From contig NZ_JQLL01000001.1 of NCBI RefSeq assembly GCF_000744185.1, positions 1,827,001 to 1,891,000 of the forward strand: 64,000 nucleotides of DNA, in the 5' to 3' direction. The notes under the pieces are model-generated. The model was not told the DNA's origin. It did not search any database and saw only the letters and a program-made list of their open reading frames with translations. The position numbers and the translations under genes were made by a program. Positions 1 through 64,000 of the stretch are shown piece after piece; positions within the stretch are counted from its first letter, which is position 1; each line of letters opens with the position of its first letter. The DNA comes from Carnobacterium funditum DSM 5970 (GTDB taxonomy: Bacteria > Bacillota > Bacilli > Lactobacillales > Carnobacteriaceae).

Positions 1-2
1 TA

Positions 3-170
3 CAAGAATTAAGGGATTATGACTTAATATTGAAGAATTTAGCGGATCAAGAAATTGAGTTAGATTTAGACGACGGTGTAAAAATTAATTACGAGAAGTT
101 TCAAAATATCCCTGTAACAGGAACAGAGAATCATAGGGTGACTCAAATGAATTTGTTAGAAAAAATATAA
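3..170 (+). CDS. pglX: BREX adenine-specific methyltransferase PglX, C-terminal end (partial)
   Basis: The open frame enters from the left edge and ends at the TAA at 168-170, so only the last 55 residues are seen. They contain DLDDGVKINYEKF, which resembles the tail of PglX, the N6-adenine methyltransferase of BREX type 1 phage-defence systems. In BREX the methyltransferase marks host DNA and is also needed for phage exclusion. The assignment is supported by pglZ downstream. A terminator follows 10 bp after the stop, so the upstream BREX genes appear to end transcription here. The catalytic NPPY region lies outside the window. Another type IIG-like methyltransferase is possible but less likely given pglZ. 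Confidence 0.72.
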   Translation, partial: QELRDYDLILKNLADQEIELDLDDGVKINYEKFQNIPVTGTENHRVTQMNLLEKI

Positions 171-179
171 GGAAAGATC

Positions 180-215
180 CTTCCTAGATAGTAAGTTTAT
201 CTGGGAAGTTTTTTT
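180..215 (+). terminator. Rho-independent terminator after pglX
   Basis: An 11-bp stem, CTTCCTAGATA (180-190) against TATCTGGGAAG (198-208) with one G-T pair, is followed by seven T residues. It ends the pglX transcript before the mazEF cassette. Confidence 0.8.
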
Positions 216-246
216 ATGGAAATTTAGAATAGAAAAAGCACTCTGT

Positions 247-276
247 TTGTAAAGGGTTGTAATGACATGTTACAAT
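247..276 (+). promoter_or_regulatory. mazEF promoter with overlapping palindromic operator
   Basis: A -35 TTGTAA (247-252) lies 18 bp from a -10 TACAAT (271-276). The inverted repeat TTGTAA-N7-TTACAA (257-275) covers the spacer and the -10, a good position for autorepression by the AbrB-type antitoxin and its toxin complex, as is typical of mazEF operons. An AAAGGAGG ribosome site follows before the ATG at 299. The operator role is inferred. Confidence 0.6.
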
Positions 277-298
277 AATAAGAAAAGGAGGAGTTTCT

Positions 299-529
299 AT
301 GAGTACAATTAAGGCTAGAAAACAAGGGAATTCGATTATGGTTACCATACCTAGTTCTTTTGGTGTTAAAGAAGGAGAAGAATTTTTTTTCATCAAAAAA
401 GATAATGGAGCTATCGTAATGATTCCTAAAATTAACAATCCTTTTGAGATTGCTGAAGATGGCGAATTCTATACTCCAGATTTAAACGTCGGTTTTGTCC
501 CTGTTAAAGGAGAATTAGATGAGCTATAA
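299..529 (+). CDS. mazE: AbrB/MazE-family antitoxin
   Basis: This 76-residue protein opens with a SpoVT/AbrB swapped-hairpin DNA-binding domain (ARKQGNSIMVTIPSSF, about residues 6-21, through IVMIPK near 43). The remaining roughly 30 acidic residues (EIAEDGEFYTPDL) are a typical toxin-binding tail. MazE-type antitoxins bind the MazF dimer, block its RNase site and repress their own promoter. The reading frame overlaps the toxin gene by 11 bp, the usual translational coupling. A strong AAAGGAGG precedes the ATG. The pair sits between pglX and pglZ with terminators on both sides. The family is clear; the symbol follows the MazEF/PemIK class rather than a close match. Confidence 0.85.
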   Translation: MSTIKARKQGNSIMVTIPSSFGVKEGEEFFFIKKDNGAIVMIPKINNPFEIAEDGEFYTPDLNVGFVPVKGELDEL

Positions 530-884
530 ACCTAAACAAAGAGATATAGTCATTATTGATTTTGCGCCGTCAAAAGGCTATGAAATCAATAAAAGACGTC
601 CTGCATTAGTGGTAAGCAGTGATGATTATAACCGTGCAACGAATCTTGTGATTGTTTGTCCGATTACAACGACAGAAAAAGAAAAAGTCTTTCTTATTCC
701 AATTGAATCAGACAAATTACGAGCTAACGGAATAGCTACCAGCAAGGTAAATACAAACCAAGTTTTTTCATTAGATTATACAGAAAAAGCTACTAGGAAT
801 ATTCAATTTTTAGATAGAATAGAAGAAGAAACGTTTTACCAAATTGTTCAAATGTTTATGCATAATTTTTCGTTTAAAATTTAA
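519..884 (+). CDS. mazF: MazF/PemK-family endoribonuclease toxin
   Basis: This 121-residue PemK/MazF toxin has the family's RDIVIIDFAPSKGYEINKRRPALVVSSD start, in which the basic loop before RPALVV carries the catalytic Arg. It is followed by the VCPITTT strand and a C-terminal Q-V-x-x-LD segment. MazF enzymes cut mRNA at short sequences and cause growth arrest when the labile antitoxin is lost. The start overlaps mazE by 11 bp. A strong terminator (911-959) follows, so the two genes form their own transcription unit inside the BREX operon. It may act as an addiction module or as an abortive-infection backup; the sequence does not show which. Confidence 0.88.
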   Translation: MSYKPKQRDIVIIDFAPSKGYEINKRRPALVVSSDDYNRATNLVIVCPITTTEKEKVFLIPIESDKLRANGIATSKVNTNQVFSLDYTEKATRNIQFLDRIEEETFYQIVQMFMHNFSFKI

Positions 885-910
885 AAGACTAAAGAGAGTT
901 AATAAATAAA

Positions 911-959
911 AAAAGAAGCACACTTCACTTTAATGTTATAAGTGGAATGTGCTTCTTTT
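911..959. terminator. Bidirectional terminator after mazF
   Basis: AAAAGAAGCACA (911-922) pairs with TGTGCTTCTTTT (948-959), and an inner CTTCACTT/AAGTGGAA stem adds strength. The flanking A and T runs allow termination in both directions. It separates mazEF from pglZ, which must then have its own promoter. The remaining stretch to 1136 holds no gene; a weak -10 TAGAAT at 1116-1121 is the best promoter guess. Confidence 0.8.
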
Positions 960-1136
960 AAATTAAAATGAATGCTAAACATAGTAGTAAATAGTGTATC
1001 TTCTTGTTAAAATAGGTATAGTTTACTTTGGATTATTTATTAAACGAGTAATAAAAAGAAATAGACTAGCTTATCTAATAGCCAATATGATTTTTAGCGA
1101 ACGAAAGTTATAAGATAGAATAATAATAAACAACTA

Positions 1137-3680
1137 GTGATAAGAAAGTATGGTGAAGTAGTGTTTGAAGCTGAAGTAAAATTAAAAGAACGTTTTAAAC
1201 AACCCTTACGAGATGAGCAAATAAGAAGAATTATCTTTTGGTACGATGAAACGCAAAGTTATGTATCTGAAGTAGATGAGTACAAGTTAGAAGACGTTCA
1301 TACGATTAAAGTTAATGAGAATAACTTGATTTATACAAAGTACCTTATTGAAAAAGAATTTCCAAATGATTCTTTTTTATTGTATTTTGGGGAAGCAAAG
1401 CCCCTTGAAAAACAGAATAATCCCTTGTTAGATATTTATTTTTATTCAGAAGAATTTAAACTGGATGCGATGGCAGCAATCATGGACGAATTAGGACTAG
1501 ACGATAATGAAAGTGATTATTTCTTCCAGTCCCATGCAGCTTTTTTTCAAAATAAGAAACGGCAAAAAGAATTTCGCGATTTATTGATAGGAGATAGCGA
1601 CAAGTCTATCGAAAAATTAACGTTAGGAATTATGTGTGTATTGGTTAAAGCAAAAGAGTTCAGTTTTTCAGTTGTTTGTGAGAAATTATTTGCAGAATTA
1701 GCCCAAGATTCTAGCTTATCTTGGGAACAAATTGAGAAATTTGGTAAACCAAGTGAGTTTTGGGAATTTGCAGAGAACAAATTTTATTACCACAAAGAGA
1801 AGCCAAGTTTAAGAGATTTTCTTATCAGCATTTTTGTATCTAAGTTATCAATAGATTATAATGAAAAGATTCCTGCTAATTGGGACAATTATCTAATAAC
1901 ACCTGAAAATAACAGCGTTGTTTTTTTAAACCGTTGGATGAATCAAGTTAACGGGAAGATAGAATACAAGAAAGTAGCTATACTGGTTGCAAACGAATTA
2001 AAATTCCAAAAGTTCTTAAAAAAGAAATCAAGTGAATTCTTGTCTCAATCGGATACTTTTTCTGAAATAGAAGACTATTTAGTTGAATCAACTATTGATG
2101 CACTTCTTATACCTGTTGTTAGGCACAACCAGATAGAGCAACTCATCTTAAATCGACGAAATAGTTTTTGGTATTCGAACTATAGCAGTCAATATAAAGC
2201 ATTACTAGCTGCAAGTCGGTTGCTACTCAAAATCAATGGAATTGATCAGAACGGTATAGAATCAGGAACAGAAAAATTATGGCATGCTTATCAAGAGAAC
2301 TACTATCAAATAGATACGTATTACCGTCATTTTAACGTTTCATTTACTCAATTAGAAAATCCTTCAGATAATTTTTACCAGTTACAAGAAAAAGTTGAGA
2401 ATTTCTATATAAATGGCTTTCTACAGATTTTTGCAGAAAAATGGACAGCAAACCTTAATCAAATGGAGACCTTTGAAATCGAGGGAATAGCAAAACAAAC
2501 GAACTTTTATCAAGATGATATAAAAGAATACGTAGATAAGGATACTCGTGTATTCGTTATTATTTCTGACGCATTACGCTATGAAATAGGTGTGGAGTTA
2601 GCTGAAGAACTAGAAAATAGTCACTACTATCAAGTAAATGTAAAAAATATGCAAGGTGTTTTACCTAGCTATACAGGGTTGGGAATGGCTAGTTTGTTGC
2701 CTCATCAAGAGCTTGAAATAGTAAGAAATCAGATAATAGTAGACGGAATGAGCAGTCAAGGTCTAGATAATCGGAATAAAATTATGGGAAAAAATATAGG
2801 AATGAATAAAGGCAGAGCTTTCAGGGCTAAAGATATCCTAAATGCTACTAAAACAGAGTTAAGAGAACAATTCAGTGGTGGATTAGTTTACTATATTTAT
2901 CATAACACTATTGATGCCACTGGTGACCATGCTGCTAGTGAGGATAAAGTATTCCAAGCTGTGGAGACCGCAAAATCTGAATTGATACGACTATCAGATA
3001 AACTAGTAAATAATCTCAGTGCGTCACATCTGTATATTACAGCTGATCACGGATTTATGTATACAAAAAAACCATTGGCAAGTGTGGACAAAGTCTCTAT
3101 GCCTACCAATCAATTTATTGAAAGCAATCGGCGTTTTTATATTGATTCAACAAAAGAAGCTTCAAGTGTATTTCATACATTTAAACTCCCACTGGCTAAT
3201 CAAGAGGAGCAATTTGTCCATATTCCGAAAGGTGTTTTACGGATTTCAGTTCAAGGAGCAGGTGCAAATTATGTTCATGGAGGTTCGATGCCTCAAGAAT
3301 GTTTAATCCCTCTATTAGAAATCAAAGCAGAAAGAGGACGTGATACTCGTAAACGAGTGGGGATACAACTTGTTAGTGAGCAAAATCGAATTACGAATGT
3401 AGTAACGTATTTAACTTTTTTACAACTACAACGAGTAACCAAAGAAAATAAAAGCCAAGCTGTGAGAGCTTATTTTGAAGATAAAGATAAAAATAAACTA
3501 TCAAATGAAATCATTCTATTAGCGGATTCAATTAGTGAATCTCCAGAAGACCGAATTACAACTGGAAAATTTACTTTTATTCAACGTCTATATAGTCTAA
3601 AAGAAAGTTATTTTTTCGTACTAGAAGACGCTCAGACTAATGAAGAATTGGATAGACGTTACTTTACAATTGATTTATAA
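1137..3680 (+). CDS. pglZ: BREX phosphatase-like protein PglZ
   Basis: The 847-residue protein matches the size of PglZ from BREX type 1. The N-terminus KLKERFKQPLRDEQIRRIIFW is typical of the family. The alkaline-phosphatase-fold core has VFVIISDALRYE (metal-binding D478), PSYTGLGMASLLP (candidate nucleophile T513) and ITADHGFMYTK (D637, H638), so all the expected metal-site elements are present. PglZ is a core BREX factor needed for methylation and phage exclusion. The GTG at 1137 has no clear Shine-Dalgarno sequence, and a GTG at 1161 is an alternative start. After the stop there is no terminator, and only 18 bp before the -35 of the tracrRNA promoter. brxL, which normally follows, is missing. 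Confidence 0.92.
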   Translation: MIRKYGEVVFEAEVKLKERFKQPLRDEQIRRIIFWYDETQSYVSEVDEYKLEDVHTIKVNENNLIYTKYLIEKEFPNDSFLLYFGEAKPLEKQNNPLLDIYFYSEEFKLDAMAAIMDELGLDDNESDYFFQSHAAFFQNKKRQKEFRDLLIGDSDKSIEKLTLGIMCVLVKAKEFSFSVVCEKLFAELAQDSSLSWEQIEKFGKPSEFWEFAENKFYYHKEKPSLRDFLISIFVSKLSIDYNEKIPANWDNYLITPENNSVVFLNRWMNQVNGKIEYKKVAILVANELKFQKFLKKKSSEFLSQSDTFSEIEDYLVESTIDALLIPVVRHNQIEQLILNRRNSFWYSNYSSQYKALLAASRLLLKINGIDQNGIESGTEKLWHAYQENYYQIDTYYRHFNVSFTQLENPSDNFYQLQEKVENFYINGFLQIFAEKWTANLNQMETFEIEGIAKQTNFYQDDIKEYVDKDTRVFVIISDALRYEIGVELAEELENSHYYQVNVKNMQGVLPSYTGLGMASLLPHQELEIVRNQIIVDGMSSQGLDNRNKIMGKNIGMNKGRAFRAKDILNATKTELREQFSGGLVYYIYHNTIDATGDHAASEDKVFQAVETAKSELIRLSDKLVNNLSASHLYITADHGFMYTKKPLASVDKVSMPTNQFIESNRRFYIDSTKEASSVFHTFKLPLANQEEQFVHIPKGVLRISVQGAGANYVHGGSMPQECLIPLLEIKAERGRDTRKRVGIQLVSEQNRITNVVTYLTFLQLQRVTKENKSQAVRAYFEDKDKNKLSNEIILLADSISESPEDRITTGKFTFIQRLYSLKESYFFVLEDAQTNEELDRRYFTIDL

Positions 3681-3698
3681 AAATGAAATAAAAAGTGC

Positions 3699-3727
3699 TT
3701 GTAATGTTAAAAAACATAGTATATACT
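3699..3727 (+). promoter_or_regulatory. tracrRNA promoter
   Basis: -35 TTGTAA (3699-3704), an exact 17-bp spacer, and -10 TATACT (3722-3727) place the transcription start near 3734, just before the anti-repeat. It begins 19 bp past the pglZ stop. Confidence 0.75.
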
Positions 3728-3733
3728 TTAGGT

Positions 3734-3839
3734 GTAAAGTTTTAGCCGACTTTGCAAGGAACGTATAGTAAAGGGAGTGCTCTGCACTCTCCTGTAAAGC
3801 ACTAACCCCATTTTCTTCGGAGAATGGGGTTATCTTTTT
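3734..3839 (+). ncRNA. tracrRNA of the type II-C CRISPR system
   Basis: The anti-repeat at 3739-3768 matches the plus-strand CRISPR repeat almost base for base (TTTTAGCCGACTTTGC then AAGGAACGTATAG, two changes in the middle), so the RNA can pair with a crRNA copied from the minus strand. AAGGAACGTATAG gives 13 perfect pairs with the 5' part of the crRNA repeat. After a linker comes a GAGTGC-TCT-GCACTC hairpin. A final stem, AACCCCATTTTC against GAGAATGGGGTT (3804-3831) with a TTCG loop, is followed by ATCTTTTT and works as the terminator. The predicted length is about 105 nt. The RNA guides RNase III processing of pre-crRNA and holds crRNA in Cas9. The 5' end is inferred from the promoter. 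Confidence 0.88.
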
Positions 3840-3846
3840 CAGAGAT

Positions 3847-3873
3847 TCGAAAACGGTTTCTTTGTATTATAAT
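3847..3873 (+). promoter_or_regulatory. cas operon promoter region with cre-like element
   Basis: A perfect -10 TATAAT (3868-3873) lies 15 bp from a weak TTCGAA -35-like box. The -35 area carries TCGAAAACGGTTTCT (3847-3861), which fits 9 of the 10 fixed positions of the Firmicutes catabolite element WTGNAANCGNWNNCW. CcpA binding there would repress the cas operon. The promoter is plausible and the CcpA role is a hypothesis. Confidence 0.45.
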
Positions 3874-3909
3874 AAGAATATAAAACAAGTGATATTTAGG
3901 AGGGATAGG

Positions 3910-6900
3910 ATGGGTTATAGAATTGGTTTAGATATTGGAATCGCTTCTATTGGTTATTCCATTTTAAAAACAGATGAGAATGGAAATCCAAAAAAAATTG
4001 AATTTTTAAACTCAGTTATTTTTCCAATAGCTGAAAATCCAAAAGATGGTAGTTCACTGGCAGCTCCAAGAAGAGAAAAGAGAGGGCTACGGAGAAGAAA
4101 TAGACGCAAAAACTTTAGAAAGTATCGTACCAAGAGATTATTTATAGAGAGTGAACTATTAACAGAAAAAGGTATTCGAACTATCTTTGAAAATATAGCT
4201 GATAAAAGTATTTATCAGCTACGTTCAGAAGCATTAGATAAATTATTAACAAATGAAGAATTATTTCGTGTTTTTTATTTCTTCTCAGGGCATCGTGGGT
4301 TTAAATCCAATCGAAAAGCAGAACTGAAGGATAGTGACAATGGACCAGTGCTGACAGCTATTAGTGAAACGAAGAAAGCTTTACATACTACTGGCTACCG
4401 TACATTAGGAGAATACTATTATAAAGATAGCAAATTTGATGAGCACAAAAGAAATAAAGAACATGAATATTTAACAACGCCTGAGCGTAGTTTACTGGTT
4501 GAAGAAATAAAAGAGATCATCTCTAAACAACGAGGATATGGTAACGAAAAACTAACAGAAAAGTTTGAAGAAGCTTTTATTGGAAATCAATCTGATAAAG
4601 GGATTTTTAATCAACAACGTGATTTTGACGAGGGTCCTGGTGAGAATAGTCCTTACGCCGGTGATCAAATTGAGAAAATGATCGGTTGGTGTACATTTGA
4701 AAAGGAAGAAAAAAGAGCGCCGAAAGCTAGCTATACTTTTCAGTATTTTGATCTATTGTCAACGGTAAATAATCTTCGGATACAAGAATACGCTGGAGAA
4801 TCATATAGAAATTTAATAGTTGAAGAAAGACAACTACTTATTGATAAAGCTTTTGAGAAAGAAAAAATTACCTATAAAGATGTGAAAAAATTATTAAACT
4901 TAGATGAATATGCAAAATTTAATTTGCTTAATTATGGGAGTAAGATTGAAGCCGAGGCAACGGAAAAAAAGACAACCTTCGTTTCTTTGAAAGCGTATCA
5001 TAAATTGAAAAAGACAGTAGGTAAAGAAGTATTCAGTGAAATGTCCCCAGTTGTTATAGATGAATTCGCGTATATTTTAACAGCTTTTTCAAGTGACAAT
5101 AGTCGAATGCGTGAATTTAAGAATCGATTAGATTTATCAAATGAGTTAGTTGAAACATTATTGTCTATAACCTTTTCAAAATTTGGAAATCTTTCAATAA
5201 AAGCAATGAAAAAAGTTATCCCTTATTTAGAATTAGGAGATACTTATGATAAAGCGTGTGGTGAAGCAGGATATGATTTCAGGCAAAATCATATTAATGA
5301 AGAATATATTAAAGAAAATGTAGCGAACCCTGTAGTTAAAAGAGCTGTAAGTAAAACAATTAAAGTTGTAAAACAAATTATCAGTAAATATGGACCTCCG
5401 GATGCAATTAACATTGAATTAGCTCGCGAATTAGGTAAAAGTAATGAAGAAAGAAATAAAATAAAAAAACGTCAGGATGAGAATCGCTCTTACAATGAAA
5501 AAGTTGCCTCTCAAATTTCAGAACTGGGATTTGCTGTAAACGGTGAGAGTATTATCCGTTTAAAACTTTGGTTTGAACAAAAGAACTTAGATCCATACAC
5601 GGGGCTATCTATTCCTTTGGATGATGTATTTTCATATAAGTACGATGTAGATCATATTATTCCTTATAGTAAGTCTTTTGACGATCAATTTACTAATAAG
5701 GTATTAACGAGTACTGCTTGTAACAGAGAAAAAGGAAATCGTATTCCAATGGAGTATTTAGGAAATAACCCAATCCGTGTAAAATCTTTAGAAGCAGTAG
5801 CTAACCAAATTAAGAATATAAAAAAACGTGAAAAATTATTAAAACAAACGTTTAGTAAAGAAGATACAGATGGATTTAAAGAACGAAATTTAAAAGATAC
5901 CCAGTATATTTCGAAATTATTAAAGAGTTATTTTGAACAAAATATAATTTTTTCTGAAAGTTTAGAACAAAAACAAAAAGTATTCGTAGGTAATGGCGTT
6001 GTCACAGCAAGGTTGCGTGCAAGATGGGGACTAAATAAAGTGAGAGATGACGGAGATAAGCACCATGCTATGGATGCAACAGTTGTAGCTTGCATGACAC
6101 CTACATTAATCCGTATGTTAACGTTATATAGTAGGAGACAAGAGGTTAGAGCAAACCTTGATTTATGGCAAACATATGATGAAAAAGAGGATCCAGATTT
6201 TCTGAAATTATCAAAAATTAAAAGAGAACAGTATGAAAGTTTATTTTCTAAGAGATTTCCAGAACCCTGGCCAGGATTTAGAGATGAGCTTTTAATTAGA
6301 ATGTCAGAAGATCCGAAATCGTTGATAAAGAATTATCCAACAGTTAAAGCTAACTATTCTGAACAAGAAATAATGGATTTAAAACCGATGTTTGTTGTTA
6401 GATTAGCAAATCATAAGATAACAGGTCCTGCCCATCAAGAAACAATTAGAAGCGCTAAGCTATTAGACGAAGGCAAGACAGTTAGCCGTATGTCAGTTGA
6501 TAAGTTGAAATTAGACAAAAATGGTGAAATAAAAACAGCTAAATGGGAATTTTATCAGCCAAGTGATAATGGATGGAAAATAGTATACGAAGCAATACGA
6601 CGTGAACTTGAAAAGAATGATGGAGATGGAACAAAAGCTTTTCCGGAAAAAGAATTTACGTATGAATTCAATGGACACTCACATACTGTTAGAAAAGTAC
6701 AAGTAGTTCAAAAAACTACTTTATCTGTTCAATTAAATGATGGAGAACAAGTAGCAGATAATGGATCAATGGTACGAATTGATGTATTTAAAACGGCTAA
6801 AAAATATGTGTTTGTTCCCATTTATGTTAGCGATACAATTAAAAATGAGTTGCCTAACAAAGCCTGTGTTGCACATAAACCATATAAAGATTGGCCGGAA

Positions 6901-7215
6901 GTTGATGAAGCTGAATTTCAATTTTCTTTATATCCGCGAGATATGCTTCATATCAAGCATAAAACAGGATTTACGGCTTTTTATAATGGAGAAAACAAAG
7001 GACCTTCAAAAATAAGTGATTTTTATGGGTATTTTACTGCGGCTGATATTGCTAATGCACAAATAAATATTGTTTCTCATGACAACAGCTTTTTAGGTAA
7101 AGGTATTGGTATTGCAGGACTAGAAAAAATAGAAAAATATGCAGTAGATTATTTCGGTAATTACCATAAGGTAAATGAAAAAGTTAGGCAAGCATTCCAA
7201 CGAAAGAAGGGATAA
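3910..7215 (+). CDS. cas9: CRISPR-associated endonuclease Cas9, type II-C
   Basis: This 1101-residue nuclease cuts DNA matched by crRNA:tracrRNA. The start is the ATG at 3910, preceded by AGGAGGGATAGG and beginning MGYRIGLDIG; an upstream extension in frame lacks a ribosome site. RuvC-I has D8. The Arg-rich bridge helix is near residues 52-80. RuvC-II has E503 in INIELARE. The HNH domain has YDVDHIIPY (D581, H582) and CNREKGNR (N605, N610). RuvC-III has HHAMDATVV (H719, D722). All catalytic residues are intact. The rest is the PAM-interacting C-terminus. The length is usual for II-C and well short of II-A enzymes near 1370. cas1 follows after 2 bp. The PAM cannot be read from the sequence. 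Confidence 0.97.
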   Translation: MGYRIGLDIGIASIGYSILKTDENGNPKKIEFLNSVIFPIAENPKDGSSLAAPRREKRGLRRRNRRKNFRKYRTKRLFIESELLTEKGIRTIFENIADKSIYQLRSEALDKLLTNEELFRVFYFFSGHRGFKSNRKAELKDSDNGPVLTAISETKKALHTTGYRTLGEYYYKDSKFDEHKRNKEHEYLTTPERSLLVEEIKEIISKQRGYGNEKLTEKFEEAFIGNQSDKGIFNQQRDFDEGPGENSPYAGDQIEKMIGWCTFEKEEKRAPKASYTFQYFDLLSTVNNLRIQEYAGESYRNLIVEERQLLIDKAFEKEKITYKDVKKLLNLDEYAKFNLLNYGSKIEAEATEKKTTFVSLKAYHKLKKTVGKEVFSEMSPVVIDEFAYILTAFSSDNSRMREFKNRLDLSNELVETLLSITFSKFGNLSIKAMKKVIPYLELGDTYDKACGEAGYDFRQNHINEEYIKENVANPVVKRAVSKTIKVVKQIISKYGPPDAINIELARELGKSNEERNKIKKRQDENRSYNEKVASQISELGFAVNGESIIRLKLWFEQKNLDPYTGLSIPLDDVFSYKYDVDHIIPYSKSFDDQFTNKVLTSTACNREKGNRIPMEYLGNNPIRVKSLEAVANQIKNIKKREKLLKQTFSKEDTDGFKERNLKDTQYISKLLKSYFEQNIIFSESLEQKQKVFVGNGVVTARLRARWGLNKVRDDGDKHHAMDATVVACMTPTLIRMLTLYSRRQEVRANLDLWQTYDEKEDPDFLKLSKIKREQYESLFSKRFPEPWPGFRDELLIRMSEDPKSLIKNYPTVKANYSEQEIMDLKPMFVVRLANHKITGPAHQETIRSAKLLDEGKTVSRMSVDKLKLDKNGEIKTAKWEFYQPSDNGWKIVYEAIRRELEKNDGDGTKAFPEKEFTYEFNGHSHTVRKVQVVQKTTLSVQLNDGEQVADNGSMVRIDVFKTAKKYVFVPIYVSDTIKNELPNKACVAHKPYKDWPEVDEAEFQFSLYPRDMLHIKHKTGFTAFYNGENKGPSKISDFYGYFTAADIANAQINIVSHDNSFLGKGIGIAGLEKIEKYAVDYFGNYHKVNEKVRQAFQRKKG

Positions 7216-7217
7216 TT

Positions 7218-8120
7218 ATGGCATTTCGAAATATTTATATAGAAAATCCTGCTAGGCTAAGTATAAAAGATAAACAATTGGTTGTCAGTCAAAGTAAGGA
7301 CTATACAATACCAGTTTCAGATATTCAGAGTTTAGTCATTGATAATCTGCAAACAATTCTAACTGCTCCAGCTTTATCTTTTCTAGCTGAAAATCAAGTA
7401 GCTGTATTTATCTGTGATCAAAGACATATGCCTAGTGCTGTTCTTACACCGCTAGGGAATTATTCCAGAAAATTGCAAGCCTTAAATTACCAGTTGAGTA
7501 CTACGAAACGATTTAAAGATAGGATTTGGCAAAAAATTATAAAACAAAAGATTGCCAATCAAGCTACTTGCTTAAAAATGAATGATAAACTAAAAGTACC
7601 AGAACTTGAACAGTTATCTAAACAAGTAATTGAGGGTGATCGTACCTATTGTGAGTCTGCTGCAGCTAGGCTTTATTTTATTAATTTGTATGGTGAAGGG
7701 TTTAGCCGAAGAGTAGATAATGTACAAAATGCGGCTATGAACTATGGCTATGCAATAATTAGAGGTGTAATAGCAAGAGATATCTGTTCATATGGTTATG
7801 AACCTTCATTAGGAGTTTTTCATAGCAATGAACTAAATGCATTTAATCTTGCAGATGATCTTATTGAACCTTATCGTCCTTATGTAGATTTATGGGTATC
7901 TAAAAATATTTCAGAAGATGAGCGTTATTTCTTACCTAAACATCGAAGATCGTTAGTGTCGTTACTTTTTACAGAAGTAGAAATAGACGACGAATATCAT
8001 TCATTGACAAACGCTATTCGGAAAACAGTTTCTTCGTTCTCAAGCTGTTGCCGAGTAAACTCTACAAAGTTTTTGAAATTACCAAAACTAATAATATTGA
8101 AACAACATGAGTATGAGTAG
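7218..8120 (+). CDS. cas1: Type II CRISPR-associated integrase Cas1
   Basis: This 300-residue Cas1 has the metal ligands E146 (CESAAARLYF), H202 (GVFHSNELNAFN) and E217 (DDLIEPYRP), so it should be an active integrase. Together with Cas2 it inserts new spacers at the first repeat. Its ribosome site (AAGAAGGGAT) lies in the end of cas9, only 2 bp separate the genes, and cas2 overlaps its 3' end by 14 bp, so all three are one operon. The length is normal for type II Cas1. No cas4 or csn2 lies in the locus, which defines subtype II-C. Confidence 0.97.
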   Translation: MAFRNIYIENPARLSIKDKQLVVSQSKDYTIPVSDIQSLVIDNLQTILTAPALSFLAENQVAVFICDQRHMPSAVLTPLGNYSRKLQALNYQLSTTKRFKDRIWQKIIKQKIANQATCLKMNDKLKVPELEQLSKQVIEGDRTYCESAAARLYFINLYGEGFSRRVDNVQNAAMNYGYAIIRGVIARDICSYGYEPSLGVFHSNELNAFNLADDLIEPYRPYVDLWVSKNISEDERYFLPKHRRSLVSLLFTEVEIDDEYHSLTNAIRKTVSSFSSCCRVNSTKFLKLPKLIILKQHEYE

Positions 8121-8433
8121 ATTTATGAGAGTATTAGTTATGTTTGATTTACCAGTAGTAACAAAAAGAGAACGAAGAACTGCGACAAAATTTCGGAAAT
8201 ATCTTTTAAATGAAGGCTATGTTATGTTGCAATATTCAATTTATTATCGAATCTGTAACGGATATGATATGGCAAAGAAATTTAGTTATCAAATAGAAAA
8301 TCATGTCCCAGAAAAAGGTTCTGTACGCATGTTAACCTTGACAGAAAAACAATTTAGTGAAATGAGATTACTTGTAGGGGACCCTTTACCCAATGAGGAG
8401 AAGGTGAAATCCGATAATTTGACCGTTTTTTAG
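8107..8433 (+). CDS. cas2: CRISPR-associated protein Cas2
   Basis: This 108-residue ferredoxin-fold protein has the Cas2 opening VLVMFDLP with the conserved Asp (D14). It forms the centre of the Cas1-Cas2 spacer integration complex. It starts inside the end of cas1; an internal Met (residue 7, FMRVLVMFDLP) is another possible start. It ends 53 bp before the first repeat. No csn2 follows. Confidence 0.95.
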   Translation: MSMSRFMRVLVMFDLPVVTKRERRTATKFRKYLLNEGYVMLQYSIYYRICNGYDMAKKFSYQIENHVPEKGSVRMLTLTEKQFSEMRLLVGDPLPNEEKVKSDNLTVF

Positions 8434-8438
8434 ACACG

Positions 8439-8479
8439 ACGAATAACCCTTAGGCCTATACTGCTTGTGGGTTATTTGT
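8439..8479. other. Inverted repeat between cas2 and the array
   Basis: ACGAATAACCC (8439-8449) pairs with GGGTTATTTGT (8469-8479) across a 19-nt loop, with one G-T pair. No T run follows in either direction, so it is a weak terminator at best. It sits 7 bp from the first repeat, at the array end with intact repeats. It could end cas and crRNA transcripts or act as the leader element read by Cas1-Cas2. Confidence 0.5.
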
Positions 8480-11400
8480 TGTACCTATTTAATTTTAGCC
8501 GATTTTGTAAGGAACGTATAGCTCTACTAAAATAGTAAACTCTTTTGGGTTTATTTAATTTTAGCCGATTTTGTAAGGAACGTATAGCAACAACGGTCTA
8601 AACACTGTTCCCTTAAGGATTTAATTTTAGCCGATTTTGTAAGGAACGTATAGCACAATCTAATCTATGAGTTTATTGAAATGAATTTAATTTTAGCCGA
8701 TTTTGTAAGGAACGTATAGCAGTATTTAAACTCTTCAACCGTTTGTTTAGATTTAATTTTAGCCGATTTTGTAAGGAACGTATAGCTGCTGATTGAAAAC
8801 GAGTTCCTTTGTCAACATTTAATTTTAGCCGATTTTGTAAGGAACGTATAGCCCACTGATATCGTTACCATATTTCTCCATATTTAATTTTAGCCGATTT
8901 TGTAAGGAACGTATAGCAAGGCAAGGTAACAGTTAAAGTTCATTCCAATTTAATTTTAGCCGATTTTGTAAGGAACGTATAGCAAGGCAAGGTAACAGTT
9001 AAAGTTCATTCCAATTTAATTTTAGCCGATTTTGTAAGGAACGTATAGCCACCACCGCCAGTCCCTGTACCGGTCCAATATTTAATTTTAGCCGATTTTG
9101 TAAGGAACGTATAGCAGCTATGGAGGATATAGCAGTAGGTGCATCATTTAATTTTAGCCGATTTTGTAAGGAACGTATAGCCGACAGAAGATGCCATGTA
9201 TCAATCTATCTATTTAATTTTAGCCGATTTTGTAAGGAACGTATAGCCTACAGAAGATGCCATGTATCAATCTATCTATTTAATTTTAGCCGATTTTGTA
9301 AGGAACGTATAGCTTTAGGTCTACATTTTTAACGTTAGACATAATTTAATTTTAGCCGATTTTGTAAGGAACGTATAGCCGGCATCTATTATTCACCTGA
9401 AGGGGAAATATTTAATTTTAGCCGATTTTGTAAGGAACGTATAGCTGCCGATAGTGTTGAGTTAAAAACAACCGATTTAATTTTAGCCGATTTTGTAAGG
9501 AACGTATAGCTTGGGAAGGGTGGAGAAAATGGCACAACTGAATTTAATTTTAGCCGATTTTGTAAGGAACGTATAGCATGAACGGCATAGCGTAAGTTTT
9601 CACCCGTATTTAATTTTAGCCGATTTTGTAAGGAACGTATAGCAGATAATGCGTATATACAGGGGTATATTCGATTTAATTTTAGCCGATTTTGTAAGGA
9701 ACGTATAGCATTCTAGGAGAATAAAATATACCTCTACCAATTTAATTTTAGCCGATTTTGTAAGGAACGTATAGCTGACAGGTGACTCCGTACACCTTTT
9801 AAAAATTTAATTTTAGCCGATTTTGTAAGGAACGTATAGCACACTACAGTTTTGTAATTCTGTATATCCAATTTAATTTTAGCCGATTTTGTAAGGAACG
9901 TATAGCCAACAGATGGAACGACTACAAATGACCTTGATTTAATTTTAGCCGATTTTGTAAGGAACGTATAGCTTAATCGAGTGTTTGCAAGTAGAGATAA
10001 AGATTTAATTTTAGCCGATTTTGTAAGGAACGTATAGCATCCTACCTATTTCAGAAATGTATTAGATAATTTAATTTTAGCCGATTTTGTAAGGAACGTA
10101 TAGCAAAAGGCGTATTAATACCAGGTATTTGTAAATTTAATTTTAGCCGATTTTGTAAGGAACGTATAGCTGAAATTGAAAGTACACCTGTTGGCATTAA
10201 ATTTAATTTTAGCCGATTTTGTAAGGAACGTATAGCTGTTGCAAATATAGCAACAAGTGCCAGTAATTTAATTTTAGCCGATTTTGTAAGGAACGTATAG
10301 CAGGAAGCAACTAACGACCCTATTATAACAAATTTAATTTTAGCCGATTTTGTAAGGAACGTATAGCAGTTATTAAATTTTGTCATGTTTTACCTCCATT
10401 TAATTTTAGCCGATTTTGTAAGGAACGTATAGCACCAATTACGGTTTTTATATACCCCCCCACATTTAATTTTAGCCGATTTTGTAAGGAACGTATAGCA
10501 CCAATTACGGTTTTTATATACCCCCCCACATTTAATTTTAGCCGATTTTGTAAGGAACGTATAGCACCAATTACGGTTTTTATATACCCCCCCACATTTA
10601 ATTTTAGCCGATTTTGTAAGGAACGTATAGCGGTATGAACGTCCCTTAGCAAGTGCTGGGGATTTAATTTTAGCCGATTTTGTAAGGAACGTATAGCAAA
10701 GAGTAAATACTCTTGAAGTTGAGGCAAATTTAATTTTAGCCGATTTTGTAAGGAACGTATAGCTTTGTGTTTGTAGTGCCTCGCCTATAATAAATTTAAT
10801 TTTAGCCGATTTTGTAAGGAACGTATAGCTGCCTGTATTGACATTGAACCAAATGCAACATTTAATTTTAGCCGATTTTGTAAGGAACGTATAGCTAGGT
10901 GTAAACGTTCTCGCTTGCGTTGGTTATTTAATTTTAGCCGATTTTGTAAGGAACGTATAGCAATTTGTGGTTTGCGTGTTCTCATGTATTATTTAATTTT
11001 AGCCGATTTTGTAAGGAACGTATAGCCTCTGACTCACTGCTATTCATTCTGCTTCCAATTTAATTTTAGCCGATTTTGTAAGGAACGTATAGCTTACATG
11101 TATAACCATGTTTTCTAAGTCTAATTTAATTTTAGCCGATTTTGTAAGGAACGTATAGCAGAAGAAAAAGTCTTGAACAATGTAGGTTCATTTAATTTTA
11201 GCCGATTTTGTAAGGAACGTATAGCTCTACTAATATAGTAAACTCCTTTGGGTTTATTTAATTTTAGCCGATTTTGTAAGGAACGTATAGCTGCTGATTT
11301 ATCCAAGATGCACGATTTAACATTTAATTTTAGCCGATTTTGTAAGGAACGTATAGCGGAAAAACAAGGACTGTTAACTATTGTTGAATTTAATTTTAGC

Positions 11401-12413
11401 CGATTTTGTAAGGAACGTATAGCAGTCTTATCAGATTGGTTAAACATATCGTAATTTAATTTTAGCCGATTTTGTAAGGAACGTATAGCATTGCAGATAT
11501 GAAACAAAAGATGATCTCTATTTAATTTTAGCCGATTTTGTAAGGAACGTATAGCAATACAGGTGAGAGTGTAGAAAGTACGACAATTTAATTTTAGCCG
11601 ATTTTGTAAGGAACGTATAGCAGAACCCTCAAGCCGGTGGAATGTGGTTTGATTTAATTTTAGCCGATTTTGTAAGGAACGTATAGCGGCTTACAGACAA
11701 GTCAGGCCGTGCAAGATATTTAATTTTAGCCGATTTTGTAAGGAACGTATAGCGAATACTATCCGTGTCACAATACAGAAAACATTTAATTTTAGCCGAT
11801 TTTGTAAGGAACGTATAGCATTTGCCCATAAAAGTGTGTTGTCAAAAGCATTTAATTTTAGCCGATTTTGTAAGGAACGTATAGCCACCACCTCCCGTCC
11901 CTGTACCCGTCCAATATTTAATTTTAGCCGATTTTGTAAGGAACGTATAGCTACATGTTGGCATACACAAATTACATGGTCATTTAATTTTAGCCGATTT
12001 TGTAAGGAACGTATAGCTTCTAATGGGCCTGATCCAGGAGAAGAAGAATTTAATTTTAGCCGATTTTGTAAGGAACGTATAGCCCAAAACGACTTGACTT
12101 TCCAGTTCCTGTAATTTAATTTTAGCCGATTTTGTAAGGAACGTATAGCATTGCAAATGATTTCAATATGAAGGTTGGAATTTAATTTTAGCCGATTTTG
12201 TAAGGAACGTATAGCGGGAAGCGTTAGAAATCAACGCGATGGCAGATTTAATTTTAGCCGATTTTGTAAGGAACGTATAGCAATACAGGGTAGGATGAAA
12301 ATAAATGTTACATTTAATTTTAGCCGATTTTGTAAGGAACGTATAGCATATAAAGGTGATAATTTAATTGTCATTGAATTTAATTTTAGCCGATTTTGTA
12401 AGGAACGTATAGC

Positions 12414-12436
12414 CGATTTTGTAAGGAACGTATAGC
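12414..12436 (-). repeat. Truncated CRISPR repeat with no spacer before it
   Basis: Directly after the complete repeat 12378-12413 comes a 23-bp copy of the last part of the repeat (CGATTTTGTAAGG through GTATAGC). The first 13 bp and a whole spacer are gone. TAGC occurs both at the repeat end and before CGATTTT inside the repeat, so a deletion at this 4-bp match explains the join. Confidence 0.9.
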
Positions 12437-12598
12437 CCTAGGCGTTATTCCATTGAGGGATTAGGTATTTAATTTTAGCCGATTTTGTAAGGAACGTATA
12501 GCCCTGTCTGATTAGAGAGCGTTCTAGGTAGTATTTAATTTTAGCCGATTTTGTAAGGAACGTATAGCCCTTCGTCATCAACCCATAAGTCTATATCA

Positions 12599-12766
12599 AT
12601 TTTATTTTAGCCGATTTTGTAAGGAACGTATAGCTAGTTCATTATTGGGTATGTAGGGCTTGCCATTTTATTTTAACCGATTTTGTAAGGAACGTATAGC
12701 TCTTAAACAATGAACTCATATCTTACTCGCATTTTATTTTAGCCGATTTTTTAAGGGAAATATAGC
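12599..12766 (-). repeat. Degenerate terminal repeats at the old end of the array
   Basis: The three last repeats (12599, 12665, 12731) share an A-to-T change at position 5. The second adds TTTTAACC for TTTTAGCC. The third has several further changes (TTTTTTAAGGGAAATATAGC). The nested pattern shows decay toward the right end, the usual sign of the leader-distal side. Confidence 0.88.
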
Positions 12767-13021
12767 CGAAGTAACAAGGAATGCTAAGAGTCAATTCTAT
12801 TATAGATGATTTATTTGATGAATGATTCTTCTATTCTTTCAACAAAATGAAGAATACTGAAGGAATAATTTTATACCCTCAAAAAGATAGGAAAGGCAGA
12901 CAAGTTAGTTAAAATTGTACCATGCAAGCAAGTATGATTAAACAACAAAGCTGATAGATGTTTTATTGTGTTATATAATAGGAAATAGGGAGAAGATAAC
13001 CAATAAGAGAGGATGAAACAA
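12767..13021. other. Spacer between CRISPR array and TPR gene
   Basis: No gene was found. Read leftward, the minus strand has a TATAAT (complement near 12815) that could start a transcript into the array, but no good -35 stands 17 bp before it. The plus strand ends with the ribosome site of the next gene. Confidence 0.5.
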
Positions 13022-13945
13022 ATGAAAGACACAGAGATTATTGTGCCACAATTAGAAAAGTTTCTAGTAGAACATGGCGATGATTTTGAAAATGAGGATG
13101 AGGCAATTCAGGCCTTTATAAAGCAATACAACCAACAAATCAAAGACCCTTCTTTATTTGAAGAATTGTCAGACAAAGATCGAGCCAATAGTGAGCTTGA
13201 AGAGATAGCCTATGCCCAAAATGATAAAGAGTACAAAGCAATTATAAGAAAAGTATTGAAATTAGATCCAGATAACTTGGATGCTCGTTATTATAAGTTG
13301 CAGTTAGATGTAGAAAAAGATACCTATTTAAAAGACTTTAAAAAATTAGTCGATTTTGGTTGGGAGCTGATGCAAAAGGAACAATTGGATAATGCTGAAT
13401 CGCTGGGCCATTATTGGTTGATTACAAAAACTCGTCCTTTTATGCGGGTTAAACAGGCTTATGCGGATGCTTTACTCCAATTTAGTCGACTCACTTTAGC
13501 AGAAGAACAGTATAAAGAGTTGCTTCAATTGAACGAAGGAGATAATCAAGGTGTCCGATACAATTTAATGAGTGTATACTATCGATTGGAAAAGACCGTT
13601 GAAGCCCAAGAACTGAGTGAAAAGTACAAATATGATCAGAATTCTCCTTTATTTTTGATTCCATTAATTTTGTTGAGTTTGAAAATTGGGGATGAAAAGA
13701 CGGCAAAACGTTATTACAATCTGCTACAAAAAGAACATCCTTATACTTCTGAGATTTTTAAAAAGAAAGAACTAGATGTAGAAAAAGCATTAACAATGTT
13801 GGAGTCTGAATCTTATTCGCCAGATAGTGGAGAGGATATTTATCTTGCTATAGCTATGAATATCGATGTGTTTATGACCGCTCCAACAGATTTGTATTAT
13901 TCTTGGTTTAAAAAGAATTTGAAAAAGAGCCTACCTAAAAAATAA
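13022..13945 (+). CDS. Tetratricopeptide-repeat protein
   Basis: This soluble protein of about 307 residues is built of helical repeats. ARYYKLQLDVE, ADALLQFSRLTLAEEQYKEL and VRYNLMSVYYRLEKTVEAQEL are TPR-like, with the usual small and aromatic positions. The start is taken as the ATG at 13022, 9 bp after GAGAGG; the ATG at 13013 is directly against that site and too close. TPR proteins are binding scaffolds, and no catalytic motif is present. The gene stands alone after the CRISPR array and is unlikely to be part of it. Function is unknown. Confidence 0.75.
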   Translation: MKDTEIIVPQLEKFLVEHGDDFENEDEAIQAFIKQYNQQIKDPSLFEELSDKDRANSELEEIAYAQNDKEYKAIIRKVLKLDPDNLDARYYKLQLDVEKDTYLKDFKKLVDFGWELMQKEQLDNAESLGHYWLITKTRPFMRVKQAYADALLQFSRLTLAEEQYKELLQLNEGDNQGVRYNLMSVYYRLEKTVEAQELSEKYKYDQNSPLFLIPLILLSLKIGDEKTAKRYYNLLQKEHPYTSEIFKKKELDVEKALTMLESESYSPDSGEDIYLAIAMNIDVFMTAPTDLYYSWFKKNLKKSLPKK

Positions 13946-13992
13946 CGAGTAAGGCTAATAGTAGTTTCAGAAATACAACTTTCGCTAAATAA

Positions 13993-15441
<1,449 letters not shown>

Positions 15442-15470
15442 TTAACTAATTGAATACACTCGATAAAAAA

Positions 15471-15502
15471 GAGCCTACATATTAAAATATGGGCTCTTTT
15501 TG
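15471..15502. terminator. Terminator between convergent genes
   Basis: GAGCC...CATATT pairs with AATATGGGCTC (to 15496) with a small bulge. A-run upstream and T-run downstream let it serve both the GH1 gene and the HEAT-repeat gene that faces it. Confidence 0.75.
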
Positions 15503-15518
15503 TTGACTCGCCTGATTT

Positions 15519-15965
15519 TTAACGTAAATTCTCATACAAAGCGGTAATCCACGAATCAAAGTTTTCTTGTTCTTCGTATTGCATGACATCATACATTTCA
15601 GAACTAACCACTTGAAATTGTTTTTTGAAAGTCGCTAAGTCAAATTCTTCCATTTGTAAGTCTCTTTTAACCCGACTAAAAATTTTAGCAAAGTCTTTGC
15701 TGCTGTATCTGATATCTCTTCTCTTTAGAACAAGAGGGACGCCTTTTTTTGTGATGCCCATGGTTTCTGCCGCATTAAAAGCAGCTTCTTTAACAGCGAA
15801 AACTCGATCGTTTGATGCAAGTTTTGTTAAGATATAACGTGATTTTTGACAATCGTATTTTGCTAATTCATTGACAGCTGAGAGTCTAAGTTCCCAATCA
15901 TCTTTTGTAGTAGCTTTCGTTTTTAATTCTTCTATATTAGCTGGTTCTGCTTGTATGATTTTCAT
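15519..15965 (-). CDS. HEAT-repeat protein
   Basis: About 148 residues, all helical. ELRLSAVNELAKYDCQKSRYILTKLASNDRVFAVKEAAFNAAETMG forms two HEAT repeats, with the conserved pattern of Leu, Ala and a basic residue at the second helix. The start is the ATG ending at 15965, with AGAGG 10 bp upstream; a further 13 codons upstream are open but have no ribosome site. Such short HEAT proteins are common in Lactobacillales and have no known role. The gene is convergent with the GH1 gene and stands alone. Confidence 0.72.
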   Translation of the reverse strand: MKIIQAEPANIEELKTKATTKDDWELRLSAVNELAKYDCQKSRYILTKLASNDRVFAVKEAAFNAAETMGITKKGVPLVLKRRDIRYSSKDFAKIFSRVKRDLQMEEFDLATFKKQFQVVSSEMYDVMQYEEQENFDSWITALYENLR

Positions 15966-16004
15966 AAATGCGTTGCCTCTTTCTATTTCTTTCTTATTAT
16001 TCAT

Positions 16005-16962
16005 ACTATAGCGTTCGTATTACTATTACAAGGTTATTTGGATTAAATAATTCATTTTCACCATGTTTCATGCATACATAATTCACTAAACTCATAAAGA
16101 AGGAGCGTTAGTAATGACTGCTATTGGAACAAGTCAATAAGGTTCCAATGCAGATACGATTAAAAATAGGATGTTAAAAAATAAACTGTGTGGAGCTGCA
16201 TCTGCTGAAAACATCTTTGCAAGGAGTGAAGTGGATGTCGAAGTTTCTTTTGCGCGCACGTTCTAGAATGAAAATTCGATATGTGAAGGAGGTGGGTCTA
16301 GTTTGTAAAGTACCCAGCTGCTTCTTTTTGTCTTTTTATACTTTAGAAAGTCACCTTTTATGAAATATTCTAAGAAGGGGACGTAAGGTTAAGGAAATAC
16401 AAGCAAATAAAGGCTCTCTCCTTAAATTCAGGGAGCTCCAATAATAGGAGTTAAACTACCCATAATAAACATGAGACTAGTAATGACATTATTTTTATTT
16501 CGGTTAATTTTTTGGCATAAGCAATGCATCCTTTCCCTTTTTTTCTAATCGCTTCAATGGTACTTTTTTTGTAAAAAGGTTAGAATAAAGAAAAAGAATA
16601 GAGCCTAAAAGCAATAAATAGAAAAATTTTCGGAATGACTGCGATAAGCCGCTTAAAAGAAAGATTTTTTGAATCGCTTTAATTAAGTTTTAATATAGCC
16701 GATTAGAGTTCTTTTTGTATAGTTGAAAGATGCAAGAAGAGTCAACAGAGCAGGTCTAGAGTATGGATTAAACAAAATGCTAAGTTACTTATACTAGGAC
16801 AGTTGAATTTAGTTATTCTCACTAACTTGAAAGCGTTATTAAGTTTGCAGGAAGCAATAGAAACAGAAAAAATTAAATGAATAATTTTTTTATACGATCA
16901 TCATCTGGAAAAGGGCTGAATGATTTAGATGACATTAAATGAATATAAGGGAGCGAGACAGT
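16005..16962. other. Long non-coding or decayed spacer
   Basis: 958 bp without an intact gene. It holds one broken small reading frame (listed separately), a GGTGGGT...ACCCAGC hairpin with a T-rich tail near 16288-16335 that may be a terminator, and AT-rich sequence in which nothing else could be recognised. Confidence 0.5.
16114..16266 (+). pseudogene. Remnant of a small protein gene with an in-frame stop
   Basis: AAGGAG stands 8 bp before an ATG at 16114, so initiation signals survive, but codon 9 is TAA (16138-16140). Reading through the stop gives 51 codons that stay open and look protein-like (GSNADTIKNRMLKNKLCGAA, ending EVSFARTF). I do not recognise the family. It may be a recently killed gene or chance. 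Confidence 0.4.
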
Positions 16963-17532
16963 ATGACAAAGAGAAATGAAAAAGAAGTGGCTTTTGAGCG
17001 AAGAGAGGAACTCATCAACAGACTAAAAACTCGCTTTGATAAAAATAGTAGGCGTCATGAACACTTTGAATGGGAAAAAATAGAAATGAAATTAAATGAA
17101 GATGGTGGAAAACTGTGGTCGCTTAATGAGATGGAAAAAACGGGCGGAGAACCAGATGTCATTGGTTATGATGATAAGGAAAATATCTATATCTTTTGTG
17201 ATTGTTCACAAGAAAGTCCTAAAGGCCGTAGATCAATTTGCTATGACTTTGAAGGATTAGAATCGAGAAAAAAGAATAAGCCAGAACAAAATGCGGTTGG
17301 TATGGCAGCGGAAATGGGCATAGAACTGTTAACCCCAGAACAATACAAAGAACTACAAAAAGTGGGCGTTTTTGATACGAAAACATCAAGTTGGGTGAAA
17401 ACGCCCGTTGATATTAGAAAACTCGGAGGGGCTCTTTTTTGTGATTACCGATTCGGACAGGTTTTTTTATACCATAATGGAGCAGAATCTTATTATGCGG
17501 TGCGAGGATTTCGTGGTTTATTGAGAGTATAG
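16963..17532 (+). CDS. DUF4256 family protein
   Basis: 189 residues from the ATG at 16963, which follows AAGGGAGCGAGACAGT; an upstream ATG at 16939 lacks a site. The sequence WEKIEMKL, LWSLNEMEKTGGEPDVIG, FCDCSQESPKGRRSICYD and a C-terminal FRGLLRV are the pattern of DUF4256, a soluble family in many bacteria with no assigned reaction. The conserved Cys, Asp and Arg residues suggest an enzyme, but this is only inference. A DUF2254 gene follows after 35 bp and may be co-transcribed. Confidence 0.85.
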   Translation: MTKRNEKEVAFERREELINRLKTRFDKNSRRHEHFEWEKIEMKLNEDGGKLWSLNEMEKTGGEPDVIGYDDKENIYIFCDCSQESPKGRRSICYDFEGLESRKKNKPEQNAVGMAAEMGIELLTPEQYKELQKVGVFDTKTSSWVKTPVDIRKLGGALFCDYRFGQVFLYHNGAESYYAVRGFRGLLRV

Positions 17533-17567
17533 TTTTTTAGTTTCTGGAATGGAAGGAATGAAGTGAG

Positions 17568-18875
17568 ATGAAGATAAAACAAGGAATTGAAAATATAAAA
17601 AAAAGCATTTGGCTGTACCCAGTCGCTTATAGCATACTAGCTTTATTGCTAGCGAGTGTCGTGATTTTGTTAGACAATGGTTATCTATTTGATATGCGAC
17701 CTTATTTACCAGAGTTTTTATTAACTAGTGCTAGTCTTGCAAAAGCTGTTTTAGGTGTTATTTCAAGTGCCTTTATTACGATTACAACCTTTACCTTTTC
17801 TACAACAATGGTTGTATTGAGTATCTACATGAGTGAATTTTCACCTCGTGTGGTAGAAAACTTTTTGTCTGATGAGCGGACTATGAAATCATTTGGTATT
17901 TTCGTTAGTGGATTTATTTATAGTATTACTTGTATGCTTTTTATACGAGAAGAAATTTTAACAAAACCCATTCTTGCAGGCACAATCGGAGTTATTTATA
18001 TTATTTTTGGCTTATTTAATTTTATTTTATTTATTAATAGTGTTGGGAAATATATTCAGGCTAGTAATTTAATTAATCGGCTATATAATCATGCTCAAGA
18101 GGTAATTGCTTCTTATAAAAAAGAAATTAGTCAATATGAGTTTGTTTCAACGGTAGGGGTGGAACTTCAAGAGCCGGGCTACCCTATTAATGTGATGGAA
18201 AAAGGTTATATCCAACAAATTGATTATGAGCAATTATTTGAAGTTGCAAAAAAACACAATGTAGTTATTAGACTCAATAGAATGATTGGTGAGTTTGTAA
18301 CAAATGAAGCAACGATGGGTGAATTATTGTCTGATTCATCTAATGCTGATTCTAAGATAGTCATTGAAGAAATTCATGAGTTTATGTTAGTGGGAATGAG
18401 ACGAACGGAAGACCAAGATTTTAATTTTTCTATACAAAAAATTGTTGAAGTAGCCTTGAGATCATTGTCAGCAGGCATAAATGATCCGAACACAGCGATT
18501 TTCTGTATTAATAGTCTGAGCCTGTTGGTAGGGGAGTTTTGTACGTTAGAAGAAGGGTATATTGTGATGTGCGAGAAAGACATAGAAGGAAAAGTATATC
18601 GAGAAACCTATAACTTGGATAGAATGTTACGCGATACTTTTCTTCAAATCATTCACTATGGTCAAGGAGACGTGCACGTCATGCTAGCAGTATTAAAAGC
18701 ATACCATCATATGACAAGTGAAGCAGAGGGTGAGAATAAAAAGGTGATTAAAAAACAAGCGAAGTACCTTTTTGATCGTCTGCTTAAAAAATACGATGAT
18801 ACGATGGAAAGACAAATGATAACAGAGGCTTACGAAGCAATTCAAACATTAGAAGTTCGTTCTTCAAATCTATGA
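17568..18875 (+). CDS. DUF2254 membrane protein
   Basis: 435 residues. Four transmembrane helices fill the first third (about residues 16-36, 58-86, 110-127 and 138-157), with the family's TTFTFSTTMVVLSIYMSEFSPRV-like segment after the second helix. A large cytosolic region follows with VGMRRTEDQDFNFSIQKIVEVALRSLSAGINDPNTA, the DUF2254 hallmark. No function is known; a channel or transporter has been suggested by topology only. It lies 35 bp after the DUF4256 gene on the same strand. Confidence 0.88.
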   Translation: MKIKQGIENIKKSIWLYPVAYSILALLLASVVILLDNGYLFDMRPYLPEFLLTSASLAKAVLGVISSAFITITTFTFSTTMVVLSIYMSEFSPRVVENFLSDERTMKSFGIFVSGFIYSITCMLFIREEILTKPILAGTIGVIYIIFGLFNFILFINSVGKYIQASNLINRLYNHAQEVIASYKKEISQYEFVSTVGVELQEPGYPINVMEKGYIQQIDYEQLFEVAKKHNVVIRLNRMIGEFVTNEATMGELLSDSSNADSKIVIEEIHEFMLVGMRRTEDQDFNFSIQKIVEVALRSLSAGINDPNTAIFCINSLSLLVGEFCTLEEGYIVMCEKDIEGKVYRETYNLDRMLRDTFLQIIHYGQGDVHVMLAVLKAYHHMTSEAEGENKKVIKKQAKYLFDRLLKKYDDTMERQMITEAYEAIQTLEVRSSNL

Positions 18876-19012
18876 TGTTTAAAATAGACTAAAGTTTATT
18901 TTTATCAGAGGAGATCCTATTTAAAAAGAAGAAAAGCAAAAGGTGAATCTATTCCACTTTAAGGCAAGAAAGTAGCATCCAGTCGCTTCGTTTTTTCTTT
19001 TCTTTTCTATAT

Positions 19013-19516
19013 CTATATTTTTCTACTATCATATGCCCAGTGAAGAAGGGTTTGTCTTTGTTTTTTCCTGCAGCTTTGGTCTTTATTTTCGCAATTTTTT
19101 TTGATTGCTCCGGCATGTCTTTTTATGGCTTTCCATCTTTTAATTTGGATTTGGTCTTCTTCAGGTAATCTGCGACCATAGTAATAACGACAATACCATT
19201 GAAACCAACCTCGCGGGTCGGCTGAATGAATCCACCCTTTTTTTTGCCACGTTTCTAACGACAAGGAGGCATCAACTTGATAATAGTTTAGAGAAATATC
19301 TTTCTTTTCAGGAGACAATTTAGCATGTTCAAACCAATCGCTTGGAAATTCATCCGTACAATCAGTCATATATTTTCCACCGAAGATACCTAACTCCAAG
19401 AGTTCTTTGGGAGACAGTTCAGGTTTAAATTCGGAATCAAAGTTTTCGCCCGGTTCTTGGGTTAATTCATATTCCCCTTTTTGCATGTTATCATTAATCT
19501 TGATTATTTTTTTCAT
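19013..19516 (-). CDS. Conserved protein of unknown function, 167 residues
   Basis: A soluble, aromatic-rich protein. Its N-terminal half reads SPKELLELGIFGGKYMTDCTDEFPSDWF. Then comes a Trp/Tyr-dense centre (DPRGWFQWYCRYYYGRR) and a basic C-terminus with two Cys (NCENKDQSCRKKQRQTLLHWAYD). I have an impression of similar uncharacterised proteins in other bacteria but cannot name a domain family. It is a single-gene unit with AAAGGACG before the ATG. The even spread of charged and aromatic residues argues for a real protein. Confidence 0.75.
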   Translation of the reverse strand: MKKIIKINDNMQKGEYELTQEPGENFDSEFKPELSPKELLELGIFGGKYMTDCTDEFPSDWFEHAKLSPEKKDISLNYYQVDASLSLETWQKKGWIHSADPRGWFQWYCRYYYGRRLPEEDQIQIKRWKAIKRHAGAIKKNCENKDQSCRKKQRQTLLHWAYDSRKI

Positions 19517-19786
19517 AGTAACGTCCTTTCTTTGGATAGAATAAGAAGATGGATACTCAAAAAGAGAAACAGCTGCTTTTTATTGTCTAAATAAGTCTAC
19601 CTTACTTTCTCAATTAGTGATAGGAAGATAACTTTTTTGCTGAAACAGATGAAAAGCGAATAGCAAGTACTTATCTTTTTTTCGGGGTAATCTTATCTAA
19701 TTAAGGGATAAGAGAGAAATTCAATGAAAATAAGAGTATAATAAAGCATGACGACACAAAGTTAGTGAGTCAGGAAGTGATGAAAA

Positions 19787-20833
19787 ATGAAACCAACAAT
19801 AACGTATGAAGAAATAGTAGCAGAAAATAAAAGCCACAGAGTTGGCTTTGTAGATGTTCGCAGTCCCAAAGAACACGAATTTTCTACGATTCCTGGGGCA
19901 GTTAATATTCCTGTTCTAGACAATGAGACACGTGCGACAGTAGGCACCTTATATGTAAAAGGGCAAGTAGAAGAAGCCAAACAATATGGTATAGAGTGGG
20001 CTGCTAGTCAACTTGCTAGTACGTATACTCGTTACCAAGAATTATTGAACCAATACGATGAAATAGTTATTTTTTGTAGTAGAGGCGGAATGCGTTCCAA
20101 TTCTATCTTTTCCTTATTGAAAGCATTAGGACTACCAGTAAGCAGATTGAGTGGAGGGTATAAAGCCTATCGTCACTATATCAATGAGCGTTTAGAAACA
20201 GAATTAACGAAGGCAACATTTGTGACTCTTTATGGGCTTTCGGGTAGCGGAAAAACGGAAATTTTAAAAGAACTATCAAAAAAAGGGGCAAAAGTATTAG
20301 ATTTGGAAGGTTGCGCTAATCATAGAGGGTCTATGTTAGGAAGTATCGGCTTGTCTGAACCACATTCTCAAAAAGCATTTGAAAGTCTCCTTTTTGAAGC
20401 TAGTCAAGAATGGCAAGAGGGAGAAGTTGTTTTTACTGAAGGTGAAAGCAAACGGATTGGAAATGTTGTCATCCCTTCAAGTCTATTTTCTGCCATTAAA
20501 GAAGGAAAAGAAATTTATATAGAAGCGCCACTAGATTTGCGTGTCGCTCAGATTCATCGTGACTATGTAAAAGAAGACAACCAAGAAGAACTATCCGATT
20601 CCTTGGGTGCTTTAAAAGCATTTGTAAAAGAAGAGCGAGTCAATCAATTTCAAGAACAAGTGATGAATGGTGAAGTAGATTTAGTTATTGAAAGTCTACT
20701 TGTTTCTTATTATGATCCTCGTTACAATCACCATAAGACACAACGGGACCTAACACTTGTTAGTTATGACGCTAAAGAAACGGCAGAAAACATACTAGAA
20801 TGGCAAAAAGAAAGCGAGAAAATTGAAAAATGA
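19787..20833 (+). CDS. mnmH: tRNA 2-selenouridine synthase
   Basis: 348 residues in two parts. The N-terminal rhodanese domain (about 1-130) has the active Cys in FCSRGGMRS (C97). The C-terminal P-loop domain starts at GLSGSGKT (150-157). The enzyme (SelU/YbbB) replaces the sulfur of 2-thiouridine at the wobble base of Lys, Glu and Gln tRNAs with selenium from selenophosphate, through a geranylated intermediate. The next gene, selD, overlaps its stop by 4 bp and makes that selenophosphate, so the pair defines the selenouridine trait. AGGAAGTG precedes the start. Confidence 0.94.
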   Translation: MKPTITYEEIVAENKSHRVGFVDVRSPKEHEFSTIPGAVNIPVLDNETRATVGTLYVKGQVEEAKQYGIEWAASQLASTYTRYQELLNQYDEIVIFCSRGGMRSNSIFSLLKALGLPVSRLSGGYKAYRHYINERLETELTKATFVTLYGLSGSGKTEILKELSKKGAKVLDLEGCANHRGSMLGSIGLSEPHSQKAFESLLFEASQEWQEGEVVFTEGESKRIGNVVIPSSLFSAIKEGKEIYIEAPLDLRVAQIHRDYVKEDNQEELSDSLGALKAFVKEERVNQFQEQVMNGEVDLVIESLLVSYYDPRYNHHKTQRDLTLVSYDAKETAENILEWQKESEKIEK

Positions 20834-21858
20834 AAACGCAATGGATGGATGGTTTATTTATATGCGGTGGCTGTAATGCAAAAATCGGTCCCGGAGATTT
20901 AAATGGAATTTTAGCGGCGTTGCCTAAGCAAACAGATGAAAATTTATTGGTAGGTTTTGATTCTGCAGATGATGCAGCGGTTTATCAACTTAGTGAAGAC
21001 TTAGCGATGATTCAAACGATGGATTTTTTCCCAGCTATGGTCAGTGATCCACGACTGTTCGGTCAAATCGCAGCAGCCAATGCGATGAGTGATGTCTTTG
21101 CAATGGGTGGAGAAGTGATGACAGCGATGAATATCGTATGTTGGCCAGAAGAGCAACCGTTAGAAATATTATCTGAAATTCTGGCTGGTGGACAAGAGAA
21201 AGTCCAAGAAGCTGGTGGTATTCTAGTCGGAGGACATTCTATTCACGATTCTTTACCAAAGTATGGCTTATCTGTCTCAGGGAAAGTACATCCTGAAAAA
21301 ATTTACAGAAATGATACGTGTGAAGAAGAGGATTGCTTGATACTGACAAAACCTCTAGGAACAGGTATTGTTACAACTGCTTATAGTGCTGGTGAAATGG
21401 GAGAGGAAGAGTTTCAAGCAGCGGCGATATCTATGACCACATTAAATATCTATGCGTCTACTATTTTTAAAAAGTATACGGTACATAGTTGTACAGATGT
21501 AACCGGATTTGGCCTACTGGGACATCTGAATGAGATGTTAACGGATCGTTTCAGCTGTGTGTTAGAAAGCTCAGCGATTCCTATTTTAAAAGGAGCCTAT
21601 AAAGGCGCACAAGAATTTCTTGTGACAGCTGGTGGACAAAGAAATCGAAACGCATTAAGCTCTCAGGTAAAGTTTGAGTTTGACGATTACGCTTTAGAAG
21701 AAGTGCTCTTCGATCCTCAAACTTCTGGGGGCTTATTAGTCAGCGTGCCAAAAGCAGTAGCCAATGAATTGTTGCATGAATTACAAACTAAAGGGATAAC
21801 AAGTGAGATAATTGGAGTCGTCACAAAACGCTCTGAATATAAAATGACAGTCTATTAA
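20830..21858 (+). CDS. selD: Selenide, water dikinase
   Basis: 342 residues. The glycine-rich N-terminus CGGCNAKIGPGDL carries C15 and K18, matching the essential Cys and Lys of SelD; the residue is Cys here (TGT), not selenocysteine. The rest has the AIRS-kinase fold with FDSADDAAVYQL and VGGHSIHDS (magnesium and ATP binding). It turns selenide, ATP and water into selenophosphate. The ATGA overlap with mnmH couples translation. No selA, selB or selC was seen here, so selenocysteine use is not indicated by this window. Confidence 0.95.
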   Translation: MKTQWMDGLFICGGCNAKIGPGDLNGILAALPKQTDENLLVGFDSADDAAVYQLSEDLAMIQTMDFFPAMVSDPRLFGQIAAANAMSDVFAMGGEVMTAMNIVCWPEEQPLEILSEILAGGQEKVQEAGGILVGGHSIHDSLPKYGLSVSGKVHPEKIYRNDTCEEEDCLILTKPLGTGIVTTAYSAGEMGEEEFQAAAISMTTLNIYASTIFKKYTVHSCTDVTGFGLLGHLNEMLTDRFSCVLESSAIPILKGAYKGAQEFLVTAGGQRNRNALSSQVKFEFDDYALEEVLFDPQTSGGLLVSVPKAVANELLHELQTKGITSEIIGVVTKRSEYKMTVY

Positions 21859-21894
21859 CCAGTCCTTAAAAATAGGAAAGAAGGAGGAAAAGCT

Positions 21895-22518
21895 ATGCAA
21901 GAAATAAACGCACTAGGAAACGCTTGTCCAATGCCAGTTATTTTAACAAAAAGAGCTATGAAAGAATTTCCCAATGAAGATTTGACAATCTTAGTAGACA
22001 ATGAGATTGCTACTCAAAATCTCACTAAAATGGCAGATCAATTGGGATTTAAAACAACAGTAGAAAAAAAAGGTGTTTCTTATTATATTGTTCAGTTAAC
22101 CAAAGAAACAACGGATGTCAACTTGGCTAGTCAAGCTGCGGAACAAGAGCCAGCCTTTTCAAAAAAAGAGAATGGAGCTCAAAAACAACCTTATATCGTT
22201 AGTATTCATTCTGAAACCATTGGCGATGGATCCGAAGAATTAGGTTCAACTTTAATGAAAAGCTTTTTCTTTTCTTTATCAGAACAAGAACAATTACCTA
22301 AAAAAATTCTCTTTTATAATGGCGGAGCTAAATTGACAGCAGAAGGGTCTCCTGTTTTGCAAGATTTGCAAGCAATGGCTAGTGATGGCGTAGAAATATT
22401 AACATGTGGTATTTGTGTAGAATTCTTTAATTTTGAAGACAAGCTTATGGTAGGAGAAGCTACTAATATGTACCGCATTGTTGAATTGCAAAGCCGCTAT
22501 AAAACGGTCTCTCCATGA
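21895..22518 (+). CDS. yedF: Selenium-linked YedF family sulfurtransferase-like protein
   Basis: 207 residues. The N-terminal TusA/SirA-like domain has the hallmark ACPMPVILTKRAM with the conserved Cys at about residue 10. The C-terminal half is a DsrE/F-like domain (LTCGICVEFF). This two-domain YedF form occurs mainly beside selD and is thought to carry selenium or persulfide to SelD. An AAGGAGG lies 7-8 bp before the ATG. The DUF3343 gene starts 4 bp before its stop. Confidence 0.9.
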   Translation: MQEINALGNACPMPVILTKRAMKEFPNEDLTILVDNEIATQNLTKMADQLGFKTTVEKKGVSYYIVQLTKETTDVNLASQAAEQEPAFSKKENGAQKQPYIVSIHSETIGDGSEELGSTLMKSFFFSLSEQEQLPKKILFYNGGAKLTAEGSPVLQDLQAMASDGVEILTCGICVEFFNFEDKLMVGEATNMYRIVELQSRYKTVSP

Positions 22519-22796
22519 TCAATCGCAAACATTACGGGATCGTTGTATTCCCGAGTTCATCAGCTGCCTCACAAGCTGAAATTAAAATCGGTGAAAATGG
22601 CTGGCATTGTCGTTTGATTCCTATTCCCGAACAAATTTCAGCAGGTTGCGGTTTGGTATTGCAACTTTCGATAGAGGATTTAAAAGAAATTGAAGCATTT
22701 ATCACGAAAGAAACGGTTATTTATGATGAAATCTATGAAGTGATGGTTTCAAAAGAACGCAAAAAAACTATTTTGCCTTGGCAACAACAAGGATAA
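22515..22796 (+). CDS. DUF3343 protein
   Basis: 93 residues. This small single-domain family has the pattern F-P-S-S-S-A-A near residue 12, IPIPEQISAGCGLVL in the middle with a conserved Cys, and a ferredoxin-like alternation of strands and helices. DUF3343 proteins lie next to yedF and selenium or sulfur genes in many Firmicutes; a role in handling perselenide is assumed but unproven. It overlaps yedF by 4 bp and is followed 10 bp later by the desulfurase gene. Confidence 0.87.
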   Translation: MINRKHYGIVVFPSSSAASQAEIKIGENGWHCRLIPIPEQISAGCGLVLQLSIEDLKEIEAFITKETVIYDEIYEVMVSKERKKTILPWQQQG

Positions 22797-22806
22797 GGAG
22801 GCAGCG

Positions 22807-23973
22807 ATGTATTATTTTGATAATAGTGCAACTACACTGATTAAGCCGCCTCAAGTAGCCGAGGCAGTGTACCACGCTATCCAAAACCAAACGATTGGAA
22901 ATCCTGCTCGCGGCAGTCATGCACCGGCACTTCAAGCATTACGTCAAGTCGAGCAAACGCGCATGAAAATTGCCCGATTATTTAAGGTACAAGATGCTAG
23001 CCAAATAAGTTTCACCTCAAATGCTACGTTTGCTTTTAATTTGCTCTTAAAGAGTCTATTAAAAGCAACAGATGCAGTGATTACAACAAAAAATGAACAC
23101 AATTCGGTACTAAGACCACTCTATCAATTAGAAAAAGAAGGCATGCAGCTAGATTTTCTTGCATTAGATGAGATGGGACGGGTACGATTGGACCAATTAG
23201 AAAGCTTGTTAAAAGAAAATACCAAAGCCATCATCATCAATCATATGTCGAATGTCACTGGTCAAATGATCAACTTAAAAAAGGTTGGAGTATTTTGTCA
23301 AAAGCATAGAATTTTACTGATTGTGGATGCTGCACAAAGTGCCGGTGTAGTTCCCATTGATATGGTTGAGATGCATATCGATGCGTTGTGTTTTACGGGT
23401 CATAAAAGTCTTTATGGTCCTCAAGGAACAGGTGGGATTGTTTTAAATCATTCTAACCTTAACTTGGAAACGGTATTCAGTGGAGGAAGCGGAAGCCATT
23501 CTTATGACAAAGAAATGCCACAACAGATGCCTGGTTTTTTTGAACCAGGAACCTTGAATGTGCATGGTTTGGCAGGATTGGAAGCGGGTTTGGATTATGT
23601 AGCACAGCAATCTGTAGAATCGATTCAAAAAAAATTACAAGAATTGACGTTGTTTTTTCTTGAAAAAGTATCTTCTGTTCCTGAGATTCAAGTTTATGGT
23701 TGTAATTTACAGCAAATTAAAAAAAATCCACAAGAACATGGCGCAATTGTTAGTTTGAATTTAGTTGGCTGGAGTTCAGGAGACTTAGCTGATATTTTGT
23801 ACGAAGACTACGATATATGCGTGCGTTCAGGCGCGCATTGTGCTCCTCTTGTACACCAGCATTTCCAAACAGTCGATAGAGGCATGGTTCGTTTCAGTTT
23901 TTCTAGTTTTAATACAAATGAAGAAATAAATGCAGCTATTCAAGCATTGACAGAGTTGGCTTTAGAAAATTAA
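22807..23973 (+). CDS. Cysteine desulfurase-like aminotransferase class V
   Basis: 388 residues. It has the PLP lysine K200 in FTGHKSLYGPQGTGG, the PLP-ring His and Asp in KNEHNS and VDAAQSAG, and a catalytic-loop Cys, C345, in RSGAHCAP. It belongs to the SufS/CsdB-like group (selenium-dependent subgroup) that takes sulfur from cysteine or selenium from selenocysteine. As the last gene of the selenium operon it likely supplies selenium to SelD, perhaps through YedF. AAGGAGG precedes the start. A terminator-like hairpin follows. Confidence 0.9.
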   Translation: MYYFDNSATTLIKPPQVAEAVYHAIQNQTIGNPARGSHAPALQALRQVEQTRMKIARLFKVQDASQISFTSNATFAFNLLLKSLLKATDAVITTKNEHNSVLRPLYQLEKEGMQLDFLALDEMGRVRLDQLESLLKENTKAIIINHMSNVTGQMINLKKVGVFCQKHRILLIVDAAQSAGVVPIDMVEMHIDALCFTGHKSLYGPQGTGGIVLNHSNLNLETVFSGGSGSHSYDKEMPQQMPGFFEPGTLNVHGLAGLEAGLDYVAQQSVESIQKKLQELTLFFLEKVSSVPEIQVYGCNLQQIKKNPQEHGAIVSLNLVGWSSGDLADILYEDYDICVRSGAHCAPLVHQHFQTVDRGMVRFSFSSFNTNEEINAAIQALTELALEN

Positions 23974-24012
23974 AAAAAAGACGAACTTTTGAGTCAAACT
24001 AAAAGTGTACTT

Positions 24013-24056
24013 TACCCTGAAAGTTAGAAAACAAATCTAACTCTTGGGGTATTTTT
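24013..24056 (+). terminator. Terminator of the selenium operon
   Basis: TACCCTGAAAGTTAGA (24013-24028) pairs with TCTAACTCTTGGGGTA (24036-24051) and is followed by TTTTT. The motif AGTTAGA...TCTAACT with GGGG resembles end sequences of some IS3-family elements, so it might be a reused insertion-sequence end. Confidence 0.75.
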
Positions 24057-24159
24057 ATGTTCATGGCCAAAGTTATTTGTAGGCTGCAAAAGATAAACGC
24101 CTCTTATGAAGGATTACTGTGATTGGATTCATTCTTTCATTTATCCTAGTTTAGGGTTA

Positions 24160-24267
24160 ACTTCTTTTCCAATGATTATGGTATTGATCATAATCAAAAG
24201 CGGGTTTACATTAACATCTAAACATAAGTTCTTTCTAAAAACGGTATTGTTTGACATTGTGGCATAA
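24160..24267 (+). pseudogene. Possible C-terminal remnant of a small membrane protein
   Basis: 35 codons read MIMVLIIIKSGFTLTSKHKF-like hydrophobic then basic sequence and stop at 24267. The stretch before it is broken by stops. The family is not recognised. The remnant overlaps the promoter of the next gene, which supports its being dead. Confidence 0.3.
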
Positions 24268-24288
24268 AAAAATTAGACTACGGATGTA
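24251..24288 (+). promoter_or_regulatory. Promoter with CopY-like box before the YdhK lipoprotein
   Basis: -35 TTGACA (24251-24256), a 17-bp spacer and -10 TAGACT (24274-24279). Directly over the start site lies TACGGATGTA (24279-24288), one mismatch from the CopY operator TACANNTGTA. The same ten bases recur before the multicopper oxidase gene. This is a standard repressor position. Confidence 0.65.
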
Positions 24289-24311
24289 GATATAAGAAAG
24301 GAAGATAGAAT

Positions 24312-24935
24312 ATGAAAAAGAAGAAAATTATCGGAGGAGCGATAACCTTGTCCTCATTAGCTTTGCTGGTTGCTTGCGCACCTCAAGATAGTGGCAACCA
24401 AGAATCTGTTGATACAAATGCACAATCTAGTATTCAAGTTTCTGAAAGTAGCGACGTGTATCAAACAATGAATGAATCGGATAGCATGAAGGAAATGGAA
24501 CAGGACGACTCTGGAGAAATACTCAAAGGCTTGCAAAAGGCTGAAAATCCAACTTATGTAATGGGAGATACTGTGATTCTTCAAACTGACCATATGGAAG
24601 GCATGAAGGGAGCTACCGGAACTATTGTGGGTGCTTATGATACAGTTGTTTATGAAGTGACTTATGAACCAACGAATGGGGACTCTTTAGTAGAAAATCA
24701 TAAGTGGGTCTTAAAAGAAGAAATTCCAGAAGCGCGCAGTCAAGAAGAACCTTTAAATGAAGGAACAGAAGTAACATTAGAAGCAAGCCATATGGAAGGC
24801 ATGGAAGGAGCAACTGCGACTATAAATTCTGCTGAAGAAACAACAGTTTATATGCTAGACTATCAACCAACAGATGGTGGGGAAACAGTCAAAAATCATA
24901 AATGGGTTACAGAAGATGAATTATCAAAAAAATAG
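24312..24935 (+). CDS. YdhK-type lipoprotein with two DUF1541 domains
   Basis: 207 residues with a lipoprotein signal (SLALLVAC, Cys22), so it should be anchored outside the membrane. Two repeats follow: GDTVILQTDHMEGMKGATGT to ENHKWV, and GTEVTLEASHMEGMEGATAT to KNHKWV. These are DUF1541 units; their His-Met-Glu-Gly-Met and Asn-His-Lys-Trp motifs could bind copper. Between signal and domains is a Ser/Gln/Met-rich linker. Homologues lie near copper genes in Bacilli. The CopY-like box at its promoter agrees with a role in external copper handling, which is inference. Confidence 0.85.
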   Translation: MKKKKIIGGAITLSSLALLVACAPQDSGNQESVDTNAQSSIQVSESSDVYQTMNESDSMKEMEQDDSGEILKGLQKAENPTYVMGDTVILQTDHMEGMKGATGTIVGAYDTVVYEVTYEPTNGDSLVENHKWVLKEEIPEARSQEEPLNEGTEVTLEASHMEGMEGATATINSAEETTVYMLDYQPTDGGETVKNHKWVTEDELSKK

Positions 24936-25518
24936 AAAATAGTTAAAATTTATTAGTATGATTAGTTCTGAATGATCCGTAGATGATGTTAAAACCCACT
25001 AACGATCCATTAGGATGCTACTTTTCATTTTCTTAATGGAGAAACTTATAATTAACGGTACTGGTTTCTTGAAAAGGGATAAGTCAGAGCCAAAAAATGG
25101 CAGTCAATTGATCCTTTATTAAGACTAAGTGGACCAATTGACTGTCATTTGATCGTGATGTGTCCATTTTTGTTCTTTTTTGGGCGAGGTTTCAATAGTA
25201 ATGAAACGGGTTCTATAAAAAAATTGTGAATCACTCAGATTAGTTAGATCATTAAAATAATGAGAGCTCTCCCTAAATCTTTTTATTAGTGAGAGCTTTT
25301 TTTTGATATAAAATAATTAGAATCCTTTTAAAAAAGTAAACCCTAAAAAATAAGCTTTTACCAATTATAGGTAAAGATATTTTTAGTCATATCAACAAAT
25401 AGTACCTATTTAGCTTGATTTGACGAGTAAAATACTTATAGAAACTTGATGTAGGTCAATTTTTTAATTAGTTATATCGCCTATACTGAATAGAATAACA
25501 GATAGGAGGAAAACAATT
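24936..25518. other. Spacer with two hairpins
   Basis: 583 bp without a gene. GGCAGTCAATTGATCC (about 25099) faces GGACCAATTGACTGTC, an imperfect 16-bp inverted repeat. AGCTCTC faces GAGAGCT with eight T residues (25264-25302), a good terminator. The last 20 bp hold an AGGAGG site for the next, broken gene. Confidence 0.6.
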
Positions 25519-26026
25519 ATGAGTAAAGCCGTATATCAATTAGAACCATTAACTTGTCCGTCTTGTATCAAAAAAATCGAATCAACTTTAAGTAAAACAG
25601 CAGGGGTTGAATCAGCGAAGGTAATGTTTAATTCTAGTAAAGTGAAAACAGAATCGATGAATCAACGATGCGCCGGCTATTGCAACAGCAGATATTGGTT
25701 TAGCCATGGGTGAAGGTGGAACAGATATTTCAATGGAAACAGCAGATGTCGTGTTAATGGCAGATAAATTAATGCAGTTTTCCCATGCCTATTCATTATC
25801 GAAAGCAACAACTAGAAATATGAAGCAAAATATAGTCGTTGCAGTTGGTGTTGTAGTTATGTTATTAAGTGGTGTCTTGATGGGAAGTGTCCATTTGGCA
25901 GTGGGGATGTTTATTCATGAAGCTAGCGTACTAGTGGTTATTTTAAATGCTATGCGTTTGATCCGCTTCAATCATAAAAATAGGCAAGCAACTAATAAGT
26001 TGGATACGGTACTTGTAAAAGCTTAA
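25519..26026 (+). pseudogene. Heavy-metal P-type ATPase, internal deletion remnant
   Basis: The intact start of a metal ATPase (a heavy-metal-associated domain with LTCPSCIKKIEST, CxxC at about residues 14-17) runs to about 25660. It is then joined, out of frame, to the C-terminal end of such an ATPase: NDAPAIATADIGLAMGEGGTDI, then two transmembrane helices. The join lies at about 25655-25665. All of the middle (actuator, the CPx helix, phosphorylation site) is gone. The ribosome site is intact. This is a roughly 1.3 to 1.6 kb deletion, judged by normal ATPase length, and not a functional pump. Confidence 0.88.
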
Positions 26027-26188
26027 TCAAAAAAATCAAAAAAATTACAAAAAGGATGCAAAGAAAATAAACTGGACCCAAAGTTAGATTGAACGTTAAC
26101 TTATATGGTGCAGTTTTTTTTATTGGACCAAAAACTACCAATGAAGTTTATTTCTTTAAATACTCAAAATCTATAGAACAAAGCACCA

Positions 26189-27441
26189 TTGATTAAATTA
26201 GTCAATGAAGCAGAAGAACAAAAATCACCAACTCAACTTTTCACAGATAAGTTTGAAGCGGAGTTTGTTCCTTCCGTTTTAATTTTAGCCTTTTCACTCA
26301 ACTTTGCTTTCTTATTTTTAAATGAATCCTTTAGTGAAAGCTTTTATCGTACGATGGCTGTTCTTGTAGCAGCAAGTCCTTGTGCATTAGCTATCTCTAC
26401 ACCGAGTGCTGTTCTAAGCGGCGTAGCTCGAGCTTCGCAAAGTGGTGTACTCATTAAAGGAGGTAGGCTGCTAGAAAACTTAGAAGAATTAACTGCATTA
26501 GCTTTTGATAAAAAAGGAACTCTTACAGAAGGTCTGCCAAAACTGACTAAAGCTATTCCCTACAAAAATACAACTAAAGAGGAATTGTCGACAGCATCTT
26601 TTGCAGTTGAACGATTAAGCGATCATCCTTTAGCTGCTGCAATTGACAAAGGAGTATAAAAACAAATAGACACAGATTCGCTAGAGGAGTCGTCTAATCT
26701 GCAAGCTATTATAGGCCGTGGAGTAACAGCTAATTGGCAAGGAGAAAAAATTTATGTCGGAAATAGAGGCTTATTTGAAGGGGAGCTCTCTGTTTCTATT
26801 TCTGAAGACTTATCCGAAATCTTACAAGAGTAAGAGGGAAAAGGATATACTGTTATGCTAGTTCGCAATGAATCAGCTTTCTTAAGTGTATTAGCTTTAA
26901 TGGATACACCTCGAGAGGATGCCAAAATGGTCATTTCTCGTTTGAAAGAGATTGGGATTAAACGAGTGAGTATGTCAAAAGGAGATAACCAGCAAGTTGC
27001 TGACAGCGTAGCCAAAGCGATTGGCATAACTGATGCTTTAGGTAGTCTTCTTCCAGAAGGTAAAGTAAGTGCAAGTGAAGAGATAAAGAAAAAAGAATCG
27101 AAAGTAGCTATGGTTGGAGATGGAGTGCATGATGCACCAGCAATCAAGAAAAGTACAGTTGGGATTGCAATGGGTGCTGCAGGCTCAGATGTTGCTTTAG
27201 AAACGGCAGATATCGCATTGCTGTCAGATGATTTGACTATTTTTCCGTTTGCAATTGCTTTGAGTCGAAAGAGTAAAAAATTATAAAACAAAACGTATGG
27301 ATTAGTCTAAATGTCACGGCTCTCTTAATTCCAATTACAATTTTCGGCTTTATTGGAATTGGACCAGCCGTTATTTTTTATGAAGGATCGACTTTAATCG
27401 TTGTATTAAATGCCTTACGATTACTTGGCTTCAAAAAATAA
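26189..27441 (+). pseudogene. Second heavy-metal P-type ATPase, decayed
   Basis: Fragments in order show a CadA/ZntA-like pump: VAASPCALAISTPSAVLSGVARAS (CPx helix), FDKKGTLTEG (the DKTGT site with T changed to K), SDHPLAAAI, then TAA at 26657-26659, TAG-free stretch with NRGLFEG, another TAA near 26830, SMSKGDNQQVAD (normally TGDN), VGDGVHDAPAI (normally VNDAPA), and a frameshift before the final helices near 27285. The N-terminal half is missing. Changed catalytic residues besides the stops show it has been dead for some time. Confidence 0.9.
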
Positions 27442-27688
27442 GTTGTTAAATAAGAATAGTAAAAAAGACAAGAAAATACCCTTTCAAATTTCTTCTCTCT
27501 TTGTGTGTAGATGTTTACATTTCAAGAGGCAAATCCATAAAGTACCATTATAAATAAAGACAGACCGATAAAGGTGATGCCAAGGGGTAGGAAAGCAACC
27601 GATAAAAAAACCGATAGATTAGCTTCTTTTACAGTTTTTATTATCCGAAGAAGAAAAAGAGAAATTAACGGAACTAGTATAGCAAATA

Positions 27689-27979
27689 AAAAAAGACATT
27701 CATCTAGTTTCAAATACTGCCATACGAAATACCTTCACGAATCAACCAAATAGGACTATCACGACAGAAAAAGAATATACCTACACAATAAACCAAGTAA
27801 TAGACAAGGATAGTTCACTTTTGGGGAAACTTAAAGACGCATTTTCTACAGATGATTATGAAAAAGATGATTCCATTAGTTCAGATAAAAATCCGCTATA
27901 TAATTAGCAAGAGGATAGTGCAAATGGAAATATTGTTGTAGTAGTAGAGGGAGAGACAGAAAAAAACACAGACTAGCTA
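27689..27979 (+). pseudogene. General stress protein, N-terminally truncated remnant
   Basis: Read through a TAG at 27905-27907, the frame gives DIHLVSNTAIRNTFTNQPNR, KEYTYTINQVIDKDSSLLGKLKDAFSTDDYEKDD and a closing NGNIVVVVEGE. This is the layout of the lactobacillales general stress protein family (YflT-like N-terminal part, acidic middle, NGNIVVLV end). The N-terminal domain is lost and no start remains. Confidence 0.65.
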
Positions 27980-28272
27980 AAATAATACTACAACGCCAGA
28001 TAGGATGACTGATAATGGGCAGGCGATACAAATCTAATCATCGATAAGACAGATGAAAATCATCATAAAAGGACGTTTCTTTAGTTTATTAAAATTTTTA
28101 GAGAGAATAGTGTATCTAACTGTTAGTTAATTCAACAAGTATTACTCTGGAACAGCATTATTTTTTCTCTTATAAAAGTGACGAATAATTATGTGGAATA
28201 CTATAGAAGTAATCAACTTTTTCCTATAAATAAAACGGTGCGATTAAAAAAACTATGTCAGCTTACAAAAAT

Positions 28273-28300
28273 TTAAACCCCCTCCAAAGAGATGGTTTAA
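28273..28300 (-). terminator. Terminator of the MDR gene
   Basis: On the minus strand TTAAACC pairs with GGTTTAA with an inner CTC/GAG pair and is followed by ATTTTTG. It lies 9 bp after the stop of the reductase gene. The stretch 27980-28272 before it holds nothing recognisable. Confidence 0.6.
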
Positions 28301-28308
28301 GTCAGTAT

Positions 28309-29349
28309 TTATTCTTCAGGAATTAAGACAACCTTGCCAAGTTTACCTGCTTTTTTAAAGTAAATTTGAGCTTCTCTTGCTTTTTCTAAAGGAAAAGTAC
28401 GATCAATTACTGGTTTGATTTTCCCTTCAGAAATAGCTTGAAGCATACGTTTAAACTCTTGTCTCGTACCCAATACAGAGCCATAAAGTGTAATATGTTT
28501 TAAATACAATGTTCTAAAATCTAACTCTGTTTTCTGACCACCAGCAGATCCAGATATACAGAGTTTCCCTCCTTTTTTCAATACCTGAAGAGAAGTTGAG
28601 AACAAAGCATCTCCAACAACATCTAATACGGAATCAATCGGACCACCATTCACTTTAATTATTTCTTCAGCAAGGGTATCTGATTTATAAGATAAGACAT
28701 GTGTTGCTCCTAGTTCCTTCATTTGTTCTTCCAACCCTAAGTCGCCAACAATCGCAATTACTTTAGCACCAAATACTTTTGAGGCGATTTGTACATTTAA
28801 AGATCCAACGCCACCATTTGCACCAGTTACCATTATGGTTTCTCTAGGCTGCGCTTGAATTTGTTCTATCATATGCCATGCAGTCAACCCGCTAACTGTA
28901 AACACAGCACTCTTTGTATAGTCAGAAAGGGGCATATCAAAACAGAGATGAGCAGGCCACACTACATATTCCGCATAGCCACCATCATATTCAGAGCCTA
29001 TAAAAGACATATCTTCTGAAATATGTTCGAATCCGGCTTCTCCACTTGAGGTGAATGGGAAAAGAACAACATCTTTTCCTAGTATACTTTTATCTACAGC
29101 CTCACCTAACTTTACTATAGTACCTGCTATATCAGACCCTGGTGTGCGAGGAAATTGAACTCCTTCAGGTCGCCATCCCGATTTTGAACCCTTACCGTAA
29201 GCTCCTTCTCTCATCCAAATCTCTGTATTGTTTATTGCACAAGCTTTTACTTTAATCAAGACTTCATTTTCTTTAGGCTCTGGAATAGCTTGTGTAACTA
29301 ATTCTAACTTATTTACATCACCGTATCCCGTTACTTGTATAGCTTTCAT
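28309..29349 (-). CDS. Zinc-independent MDR-family quinone oxidoreductase-like protein
   Basis: 346 residues of the medium-chain dehydrogenase/reductase superfamily. The GroES-like N-terminal domain has the PRTPGSDIAGTIVKLG motif, and the Rossmann domain has VTGANGGVGSLNVQIA for NADPH. The Cys cluster of zinc enzymes is absent, which places it with quinone or enone reductases. The start is the ATG ending at 29349, 6 bp after AGGTGAGG; four further codons upstream are open but not preceded by a site. It stands alone, with a terminator behind it. The substrate cannot be told. Confidence 0.88.
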   Translation of the reverse strand: MKAIQVTGYGDVNKLELVTQAIPEPKENEVLIKVKACAINNTEIWMREGAYGKGSKSGWRPEGVQFPRTPGSDIAGTIVKLGEAVDKSILGKDVVLFPFTSSGEAGFEHISEDMSFIGSEYDGGYAEYVVWPAHLCFDMPLSDYTKSAVFTVSGLTAWHMIEQIQAQPRETIMVTGANGGVGSLNVQIASKVFGAKVIAIVGDLGLEEQMKELGATHVLSYKSDTLAEEIIKVNGGPIDSVLDVVGDALFSTSLQVLKKGGKLCISGSAGGQKTELDFRTLYLKHITLYGSVLGTRQEFKRMLQAISEGKIKPVIDRTFPLEKAREAQIYFKKAGKLGKVVLIPEE

Positions 29350-29501
29350 AAATATCCTCACCTTTCTGGGTACCTTAACGGTATGATAAGTTAAGATTTT
29401 AAAGTTGTTATTGGTTACAGTCTATCATGTTTTTAGTGAATAGATGTAAAAAGCGGTTTGTATTCAATAGAGAAGTTTTTGCTTTTTCATTCAGCAACAG
29501 A

Positions 29502-30275
29502 CTAGTTAGCCGGGACTTTATCTTTATACTTGGTTAAAAGATAAGCTGCGAGCCAAGCGGTAATGGGTATAATGAGAATTGCACCCGTACCGATACAGAA
29601 TATAGAAACTATTTCTGAACTGAAAACTTTCGAATTAATGACTTCACCAAAAGTATACGCTAAATCTTTAAACCATAATATCAATGCTAAATATCCGCCA
29701 ATGAATGCAAAAAACAAGGTATTTGTAGTTGTACCTAAAATATCTTTGCCAACATTCATACCAGATTTGAAAAGATCGTAGCGATTTAATAAAGGATTAC
29801 GTATATATATTTCATTCATCGCGGAAGAAATAGAGATGGCAGTATCTGTGATGGCTCCTATCGCTCCCATGATTATTGTGCAAATAGCAATCGCAACAAA
29901 ATCTACCCCTACGTATAATGTGAAAGACGTGAGATCTTCTATTTCTTCTATGCCAAATCCTTGTAGCATAGCTCTTTCAACAATTATAAAAATAAGAGCA
30001 ATTAAAAGAAGTAGCGTGATGAGTGTAGCTACGAAAGCAGTAATAGATTTGAGATTAATACGATTGATATAAAATAGATTGATGCAACTAATAATTATAG
30101 AAGCTATTAATGTGATGAAAATAGGATTAAACGTTTGAACAGTCATAAAAAATACAGTGACAAATAAAACACAAAAATTTAAAAATAGTGCCGTAAATGA
30201 TCGTACTCCTTTTTCACCGCCAATGAGTTTCATTAATATAAATAAAATGATCATCAAAAAAACTAATACGTTCAT
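29502..30275 (-). CDS. YibE/F-family membrane protein, second of pair
   Basis: 257 residues with seven or so predicted membrane helices. GAIGAITDTAISISSAMNEI followed by FKSGMNVGKDILGTTTNTLFFAFIGGYLAL is the YibE/F signature. It overlaps the upstream YibE/F gene by 4 bp (ATGA). Such tandem pairs are common in Lactobacillales and probably form a heteromeric transporter; the substrate is not known. It is complete and in frame, unlike its partner. Confidence 0.88.
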   Translation of the reverse strand: MNVLVFLMIILFILMKLIGGEKGVRSFTALFLNFCVLFVTVFFMTVQTFNPIFITLIASIIISCINLFYINRINLKSITAFVATLITLLLLIALIFIIVERAMLQGFGIEEIEDLTSFTLYVGVDFVAIAICTIIMGAIGAITDTAISISSAMNEIYIRNPLLNRYDLFKSGMNVGKDILGTTTNTLFFAFIGGYLALILWFKDLAYTFGEVINSKVFSSEIVSIFCIGTGAILIIPITAWLAAYLLTKYKDKVPAN

Positions 30276-31354
30276 TTGATTGCTCTCCTTTTATGAATAA
30301 AATACGTTGCTGTGTAAATGCTGATTGGAATTGTCAATACAATACCGATACCTCCAACAAGTGCCCTAGTCAGTTCTAAAGATAAATTCATAGATAAAGT
30401 ATAATTTAATGGAGCACCGTTTTTTAAATAGAGCAAAAGCATAGGGATACTTCCGCTAACATACGCAAAAAATAAAACGTTTGTCATACTCCCCATGATA
30501 TCTTTTCCTATCGCCATACCAGATACTTTCAAGTCTTTTAGCGGAATTTGCTTGTTTTTATTATAGAGTTCATAAAGAGAAGAAGTGATCGTAATAGCAA
30601 TATCCATTACCGCTCCTAAAGAACCAATTAGAATACTAGCTAAAAAAACTTTTTGAGGAGACCTTGTTACGAAAGCCATTTCCTCGTAGCGAAGTCCTTT
30701 TTCAGCCGTCAATCTCATCACGATATAAGCTATAAGTAGAGCAGAAAAAGTACCCATCAAAGTAGCTAGAATGGCCGCATATGTTTTTTCATTATGCCCA
30801 CTAACCAACACTAAAGAAGCGATGGTGAAAAAAATAACCAAAACGCTACAAATAAGTAATAAGCTAGCACCTTCTGAATTTGTATAATGACTTAATGCGA
30901 GCGACAAAACGAGGACATTAATAATTAAACTGACAATTGAAAATAAACCGCTTTTTTTACCGATAATAAATACAGTCATTATAAATAACCACGCGGCTGT
31001 TAACACATAGGTATCGCGTTTTGGATAGTCAATGACCCCAGTTAAATTCCTTCCATCGCTATTTTGAATGGTGATAAATAACTCATCACCTACTTGATAT
31101 TCATGATCATAAGCCCCAGAAAAAGAGTAAGTGTTTTCTAATAAAATGACTTGCCCTTTTTGCGTGCCATTTTTAATTTCCCCAACTAAATTTTGAAAAA
31201 ACAAGAAATCTTTACTGTTGGGTGAACCAACAGATTCTTTTTTATCTTTAAGCGTTGCTTTGGTTATTTCGACTATGGGTTGATCATAAAATTGAAAGTT
31301 GTTTTGTACAAATACCATGGATATCAGTACGCACAGTAAAATAAAACCAGACAA
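30272..31354 (-). CDS. YibE/F-family membrane protein, first of pair, start disrupted by a frameshift
   Basis: 360 residues from the longest open start. An N-terminal membrane helix is followed by an extracellular part with a KGQVILLEN / YQVGDELFI beta segment, then eight or so helices with the family motif GSLGAVMDIAITITSSLYEL and DIMGSMTNVLFFAY. The TTG at 31354 has no ribosome site. A proper GGAGGT site with a TTG 6 bp on (31386) lies upstream but in another frame; one extra A in the A9 tract at 31363-31371 would join them and add a lysine-rich start before the first helix. Confidence 0.82.
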   Translation of the reverse strand: MSGFILLCVLISMVFVQNNFQFYDQPIVEITKATLKDKKESVGSPNSKDFLFFQNLVGEIKNGTQKGQVILLENTYSFSGAYDHEYQVGDELFITIQNSDGRNLTGVIDYPKRDTYVLTAAWLFIMTVFIIGKKSGLFSIVSLIINVLVLSLALSHYTNSEGASLLLICSVLVIFFTIASLVLVSGHNEKTYAAILATLMGTFSALLIAYIVMRLTAEKGLRYEEMAFVTRSPQKVFLASILIGSLGAVMDIAITITSSLYELYNKNKQIPLKDLKVSGMAIGKDIMGSMTNVLFFAYVSGSIPMLLLYLKNGAPLNYTLSMNLSLELTRALVGGIGIVLTIPISIYTATYFIHKRRAIK

Positions 31355-31362
31355 AATAATCG

Positions 31363-31398
31363 TTTTTTTTTAGTGTTTATTCTCAAAAAAATACCTCC
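31363..31398 (-). other. A9 homopolymer between the true start signal and the YibE frame
   Basis: On the minus strand GGAGGT (31398-31393) is 6 bp before TTG (31386-31384), which opens LRINTKKK and then leaves frame at nine A residues. Ten A residues would give a continuous protein with KKKTIILSGFILL. It is either a real inactivating or slippage-controlled frameshift, or a sequencing error. Confidence 0.7.
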
Positions 31399-31786
31399 GT
31401 TATACAAATGACGACTGACACAATAATATAGTTAAAAACCCATTGTAACATATTCTTTTTTTACTAGAATGGACTAGTTGGAAAGAAATTTTTGAAAGGT
31501 ACCCATTTTTATGAATACAATAAGCTAACTACTATCAAATCGGTGTCATAGTTCATAGTAAAGAAGAAATGAGGAAGCATAAATTTTATGAGTTTACAGT
31601 CTGAAATCCTAAGAACTTCAATAGTGATAAAAATAGTTCTGAAAAAATACTATCAACGATTGAGGCTAGGTTATAAAGAATAAAACAAAAAAATTCTTTC
31701 TATTTCGTAAGCATATTGTGCTTGGATAGGAGTTAATTTATGTTAAAATTTGAGTAAGTAAAGCAAAATCGGAAAGGGCTGAAAAA
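31399..31786. other. Spacer before the HAD gene
   Basis: 388 bp. No gene or hairpin of note was found. A ribosome site GGAAAGGG precedes the ATG at 31787. Confidence 0.5.
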
Positions 31787-32458
31787 ATGATAAAAACGGT
31801 ATTATTCGATATGAACGAAACACTGCTAGATTTGAGCGTATTAAAAGAAAAATTTGGGAAACATTTTGAGGATAAATATGTGCTTAATTATTGGTTTGCC
31901 AAGTTGCTTCACTCCTCCACTGTCATCGGCGGTATGGATGAATACACTGATTTTGGAAAACTTTCAGAAGCTGCGTTAGAAAGTGTTTTTTTAGAGAGTG
32001 GCAAAGAGTTAACAGATGAAATCAAAACGGATATTTTAGGTTCATTTAGAAATTTACCAGCATATGATGATGTCCCTGCAGCGCTTAAATTATTAAGAGA
32101 CAATGATATAAAAGTCATTTCCGTAACGAATTCTTCTTACAAAATGGTTAAGGAGCAGCTGATTCATTCAGGACTTATTGATTTATTTGATTCGTATTAT
32201 TCTGTAGAGTCCGTACAAAAATATAAACCATTTAAAGATATCTACCACTATGTAATGAATGAAGAAAACATTCATGCTGATGAAACGGTCATGGTTGCGA
32301 CTCATGATTGGGATTTATTTGGTGCTAAAAAAGTTGGACTTGTCACAGCTTATATCAAACGTAAAGAAGATCAATACAACCCTTACTATTTGAAACCAGA
32401 TATGTCAAATAGAAACTTAGTGGATTTAGTTGGGGAGATAATAAAAATTAATCAATAA
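31787..32458 (+). CDS. HAD-superfamily hydrolase, haloacid dehalogenase type II-like
   Basis: 223 residues. Motif I is LFDMNETLLD, with the second Asp of the usual DxD replaced by Asn, a feature seen in dehalogenase-type members. Motif II is SVTNSS, motif III K has YKPFKDIY, and motif IV is THDWDLFGAKKVGL. The cap domain lies in between, about residues 15-85. Members split C-halogen or C-O-P bonds, but the substrate is unknown. It is a lone gene between decayed stretches. Confidence 0.83.
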   Translation: MIKTVLFDMNETLLDLSVLKEKFGKHFEDKYVLNYWFAKLLHSSTVIGGMDEYTDFGKLSEAALESVFLESGKELTDEIKTDILGSFRNLPAYDDVPAALKLLRDNDIKVISVTNSSYKMVKEQLIHSGLIDLFDSYYSVESVQKYKPFKDIYHYVMNEENIHADETVMVATHDWDLFGAKKVGLVTAYIKRKEDQYNPYYLKPDMSNRNLVDLVGEIIKINQ

Positions 32459-32869
32459 GTTCATTCTCAACTAGCTGAAAGTCAATAAAAGATACAAATG
32501 AATGAAAGTACTGTAACGAGGGAGATTTTTTATAGGTGTTTTTTCAAATTTACCAGAAAGATCAGAATTAATATCATTCTTTATGTTTTCTTTCTTTTTG
32601 ACTTTCATTCCTGAAAAACGAGTATATATGATTTATAAATAGCTGTTTGAACCTCACATGATTTTAACCATGAAAGGTTTAGACAGCTATTCTCAACTAG
32701 GCTGAACGTGCATATTATTAGTGTATTTCTATATGCATTGATAAGTGTGTCTATTAGTCAGTTTAGTAGCAAAAGTAAAAAAAATACAGGTAAAATTAAT
32801 GAAGCTTCAAGATTTTGAACATCATCATAGTAAGTAGTTTATCTATTGAAATAAGGAGGGAAGAGACAA
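32459..32869. other. Spacer with a long hairpin
   Basis: 411 bp without a gene. AATAGCTGTTTGAACCT (from 32638) faces AGGTTTAGACAGCTATT (to 32691), an imperfect 17-bp stem with an inner CATG-ATTTTAAC-CATG turn. No T tail follows. Other sequence is AT-rich and unrecognised. Confidence 0.55.
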
Positions 32870-33676
32870 GTGATTTTAAGTGGGATGCTATTTTTAATGA
32901 TATGCGTTAGTGTGTATTTGAAAATTCCTTATTCACCAGTTAAGAAACACTATTGGAAAGCTATTGAAAGATTTACTGATGAGTATAAGTTGTCAACAAA
33001 CAAAATCATGAAGAAAGATTTAGAACTATTACCAGAAGTTTTACAGAAATATTTTATTAAAAACGGTTACTTGGGAATAGAAAGCATAAGCAGCGTACGA
33101 TTTGATTTCGAAGATGCAGACTTTTCTTTGGGAGTGAATAAACCTAATATAAAAATCGATTACACGGTATATGATTTTGTAAAAGAACCTACCAGAATAG
33201 CTTTAATAGATTCAGAAATGTATGGTATACCATTCCAAGGAATTGATACCAGTAGAGATGGGAAGGGATTTATGAAAGGCGTGCTTGCGAAACATATCAC
33301 ATTATTTCATGAAGACTTTAATGTTATTGACTCTGCCTATTTAGCGGAGTGTCTTATGCATCCAAGTTTAGCGCTCCAGCATAATATTACTTATAAACAG
33401 ATAGATGATTATACTGTAGAAGCAACAATAAGAAAAAATAATGAAGAAACTAGAGGTGTGTTTTATTTTAATGGAAATTATGAAATGACTAGCTTTGTAG
33501 TGGAGGAAAGATTTTGTTCAGATACAAAAACTTATGAAAAATGGTCTGCACTAGTAGCTAATTATACGGTAATCAATGGAATAAACAAACCAACAAAATT
33601 TCAAGGTGTATGGAACTATGATAGTGGAGATTTAATTTATTTTAATAGTAACGGTATGAAGATTTCTTACCAGTAA
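32870..33676 (+). CDS. DUF6544 family protein
   Basis: 268 residues. A short N-terminal membrane helix is followed by a soluble domain with LPEVLQKYFIKNGYLG, RDGKGFMKGVLAKHITLF, AYLAECLMHPSLAL and FNGNYEMTSF, the pattern of DUF6544 proteins (older label YcnI-like or uncharacterised secreted). The GTG start is 9 bp after AAGGAGGG. No enzymatic function is known. The downstream sequence is decayed. Confidence 0.75.
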   Translation: MILSGMLFLMICVSVYLKIPYSPVKKHYWKAIERFTDEYKLSTNKIMKKDLELLPEVLQKYFIKNGYLGIESISSVRFDFEDADFSLGVNKPNIKIDYTVYDFVKEPTRIALIDSEMYGIPFQGIDTSRDGKGFMKGVLAKHITLFHEDFNVIDSAYLAECLMHPSLALQHNITYKQIDDYTVEATIRKNNEETRGVFYFNGNYEMTSFVVEERFCSDTKTYEKWSALVANYTVINGINKPTKFQGVWNYDSGDLIYFNSNGMKISYQ

Positions 33677-33881
33677 ATGGATTTAACTATCGAGAAGGTT
33701 CGGATAAGAATCCCGGTTTACAAATCTTAACGGATGGGAAACGGATTGTTCCAAACGTTGCAAGTGTGGCTATTAGCTTTGGTATTAAGAGGGGAAAATT
33801 AAAAAAGATTCGGTTATTGATTTTGGGAAATCAGATAAAGTCATTAAAGAAATATCTCATACGGTTTTTTTAGACACCTAA
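33672..33881 (+). pseudogene. Unidentified coding remnant with a frameshift
   Basis: From about 33672 a frame reads VNGFNYREGSDKNPGLQILT, then KRIVPNVASVAISFGIKRGK. After a shift in an A-rich tract near 33803 it goes on KDSVIDFGKSDKVIKEISHT and ends at TAA 33881. The composition is clearly protein-like and the end is preserved, but no start or upstream part exists. I could not assign a family. Confidence 0.5.
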
Positions 33882-33946
33882 TGCTAAGATAGAATGAATA
33901 TCTAATAAACAGTCAGATTAAAGGATGAATAAAGGAGGATTGCCTC

Positions 33947-34342
33947 TTGTCAAAAGGGTTGCTTCATCATATTGAACTATATGTTTCTGATTTAAAAAGG
34001 TCAACTGATTTTTGGGGTTGGTATCTTGAGGAATTAGGCTATCATTCTTTTCAAAAATGGGAGAACGGTCAAAGTTGGAAATTAGGTGAAACGTATATTG
34101 TTTTTGTTCAAGTAGAGGAAAGTTTTCTCGATATTCCTTATCATAGATGTCGAGTAGGATTAAATCATTTAGCATTCCACGCTAACTCACGCCAACATGT
34201 GGATGATATAGCTGGAAAGTTAGAAAGTAAAGGGATCCCTATACTTTATACGAAAAATCACCCATTTGCTGGAGGAGTGGATCATTATGCGGTTTACTTT
34301 GAAGACCCAGATAGAATAAAGGTCGAACTTGTCGCACCCTAA
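33947..34342 (+). CDS. VOC/glyoxalase-fold protein
   Basis: 131 residues with the vicinal-oxygen-chelate double beta-alpha-beta-beta-beta layout. The first half starts LLHHIELYVSDLKRSTDFW (metal ligand His at residue 7), and the second NHLAFHANSRQHVDDI ends YAVYFEDPDRIKVELV (Glu ligand). This matches bleomycin-resistance or lyase-like members; the reaction is not known. It uses a TTG start 8 bp after AAAGGAGG. A terminator follows. Confidence 0.85.
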   Translation: MSKGLLHHIELYVSDLKRSTDFWGWYLEELGYHSFQKWENGQSWKLGETYIVFVQVEESFLDIPYHRCRVGLNHLAFHANSRQHVDDIAGKLESKGIPILYTKNHPFAGGVDHYAVYFEDPDRIKVELVAP

Positions 34343-34374
34343 CCGGTCAATAAAATAGAAAAGATAAACCATAC

Positions 34375-34424
34375 GATACTTTAAAAATTAGAGGATAAAT
34401 CTTATTTTTAAAGTATCTTTTTTA
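34375..34424 (+). terminator. Terminator after the VOC gene
   Basis: GATACTTTAAAAAT (34375-34388) pairs perfectly with ATTTTTAAAGTATC (34404-34417), followed by seven T residues. Confidence 0.85.
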
Positions 34425-34472
34425 TATGTAAATTTATAGAACGTTAGCAAGCGAAATATAAAAACGGAAATG

Positions 34473-34501
34473 TTTACGGATGTAGTTAAATGAGGTATAG
34501 T
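34473..34501 (+). promoter_or_regulatory. Multicopper oxidase promoter with CopY-like box
   Basis: -35 TTTACG (34473-34478), a 17-bp spacer and -10 TATAGT (34496-34501). TACGGATGTA (34475-34484) covers the -35; it is one base from TACANNTGTA and identical to the box before the YdhK lipoprotein gene. Confidence 0.6.
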
Positions 34502-34563
34502 TAGAAATAAAGAGTCATGAGTTGTTTTAATCGTACAATAAATTTTTGAAAGTAGGTGAGCAT

Positions 34564-36036
34564 ATGAAAAGAAATGGAATATGGTATCTGGCTATAGGGT
34601 TATCTTTAATCGCATTGATAGGATATGGTAGTTATCTTTTCGTTGCTAGAGAAGGAAGTTTTGAGGAAGGTATTATGGATATAAAAGCACCATCATTATC
34701 TGGAAATCAAGGAGAAAATGGCAATAAATTGCCCATTCCACCACTTCTAGAGGACAAGAACCCTGAAGAAGGAAAAGCAGAATTTGATCTAAACGTACAA
34801 TATGGCGAAACAGAATTTTTTGAAGGGAAGAAAACCGATACTTTGGGATATAATGGAGACTATTTAGGTCCGATTATAAAAGTCAATAAAGGCGATGAAG
34901 TGAAGATAAACGTAAAAAATACACTGGATGAACCGACTACAGTACACTGGCACGGTTTAGAAGTACCAGCAGAAATGGATGGTGGTCCACACCAAGTAGT
35001 AGATTCTCGTTCAACTTGGACTCCTCAGTTCACGATAGACCAACCTGCATCCACACTATTGTATCATCCACACTTACTAGATAAGACGGGTGAACAAGTC
35101 TATAAAGGACTGGCAGGTCTTTTTTATATCGAAGATGAAAAATCAAAAAATTTAAACATCCCAAAAGAGCATGGCGTAAATGATATTCCTTTAGTGATAC
35201 AAGATAAACGGTTTACGAAGGATGGAGATATTCCTTATGAATTGGATATGAGAGACACGATGAACGGCTTCTTTGGTGACACTATTCTAATCAACGGAGC
35301 GATAAGTCCTGAATTGGATGTAAAAAATGAAATTGTCAGACTAAGAATTTTAAACGGATCAAATGCTAGGTCATATGACTTTAACTTTAGTGACGATGCT
35401 ACGTTTCATCAAATCGCTTCAGATGGAGGGTTTTTAGCAGAAAGTGTAGAAATGACTAACGTAGCGCTTGCACCAGCCGAAAGAGCTGAAATACTCGTTG
35501 ATTTTTCTGACTACAAGGTTGGAGATAAAGTAACTTTTAGAGATGCTGAAAATAATCTGATGACTATAAATATAGTAGAAGAGAGCACTAAAAAAGCAGA
35601 GATTCCTAAAGACTTAGTAGAGATACCCAAGTACGATAAAGATGAGGTCGTTCGTTCAAGAGCTTTTGTCATGAGCAGTACGGGTCCAATGGTAACGATT
35701 AATGGCAAGCAAATGGATATGAACAGAATAGATGAGGAAGTAAAGTTAAATGAATTAGAAGAATGGATCGTAACCAACCAATCATCAGGAGGAATGGGAA
35801 TGATGTCTTCTTCTCCCCATCCTTTTCATGTACATGGTGTACAATTCCAGATAGTAGAAAGAAACGGGAAGACCCCGCCATTGAATGAACAAGGCTGGAA
35901 AGATACAGTGATGGTTAAAAGCAATGAAGAGGTAAAATTGCTCGTCCTTTTTAAACATAAAGGACTATTTATGTACCATTGCCATATACTAGAACATGAA
36001 GATGCAGGAATGATGGGACAATTCACAGTTAAATAA
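34564..36036 (+). CDS. Multicopper oxidase
   Basis: 490 residues from the ATG at 34564, which follows AGGTGAG; TTG at 34546 is upstream in frame without a site. An N-terminal signal anchor (about 5-25) puts it outside the membrane. Copper ligands are all present: TVHWHGLE, LLYHPHLL, HPFHVHGVQF and MYHCHILEHEDAGMMG (type 1 Cys with Met). It is of the CueO/CotA group with cupredoxin domains, and probably oxidises Cu(I) to the less toxic Cu(II). It faces copB across a shared terminator. Methionine-rich regions like those of CueO are lacking apart from GMGMM near residue 415. Confidence 0.93.
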   Translation: MKRNGIWYLAIGLSLIALIGYGSYLFVAREGSFEEGIMDIKAPSLSGNQGENGNKLPIPPLLEDKNPEEGKAEFDLNVQYGETEFFEGKKTDTLGYNGDYLGPIIKVNKGDEVKINVKNTLDEPTTVHWHGLEVPAEMDGGPHQVVDSRSTWTPQFTIDQPASTLLYHPHLLDKTGEQVYKGLAGLFYIEDEKSKNLNIPKEHGVNDIPLVIQDKRFTKDGDIPYELDMRDTMNGFFGDTILINGAISPELDVKNEIVRLRILNGSNARSYDFNFSDDATFHQIASDGGFLAESVEMTNVALAPAERAEILVDFSDYKVGDKVTFRDAENNLMTINIVEESTKKAEIPKDLVEIPKYDKDEVVRSRAFVMSSTGPMVTINGKQMDMNRIDEEVKLNELEEWIVTNQSSGGMGMMSSSPHPFHVHGVQFQIVERNGKTPPLNEQGWKDTVMVKSNEEVKLLVLFKHKGLFMYHCHILEHEDAGMMGQFTVK

Positions 36037-36074
36037 CCCCAATAAGAATAAGTTTGAAAGCTAGATAAACTAAA

Positions 36075-36124
36075 AAAACTCCAATTTCTCTTATTTTTAG
36101 AATAAGAAAAATTGGAGTTTTTTG
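36075..36124. terminator. Bidirectional terminator between mco and copB
   Basis: AAAACTCCAATTT...TCTTATT (36075-36095) faces AATAAGA...AAATTGGAGTTTT (36101-36121), flanked by A and T runs, so both convergent genes can end here. Confidence 0.88.
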
Positions 36125-36137
36125 TGTCCTTTTTAAA

Positions 36138-38186
36138 TTAACTTTTTTGTGCCTCTTTAGTTGTTTCGTCTTTTACTTTTAGTAAACGAGCGTTAACTGC
36201 GACGATAATCGTACTTAATGACATAACAGCTGCTCCAATTGCAGGAGTAACAACAATTCCTTGATTGATTAGCACACCGGCTGCAAGGGGTATAGCAATA
36301 ATATTATATCCTGCGGCCCAGATAAGATTTTGGATATTTTTTTTGTAGGTCGCTTTAGATAAGTTAATAATATTGATAACATCTCGTGGATCACTGTCTA
36401 CTAATACGATATCAGCTGTTTCAATCGCTACATCTGTTCCAGCTCCAATAGCTATACCGATATCAGCTTCTGCTAGGGCAGGTGCATCATTAATACCATC
36501 TCCGACCATAGCAATTTTCTTGTTCCCGTTTTCTTTTAACTGCTGAATTTTTTTTGATTTTTCATCGGGCAGCACTTCTGCAAATACGTGTGTCAAACCT
36601 AGTTCTTTTCCAACATTAGTTGCTACCTGTTCATTGTCACCCGTAATCATAATCGATTCAATGCCTCGTTCATTTAACATTTGAATAGTTTGGAAAGCTG
36701 ATGGACGAATCATATCACTTAAAGCAATCATTCCTTGTAAGGTATTTTCTTTTATTACAAAGACAACTGTTTTTCCTTCATCAGATAATTGGTTAAATGT
36801 ATCGTTATCAAATGATAAGTCTCGTTCTTTCATCGTGCCTGGGCTGATGATAGATACTTGTGCACCCTCAACAGTTGCATTTAATCCTCGCCCAGTTAAA
36901 TTCTCATAATCGGTTACTGATAACTTAGAAAGAGTACCTTCTTCTCCTTTACGAACAATTCCTTTAGCAATAGGATGATCAGATTGGCTTTCTAGTGAGT
37001 AGGCTAGTTGAAGTAACTCTTCTTTTGTGACACCTTCTGTAGGTAAAATAGCGTCAACTCCAAACTTGCCTTCTGTTAAAGTACCCGTTTTATCAAAAAC
37101 AACCTTGTCGATAGCACGAGCGGACTCAAATTGAGTTCGATTTCGAATCAATAATCCTTCTCGTGCAGCAATAGATGTTGAAACAGAACTAACTAAAGGC
37201 ATGGCCAATCCTAAGGCATGTGGACAGGCAATAATAAGAACCGTCACCATACGTTCAAGAGCAAATTCAAAGTCAGCTGCGGTCATCCAATAAGTGAGCG
37301 TCAATAAGCCTGTAACCACAGCAATATAAAATAACCACTTGGCTGCTAAATCTGCAAAACCTTGAGTTCGGGATTTGGTCGCTTGTGCATTCTTAACTAG
37401 TTCAACAACTTGAGCCAAGTACGTTTGGGAACCTACTTTTTTAACCTGTACAGTTAACACGCCGTTCCCGTTGATAGAGCCACCGATAACATCGTCTCCA
37501 CTCTTTTTATCTACAGGGACTGACTCACCTGTGAGCATGGATTCATCTAAAGTAGATTCTCCTTTTAAAATCTCACCGTCTAAAGGAATTTTTTCTCCTG
37601 ACTTTACTAGAATGTAATCTTCAGGTTGTAATTCTTCCACAGCTACATCAGTCGTATTTCCATCTTCATCTAATTTGTGGGCTTCGTTAGGCATAAGTTC
37701 TATTAGTTCTTCTAATGCCTTAGAAGCACCCATTTGAGACCTCATTTCTATCCAGTGTCCTAATAGCATAACAACAATAAGAGTGGCTAATTCAAAATAA
37801 AAGTCGCTTCCTGTAATAAAAAAAGTCGTTAAAGAACTATATACATAAGAAGCAATAATCGCTAGAGAAATAAGAGTCATCATTCCAGGAGTGTGGTCTT
37901 TAAAAACTTCTTTTCTAGCACCGCTCAAAAAAGGCTGGCCGCCATAGAAAAAAACAAATGAAGCTAAGGCAAAAAGAAGAATATTTGAGCCTATAAAAGA
38001 GAACTCATAATTGAATAAGTGCTGTAGCATAGGGGCAAGGATTGAAATAGGGACGGAAATAATCAAACTCACCCAAAAACGTTTTCTAAAATCTTCTATC
38101 ATATGAGCATGATGATTTGCATGACCACCATGTTCATGCTGGTTCTCAGAATCATGATTGTGACTTTTTGAATCGTGGTTTTCCAT
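36138..38186 (-). CDS. copB: Copper-exporting P-type ATPase, CopB type
   Basis: 682 residues. The N-terminus is His-rich (17 His in the first 28 residues region, replacing a CxxC domain). The membrane motif is ACPHALGLAMP (CPH at 321-323), which marks the P1B-3 CopB group that moves Cu+ or Cu2+ (or Ag+). The actuator has LTGES at 218-222, the phosphorylation site is D365 in DKTGTLTEG, and the hinge is GDGINDAPA. All key residues are intact, in contrast to the two broken ATPases at 25.5-27.4 kb. It has a GGAGG site before the ATG. CopY-like boxes lie 210-240 bp upstream. Confidence 0.95.
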   Translation of the reverse strand: MENHDSKSHNHDSENQHEHGGHANHHAHMIEDFRKRFWVSLIISVPISILAPMLQHLFNYEFSFIGSNILLFALASFVFFYGGQPFLSGARKEVFKDHTPGMMTLISLAIIASYVYSSLTTFFITGSDFYFELATLIVVMLLGHWIEMRSQMGASKALEELIELMPNEAHKLDEDGNTTDVAVEELQPEDYILVKSGEKIPLDGEILKGESTLDESMLTGESVPVDKKSGDDVIGGSINGNGVLTVQVKKVGSQTYLAQVVELVKNAQATKSRTQGFADLAAKWLFYIAVVTGLLTLTYWMTAADFEFALERMVTVLIIACPHALGLAMPLVSSVSTSIAAREGLLIRNRTQFESARAIDKVVFDKTGTLTEGKFGVDAILPTEGVTKEELLQLAYSLESQSDHPIAKGIVRKGEEGTLSKLSVTDYENLTGRGLNATVEGAQVSIISPGTMKERDLSFDNDTFNQLSDEGKTVVFVIKENTLQGMIALSDMIRPSAFQTIQMLNERGIESIMITGDNEQVATNVGKELGLTHVFAEVLPDEKSKKIQQLKENGNKKIAMVGDGINDAPALAEADIGIAIGAGTDVAIETADIVLVDSDPRDVINIINLSKATYKKNIQNLIWAAGYNIIAIPLAAGVLINQGIVVTPAIGAAVMSLSTIIVAVNARLLKVKDETTKEAQKS

Positions 38187-38397
38187 AATGCTTCCTCCTT
38201 TTAAGTGAATGACCGAATAATGTTTAATTTTAAAGGGAATAATCGGAAAGATTTGGCTACATTAAGCACTACACGGCAGTCCTTTTTAATGCGATCTTAT
38301 CGTAGTATAAATAGTTAAGTACAAGTATAGTCATCCTAGTTTTCACGCGGCACTTTATTAAAAATAAGACAAAAGAAAAAGTGTCTACTTTCGTGAT

Positions 38398-38426
38398 CAC
38401 ATCTGTAATTTAAGCATACATGTGTA
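38398..38426. promoter_or_regulatory. Tandem CopY-type boxes between copB and the SHOCT operon
   Basis: TACATGTGTA (38417-38426) is a perfect TACANNTGTA. CACATCTGTA (38398-38407) is one base off, 19 bp away, so two dimers could sit on the same face of the helix, as at the E. hirae copY promoter. They lie between divergent genes; the box is over 200 bp from both start codons. The rest of 38187-38636 holds no gene. Confidence 0.6.
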
Positions 38427-38636
38427 TATAAATAAAGTCAAAAGTAACGTATTAATAGGACTAACAGCAGAATCGTTAAAATAGCAATGGCTACAAAAAG
38501 AGTAAGTTAAGACATGTATGCAAGTACAAGATTGGCGTAGTTGCATTTGAAGTCTTATGAATTTACATGAGTAATAGAAAGCGTTATTATTAAATTAACC
38601 TAAAAATAAAGGAAGCTGAAAAGAAAGGAGCACAAT

Positions 38637-38921
38637 ATGTATAATCGATTTGCTTACATGGGTCCCAATATGAATCCCAATACGAATCCTAATACGAGTC
38701 CTATTATTGCCCCTAATATGTTCTTAACTTGGCTCATACCGTTAGTTATTCTAATAGTGATTGGTATATCGATATATATGATAAATAAGAATAATAAAGG
38801 AAATATAGAAAATAAAGAAAATAAAGAATCCGCAATAGATATTTTAGAGAAAAGATACGCAAATGGCGAAATTGATGAAAAAGAGTATCTTAAGAAGAAA
38901 AAGTTATTAAAGAATAAATGA
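38637..38921 (+). CDS. SHOCT-domain small membrane protein
   Basis: 94 residues. An Asn/Pro-rich outer stretch (NMNPNTNPNTSPI, a short PNxN repeat) is followed by one membrane helix (about 33-50) and a charged linker. It ends with ILEKRYANGEIDEKEYLKKK, the SHOCT motif found in small oligomerising domains. SHOCT proteins are often coded beside copper genes. AAAGGAG precedes the ATG. It leads a three-gene group with DUF302 and DUF305. Confidence 0.85.
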   Translation: MYNRFAYMGPNMNPNTNPNTSPIIAPNMFLTWLIPLVILIVIGISIYMINKNNKGNIENKENKESAIDILEKRYANGEIDEKEYLKKKKLLKNK

Positions 38922-38983
38922 CAGGATGATGGTATAAATACTAGCTGATTCAACCGTTAGTATAAATTTTAGGAGGTAAAGAA

Positions 38984-39370
38984 ATGGATATTGTTTATGA
39001 GGAAAGAACAGATAAAAGTTTAAATGAAGCGATTAAATCATTAGAAGAAAATTTAAAAGAAAATAGTTTTGGAGTACTATGGCAACTTAATTTCAAGGAT
39101 AAGCTTGCTGAAAAAGGTCTAGAATTCAAGGATGACTTTGTCGTCCTAGAGGTGTGTAATCCAAAACAAGCGAAAGATGTATTGGAAAAGAACGTTCATG
39201 TAGGATATGTGTTGCCGTGTAAAATGGTGGTAAGAACAGAAGATAATAAGACTTATATGGGAATGACAAGCCCTGAAACACTCATTGGCTTATTTGATGA
39301 ACCAGAATTAAAAGACATTGCTAAGGATGTAGAAGCTTCTTTAAAAAAAGCTCTCACAGCTTCAATCTAG
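38984..39370 (+). CDS. DUF302 domain protein
   Basis: 128 residues, soluble. DFVVLEVCNPKQAKDVLEKN followed by HVGYVLPCKMVV is the core of DUF302, with two conserved Cys. The domain is small and alpha/beta. Members are often near copper, arsenic or thiol genes and may bind metal; the function is not shown. AGGAGG stands before the ATG. It sits 62 bp after the SHOCT gene and 60 bp before the DUF305 gene. Confidence 0.85.
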   Translation: MDIVYEERTDKSLNEAIKSLEENLKENSFGVLWQLNFKDKLAEKGLEFKDDFVVLEVCNPKQAKDVLEKNVHVGYVLPCKMVVRTEDNKTYMGMTSPETLIGLFDEPELKDIAKDVEASLKKALTASI

Positions 39371-39430
39371 TCATCTGTGATCAAATGCTAGTATTAGAGA
39401 GGGAAGGCGAAAGAAAAAGGAGGGGAAATA

Positions 39431-39877
39431 ATGAATAAAAGTTATGCTAAATTTCTGGGCATGATCGTCACGTCTGGAATACTCATGTATGGAGTGATGT
39501 ATCTTAACACCTATGAGTTGAATCATGTATATTTTAGCGAAATGCGCTTGTATATGACGATATTATCAACGTGTGTTATGGCGATTGTTATGCTTTTGTT
39601 TATGCTACAAATGCTCAAAAATAAAAAAGCAAATATATCTATTGTTTTAGTCAGTGTTTTAGTGTTTACAGGTTCGTTCTTTTTGATGCGGAATCAAACC
39701 ACAATAGATGAGGTAGATTACATGCAAGGAATGATTCCTCACCACTCTATTGCGATACTGACAAGTGAGAGAGCAGACATTAAGGATCCAAGAGTCAGAA
39801 AACTTGCGGATGATATTATTATGGCTCAAAAAAAAGAAATTAAAGAAATGGAAAAATTAATTGAGGAACTTAAATAA
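39431..39877 (+). CDS. DUF305 membrane protein
   Basis: 148 residues with three membrane helices (about 7-25, 39-58 and 70-86). The C-terminal part is a DUF305 domain: DYMQGMIPHHSIAI with the paired His and Met, then DIIMAQKKEIKEMEKLI. The His-His and Met residues in that helix bundle are thought to bind copper. It is typical of copper-resistance clusters. AAAGGAGG precedes the ATG. Confidence 0.85.
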   Translation: MNKSYAKFLGMIVTSGILMYGVMYLNTYELNHVYFSEMRLYMTILSTCVMAIVMLLFMLQMLKNKKANISIVLVSVLVFTGSFFLMRNQTTIDEVDYMQGMIPHHSIAILTSERADIKDPRVRKLADDIIMAQKKEIKEMEKLIEELK

Positions 39878-40590
39878 GAGTGTTACGTTAGTTTGAAAAG
39901 AAAGATCCTTATAGTACTAGTGTCTAATTTATGAGTTGAGGTTCATTCTTTTGAGTACTATATTGACAGAAGGACGTTTATATTTTTTTAAAATTTTGTG
40001 CGGTTAAAATTAGTGTATGGAATTAAATAGTAAATTCATGAAACAAACGGATACTATTCTTAAAGTAATATCCTAAAAAAACGTAAAAGCAGGGAGCTTC
40101 TTAACACAGCTCTCTGCTTTTTAGTTTTATCTGATAATTACCCTAACCTAACAGATGATACGCAGTGCAGGTTGAAACATATGTGTCGTAAGTTTAAAGC
40201 TAGATGAGGTAAATAGTTTACGGTATACTCATGTTAAAGGTGGAAGACGAGAAATTTCAGATGAAGGATGCCTAAAAAACTTATACCATTCAACAGATAG
40301 GTAATTATTGAAATCATTAAAATAATTGGAGCCTATTTAAATAAAATGCCTCTAACTGTTAATTAGATTAAGTATATCGCCACTGTGCACAGAAATTACA
40401 TGTAGAAAATGTTACTGGATGTAAGGTTAGCTATCTTGAAAAGAATAATTTGTCTTATTTTATTTTTTTAGATAGATGATTAGAATTGTTTTTTACTAAA
40501 AAAATGGATAAAATAAGATGGTTCTAGTCGGGTAATAGTAACAAGCAGAACTCGTTTTTCACCTCCCTACCTACGGGAAAGCATCCGTAT
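39878..40590. other. Spacer with a terminator
   Basis: About 710 bp with no intact gene. AGCAGGGAGC (40088-40097) pairs with GCTCTCTGCT (40109-40118) before five T residues, a terminator for the copper operon. TACGG...CCGTA with six T (40572-40595) is a weaker hairpin just before the palindrome. The remaining sequence is full of stops in all frames. Confidence 0.55.
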
Positions 40591-40614
40591 TTTTTACTTA
40601 ATATTAAGTAAAAA
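40591..40614. promoter_or_regulatory. 24-bp perfect palindrome upstream of the prenyltransferase gene
   Basis: TTTTTACTTAAT (40591-40602) is followed at once by its exact complement ATTAAGTAAAAA (40603-40614). No loop is left, which suits a dimeric DNA-binding protein better than an RNA hairpin. It lies 72 bp before the start of the next gene. Confidence 0.6.
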
Positions 40615-40685
40615 GATTAGAGTTCGCTTCCATTTTCCTGTAAGATAAGGGGAATCATTAAATTCATCAAAGAAAGGAACTCATA

Positions 40686-41345
40686 ATGAAAACATTTAAG
40701 CGACTACCACGGCATATCGGGGTTATTCCAGATGGGAATCGACGCTGGGCAACGTCTCATGGGATGCAAAAGCAAGATGGATACCTGCACGGCGTTGATC
40801 CCGGACTTCAACTTTATGAGGCTTGTCTAAAATTAGGTGTGGAGGAGATGACCTTCTATGGCTTCACGATGGATAATGTGAAACGCCCATCCATTCAAGC
40901 TCGTGCTTTTCAAAAGGCTTGTGTGGACTCTGTTCGAGAACTACAAAAACGCGATGCTGACTTGCTAGTTATGGGGAATACTGACTCTAAGGTTTTTCCT
41001 GAAGAACTAAAGCCTTATACGACCCGAACACGTTTTGGTGAAGGGAAGATGAAAGTGAATTTCCTTGTTAACTATGGGTGGGATTGGGATTTGAATCAGT
41101 CTTTGCAAAATGAGGAAACCCTTGTTAGCGGAAATGTGGCGAATCATATTGCTTCTAAGGATATCTCGCGTATCGATTTAATCCTACGTTGGGGAGGCCA
41201 GCGTCGCCTGAGCGGATTTTTACCGATTCAATCCGTCTATTCCGACTTTTATGTGCTGAACCAATACTGGCCAGATTACGAAGAAGAGCAACTATTTGAA
41301 GCGCTCCGTTGGTACCAAAACCAGGATATTACTCTAGGCGGGTGA
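40686..41345 (+). CDS. Divergent undecaprenyl-diphosphate-synthase-family cis-prenyltransferase
   Basis: 219 residues. The family motifs are present in altered form: PDGNRRWA where UppS has MDGNGRWA, YGFTMDNVKRP where it has FSTENWKRP, and LRWGGQRRLSGFLPIQ where it has RTSGEQRLSNFLLWQ. The catalytic Asp of PDGN and the Arg residues for diphosphate are kept. Such enzymes join isopentenyl diphosphate to allylic primers with Z geometry. It is shorter than UppS (about 245) and is probably a second, specialised enzyme. The bases are richer in G and C than the neighbours, which hints at transfer. A clear terminator follows. Confidence 0.82.
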   Translation: MKTFKRLPRHIGVIPDGNRRWATSHGMQKQDGYLHGVDPGLQLYEACLKLGVEEMTFYGFTMDNVKRPSIQARAFQKACVDSVRELQKRDADLLVMGNTDSKVFPEELKPYTTRTRFGEGKMKVNFLVNYGWDWDLNQSLQNEETLVSGNVANHIASKDISRIDLILRWGGQRRLSGFLPIQSVYSDFYVLNQYWPDYEEEQLFEALRWYQNQDITLGG

Positions 41346-41431
41346 ACACATAAAAAGGACAGCCTCTCAAGTACAGTTATCCTCAAATACGTAAATCTAA
41401 CTCTTTAATTCTAAATAGTCAACTGAGCTCA

Positions 41432-41470
41432 TCAAGAAACGATAAAATTGTTTCTTGATAAGTTTTTTTT
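41432..41470 (+). terminator. Terminator after the prenyltransferase gene
   Basis: TCAAGAAAC (41432-41440) and GTTTCTTGA (41450-41458) form a perfect 9-bp stem followed by eight T residues. The stretch on to 41771 holds nothing recognisable. Confidence 0.85.
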
Positions 41471-41771
41471 AGTTTAATATACTTTTCACTATACAATCAG
41501 GCTATATTAAACTTAATTATCAGGGTAAGGAAAAATAAACGTAGATAGATTTATCTCTATAGGTACTATTTTTTAGTATGGTTCCTCAAAGTATTGCTGG
41601 CTTCAGCAAAACAGACAACTGGATGTGATTTATTCATTGATTTATTTCGGGTCATGGTATCGCTATAGTAAAATAGTATGCTTCTTTACACCTGTATTAT
41701 TTCAATGTGTTTTACACTAGTTGTTGTATTCAGTAGGATAAGGTATCATTCTAAAAAAATTACTGACTAGT

Positions 41772-43103
41772 TTATTGATTTAATTTAACTTCATCCGCTG
41801 GATCGACTTCTTTTTCCAACAGCTCATGGCCTGCTTTGTGATAATTTAGAGCCTCAAGAAAAGGAACAAGAATAGCAGCAACTAAACCTGCTGCGAATCC
41901 ATTGTTATAAAGATTGATACCGCCTTGTAAAAAACCTATATTTACTACTAAAGTAAGATGAAGAGCACCAGCAATAAAACCAGCGACTGCCCCGTAGTGA
42001 CCAGCTATAGGAGAAAGAGTGGTAACAAAAAGAATAGCAATTAATATTTTTGTATCTTGAATTTCAAAAAGAGTAAAGTAAGCCATTAAAGTAGCGCCCA
42101 TCATAGGGGCTATAACCGTTTTGATATTTTTCCCAAATGCACCGAAACCAACTATACAAAAAATTCCACCTAGAACAGGTCCATTTAATTCTCCGCCCAG
42201 AAGCAACATGTAGAGCGTAGAAAGGATGCCCAATAATCCCATATTAAAAAAAGTAGCACCAACTCCACCTATTTCAATATAATCTGTCGAAAGCTGACCG
42301 GAACTACTAAGAATTTCTTTTAGCCCTTTCAAAGTTCCTTTGTTCACTATAAGACCCACCAGAACTAGACCTATAAAAAGAGAAAATAAAAAAATAGAGA
42401 AAGGAAGGTTGTAACCACTGGCTAGAATAGAAACGCTCTCTACCCGACGACCGAAATTTCTCATAATAGAAGTAAATACAGTTCCAATCAATCCACAAAC
42501 GAATCCGATATTGTATAGACTGAAGCCCTTTGTAAAGCTAATAACATGATGTGCGAGTGGAGGCAATAGAAAGCCGACGATAAACCCGGATAAGCTGCCT
42601 AAAAAAATACCGGCAGAAAGGGGAAGACCTTCTCCAAAAGTAAGTTCACTTACTAATGGGCTCAGTGCTGTTCCAAAAAGAGCAGCGAGTAGCGACTTCT
42701 CTAAAGGGATACGAGTGACTTTTGCAAAACTGAAAGCACCTATGATGATTGGTAAGGAGTTATAGAAGTTTTTACCGAAGAAAGAGAAGCCAGTAATGAT
42801 GAGTATTCCTGCAATAACAGGACCAGTAATTTTTGCTTTACACAATCGAACAATGAGTAGTGTTTCTAACGTCATAATGGAGACATTCAAAAAAGCAGCT
42901 CCTGCATTAGCGAGTTCAATGTAGTCGGTCAATAAAGTTGCTGGCGAACTCATAATAACCCAGAAACCATCCCATATTTCTTGTGGAGAATTAAAAAAAA
43001 AAGCTAACACACCAAATAATAAGGCAAATAGAGTGAAGAAGAAGAACAGCTTGGTTTCGGATAATTGGGGATAACTCTTTTTTTCTTCTGGGGTCATCAT
43101 CAT
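41772..43103 (-). CDS. DUF1576 membrane protein
   Basis: 443 residues with about twelve membrane helices. The protein has an internal duplication: LTDYIELANAGAAFLNVSIMTLE and, some 220 residues on, STDYIEIGGVGATFFNMGLLG, each followed by GPVIAG or GPVLGG and FGKN. This is the DUF1576 family, found in Firmicutes, with no known substrate. The inverted duplication with glycine-rich segments suggests a secondary transporter. The start is the first of three ATG codons after GGAGG. Confidence 0.87.
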   Translation of the reverse strand: MMMTPEEKKSYPQLSETKLFFFFTLFALLFGVLAFFFNSPQEIWDGFWVIMSSPATLLTDYIELANAGAAFLNVSIMTLETLLIVRLCKAKITGPVIAGILIITGFSFFGKNFYNSLPIIIGAFSFAKVTRIPLEKSLLAALFGTALSPLVSELTFGEGLPLSAGIFLGSLSGFIVGFLLPPLAHHVISFTKGFSLYNIGFVCGLIGTVFTSIMRNFGRRVESVSILASGYNLPFSIFLFSLFIGLVLVGLIVNKGTLKGLKEILSSSGQLSTDYIEIGGVGATFFNMGLLGILSTLYMLLLGGELNGPVLGGIFCIVGFGAFGKNIKTVIAPMMGATLMAYFTLFEIQDTKILIAILFVTTLSPIAGHYGAVAGFIAGALHLTLVVNIGFLQGGINLYNNGFAAGLVAAILVPFLEALNYHKAGHELLEKEVDPADEVKLNQ

Positions 43104-43517
43104 TGTTTCCTCCTGTCGAAAAGTTGGGGCTGGGAAATGATCACGGGTTCTTATTTTTTTGAGTGTAACAGAAAAAACAAAAAATCAACAATAAGAAACT
43201 TATTATCAGCTATGTGGTATTATTTTCATAATAGCTTCGTTAAATGACAAGATTTTTCAAATGGCCACAATAGAATAGACTTAATTCATAAATGCTTCAC
43301 TGTTAGGTAAAAAAATAGCGCAGCGGATTAATCATGACACTAAATTAATCTGGGTGAATAGCGTCAAAAATAAGTTACAGAGTTTTAAAAAGATAAACAA
43401 TCGCTGTATGTCTAACAAAAAATAGGTAGAATCATCATTATACAGCTAATTGTAGCTTTGTGCTGGCACTCACACTATAGTAAAATAGAATAAACTAGCT
43501 ATTAAAGGAGACTAACA
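43104..43517. other. Spacer before the PH-domain genes
   Basis: 414 bp without a gene. Just before the PH-domain gene, ACTATAGTAAAATAG (about 43477-43491) could give a -10 box (TATAGT), and AAAGGAG serves the start at 43518. Confidence 0.45.
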
Positions 43518-44009
43518 ATGAATTATCCTCTATTAAAAAATCAATTACCCGTATCGATAAAAAAAGTTTGGAAAAAAACAAGTTTAACTACTTTCGTAGT
43601 GTTCCAATTGCTGGGTATAGGCGTTATAAGTGTATTTATGTACTTTGAAATATTAAGTGGTATGTGGAATGTGGTGTTTAGTGTTTACTTTGTACTAGTA
43701 TTTGTTACCTATTTATTGAATTTTCTTCTGATAAATTATCGTTATCAATATTTTCGTTATGAAATAACGAGTAAAGAGGTTGTTTTTCAAGAGGGGTTTA
43801 TTTTTCGTTCCATCACATATGTCCCTTTTACTCGCATTCAACATATAGAAACGGAACAAGGTCCATTTTTAAGAAGAGAAAATTTGATGGAATTGGTTAT
43901 TCACACTGCTGCAACTGCTCATCATATCGCAGGTCTCTCTATTGAAGATTCAGAAAAGTTGCGTCAAAGCCTATTGCTGAAAGTAGAGGAGGGAACTGAA
44001 GATGAATAG
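43518..44009 (+). CDS. YdbS-like PH-domain membrane protein
   Basis: 163 residues. Two membrane helices (about 26-45 and 50-72) are followed by a bacterial PH domain (bPH2): YEITSKEVVFQEGFIFRSITYVPFTRIQHIETEQGPFLRR. The pair with the next gene matches B. subtilis YdbS/YdbT, which are inner-membrane proteins of poorly known role (protection against foreign antimicrobial products has been described). The next gene overlaps by 8 bp. Confidence 0.85.
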   Translation: MNYPLLKNQLPVSIKKVWKKTSLTTFVVFQLLGIGVISVFMYFEILSGMWNVVFSVYFVLVFVTYLLNFLLINYRYQYFRYEITSKEVVFQEGFIFRSITYVPFTRIQHIETEQGPFLRRENLMELVIHTAATAHHIAGLSIEDSEKLRQSLLLKVEEGTEDE

Positions 44010-45441
44010 CGAGCGAAAAAAATTTCATCCTTCAGTTATGCTGGTTCACTTTATTAAAGGAATTCGTAGCTGGCTATTTTTAATCTTTATTATTCTAGTA
44101 AATACTGAGGGAACAAGCATTTACCAAATAGTAGCCTTAAGTGCCATCCTGATATGGGTCATATCAACCAGTGTTTTCAAGTATGTCACGCATACATACC
44201 AGGTGACACCGCAAAAAATAATTGTCTATAAAGGAATAATAAAAAAAAGAGAAACGGATATTTCTTATGATCGCATACAAACGATTAAGCAACGACAATG
44301 GTTTTTCTTTAAACCGTTTAAAGTAGTTGAACTTTTAATTGAAACGGCCGGTAGTACTCCTGGTGAAGCTGAAGCATCTTTAACAGCAGTAGATAGTTCA
44401 CTGGTAGAAACCATTGAACAGCTACGGAAAGATTCACGTACTGTCCTCAATAAAAATAAAACAACTAGGCCGTCTTCAAGGGCTTCATTCACTTTATCCA
44501 ACAATCAAATTTCTTTGTATGCTTTAACAGATATGACAGTCATTCTGATTTTTGGAACAGTCTTTTCCTTTCTAATGGATTGGGTTCCAGATAGATTTTT
44601 TACAGAAATAGAATTATGGATTAACAATCTGCAGTGGATCCTGAGTGCCTTTATCTTTCTGGTAGGGGCAGTAGGAATTGCTATGTTATCTTTAATAAAA
44701 AACTTTGCCTTATTTTATCATTTCAAAGCTATACTCCAAGAGGATACCTTGTCAGTTGAGTATGGGTTATTTGAAAGAAAAATTCAAAAAATACCTTTAA
44801 AAAAAATACAAGCTATTAAAGTGCATAAGCAGATTTTACGTAATTTATTTGGAATGTCTTCAGTGGAACTCGTTCTCATGGGTGGACAGGAAAGTGATGG
44901 AGAAGGACTGGCTTCAAAAAGAGTTTTATTGTTTCCACTTATTCAAACGAAAATAGTTTATAAAACATTGGCTGAATTTCTTCCTAATATGCCAATAACA
45001 GAGCCTATTGTTCAATCTGTAACCAAAGGGAAATTATGGTATTTTTGGCGTTGGACGATAGTAGTGGGGCTACCTCTACTGGTAGGTGGGTGGTTTATAA
45101 GGAAATGGTTAAGTTTGATTATACTAGTTATTATCATTATTTTACTTGTCTATCGATGGGTTAAGAGCCAAATGCAAGGGTACACCATCCAAGAGAATCA
45201 GATACTCTGCTTGCAACAGTTCGAAGGTCTTTCAACGGTTCAATTATTTATAGCACATCAAAATGTTCAATCGTTTACTCGCTCCTCAACTAAGTGGTTA
45301 ATGGAAAAAAATATCGGTCATATTCAAGTGTGGTTCAAAGCAGGAGACAGCCCAACTTATGTTGACTTACGTTTTATCCAAAAAGTGGATGAACAGTTTA
45401 TCTATGAAAATTTTTGGGAAGCAGCAGTAGTTAGTGAATAA
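44002..45441 (+). CDS. YdbT-like PH-domain membrane protein
   Basis: 479 residues with three bPH2 domains and paired membrane helices. The domains begin YQVTPQKIIVYKGIIKKRETDISYDRIQTI (about 70), LQEDTLSVEYGLFERKIQKIPLKKIQAI (about 245) and YTIQENQILCLQQFEGL (about 393). Helices lie near 17-30, 38-55, 172-195, 213-235 and 350-385. It overlaps the YdbS-like gene by 8 bp, so the two are made together. No enzyme motif is visible. Confidence 0.87.
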   Translation: MNSERKKFHPSVMLVHFIKGIRSWLFLIFIILVNTEGTSIYQIVALSAILIWVISTSVFKYVTHTYQVTPQKIIVYKGIIKKRETDISYDRIQTIKQRQWFFFKPFKVVELLIETAGSTPGEAEASLTAVDSSLVETIEQLRKDSRTVLNKNKTTRPSSRASFTLSNNQISLYALTDMTVILIFGTVFSFLMDWVPDRFFTEIELWINNLQWILSAFIFLVGAVGIAMLSLIKNFALFYHFKAILQEDTLSVEYGLFERKIQKIPLKKIQAIKVHKQILRNLFGMSSVELVLMGGQESDGEGLASKRVLLFPLIQTKIVYKTLAEFLPNMPITEPIVQSVTKGKLWYFWRWTIVVGLPLLVGGWFIRKWLSLIILVIIIILLVYRWVKSQMQGYTIQENQILCLQQFEGLSTVQLFIAHQNVQSFTRSSTKWLMEKNIGHIQVWFKAGDSPTYVDLRFIQKVDEQFIYENFWEAAVVSE

Positions 45442-45886
45442 AAAAGATTTTTTATCAAAAAAAAGCAAATAGATTGAAAATAGATAAATGATAAAGATGA
45501 ATGAGTGGATACATGGTAGGGATTTTGGCAATAAAGAGTCTGTTATAGGCTACCATTTAATCTTTGATTCCAATAAAGCGTTTAGCCCTATTTTTAGTTT
45601 TTTTGTAGTAATAACAACTAAATGTCTTTCATTACATTGAGTAATCATATTTTGGAGAAGTCTGTAAGAAAGTTCCCTATAGGCAAAGGGTCAGGATGCT
45701 GACTAGATAATTTCACAAAAATTCATAAGTTTAATTATAATATAGTCCCTCCTTCACAAAGGACGCTGTACTTGATAGAATCCCGCTATTGATTGTTCTT
45801 ATAATGAACAAATAGGGTATTTATGTAAAAATGAAAACTAAAGTTAGATTAGTGTGGTTAGGGAATAATAGTGGGGATTTGAATAC
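45442..45886. other. Spacer without recognised features
   Basis: 445 bp between convergent genes. Frames are broken, and no strong hairpin was found. A pair ATAGCGGG / CCCTATTT near 45780-45820 is weak. Confidence 0.4.
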
Positions 45887-46285
45887 CTATTTCCTTTTCA
45901 TTTTTTCTTTTAAAAATAGGATATCAATAAAAGCTATACTAAAAGATAAACCTAAGCTAGTTGAAAGAATTATGGGAAAATCTATTTCAGATTCTTTGCT
46001 TAGATAGTCAAAAGTGAAATTCAAAGCACTAAACAAAATAAATAAAGTAATAAATGTAAAGATACTTTTTCTTATCTGAATCCATGTTAACTTTCTTGCA
46101 TTCATAATAGTTATAAAAGGAATATAGATAACTATTATGAATGCGAAAAATGCATATCCTACTAAAAATTTAAAAGAAACAGGGCTATCTATTTTTTTGA
46201 AAATAATAAAAAATGATAGGATAGTTGCGACTAAAAATAAGCCACAAAGAATTTTTGTGAAAAGCAATGTTTTAGTCTTTTCCAT
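45887..46285 (-). CDS. Small four-helix membrane protein, unknown
   Basis: 132 residues made almost wholly of four hydrophobic helices (about 9-28, 36-60, 72-90 and 104-123), with Lys at both ends. The ATG follows GAGGAGAG at a normal distance. I do not recognise the family. It lies 66 bp after an MFS exporter gene on the same strand, so the two may share a transcript. Confidence 0.68.
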   Translation of the reverse strand: MEKTKTLLFTKILCGLFLVATILSFFIIFKKIDSPVSFKFLVGYAFFAFIIVIYIPFITIMNARKLTWIQIRKSIFTFITLFILFSALNFTFDYLSKESEIDFPIILSTSLGLSFSIAFIDILFLKEKMKRK

Positions 46286-46351
46286 TTTACACTCTCCTCA
46301 AATTGTCATTAGCTAAGTGTTGTTCAATAACTTATGATTGCTAAGAGATTA

Positions 46352-47569
46352 CTATGGAGTTTTTTTAACTCCATATAAGCTGGAAACAACAAAATAAATA
46401 CCGGCTACTCCTAAGATAATAATATAACCGCTAATTAAGCCAGCTGTAAGATAGCCGCCTAAGGTTAGTCCAACAGCCGCTAAAAGCTGAGAACCTTGGA
46501 AGGATAGTGAACCAAAACTTAAATAAGACGCTTGTTTATCTTCCGGAATCAAGTCAACTTGTCGAGCACTCAAAATAGGGGCCGAAGCTAACTCTCCAAG
46601 TGTTGCTAAGACCATTAAAGGAATCAAAAGATAAATACTATTTGCTGAAGCCATTAAGCCGTAGCCACTAATATAGATAAACAAACCAACAATGACAACA
46701 GTTCGTTCAGTTTTTTTCTCTGTTATTTTTGAAATAATAAAAGTGAAAAATACGACCATAATGGTATTAATTACTTGCAAAATACTCAGCATCCTTACCC
46801 CATCGATGTTGATAGAAAAAAGGGTGAGTGGTTTAAACTCCTTTGACAGACGAATACCGGTATACTTTTGTAAAGAAAATTCGGCTGCACTATAAAAAGC
46901 AAACCCTAAAATTAAAAGCACCCAGCGTTTGTCTTTGGATGCAATATAGTAATTGGTGAAGAGATCATGAAAAATAGTTTTTCCTTTAGTATGTGAAACG
47001 GTATTCCGATAGTTAAGGTTTTTTTGTAGAAAAGCGGAAACTATAAACTGTAAAAAAGCAGCCCCGAAAAATAAATAAACAAGATAATGTTTAAACAGGA
47101 AGCCACCAATAGAAGCACCTAAAGCCATCGATAAGTTAAATGTCCAATATTGTAGTTGATAAACTTTTTTTCGTTCATGTGGCACAGTCGAGTCAAGCAG
47201 CACAGCATCAAACGCAGAGTAATATAAATTATAAGTTATGCCACAGATTAGATAACCACTGATTAACCAAAAATGCTGTGATAGAACGCCTGTAAAATTC
47301 AAGGCAACAATAAATAATGAGACTCCATATAAATTTTGGAAGATCAATAAGATCTTTTTACGCTGGAAGTTATCTGCTAAGTACCCTCCAATGATTCCAG
47401 CAAGAAATGATGAAATAACATTTATCATAACCAATACTCCAAGCATTTCTTTGCTGAATATACTAGCTAAATAAATAATGAGGTAAGGAATGGTACATGC
47501 ATAGACTAAACTACTAAAAAAAGAGGTAACTAATGTTGTTTGAATATTTTTTGAAAAAGATGATAGCAT
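46352..47569 (-). CDS. MFS transporter
   Basis: 405 residues with twelve predicted helices. The loop between helices 2 and 3 has GGYLADNFQRKKIL, the MFS signature, and a similar but weak GEL.SAPI pattern lies in the second half. It resembles drug-exporter members such as YttB, but the substrate is not readable. It has no neighbouring regulator. AAGGAG stands before the ATG. Confidence 0.85.
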   Translation of the reverse strand: MLSSFSKNIQTTLVTSFFSSLVYACTIPYLIIYLASIFSKEMLGVLVMINVISSFLAGIIGGYLADNFQRKKILLIFQNLYGVSLFIVALNFTGVLSQHFWLISGYLICGITYNLYYSAFDAVLLDSTVPHERKKVYQLQYWTFNLSMALGASIGGFLFKHYLVYLFFGAAFLQFIVSAFLQKNLNYRNTVSHTKGKTIFHDLFTNYYIASKDKRWVLLILGFAFYSAAEFSLQKYTGIRLSKEFKPLTLFSINIDGVRMLSILQVINTIMVVFFTFIISKITEKKTERTVVIVGLFIYISGYGLMASANSIYLLIPLMVLATLGELASAPILSARQVDLIPEDKQASYLSFGSLSFQGSQLLAAVGLTLGGYLTAGLISGYIIILGVAGIYFVVSSLYGVKKTP

Positions 47570-48045
47570 AATAATCTCCTTATAAAGTAAAGAAACAGGT
47601 GATAACGTATTAATCCGTATCCTTAGTTAGTTTTTTTATGTTTAAATGTCGTGCTAGAGAAGCAAGTAGTGCGATTTAGTAACCGTAAAACACTTTTTGA
47701 AATCTCCTTAACAAAAAATAGCGTAGCACAATTATGAGAATAAGGAAATAGAAAAATTAAAATACGTTAATAAAACAAATGATAGATCATTTATTTAAGT
47801 TCATAGATAAAATAGGCAAATCAAAAGTTCATTCTCAATCATCCTAATTTATTCGTTTCATCTAATTCATTTAGTAAATAAGGGGATTTTTAAGCTACGT
47901 GAGTCAACACGATAGTTAAAATGATTAAGGAAGAATGGTTGTATGGTTTCATTCAAAGCAGATGAGGAATAATCTATTGAATGGCTACAACAGCATGACG
48001 AAGTATATTTCCAAAAAATTAATGGGTATAAATCGTGACTACTTA
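47570..48045. other. Spacer with a short coding-like remnant
   Basis: 476 bp. From about 47941 a plus-strand frame reads MVSFKADEE, stop, SIEWLQQHDEVYFQKINGYKS, stop; it may be a decayed gene but no family was recognised. Nothing else was seen. Confidence 0.35.
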
Positions 48046-48099
48046 AACAAATAAACCTAAAACAATCACTTAGAAAGTGTTGTTTTAGGTTTATTTGTT
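48046..48099. terminator. Strong bidirectional terminator
   Basis: AACAAATAAACCTAAAACAA (48046-48065) pairs perfectly with TTGTTTTAGGTTTATTTGTT (48080-48099), and an inner CACTT/AAGTG stem continues it past one unpaired base. It lies 90 bp after the stop of the ABC permease gene on the minus strand. Confidence 0.85.
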
Positions 48100-48188
48100 G
48101 TTTTTAGGAATAGTGAGACAGATTGCTGAATTTTTCAATCAAGATAATTAGAGAAAAGCAATGAGTATTAAAAAAACATTTTCAAATT

Positions 48189-49178
48189 CTATGCTAATAT
48201 ATCCTTTTTATTAAAGGAATAATAGGCTACAGATAATAATAAAATAAGATAGATACTATTTATTGTAATCGAAAATATAAGAGACATACTTTCCATGGCA
48301 GGATAATTACCTGGTAAATAGTTCGTTAAATTCCAATTAGCCATTAATAAATATTTTGCGAACTCAGTTTTGGTGGATAAGTATAATGTTAATGGTGGCC
48401 CTAAAAATAGTACTCCTAAAGTAGCACCTAATGATAGTGCTGTATTTCTACTAACAGTGGAAAAAGTAAAGGCGACTGTTGCAATGATAATTAGATAAAC
48501 CAGATTACTTGCTGTTATTCCCGTAAAATAAACCCAAAAATTAGAGTGCATATACATTCCATCAGAAGCCCGATAGACATATTCAGAAGTAGGATTCATT
48601 TGCGAAGTGAAAAGCACAACTATAATTGTTGCTAGATATAAACTTAAATAATAAGATAGGGTTACTAAAAGTGTTGCCACATACTTAGAGGTTAATATTT
48701 TTGCTCTAGAGTAAGAGCGTATAAGGAGTAACTTTATAGTGCCCATCGAAAATTCTTTAGAAACCATGGCACTTGCTATAATGGCAACAAAAATACCTAT
48801 TAATAAATTCAAACTAGACGTACCTACTAAAGAATCGTATAGATTATTGATAGCTGGTGGCTTAATTCCTTCTTTTGAATGGTAGTTTAATCTTTCTATT
48901 TCACTTTGATTAATACTAACCGTCATATTCTCGTCAAAAGATAACTCTGATCCACTAGTTAACAGTGCAGTATTCTTTTCCTTTAAGTTATCAACCTGTT
49001 TTGCTACTTGAGATTGCCAATCTGTACCATATGAAATATCAGCAACTGTTTCTTCACCATTAAACAGTAATGGCATTAAGCTTAGTAAGGCAGAAGTTGC
49101 CAAAATAATTATTAAGGTTACATAATTATTTTTTCTAAAAAAAACTTTATTCCATTCATTAACAACTAAATTTAACAT
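48189..49178 (-). CDS. ABC transporter permease, BcrB/ABC-2 type
   Basis: 329 residues with six membrane helices. A first helix near 20-38 is followed by a roughly 90-residue outer domain with charged residues and then five helices. The segment SAMVSKEFSMGTIKLLLIRSYSRAKILTSKYVA is the coupling region typical of ABC-2 permeases for antibiotic or lantibiotic export. It follows the ATPase gene by 16 bp with GGAGG. Confidence 0.87.
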   Translation of the reverse strand: MLNLVVNEWNKVFFRKNNYVTLIIILATSALLSLMPLLFNGEETVADISYGTDWQSQVAKQVDNLKEKNTALLTSGSELSFDENMTVSINQSEIERLNYHSKEGIKPPAINNLYDSLVGTSSLNLLIGIFVAIIASAMVSKEFSMGTIKLLLIRSYSRAKILTSKYVATLLVTLSYYLSLYLATIIVVLFTSQMNPTSEYVYRASDGMYMHSNFWVYFTGITASNLVYLIIIATVAFTFSTVSRNTALSLGATLGVLFLGPPLTLYLSTKTEFAKYLLMANWNLTNYLPGNYPAMESMSLIFSITINSIYLILLLSVAYYSFNKKDILA

Positions 49179-49194
49179 TTTTTCCTCCTCCTTC

Positions 49195-50097
49195 TTATTT
49201 CATTGTAAGATTCATAAATCTATCTTCCAACGAATTTCCTTTTGGTTCAACACTGTAAATAGCTAGATTGTTTTCAACAAATAGTTTAACGATTTCCGGA
49301 ATTTCTAAATCTAAAACAGATAATTGGAATTCAAGTAGTCCTTCCGTTATATAGCTAGATAATTGATAGTTGTCCAGAAGTAATTCTTGAGCTTTATTGT
49401 TATCAGATACTTTAAATTGGTAATAGTTATGCTCATTTTTTTCTTTTAAATCTTCAATAGCTATCAGCTCACCTTCTTTAATAATAGCTACTCGATCACA
49501 CATTAATTCTATTTCACTAAGCAAATGGCTAGATACAATGACCGTAACGTCTTTTTCATGGGCTAATGTTTGGATGTACTGTCTCAATTCTTTTATTCCT
49601 GCAGGATCTAACCCATTAGTAGGCTCATCTAATATCAAAACTTTCGGATCATTTAATAACGATTGAGCAATACCTAACCGTTGTCTCATCCCCAAAGAGT
49701 AAGTCTTAACTTTATCGTTTATCCTACTTTTTAAATTTACGAACTCAACTAAGTTATCTATTTTTTCTTTTGAGATATTCTGATGCATCCTGCTAAAGTA
49801 CTTCAAGTTTTCTAGCCCAGATAAAAAAGGATACATTTCCGGATTTTCTACTATTGCACCAATATTTTCTAAAGCTTCTTTATGGTTTTTTTGCACATCG
49901 TGGCCACAAATCTTTACACTGCCAGAAGTAATGTCGATGAGGCCGACTATCATCCTGATAGTCGTCGTTTTCCCAGCCCCATTAGGCCCAAGGAGCCCAA
50001 AAACTTCTCCCTTTTTTATATTAAGCGATAAATCGTTAATAATCTTTTTTTTACCGATGACTTTCTCTAAATTAGATAGTTCTACATTAAATTCCAT
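49195..50097 (-). CDS. ABC transporter ATP-binding protein, BcrA type
   Basis: 300 residues. Walker A GPNGAGKTT (about 36-44), signature YSLGMRQRLGIAQSL, Walker B KVLILDEPTNGLDPAG, and the H-loop SSHLLSE are all intact. The C-terminal 80 residues follow the pattern of BcrA-type proteins that power peptide-antibiotic or lantibiotic exporters. With the permease gene it makes one complete exporter; no sensor kinase or response regulator lies nearby, so its control is unknown. Confidence 0.92.
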   Translation of the reverse strand: MEFNVELSNLEKVIGKKKIINDLSLNIKKGEVFGLLGPNGAGKTTTIRMIVGLIDITSGSVKICGHDVQKNHKEALENIGAIVENPEMYPFLSGLENLKYFSRMHQNISKEKIDNLVEFVNLKSRINDKVKTYSLGMRQRLGIAQSLLNDPKVLILDEPTNGLDPAGIKELRQYIQTLAHEKDVTVIVSSHLLSEIELMCDRVAIIKEGELIAIEDLKEKNEHNYYQFKVSDNNKAQELLLDNYQLSSYITEGLLEFQLSVLDLEIPEIVKLFVENNLAIYSVEPKGNSLEDRFMNLTMK

Positions 50098-51662
50098 AGT
50101 CTCTCCTTTTATATAGTATTGGTTAATTAGTTATCATTCTCTAAGATTAAATTTTAGTCTCTTTTTAAGGAATACCTTACTATTTAGTGAATAGCCATTA
50201 GGTAAAAGAATGGACTAGTTTATGTAGTTATAGCTATTAAGTGCAACTATTATTTAATGGGTTATTTCATTTAGTATTAATATTTTGAATAAACTAATGC
50301 AGTGTTCTACAATTAATGTCATTCTTTTTTATCGTAGCTACTATCCTGAGTGGAGCCAAGAGCTACTAACCTAACAAAAGACCTCAATCTATCCCTTATA
50401 GACCATTCTAACCTCCCATCTAATATGGATCATATAACAAGCCTAATAAAAACTATTAAACAACTCTATTCTCATTATTTATGTTCGCCGTATCCGAAAT
50501 GAATTTGTGAACTTCCTGATGGTGTTAAAATAACAAGGGATGTCCAATCCACATCTACAGTAACATAATTGAAGTGAAAGTTAAATTTTATATTAATTGT
50601 ATTTTAATTGAAATTAACGACAATAGGATGAGTCATTGTTCTTTTGAAGGTGTAAAATAAGACACGATTTAATTCTAAAAATAATTTAACAAAAAGCTTT
50701 CCTGAATTTAAAGTACATAAGGATAGATTCTATGAGTAACCCTATTGAATTAATTTTAACAGGTTAAATTTTCACCACTAATGAGCTAATCGGAGGGAAT
50801 TGTAAGATGTGCGTTAGATTATCGTGACTTTCTTTTAAAAGTTGCTCGTCTAGTGATGATTATCATTGTAATAAGATTAGATTATTGGTTCAATATGGTT
50901 ATAGTGAAAAAGATGAAAAGGTGGTTTTTAATCATGACATATTTTTAGTCGTAGTGATGGATGCTTTCAGCTATATTGTTTACCGTAAGTCTTTTAATCT
51001 TAAATAAAGTAAAAGTAATTAGTTTTATACAAAAACTTTCTTTGAAAATAAAAGTATGAGATTCAATAATTTCTTTAGGGATAGTATTTTTATTTGGGTT
51101 TTTGCTAATGTACTTTCGGGAGTTTTATATGATCAATTTAACTTAGTAACATTTTCATTTTTGCACTTCACTTTTTAGCCATTTTATAGAGTTTATAACA
51201 TTATTATTTTTCTATAGCCGTTTTTCTAAGAAGATAATAAGCTGCAATCGACAAACTATATTCGATGGCTATTTCTTGAATGACTAATGAAAATATAGCG
51301 CCACTAAAAGTAAAAGCAGAAAGAAATGTAAAAAGGAAAGACTTACCTCAACTGAATAGCTTCCCTTTAACACCCGCATTCTTTAACTCCTTTTAATATC
51401 TATAAATACGTAAAAAATAAAAGAACGCAATAACTTGCCTCTTAGCAAGCATTAGTTGTGAACGTTAATAAAACTGTTAAGTGTATATTTTTTTATTTAT
51501 CAATATGCTATTATTTTTGAAATTAGCATAGAAAGAAAAAGGCACTCTGATTTCAAAGATTTCTCAGTACACGACGGTATCTAATGTCATGTATTTTATT
51601 TTCAAAATAAAGTAATGAAGAATGAAGTGTTAAATAAAAGAAATGAGAGGCGAATCAAGCAA
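50098..51662. other. 1.5-kb decayed stretch
   Basis: No intact gene was found. Plus-strand pieces near 50370-50570 read like protein (TKDLNLSLIDHSNLPSNMDH, then ICELPDGVKITRDVQ) with stops between. GGAGGG with ATG at about 50807 opens only six codons. From 51060 hydrophobic fragments appear. A separate minus-strand remnant is listed. The region looks like several lost genes. Confidence 0.5.
51215..51395 (-). pseudogene. Membrane-protein remnant
   Basis: On the minus strand AAAAGGAG and ATG (about 51379) remain, but the frame with sense, KSFLFTFLSAFTFSGAIFSL then VIQEIAIEYSLSIAAYYLLR, is reached only after a stop or a shift. It ends at TAA near 51215. The sequence fits two amphipathic membrane helices. 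Family unknown. Confidence 0.4.
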
Positions 51663-52025
51663 ATGGAAAATAAAGCAGAAGATAAAAACGTTCAGAAATT
51701 TTTATATGATGTTATGGAGACTGATAATGAAAAATTTAACATTTTAGAAGAATTAAGGAATAGTGTATTTACACATTGCAAAACTACGCATGAAAGAATG
51801 ATGTATGGAGGCATTATGTTTTCTAATGAAAAAGACTGGGGCGGTATTTTTGTTTACAAAAGCCATGTATCTTTTGAGTTTTCAGAGGGCTTTAAATTAA
51901 ATGATCCCAATAAATTATTGCAAGGTACTGGGAAAAAAAGACGTCATTTAAAAATTTATTCTTTATCAGATATCCCTGAAAAAAAAGTAGCTTTCTTTGT
52001 TAAACAAGTACTTGCTCTTAATTGA
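51663..52025 (+). CDS. DUF1801 family protein
   Basis: 120 residues from the ATG at 51663, about 9 bp after GAGAGGCG; an upstream ATG at 51615 adds 16 residues without a site. The pattern LRNSVFTHCKTTHERMMYGGIMFSNEKDWGGIFVYKSHVSFEFSEG, ending RRHLKIYSLSDIP, is DUF1801-like (YdhG fold), a small family sometimes tied to iron or frataxin-like roles but without proof. It stands alone. Confidence 0.72.
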   Translation: MENKAEDKNVQKFLYDVMETDNEKFNILEELRNSVFTHCKTTHERMMYGGIMFSNEKDWGGIFVYKSHVSFEFSEGFKLNDPNKLLQGTGKKRRHLKIYSLSDIPEKKVAFFVKQVLALN

Positions 52026-52075
52026 AGCAACTAATGGAATGAATAAGTAAAAATGAAAAATAGGAATGATTTAAT

Positions 52076-52303
52076 ATGAATACTAAAAAACAGTTCGTTA
52101 TGGCATTAATATTAGTAGCGGTAGTAATTATTTATAGAAGTATGATAAGTTTTACCGAAGTGGTAGACAATTTAGGTATGTTATTTTTTGTATCGCTTGG
52201 TTTTTGGTTTCCTTATGATACTGCAAGAAAAAAAGATAGAACTAAATCCTGGGAAAACAAACAAGTTCAAGACATTATTCAAAGAAAATTTTCACCTTTA
52301 TAG
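52076..52303 (+). CDS. Small membrane protein, unknown
   Basis: 75 residues with two hydrophobic stretches (about 8-20 and 32-50), then a basic tail. No family was recognised. No strong ribosome site is seen (GGAATGATTTAAT before the ATG). It lies between two small genes on the same strand, which makes it plausible but not certain. Confidence 0.5.
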   Translation: MNTKKQFVMALILVAVVIIYRSMISFTEVVDNLGMLFFVSLGFWFPYDTARKKDRTKSWENKQVQDIIQRKFSPL

Positions 52304-52367
52304 TGGCAATGAAAAATGCAAACTTGTATAATAAAAAATAGTTAAAAAGTAAATGAGGTGAAAGCAT

Positions 52368-52775
52368 ATGCCGAAAATTGAACGTAAAAAACATGAAGTT
52401 TACCAGGGCAAAGAAGAAGATATTGAAATAAAGAGCGGTCGCTTTCGATTGTACTTTCAAAACCGGTATACCCTTATATCATTAGCGACTGATCTCATCA
52501 CAGGAATATTTTATATTATTGCAAGTATATCCGCTTTGACTTCTATGCCAGATATTTATGGTAAGTACCTTTATTTAATGGGAGGAATTTTCTTAACTAT
52601 CCGCCCCATTTTAAAAATTATCCATAATATCTTTATCTATGACGAAAAAAAAATAGCAGAACAGGAAGAACAAAAAAACACAGAAGAATACGAGGAATAC
52701 AATGAAGATTATTATGGTAAGGATAAAGAATATAAGGAGAAAGAAAATCAAGAAAACAAAAAAAAGGAAAGTTAA
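52368..52775 (+). CDS. YrhK-like membrane protein
   Basis: 135 residues. SGRFRLYFQNRYTLISLATDLITGIFYIIASISAL then GGIFLTIRPILKIIHNIFIYDE is the YrhK domain, two helices with conserved Asn-Arg and Arg-Pro. A long Glu/Lys/Tyr-rich C-terminal tail (about residues 90-135) follows and is probably disordered. TGAGGTG lies before the ATG. Function unknown. Confidence 0.75.
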   Translation: MPKIERKKHEVYQGKEEDIEIKSGRFRLYFQNRYTLISLATDLITGIFYIIASISALTSMPDIYGKYLYLMGGIFLTIRPILKIIHNIFIYDEKKIAEQEEQKNTEEYEEYNEDYYGKDKEYKEKENQENKKKES

Positions 52776-53435
52776 TCTAATTTTTACAGGCACTTTTGTA
52801 AATAGTGTGGATACCTTACTTACATGTCTTCATAATTTACCTCGGAACATAGCAAAGGGTATTAATAACGCTGAAATGCCATAGTAAATAGAGCCTTAAG
52901 TAGTTGATGAATTAAACAAAAATAAAAAGAATTCAAATACTTTTAAACAAATTTACTAACAGGTTTTAGCCATGTAAGTTATTTCCTGTAAGAGCAATTG
53001 ACATTTTTGCAGGGCTTACTTTTATAGGAAATAATTTTATACTAACAGATTATGATGCAATCAAAAATATACAATTGGATGTAAAGTAGAAACGAAGAAT
53101 GAGTTGACACAGATACAACGAAGTATTATCCAGTTGAAATAAAAATAACCGAAAAAAAGTAGAAATAATTAAAAATCAAAGGATTTAAAAATAAAGAAGG
53201 AAATTCCTTCAATCCTAAGATAAAATTATATGACAATCAGTTAGAATATAATTTAAATAAGCCACATCTCCCCTGAGTTAGAATGGAGTAATGGCTTATT
53301 TTTGAATTATTAAACAGTTATTATCCTAAAGTATTTATAGAATGTTACTTAGCAATAATTTTATCAAATACTTAGATAAGATTGAGATTAATAGAGATAC
53401 TTAAATTATTGAATCCACGGTATATGAATTCCTAC
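52776..53435. other. Decayed spacer with a terminator
   Basis: 660 bp. A short coding-like piece around 53030-53090 (NNFILTDYDAIKNIQLDVK, then stops) may be a remnant. AAATAAGCCA (53255-53264) pairs with TGGCTTATTT (53292-53301) with an inner CTCC/GGAG and T residues after it; it may end the pgmB transcript from the other side. Confidence 0.55.
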
Positions 53436-54131
53436 TCAATCAGTCTTTACTGGAATAGTATGCTTATTTTTTTTATCATTCCAAATTTCTAATAGTTTAT
53501 CAAATGTTAATTGACTAGTACTATTTAAAATATAGTCAGCATCTTTTAATGTCTGTAAATCACCTATTCCAATAGAGAGCATCTTAGAATCATTGATAGC
53601 CTGAATTCCTGAATAAGCATCTTCTATACCGATAGCATATTTTGAATGAACACCTAGCTGTTGACAAGCAGTTTCAAATGTTTCAGGTGCTGGCTTTCCA
53701 TTTTTTAATGTTGACGGATCTACAATTGTATCAAAATGATTATACAAGCCAAGATTTCGTAATAGTTTAGGTGCATTTCGACTGGCAGACGCCAATCCAA
53801 TTTTTATATTATTAGAACGGAGATCATTCAATAACTGATCAATACCAGGCAAAATATTTTTGGGATTAACTTGATCGATTAAAGTGATATACAAATCATT
53901 CTTTTCTTTTTCAAAAACAGCTATTTCTTCTTTTGAAAAATCATTTTCTAATCCTCCTAGGGATAGGATTCTACGTAGTGATTCGGTACGATCGACCCCC
54001 TTAAGGTGTTCATTAAAATCTTCAGTAAGAAAGATACCTAATTTTTTAGCTAAAGCTTGCCAAGCTTTAAAATGAAAATCAGCAGTATCGGTGATAACGC
54101 CATCTAAATCAAAAATAACAGTTTGAAACAT
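53436..54131 (-). CDS. pgmB: Beta-phosphoglucomutase
   Basis: 231 residues of the HAD superfamily. FDLDGVITDTADFHF holds the Asp nucleophile and acid/base (positions 8 and 10). LKGVDRTESLRRIL is the substrate-binding cap, SASRNAPKLL is motif II, and GIEDAYSGIQAI is motif IV. It turns beta-glucose 1-phosphate into glucose 6-phosphate. Beta-G1P is the product of GH65 phosphorylases, and such a gene lies across the divergent promoter, so the two work in one pathway. AGGAGG precedes the ATG. Confidence 0.94.
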   Translation of the reverse strand: MFQTVIFDLDGVITDTADFHFKAWQALAKKLGIFLTEDFNEHLKGVDRTESLRRILSLGGLENDFSKEEIAVFEKEKNDLYITLIDQVNPKNILPGIDQLLNDLRSNNIKIGLASASRNAPKLLRNLGLYNHFDTIVDPSTLKNGKPAPETFETACQQLGVHSKYAIGIEDAYSGIQAINDSKMLSIGIGDLQTLKDADYILNSTSQLTFDKLLEIWNDKKNKHTIPVKTD

Positions 54132-54206
54132 AATAATTCCTCCTAAAAGCTTTTAGTCAATACGATGATTATTATAGTATATTGAATATAATTAAGCAAT
54201 TTTTAT

Positions 54207-54221
54207 ATGAAAGCGCTTGTT
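54207..54221. promoter_or_regulatory. cre site (CcpA binding)
   Basis: ATGAAAGCGCTTGTT fits 9 of the 10 fixed positions of WTGNAANCGNWNNCW. It lies between divergent pgmB and the sugar operon, where CcpA could shut down both when glucose is present. Confidence 0.6.
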
Positions 54222-54256
54222 TTAATTAAAAATGTCTGTTATTATCCATGTATAGA

Positions 54257-54268
54257 GAAAACGTTTTC
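54257..54268. promoter_or_regulatory. LacI-family operator at the sugar operon promoter
   Basis: GAAAACGTTTTC is a perfect 12-bp palindrome with a central CG, the form bound by LacI/GalR regulators. It lies 19 bp before the RDD gene start. The lacI-type gene at 62.6 kb is the likely partner. The related AAAACGTTTTC recurs at 55011. Confidence 0.65.
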
Positions 54269-54286
54269 GAAAGGTGGTGAGTTGCT

Positions 54287-54721
54287 ATGAAGGGGAAACT
54301 GGTACTTAGAATATTGGCCATTTCGATTGATGGAATGTTCGTCTATCTTCCAAGTTATATGCTTTTGACTATTTTAGGCTTTGAGGGATTATTGCTTAAA
54401 CTTCTTCCACAATTATTATTTGCAGTATACAATACAGTTTCTCTTTCTTCTTTTGATGGAAAAACAATAGGTAAGTATTTCTCTCGATTAAATGTTTATA
54501 CTGAAGAATCTGGAATGATACACTTTGGCATGAGAGAATCTTCTAAGCTACTTTATTTCCTTCCTAATGTTGGTGTTGTGTTCTTAGTTTTATCAGGCTT
54601 AACTATGTTAGTTTTTAAATTAACACTTCATGACTGGATAAGTCAGAGTAGAGTGTTGCTTGATGTGGAAAGGGAAGGAATAGAAAGAGAGGGACATATT
54701 GGAAAACAACTCTATCGATGA
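54287..54721 (+). CDS. RDD-family membrane protein
   Basis: 144 residues with three membrane helices. RILAISIDGMFVYLPSYML is the first RDD segment (Arg and Asp kept), and FDGKTIGKYFSRLNVYTEESG the GKTxGK segment. The end DWISQSRVLLDV is also typical. RDD proteins have unknown or varied roles. Its place as first gene of the disaccharide operon, behind the operator, is unusual. AAAGGTGG precedes the ATG. The next gene overlaps by 23 bp. Confidence 0.8.
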   Translation: MKGKLVLRILAISIDGMFVYLPSYMLLTILGFEGLLLKLLPQLLFAVYNTVSLSSFDGKTIGKYFSRLNVYTEESGMIHFGMRESSKLLYFLPNVGVVFLVLSGLTMLVFKLTLHDWISQSRVLLDVEREGIEREGHIGKQLYR

Positions 54722-54992
54722 AGTTTTGCAAAAAAGCTTCATAGCAGAAATTGACACAGGAGATTTGCTTATCCTTTTTATAATGGCTACAGCTATAGGG
54801 ATATTATTGGCTCGAATGTTTAAAAATCAATATAATCCTTCAACACTAATAAAAAGCTATATGTTTTATGGCGTAGTTCATTGCTTAATTGGAATAGCCT
54901 TGTTTAAAGCACCTATAACTATTGTAATTGGTACATATCTATTAGGGGCAATATTTGCTGCGTTTCGATCAAATTATTATTTTTATGAGTAA
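54699..54992 (+). CDS. Small membrane protein in the sugar operon
   Basis: 97 residues with three helices (about 24-38, 50-68 and 72-90). It begins with a TTG after GAGGG and overlaps the RDD gene by 23 bp, so its start is set by coupling. No family was recognised. It may pair with the RDD protein in the membrane. It is followed by the operator at 55011 and the phosphorylase gene. Confidence 0.6.
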   Translation: MENNSIDEVLQKSFIAEIDTGDLLILFIMATAIGILLARMFKNQYNPSTLIKSYMFYGVVHCLIGIALFKAPITIVIGTYLLGAIFAAFRSNYYFYE

Positions 54993-55010
54993 AGATTTAT
55001 TTTTAAAACT

Positions 55011-55021
55011 AAAACGTTTTC
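55011..55021 (+). promoter_or_regulatory. Second operator, before the phosphorylase gene
   Basis: AAAACGTTTTC, the same core as at 54257-54268, lies directly before the AGGAGG of the GH65 gene. Here a bound regulator would act as a roadblock or control an internal promoter. Confidence 0.6.
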
Positions 55022-55034
55022 TTAGGAGGAAATT

Positions 55035-57368
55035 ATGAATAGCGGAATGAAATATTACAAGGATAATCCTTGGTTGATTAGAGAAGATAGATTTAATGTA
55101 GATTGGTTAGGTAAGGTAGAAGCAGCTATGTCTTTAGGAAATGGTTACCTAGGTGTACGATCTGCAACAGAAGAAAGCTATATAGGAGAAAAACGAAACA
55201 CTTTTGTATCAGGCACATTTAATAAAATTAGTGAGAATGAAGTTACTGAACTACCCAATATTCCTGACTTAATTGGGATGGAATTTCGATTGAACGGTAA
55301 ACGATTAGATATAACGAAAGGGCTACTAACTGACTATCACCGCACTTTAGATTTAAAAACTGGTGAACTCATTCGCTCATTTGTTTGGGAATATGACGAT
55401 ATTAACGTTCAATGTAATTTTAAGCGATTTGTATCATTTTCACAAAAACATCTTATTTGTCAGTTTGTAGAATTTAAAAATTTAGGTCAATCTTTGGAAG
55501 TGGAATTTATTTCAGGGATAGATGGTCAACTAACAAATAGCGGAGCACAACATTTTACTGAAGGTGATAAAGCATTAACAGAAGGTAAATATATACAAAT
55601 GATGCCCCATACCACACAATCAGACATTTTCATGGTATTATCTACAACTCATAAAATTCAAAAAGAACAGGATATTTACCAGGAAACAAAAAAACGGGTT
55701 GAAATGGGTAGACGAAAGGTATATAACCGTTATTGGATAAATCTGGATGCTGGAGAAAAAATGGAAATAGAGAAGATTTCATCAATATATACCGGAATAG
55801 ATAAAGAGACAGTAGGGAAAACGATTAATGAAGTGAAACATATTGCGTTGGATGAATTAAAGCAAGCAGAAGTATCTGGTTATCAAAATTTATTTGAGAA
55901 ATCTGCTAAGGCTTGGAAAGATAACGTATGGTCAGTACTACCAATCACGATAGAATCAAAAAACTTCAAAGATCAGTTAGCAATTAATTTTGCTAGATAT
56001 CATCTTCATTCAATAACTCCTGCTCATGATGAGCGAATGAATATTGCCGCGAAAGGTCTCTCTGGAGAAGGGTATAAAGGACATACTTTTTGGGATACAG
56101 AAATATTTATGTTACCTTATTTCACATTCACTCATCCCGATATTGCGAAAAATCTTGTGACGTATCGATACTTAGGACTTGCAGGTGCTCATAAAAAGGC
56201 TAAAGAAAATGGATTTGAAGGAGCGCAATTCCCTTGGGAAGCAGCCTGGCCAGATGATGGCGAGACTACGCCTATCTGGGGAGCGGCTGATATTGTTACT
56301 GGACAGCAAACTAAGATTTGGTCTGGTTTCATAGAACAACATATTACAAGTGATGTGACATTTGGCATCAAGCAGTATTTGGATGTAACTGGGGATCAAA
56401 AATTTGCAAGGGAAAAAGGTTTTGAAGTCATATTAGATACAGCAAAATTTTGGGCTAGTCGACTTGAATGGCAAGAAGACAAAAAACGTTATGAAGTTTT
56501 AGAAGTTATTGGTCCAGATGAGTACAAGGAACACATCGACAACAATGCTTATACTAATTATACAGCTTATTGGAATATCAACTTAGCTATAAAACTGTAT
56601 GAAGAACTGAAAGAAAATGAACAGCATATTTTCCGGAAATTGAATGAAAAGCTCAATCTAAATCAATTTTACGAACAATGGTTAGATAAAGTTAATAAGA
56701 TATACTTGCCAGAACCCACTAAGGAAGGAGTGATACCTCAAGATGACAGCTATTTATCAAAAAAGATAATCGACTTAACTAAATATAAACAGAGCCCACA
56801 TGTTGGTACGTTATTCCATGATTACAATTTGGAACAAGTAAATGATATGCAAGTCACTAAACAAGCTGATGTATTACTTTTATTGTTTTTATATGAAGAT
56901 CTCTTTTCAAAAGAGGAAAAATTGGTTAACTGGAATTACTATGAACCGAAAACAGTGCATGACTCGTCATTATCATTATCTACCCATGCTATATTAGCTG
57001 CTGATCTTGGCAGGCTGGAGTTATCTTATGAACTTTTTAATAAAGCGATGAATATTGATATGGGAGAGGATATGTACTCCTCAGATGATGGGATTCATGC
57101 AGCCTCACTAGGAGGAATCTGGCAAATGGTTGTATTTGGATATGGAGGAGTAAGGTGTCTCAATGGCAAACTCCGAATAGAGCCACATTTACCAGAAGCT
57201 TGGAATAACTTAACATTTGGTATCATCTGGAGAGATAATCCGTTAACTATTGAGGCCACAAAAGAACGAGTTAGTGTGACAAATAATGGTTCAAATCCAG
57301 TTTCTTTTGAAGCATTTGGTTCAAAATATTGTATTTCTGCTGGCAACAAAAAAAATATAACTATATAG
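55035..57368 (+). CDS. Family 65 glycoside phosphorylase
   Basis: 777 residues, full length for GH65. The N-terminal beta-sandwich opens WLIREDRFNVDWLGKVEAAMSLGNGYLGVR. The (alpha/alpha)6 barrel has GEGYKGHTFWDTEIFMLPYF, EAAWPDDGE, and the catalytic acid E496 in VIGPDEYKEHIDNNAYTNYTAY. The enzyme splits an alpha-disaccharide with phosphate and yields beta-glucose 1-phosphate with inversion, which fits the pgmB gene nearby. The loop GPDEYKEHIDNN resembles kojibiose or nigerose phosphorylases more than maltose phosphorylase (GPNEYENNVNNN), but the substrate is not certain. AGGAGG precedes the ATG. Confidence 0.9.
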   Translation: MNSGMKYYKDNPWLIREDRFNVDWLGKVEAAMSLGNGYLGVRSATEESYIGEKRNTFVSGTFNKISENEVTELPNIPDLIGMEFRLNGKRLDITKGLLTDYHRTLDLKTGELIRSFVWEYDDINVQCNFKRFVSFSQKHLICQFVEFKNLGQSLEVEFISGIDGQLTNSGAQHFTEGDKALTEGKYIQMMPHTTQSDIFMVLSTTHKIQKEQDIYQETKKRVEMGRRKVYNRYWINLDAGEKMEIEKISSIYTGIDKETVGKTINEVKHIALDELKQAEVSGYQNLFEKSAKAWKDNVWSVLPITIESKNFKDQLAINFARYHLHSITPAHDERMNIAAKGLSGEGYKGHTFWDTEIFMLPYFTFTHPDIAKNLVTYRYLGLAGAHKKAKENGFEGAQFPWEAAWPDDGETTPIWGAADIVTGQQTKIWSGFIEQHITSDVTFGIKQYLDVTGDQKFAREKGFEVILDTAKFWASRLEWQEDKKRYEVLEVIGPDEYKEHIDNNAYTNYTAYWNINLAIKLYEELKENEQHIFRKLNEKLNLNQFYEQWLDKVNKIYLPEPTKEGVIPQDDSYLSKKIIDLTKYKQSPHVGTLFHDYNLEQVNDMQVTKQADVLLLLFLYEDLFSKEEKLVNWNYYEPKTVHDSSLSLSTHAILAADLGRLELSYELFNKAMNIDMGEDMYSSDDGIHAASLGGIWQMVVFGYGGVRCLNGKLRIEPHLPEAWNNLTFGIIWRDNPLTIEATKERVSVTNNGSNPVSFEAFGSKYCISAGNKKNITI

Positions 57369-57379
57369 GAGGAATAAAG

Positions 57380-58660
57380 ATGAAAAAGTGGAAAAAATTT
57401 ATTGGGGTAGGGATTACATTATCGGCAGCGCTTCTTATGACAGCTTGCGGTGGAAGCAGCGAGAATGAAAGCGGTTCTGGAGATGAGGAATCAGATTTTA
57501 AAGGAAACACACTGACGATTGGTGTATGGGGAGGAAATGAATCAGAAGAAGGTTCGTTAGATAAAATGATTAGTGTATTTGAAGATGAAACAGGTTCAAA
57601 GATTGAGAAAAAAGTTTACACAGACTACAATACTCAAATTCAAGCAGATTTAGCAGGGAAAACGGCCCCTGATGTTTTCTACGTTGACTCATATATGTAT
57701 CCTTGGTTCTCTCAAAACGGAACATTAGCAGATCTGGATGTTGATAGCTTCGAGGGGGATAAATTTTATGAAAGTTTAACGGATAGCTTTACAACTGATG
57801 GTAAATTACAGGCAATACCAAAAGATATGTCTACCTTAGCGCTATATTTAAATACTGAAATATTTGAGAAAACTGGAGTATCAGTGGATGAAATTCCATC
57901 TTCATATGAAGAATACGTAAAATGGCTACCAGGCTTTCAAGAAAAAATTGATGTTGCTTATGGTAAAGATAAAGTATTTGCAATGAGTTACAACCAGGAT
58001 CTAGCTCGCAATTATCATTTAGCAGCAAGAGATGGCGGGATGCCGATAAAGGAAGATGGAACAGCGAACTTGGAGAACGAAAAAGTTGTTGAAAATTTAA
58101 CAATATTAAAAGAATTGGTTGATACTAATGCTGTCGTAACCCCAGAAGAAATTGGTACTGGCTGGAATGGGGAAGCATTTGGCGCTGGGAAAATTGCAAT
58201 TATGGATGAAGGTAATTGGGTGTACCAAACGTTGAAAGACGAATTTTCAGATATCCCATTTACTGTTCGTAAAATGCCTACTTACAAAGATACAGAAGGT
58301 TCTATGATGTTCTCAGTAGGCTGGGGTAAATATGCAGGGACTGAACAATCTGAATTAGCTGATAAGTGGATTCAATACGCAACAGGTGTCGAGGGTATGA
58401 AATTATGGGTTGAAGGTACAGGTACATTACCTAGTCGTCAAGATGTAGCAGATAAAGTAAAGATTACAGAAAATGCAGATTTAAAAGTTCATTTGGAGGC
58501 ATGGGAATATGCTACCATTTGGCAAAATGGAACAACTCTTGATACGGTAAATAAAGCTTATCAAAATTTCTTGACTAACGCTTTAAATGGTACCAAACCA
58601 TTCGAAGCAGCGATGAAACAAGCAGATGAACAAGCGAATGCTGATATTAATCCAGATTAG
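57380..58660 (+). CDS. ABC sugar-binding lipoprotein
   Basis: 426 residues from the ATG at 57380, which is 6 bp after AGGAGG. The signal ends at LLMTACGG with lipid Cys23. A Ser/Gly/Glu linker leads to a family 1 extracellular solute-binding domain (TIGVWGGNESEEGSLDKMISVFEDETG and, near the end, KWIQYATGVEGMKLW). It captures a sugar, probably the disaccharide used by the GH65 enzyme, for the two permeases that follow. A hairpin with T residues lies behind the gene. Confidence 0.92.
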   Translation: MKKWKKFIGVGITLSAALLMTACGGSSENESGSGDEESDFKGNTLTIGVWGGNESEEGSLDKMISVFEDETGSKIEKKVYTDYNTQIQADLAGKTAPDVFYVDSYMYPWFSQNGTLADLDVDSFEGDKFYESLTDSFTTDGKLQAIPKDMSTLALYLNTEIFEKTGVSVDEIPSSYEEYVKWLPGFQEKIDVAYGKDKVFAMSYNQDLARNYHLAARDGGMPIKEDGTANLENEKVVENLTILKELVDTNAVVTPEEIGTGWNGEAFGAGKIAIMDEGNWVYQTLKDEFSDIPFTVRKMPTYKDTEGSMMFSVGWGKYAGTEQSELADKWIQYATGVEGMKLWVEGTGTLPSRQDVADKVKITENADLKVHLEAWEYATIWQNGTTLDTVNKAYQNFLTNALNGTKPFEAAMKQADEQANADINPD

Positions 58661-58678
58661 AGATTGGTAATTTATAAA

Positions 58679-58717
58679 GATTGAGGTGAGTTATTTACTT
58701 ACCTCTAGTCTTTTTTT
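58679..58717 (+). terminator. Attenuating terminator between the binding protein and permease genes
   Basis: GATTGAGGTGAGT (58679-58691) pairs with ACTTACCTCTAGTC (58697-58710), followed by seven T residues. Placed inside the operon, it should let only part of the transcripts reach the permeases and so give more binding protein. Confidence 0.75.
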
Positions 58718-58735
58718 ACAGAAGGGTGGCAAATT

Positions 58736-59641
58736 ATGGAAATTCGGAAAATCAAGAAAACTAAAACACAAATGCAAGAAATTAAACAAGCATGGGTTTT
58801 TTTGGCACCAGCTATTGTAATTGTTGGAATTTTTTTTATTTGGTCGGTTCTCTTTGCGATTTATCTTTCATTTAATGATGTGAATTTATTTACAAATACT
58901 TATTCTTTTAAAGGATTTGATAATTACTTAAGAATTTTTTCTGATAAAAAGGCACTGATTGCTCTGAAGAATACAGCAACATTTGCTTTTGTGGTAGTAC
59001 CTTTACAAACTTTCTTTGCATTAATTATCGCTTATATTTTGAGCAATAAAGGAATTAAAGGTAAGAAGCTCTTTCGAATGATTTATTTCTTGCCAACACT
59101 AACCTCTAGTTCTGCATTAACGATAATATTTATGTTTATTTTTAATATTTATGGACCAGTTAATGAATTCTTTATGAATATAGGACTATATGACACGCCT
59201 ATTAATTTTCTGCAAGAACCAGCATATGCCCTAAGAGTTATTATGGTAATGAATATTTGGTCTACTGTTCCGTACTATATGACTATATACTTAGCTTCGC
59301 TAGTCGATTTACCTTCATCCTTGTACGAAGCTGCAGAGATTGATGGGGCAACTGCAATTGATAAGTTGAAATATATCACAATACCATATTTACGACCAAT
59401 CACTACCTTTGTACTTTTGACTGGGATTATTGGCACATTTCAAATGTTTGATCAAGCGTATATTTTTTCTAACGGTTCTGGTGGGCCAAATAATTCAACG
59501 CTAACCCTTTCATTGATGATTTATCAGTATGCTTTTGGTCAGATGAATACAATGGGATACGCTGCTGCGTTGGCAATTGTCTTAGCAGTCATTATATTTA
59601 TTGCTGCACGGCTAGCTGAAAAAATAAATACTGAAAGGTAG
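58736..59641 (+). CDS. ABC sugar permease, MalF type
   Basis: 301 residues with six helices. The EAA loop reads LYEAAEIDGATAIDKLKYITIPYLRP, the contact to the ATPase. The N-terminus is cytosolic and basic. It forms the transport channel with the next permease. GAAGGGTGG lies before the ATG. The ATPase is not in the window; in Lactobacillales a shared MsmK-type ATPase usually serves such systems. Confidence 0.92.
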   Translation: MEIRKIKKTKTQMQEIKQAWVFLAPAIVIVGIFFIWSVLFAIYLSFNDVNLFTNTYSFKGFDNYLRIFSDKKALIALKNTATFAFVVVPLQTFFALIIAYILSNKGIKGKKLFRMIYFLPTLTSSSALTIIFMFIFNIYGPVNEFFMNIGLYDTPINFLQEPAYALRVIMVMNIWSTVPYYMTIYLASLVDLPSSLYEAAEIDGATAIDKLKYITIPYLRPITTFVLLTGIIGTFQMFDQAYIFSNGSGGPNNSTLTLSLMIYQYAFGQMNTMGYAAALAIVLAVIIFIAARLAEKINTER

Positions 59642-59650
59642 GGAGAAAAG

Positions 59651-60487
59651 ATGAAACAGAAAAAGAAATTACAAATTCTTAAAGGAATGTTGTATATGGT
59701 TTTAGTCGGTTATGCAATACTGACATTTTATCCTTTTATTTGGGCAGTTGCGGCATCATTTAAATCATACAGTGAAATCGTATCAGGAGATATGGGATTG
59801 ATTCCTAAAGAATTTACGTTAGAAAACTTTCAATATGTATTAGGAAGGTCTACTCTATTTATGCGTTGGTTTATTAATTCCGTTATAATATCCGTTATTG
59901 GGACTGCGATTAATATATTGTTGAATACAATGGCAGGATATGCTTTAGCACGACTAAATTTTCCGGGTCGGCAACGAATATACTATGGATTCCTAGCTTT
60001 AATGATGGTTCCTGCTCAAGTTCTGTTAATTCCTAATTATTTAATTTTAATGAACTTAGGAATGTTAGATAGTTTTTCTGCTTTAATTTTACCAGCTGCC
60101 ATTAATATTGGAAATATTTTTATGATGAGACAATTTTTCTTATCTTTTCCAAAAGATATCGAAGAAGCAGCTGCGATTGACGGCTTAGGAAGATTTCAAA
60201 CTTTTTTTAGAATTGTTATGCCGTTGGCCAAGCCTTCTATCGCTACACAAGCAGTATTTGTTTTCATGGGATTTTGGAATGAATTTATGAAACCTATGCT
60301 TTATTTGACTACACCAAGTAAATATACGCTTACTCTTGGTTTGCAGACTTTTCAGAGTAGAAATGGTGGAGTGCGATGGGATCAAACAATGGCTGCTAGT
60401 GTGATTACGATTATCCCAATTATTATCATCTATTTAATATTCAATAAGTATTTTTTACAAGGAGTACGTATGGATGGAGAAAAATAA
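59651..60487 (+). CDS. ABC sugar permease, MalG type
   Basis: 278 residues, six helices, EAA loop IEEAAAIDGLGRFQTFFRIVMPLAKPS. The C-terminus FNKYFLQGVRMDGEK ends like many MalG-type permeases. It lies 9 bp after the first permease gene. The start of the dead GH65 gene overlaps its last 14 bp. Confidence 0.93.
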   Translation: MKQKKKLQILKGMLYMVLVGYAILTFYPFIWAVAASFKSYSEIVSGDMGLIPKEFTLENFQYVLGRSTLFMRWFINSVIISVIGTAINILLNTMAGYALARLNFPGRQRIYYGFLALMMVPAQVLLIPNYLILMNLGMLDSFSALILPAAINIGNIFMMRQFFLSFPKDIEEAAAIDGLGRFQTFFRIVMPLAKPSIATQAVFVFMGFWNEFMKPMLYLTTPSKYTLTLGLQTFQSRNGGVRWDQTMAASVITIIPIIIIYLIFNKYFLQGVRMDGEK

Positions 60488-62562
60488 ATCTTTTCTGTTA
60501 GATATTTTTAAACTTTCCCATCGAAAGCCAGGATATCTTGAGACAATATTTTCTCTTAGGAACGGACATATTGGCGTCCGAGCAGGAAATCCAGAAGCCT
60601 TTTTTAATGGTTTTTTGAGAGTGAAAATAGTCAGTATGGAGAAGTGGCATACGGTTATGCTAAGGAGCACCAAACGATAGTTAAATTGCCAAACCTACGT
60701 GGGATAATTTTACAGATTGGTGATGAAGATTCTTCACAGGAAGAATGGGCTATTAAAATAACTAAAATACAACTTGATATGGCACAAGGTATACTTCACG
60801 AAGCGTATAGCATTCAAACTCCAAAACAAAAAACTTTTGAACTATCATTAACTTCGTTTACTTCAATGAAAAGACCAGAATTATTTGTATGGAAGTATAC
60901 TGTCGGAAAATGCAATTTTAATGAGATGATTTTTATGAAGCATATGTTGAATCAAAGAGGCGAATTTTCGAATACGGATGATCCTCGAGTAGTAAGCAAA
61001 TCTCATAAGTTGAATATCGAAAAAAGAGATTCTTATTATCAACTGACTACTGGAAATAGTGGTAAGACGTTAGCTATTCGAATCTTTAATGCCTCAGGTC
61101 AATTGACACAACATGAACAAATTGTTACAATTTTCCAAATTAGTAAAGTTGATAGTTGCTGTTCAAAGTCAATGTTTGTAAACAATATTGCGAACTTTGA
61201 AACGTTGATTCCTGAACAAATACAATCTTATAAAGAATTTTGGTTAATTAGTGATAGTTCTATTAAGGGGAATGACGGTTTATAAAAATGAATTCGGTTT
61301 AATCTTTTCCATTTGAATCAGGATGCAGGAAGAGACGGGAAAACGAACTTTGCAGCTAAGGGATTAACTGGAGAAGGCTATGAAGGACATTGTTTTTGGG
61401 TTACAGAAATGTATATCCTACCCTTTTTTGTCTATACAAATCCACAAATTGCAAAATCGTTGTTGACTTATAGATAGAATACAGTAGAAAATGCAAAGAA
61501 ACGAGCGGATGAATTAGGCCAGAAAGGTGCTTTATTTGCTTGGCAAACAATTGATGGCCAAGAAATAAGTGCATACTATCTTGCTGGAACCGCACAAGTT
61601 CATATTAACTCAGATATCGTATATGGTTTCCAATTATATGAAAGTGTTACGGAAGATGAAGAATGTATTGCAAATTATGGACGAGATGTTGTATTTGAAA
61701 CGGCAAAATTTTGGATAAGCTTTGGAGATTTCTTAACGAAGGAAGATAAGATTACTTTTTGTATCAATGGTGTCACTGGTCCAGACGAATATAGCGCTTT
61801 AGTGAATAACAATTTTTATACTAATAAGATGGCTCAAAATAATCTGAGATATGCAGTAGAGTTGGCTAATCGATATAATTTATATCAGAAGGAAAAAATA
61901 GAATGGAAGGCTGCAGCAGATTTGATGCGTTTTGGGTACGATAAAAAAATCAAATGACTAAACAAGGCGATAGTTTCTTAGACTTAGCACGCTAGCCTTT
62001 TGATACAACACCTAAGGAAAAGTACCCTTTGTTATTACATTACCATCCCTTAATCATTTATAAACATCAGGTTTGCAAACAAGCTGATACGATTCTAGCA
62101 GAAATGCTCTTTATAAGAGATTTTTCAAAAGAACAACTACAAAGAGACTACGATTTTTATGAAAAAGTGACAATGCATGACTTATCTTTGTCTTGATCAA
62201 TATTCAGTATTATGGCTAGCCGGATTGGACAAAGTCAAAAGGCATATGATTATTTTACGGATACACCATTGATAGATTTAAAAGATTTATAAAAAAATGT
62301 CGTTGATGGAATTCAGGCTGCTAATATGGGTGGCAGCTGGTTAAGTCTCATATGCGGTTTTGCTGGATTGTATTACGATAAAGGTATAAGAATGACAAAT
62401 TTTTTACCTGTTGCTATTAGCGAGCTAGTATTTCAGATAAAGTACCTGAATGAGGTAATTCAAGTAATTCTTACTCAAGAAGAGATCTATTGCGAATTAC
62501 AACTGTTTACTAAACTTATTTTTGAACAAAATGGGAAGACTGTTTATATTAAAAGGAGATGA
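60474..62562 (+). pseudogene. Second GH65 glycoside phosphorylase, disrupted
   Basis: The start ATG at 60474 overlaps the permease end. Frame pieces run in order: YLETIFSLRNGHIGVRAGNP, shift at about 60640; LPNLRGIILQIGDE to about 61285; AAKGLTGEGYEGHCFWVTEM then a TAG near 61474; GALFAWQTIDGQE; INGVTGPDEYSALVNNNFYT with the catalytic Glu still there; several stops near 61955-62295; and AANMGGSWLSLICGFAG near the end. At least two shifts and about six stops make it dead. GPDEYSALVNNN differs from the intact GH65 (GPDEYKEHIDNN), so its substrate was different. Confidence 0.92.
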
Positions 62563-62568
62563 AAATAA

Positions 62569-63591
62569 TTGCCTGCAACCATAAGAGATGTCGCTAAAAC
62601 GGCTGGGGTATCAATCTCGACTGTTTCTAAAGTGTTCAATGAGTATACGGATATAAATCAAAAAACAAAAAAGCGAGTTTTAGCAGTTGCCAAACAACTA
62701 GATTATGCACCAAATATGGCAGCACGCACACTATCCTCTAAGACTCAAAAAACGATTGCGCTAATTTTGAGTGAATTAAATATTAATCGTAAGTCTACAA
62801 TGCCTTTGGAAGTCTTAAGTGGAGTCTATAAATACACGGAACAATCAGATTTTGAATTCGTTTTTTATGGAACCAGTACTGAAAAACAGAAAGAGAAGAC
62901 TTTTCGTCAGTTTTGTAATGAACATAATATCACTGGAGCAGTTGTTCAGGGTTTAAAAATGACGGATTCTTACTATCAAGAAATAAAAGAAACGAATATC
63001 CCTACTGTTTTAATTGATATTGATATGAGAAATCCGTATGTAGGAACGGTTTCAATCGATGGTGAACAAGCAGCATTTGAAGCAATTGAATATCTAATCT
63101 CTCAGAGTCACCACAATATTGGCATTATTAATGGTAGCCGTGATGCACTTGTTAGTATCTTAAGAGAAAATGGCTATCGTCGTGCATTAGTAGCAAATGG
63201 TATCCAACTTAATGAAGCGTATGTCCAATATGCAAACTTTGAAGAAGATATTGCTTTTTTGATTGCTCAAAACTTGTTAAAAAATAATAAGAAAATTACT
63301 GCTCTTTTTTGTACCAGTGATATTATGGCTATCGGTGCTATGAGAGGAATAAAGGAAATGGGATTAAATATACCAAACGATATTTCTATTATTGGTTTTG
63401 ATGATATCATCCTATCCAAGTATGTCACGCCAGCACTCACAACAATTGCACAGGATGCAGAAGCACTTGGTTTTGAATCTGCTAAGTTATTGTCAGACAT
63501 CATTACTGGTAATACTGGTTTACCGCAACTACGCATTATCCCTCACGAATTGAAATATCGTGATAGTGTAAAGAAAAATGAAAGAAACTAA
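62569..63591 (+). CDS. LacI/GalR-family transcriptional regulator
   Basis: 340 residues from a TTG, 10 bp after AAAAGGAGA. The HTH ATIRDVAKTAGVSISTVSKVFN (about 3-24) and hinge NMAARTLSS are standard. The periplasmic-binding-like core has FEFVFYGTS, SIDGEQAAFEAIEYL and ISIIGFDDI. It most likely binds the AAAACGTTTTC palindromes at 54257 and 55011 and releases them when the sugar is present. It is the last gene of the locus, following the dead GH65 gene. Confidence 0.93.
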   Translation: MPATIRDVAKTAGVSISTVSKVFNEYTDINQKTKKRVLAVAKQLDYAPNMAARTLSSKTQKTIALILSELNINRKSTMPLEVLSGVYKYTEQSDFEFVFYGTSTEKQKEKTFRQFCNEHNITGAVVQGLKMTDSYYQEIKETNIPTVLIDIDMRNPYVGTVSIDGEQAAFEAIEYLISQSHHNIGIINGSRDALVSILRENGYRRALVANGIQLNEAYVQYANFEEDIAFLIAQNLLKNNKKITALFCTSDIMAIGAMRGIKEMGLNIPNDISIIGFDDIILSKYVTPALTTIAQDAEALGFESAKLLSDIITGNTGLPQLRIIPHELKYRDSVKKNERN

Positions 63592-64000
63592 CTATGGGAT
63601 TAGTATTAATAAATTATTTGATTTTATCTAATCTCCAAAGGGATTTGGGAATAGTTAAATTCTGGAAAAATAACGCGATACTACATCGCAATAACTACTT
63701 CTGAAACAGACTATTTCTATGCAGCGACTGTAAGCGTTCAGAGGCTTGATAGATTTTAACTAAGAATAACCCCAGTATTTCTCAGTTATCATAACTGAGG
63801 ATGATAACAAAGACGAAAAACCTCATATTTTTCCCTGTTAATTAGACATCTAAAATAGTTGAGTCTATACCGCGAGAGTTTTATTTACTTTTAAAATAAC
63901 AAATACGGATCAAAATCGTTTGGTTTTTACAATTATTTATGACTAAGTTATTCCTATAAAAGAAGGGAATGACGGAAACGAAATACTTATAAGCGACTTT
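63592..64000. other. End of window, no gene
   Basis: 409 bp. CTCAGTTA-TCA-TAACTGAG near 63780-63800 is a perfect 8-bp hairpin but has no T tail. Nothing else could be recognised. Confidence 0.5.

Follow-up and report, generated by a model that had tools for sequence, protein, structure and literature searches.

Selenide is toxic and must be distinguished from the far more abundant sulfur. How selenium is delivered to bacterial SelD is unsettled, although a mammalian carrier, PRDX6, was shown in 2024 (PMC11327102). We have investigated this question at a selenium locus of Carnobacterium funditum DSM 5970, within a window of 64,000 nucleotides (the whole stretch analysed), in which mnmH and selD are accompanied by three helper genes. 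The operon is a small natural system, with one known selenium outlet, no selenocysteine (Sec) machinery over cut-off and all candidate carriers in one unit; therefore, deletion of a gene should be readable in a single modified nucleoside.

A five-gene operon with selenouridine as its probable outlet

The features of the locus are as follows.

19787..20833, + strand: mnmH (selU/ybbB), 348 aa; NF008750, 354.6 bits (cut-off 241)
20830..21858, + strand: selD, 342 aa; TIGR00476, 369.6 (cut-off 125)
21895..22518, + strand: yedF, 207 aa; TIGR03527, 209.4 (cut-off 110)
22515..22796, + strand: DUF3343 (PF11823, now named Se_S_carrier), 93 aa; PF11823, 67.2 (cut-off 25)
22807..23973, + strand: cysteine desulfurase / selenocysteine lyase-like gene, 388 aa; TIGR01977, 411.4 (cut-off 377)
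19698..23981, + strand: stretch kept in two congeners (L105 and L098), by blastn
24013..24051, + strand: hairpin followed by a T-rich run, a candidate terminator; -16.9 kcal/mol, z -3.42

The five ORFs at 19787-23973 are intact and lie on the same strand, mnmH overlapping selD and yedF overlapping DUF3343 through a shared ATGA, with spacings of 36 bp between selD and yedF and 10 bp between DUF3343 and the desulfurase gene. The homologous stretch ends at 23981 in both congeners. Its start is 19698 for L105, in which the next stretch upstream, 16963-19561, is also homologous, and 19709 for L098. These limits indicate that the five genes were inherited together. All five are under purifying selection, with dN/dS of 0.05-0.24 against three relatives, the selD value for L120 resting on 157 codons only since that gene is frame-split. 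An empty site was not readable in the selD-less congeners G018 and G135, where the anchor, a 167-aa gene next to the operon, was not found. Consensus promoters and terminators occurred about as often as in shuffled sequence (18 versus a mean of 14.5, and 3 versus 3.1, respectively), and no Rfam element, riboswitches included, reached its gathering score anywhere in the window. The candidate terminator lies outside the conserved stretch and was missed by the consensus scan.

The conserved cysteines of the products are intact. MnmH, which also matches TIGR03167 over its full length (317.5 bits, cut-off 219.75), carries the rhodanese motif CSRGG with Cys97 (codon 20075-20077) and the Walker A motif GLSGSGKT from residue 150, both of known function in this enzyme. 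SelD has CGGCNAK at residues 12-18 (20863-20883), containing the functional active-site Cys and Lys. Sequence, structure model and fold search agree that YedF consists of a TusA domain (CPMP in an ACPMP context, Cys11) and a DsrE domain (CGIC, Cys171/174), which resemble SirA/TusA and DsrE/TusD-type proteins. The desulfurase contains RSGAHC, in which the Cys (Cys345, 23839-23841) is catalytic, and scores 314.3 bits against the selenocysteine lyase SclA model NF040779, under its cut-off of 525. DUF3343 has an invariant Cys45 (22647-22649) and a class-specific Cys32 (22608-22610), and is modelled as a small protein of ferredoxin-like fold, in which the conserved cysteine lies in a loop. Neither sequence nor profile searches gave a significant relative of DUF3343 among solved structures (lowest E-values 0.43 and 0.5). 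Assignment to a family by fold search was discarded, the matches being generic to the common ferredoxin-like arrangement (best Z 7.6; best Foldseek E 0.019).

Other outlets for SelD were sought in the complete genome (assembly rated 100% complete) using curated family cut-offs. None was detected over cut-off: the best matches reached 51 of the 268 bits needed for SelA, 196 of 242 for SelB, the latter being EF-Tu, and 40.9 of 47 for tRNA-Sec, and YqeB and PF02738 had no match genome-wide. ARAGORN placed an ordinary tRNA-Leu, -Ser or -Gly at 8 of the 14 tRNA-Sec candidate places, namely the 8 that were fetched. With SelD and MnmH present, the genome thus shows the selenouridine-only selenium trait, selenouridine being the only known SelD outlet found. 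An earlier note on this DNA had described a tight five-gene unit with overlaps and without selenocysteine genes, both of which are borne out; the complete path from selenium donor to selenouridine tRNA that it proposed is supported as a gene set.

DUF3343 and YedF follow one kind of SelD across outlets

The proposal that selenium is delivered by DUF3343 and YedF has been published before and is not new here. Haft & Self 2008 (PMC2276186) assign the TIGR01977 desulfurase, together with YedF, to steps "probably prior to selenophosphate synthesis", while Lin 2015 (PMC5322559) proposes DUF3343 as a selenium-trafficking chaperone and YedF as a selenium redox protein. The earlier statement that these roles are not established is therefore not quite right, provisional roles being in the literature. 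The new part is the comparison over 395 Lactobacillales genomes, 91 with selD and 304 without it over cut-off. DUF3343 was detected in 70 of the 91 and none of the 304, and YedF over cut-off in 69 and none, a distribution supporting the suggested tie of both to selenium, although Fisher values overstate the association because the genomes share ancestry and each context class is nearly one clade in the SelD tree, leaving few independent events.

Within 4.5 kb of selD, the 75 loci with the window's kind of SelD contain YedF in 71, DUF3343 in 67 and a desulfurase in 57 cases. The neighbour of the selD-yedF-DUF3343 block is mnmH, yqeB or selB, as labelled by hand from coordinates with 4 of the 75 loci unplaced. 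Four genomes have a second SelD, the two standing next to different outlets, and 12 other DUF3343-positive genomes with multiple outlets have one SelD. The other kind of SelD, with the motif GGCGCK, occurs at 19 loci, every one a selD-mnmH pair; in the 18 genomes having this kind only, 17 of which carry the pair, neither DUF3343 nor YedF was found over cut-off. Thus, DUF3343 goes with a single kind of SelD irrespective of outlet.

This bears on the step at which the helpers act, which the earlier note had given as delivery to SelD or MnmH. It is very unlikely that DUF3343 and YedF act on MnmH, by helping to pass selenophosphate to it or by acting on the tRNA intermediate: mnmH is absent from 39 of the 59 DUF3343-positive genomes tested (outlet searches covered 80 of the 91 selD-positive genomes, omitting nine of eleven in g33, the Trichococcus group, and two of six in g39), the same block stands beside yqeB or selB, and the 17 genomes with mnmH and a GGCGCK SelD lack DUF3343. 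Such a role would fit the operon shared with mnmH in the window and the additional Cys32, present in 16/16 DUF3343 rows from mnmH-linked blocks and 0/52 others, but the mnmH-linked rows form one SelD clade, so that Cys32 may be a single inherited change. The link to delivery therefore stands but is narrowed: the most likely point of action of DUF3343 and YedF is SelD or a preceding step rather than MnmH.

Conservation in the rows within the fetched stretches is high, Cys45 of DUF3343 being present in 68/68 and, for YedF, CGxC in 72/72 and CPxP in 63/72; no additional TusA genes were found in these stretches. The invariant CGxC pair would also suit a part in redox control or detoxification, in which the proteins maintain selenide in its reduced state or bind excess selenium with no ordered relay, and Lin 2015 (PMC5322559) suggests such roles for YedF. 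We consider this explanation unlikely, as it requires no linkage to SelD, yet neither protein occurs over cut-off in the selD-less genomes, and a desulfurase is usually within the block.

SelD motifs and descent

The yqeB-linked loci have the SelD motif SGGCGAK in 19/19, compared with CGGCNAK in the window. Where SelD contains an in-frame TGA, YedF, when seen whole, lacks the TusA domain (10/10) and no desulfurase is nearby (12/12). This is a lead, but the loci belong to one clade. In a quick SelD tree the MnmH-linked block seemed to arise inside the Sec-linked ones, an arrangement that was dropped when holding the Sec-linked SelDs together (with the four unplaced rows) gave a higher likelihood, with p-AU 0.867. 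A tree constrained to unite the two mnmH-linked kinds of SelD was likewise not rejected (p-AU 0.716). Since neither grouping is rejected, the SelD tree, from which G372 (frameshifted selD) and G115 (selD truncated by a contig end) were omitted, gives no direction of outlet change.

SelD active-site residues could set the extent of carrier line needed. CGGC and SGGC enzymes would depend on the desulfurase, TusA-domain YedF and DUF3343, the selenocysteine SelD would have shed the TusA domain and dedicated desulfurase, and the order's GGCGCK SelD would take free selenide without a line, outlets having been swapped behind a conserved front end. We regard this reading as doubtful, and our estimate was lowered because, among 14 control genomes, E. 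coli, which we take to have a SelD of the GCGCK kind, matches PF11823 over cut-off, though with no YedF over cut-off. Methanocaldococcus jannaschii likewise matches PF11823 over cut-off.

A proposed supply line and its known counterparts

The operon is probably a line that supplies selenium to a single outlet, in which we infer all transfer steps, their order and selenium rather than sulfur as cargo. The desulfurase would lift selenium, as perselenide, off selenocysteine or selenium-loaded thiols; YedF would receive it on Cys11 of the TusA domain and hand it on through CGIC of the DsrE domain; DUF3343, with its conserved loop cysteine, would deliver it to SelD at the CGGC motif of the active site; SelD would produce selenophosphate; and MnmH would exchange sulfur for selenium at s2U34 of tRNA Lys/Glu/Gln. 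The helpers resemble a general supply line which relatives have joined to different selenium-using systems, an idea that is partly published.

It is highly improbable that the desulfurase, YedF and DUF3343 mainly move sulfur, feeding MnmA for s2U34 like TusA-TusBCD-TusE or serving the sulfur-for-selenium exchange. The s2U34 modification is expected in nearly all 304 selD-less genomes, which are without DUF3343 and YedF, and the block also lies beside Sec and hydroxylase genes, where the product is not s2U. A sulfur role would nevertheless suit the TusA-like and DsrE/TusD-like domains of YedF; Lin 2015 (PMC5322559) leaves it open and, in its treatment of the family, reports DUF3343 in SelD-lacking organisms and no selenium-specific DUF3343 branch. 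These organisms and the two PF11823 matches among the controls, which indicate a looser tie outside Lactobacillales, count against the relay, as does the generic nature of the DUF3343 fold match.

The supply line has partial counterparts. The s2U34 sulfur relay is IscS-TusA-TusBCD-TusE-MnmA, and IscS-TusA and TusBCD structures are among the fold-search matches of YedF. By analogy, both would use a desulfurase, a TusA domain, a DsrE/TusD-type domain and a small carrier for the same tRNA position; they differ in that TusA and DsrE are fused in YedF, the proposed last carrier is DUF3343 and the acceptor is SelD. The Lin 2015 model shares with the window the families, the proposed delivery role and the conserved Cys, unlike our survey in its SelD-less DUF3343. 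In Enterococcus faecalis EF2563-EF2568 (the third selenium trait; Zhang 2008, Haft & Self 2008), TIGR01977 (EF2568), SelD (EF2567) and YedF TIGR03527 (EF2566) are likewise adjacent, and EF2565, given there as hypothetical only, appears to sit where relatives have DUF3343; the outlet is the hydroxylase trait (EF2563/EF2564), whereas that of the window is MnmH. Human PRDX6 carries selenide as Cys-perselenide from selenocysteine lyase to the selenophosphate synthetase SEPHS2 (PMC11327102), a functional likeness only, demonstrated there by experiment and proposed here. Finally, the two-gene selD-mnmH operons of other Lactobacillales share the outlet of the window with a GGCGCK SelD and no adjacent YedF or DUF3343 in 19/19, judged from flanks of about 1.5 kb on either side, or as far as the contig ran, and from longer flanks at four loci. 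In two of these pairs (G171 and G314) mnmH is followed by a more distant desulfurase-like gene, a point against the relay. Relatives that share the outlet but have no helpers give the comparison an internal control.

The operon in the window and the outlets of SelD in its host

The five-gene selenium operon claimed in the earlier note is real and intact and had been well described. The operon and the features adjoining it are:

19787-23973, one strand: mnmH, selD, yedF, the DUF3343 gene and a desulfurase gene, five intact genes
19013-19516, minus strand: gene for a 167-aa protein adjoining the operon
24000-29500: stretch between the operon and the gene at 29522, holding a DUF1541 lipoprotein and ORF pieces
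25519-27286: ORF pieces which, judged by eye, resemble a broken heavy-metal P-type ATPase

Neighbouring operon genes overlap by ATGA at two junctions and are spaced by 36 and 10 bp at the others. In profile searches all five products exceed the curated cut-offs of their families, the desulfurase as a member of TIGR01977 (EF2568 family); its score against the selenocysteine lyase SclA model, 314 of 525 bits, is below the cut-off. All five genes are under purifying selection, with dN/dS of 0.05-0.24 against three relatives. Key cysteines are in place in MnmH (97), SelD (12 and 15), YedF (11 and 171/174), DUF3343 (32 and 45) and the desulfurase (345), their roles being presumed from family membership.

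Homology at the DNA level to two genomes of the same genus, at 81-82% identity, starts from 19698 or 19709 and in both cases stops at 23981; at L105, the selD locus of one congener (G041), the upstream stretch 16963-19561 is homologous as well. An identical set and order of five genes is found in a genome of a different family (G372), in which the operon (L120) is complete except that selD is divided between two overlapping frames, reflecting a frameshift or a sequencing error. Matches to DUF3343 were obtained at twelve named loci, in Carnobacterium sp. HKST-UBA02 (75% identity), Trichococcus (nine), Pisciglobus halotolerans and one record titled Sedimentibacter. The 167-aa neighbour has counterparts of 83-94% identity in four of the seven relatives examined, including two from other genera, and matches no Pfam or NCBIfam family at E 0.001. 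In the congener G041, a homologue of the gene at 29522 lies almost directly after the operon.

The absence of selenocysteine genes, also claimed in the earlier note, was borne out, as none of SelA, SelB, tRNA-Sec, YqeB or PF02738 (molybdenum hydroxylase) exceeded its cut-off in the 2.35 Mb assembly, which is rated 100% complete; selenouridine is the one known outlet for SelD that was found. The best matches below cut-off were EF-Tu and a SelA-like protein of 376 aa, and the weak tRNA-Sec matches lay at 14 places, of which the 8 fetched proved to be ordinary tRNAs for Leu, Ser and Gly. The usual targets of selenouridine modification are tRNA-Glu, -Lys and -Gln, and tRNA-Glu(UUC), tRNA-Lys(UUU) and tRNA-Gln(UUG) are all present in the host genome.

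Two kinds of SelD and their neighbours in Lactobacillales

Among 395 genomes of the order, selD exceeded its cut-off in 91, PF11823 (DUF3343) in 70 and YedF in 69, and all DUF3343 and YedF genomes fall within the selD-positive set, neither family exceeding its cut-off in any of the 304 other genomes. The outlet search covered 80 of the 91 and detected mnmH in 37, yqeB in 22 and selB in 39; the single genome with none of the three is a draft whose selD runs off the end of a contig. DUF3343 occurs without mnmH in 39 of 59 genomes tested (22 with Sec only, 14 with the hydroxylase trait only, 3 with both). There need not be a separate SelD per outlet, since 12 of the 16 DUF3343-positive genomes with several outlets have one SelD; the other four have two. 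In these four the two SelDs differ in class and adjoin different outlets, hydroxylase being paired with Sec or with selenouridine:

G338: selD loci L048 and L110
G378: selD loci L056 and L111
G171: selD loci L060 and L125
G314: selD loci L065 and L022

SelD occurs in two kinds. Kind A carries the motif GGCGCK and its gene immediately precedes mnmH at 19/19 loci, a twentieth being cut by a contig end; YedF and DUF3343 are absent beside the pair, and in two cases (G171, G314) a more distant desulfurase-like gene follows mnmH. Kind A is the only SelD in 18 genomes; none of these has DUF3343 or YedF over cut-off (some contain TusA-like segments within other frames, most of them long), and mnmH is present in 17. 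Kind B, whose motif is CGGCN(A/S)K, SGGCGAK or, where an in-frame TGA occurs, a GGU form, comprises 75 loci in 73 genomes. Within 4.5 kb of kind B selD lie YedF at 71, DUF3343 at 67 and a desulfurase at 57 of the 75 loci, and DUF3343 is present somewhere in 70 of the 73 genomes (exceptions G146, G155 and G257). By coordinates the neighbouring outlet is mnmH at 16 loci (15 within 4.5 kb, one about 6 kb away on the same contig), yqeB at 19 and selB at 36, with 4 unplaced; typical orders are desulfurase-selD-yedF-DUF3343 followed by yqeB, and selD-yedF-DUF3343-selB-desulfurase.

The helpers thus go with the type of SelD, whichever the outlet, and the simplest reading is therefore that DUF3343, YedF and the desulfurase act at or before SelD. 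The earlier suggestion of delivery to SelD or MnmH is narrowed to SelD within this order, the MnmH alternative becoming unlikely. The pattern is shown for this one order, and other observations speak against a general rule. Among 14 control genomes, PF11823 exceeded its cut-off in E. coli, whose SelD we take to be of the GCGCK kind, and in Methanocaldococcus jannaschii; YedF did not exceed its cut-off in the E. coli genome. DUF3343 in SelD-lacking organisms is reported by Lin 2015 (PMC5322559).

Class signatures and the selenocysteine form of SelD

DUF3343 residues Pro38, Cys45 and Gly46 (window numbering) are invariant in 68/68 rows. The second cysteine, Cys32, is found in 16/16 mnmH-linked and 0/52 other sequences, and CGxC instead in 14/19 yqeB-linked and 0/49 others. 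In a SelD tree of 93 rows, with motif columns taken out, kind A, yqeB-linked and mnmH-linked SelDs are each split off by one branch; the classes therefore reflect few evolutionary events and the counts are not independent.

In 12 of the 91 selD genes (for example at loci L054, L072, L088, L091, L116 and L119) the position of the active-site cysteine is taken by an in-frame TGA. These fall into a single group of the tree (SH-aLRT 97), flagged for long branches, and all 12 genomes have selB. YedF, where seen whole, is DsrE-only in 10/10, nine in fetched stretches and one (G224) 34 kb from selD; the G181 match runs off a contig edge, and G257 yielded no match. Full-length YedF occurs in all 61 kind B genomes with cysteine SelD. 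The desulfurase is absent within 4.5 kb of TGA-selD at 12/12 loci (one on an 8-kb contig) and present at 57/63 cysteine-form kind B loci, and DUF3343 is kept in 10/12 TGA-selD genomes. For the mammalian carrier, it has been remarked that Sec in SEPHS2 seems to aid carrier-free use of selenide (PMC11327102), which fits the pattern at TGA-SelD but is no test of it.

Earlier proposals and a candidate selenium relay

The central idea of selenium delivery is old. Haft and Self 2008 (PMC2276186) and Zhang 2008 (PMC2432076) tie YedF to SelD, the former placing the desulfurase ahead of selenophosphate synthesis and the latter suggesting that all three traits may draw on the SirA-like protein. Lin 2015 (PMC5322559) proposes DUF3343 as a trafficking chaperone, a proposal restated in a 2022 review (PMC9312934). 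Transfer of a selenouridine trait from Bacillales to a Lactobacillales species is listed in a 2016 survey (PMC5029168), and NifS-like proteins as selenium suppliers to SelD, together with NifS-SelD fusions, are also described (PMC4561486). In excerpts of the open-licence literature, no report was found of the split in SelD kinds, the class-specific cysteines or the link between TGA-SelD and DsrE-only YedF. For this order, the comparison narrows the delivery idea to SelD and supplies signatures that can be tested.

The DUF3343 model (mean pLDDT 84.7, from 13 sequences) predicts a beta-alpha-beta-beta-alpha-beta fold in which Cys45 sits on the loop leading into the third strand; its PDB matches are weak and generic. 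Five YedF models span pLDDT 52.9 to 79.7, the best (79.7) predicting TusA/SirA-like and DsrE-like domains joined by a low-confidence linker. Selenium would pass from the desulfurase to the TusA domain of YedF, its DsrE domain, DUF3343, SelD and finally MnmH, a path considered likely by analogy, the placing of YedF ahead of DUF3343 being a guess. The model for this path is the sulfur relay of IscS, TusA, TusBCD, TusE and MnmA, which serves the same tRNA position.
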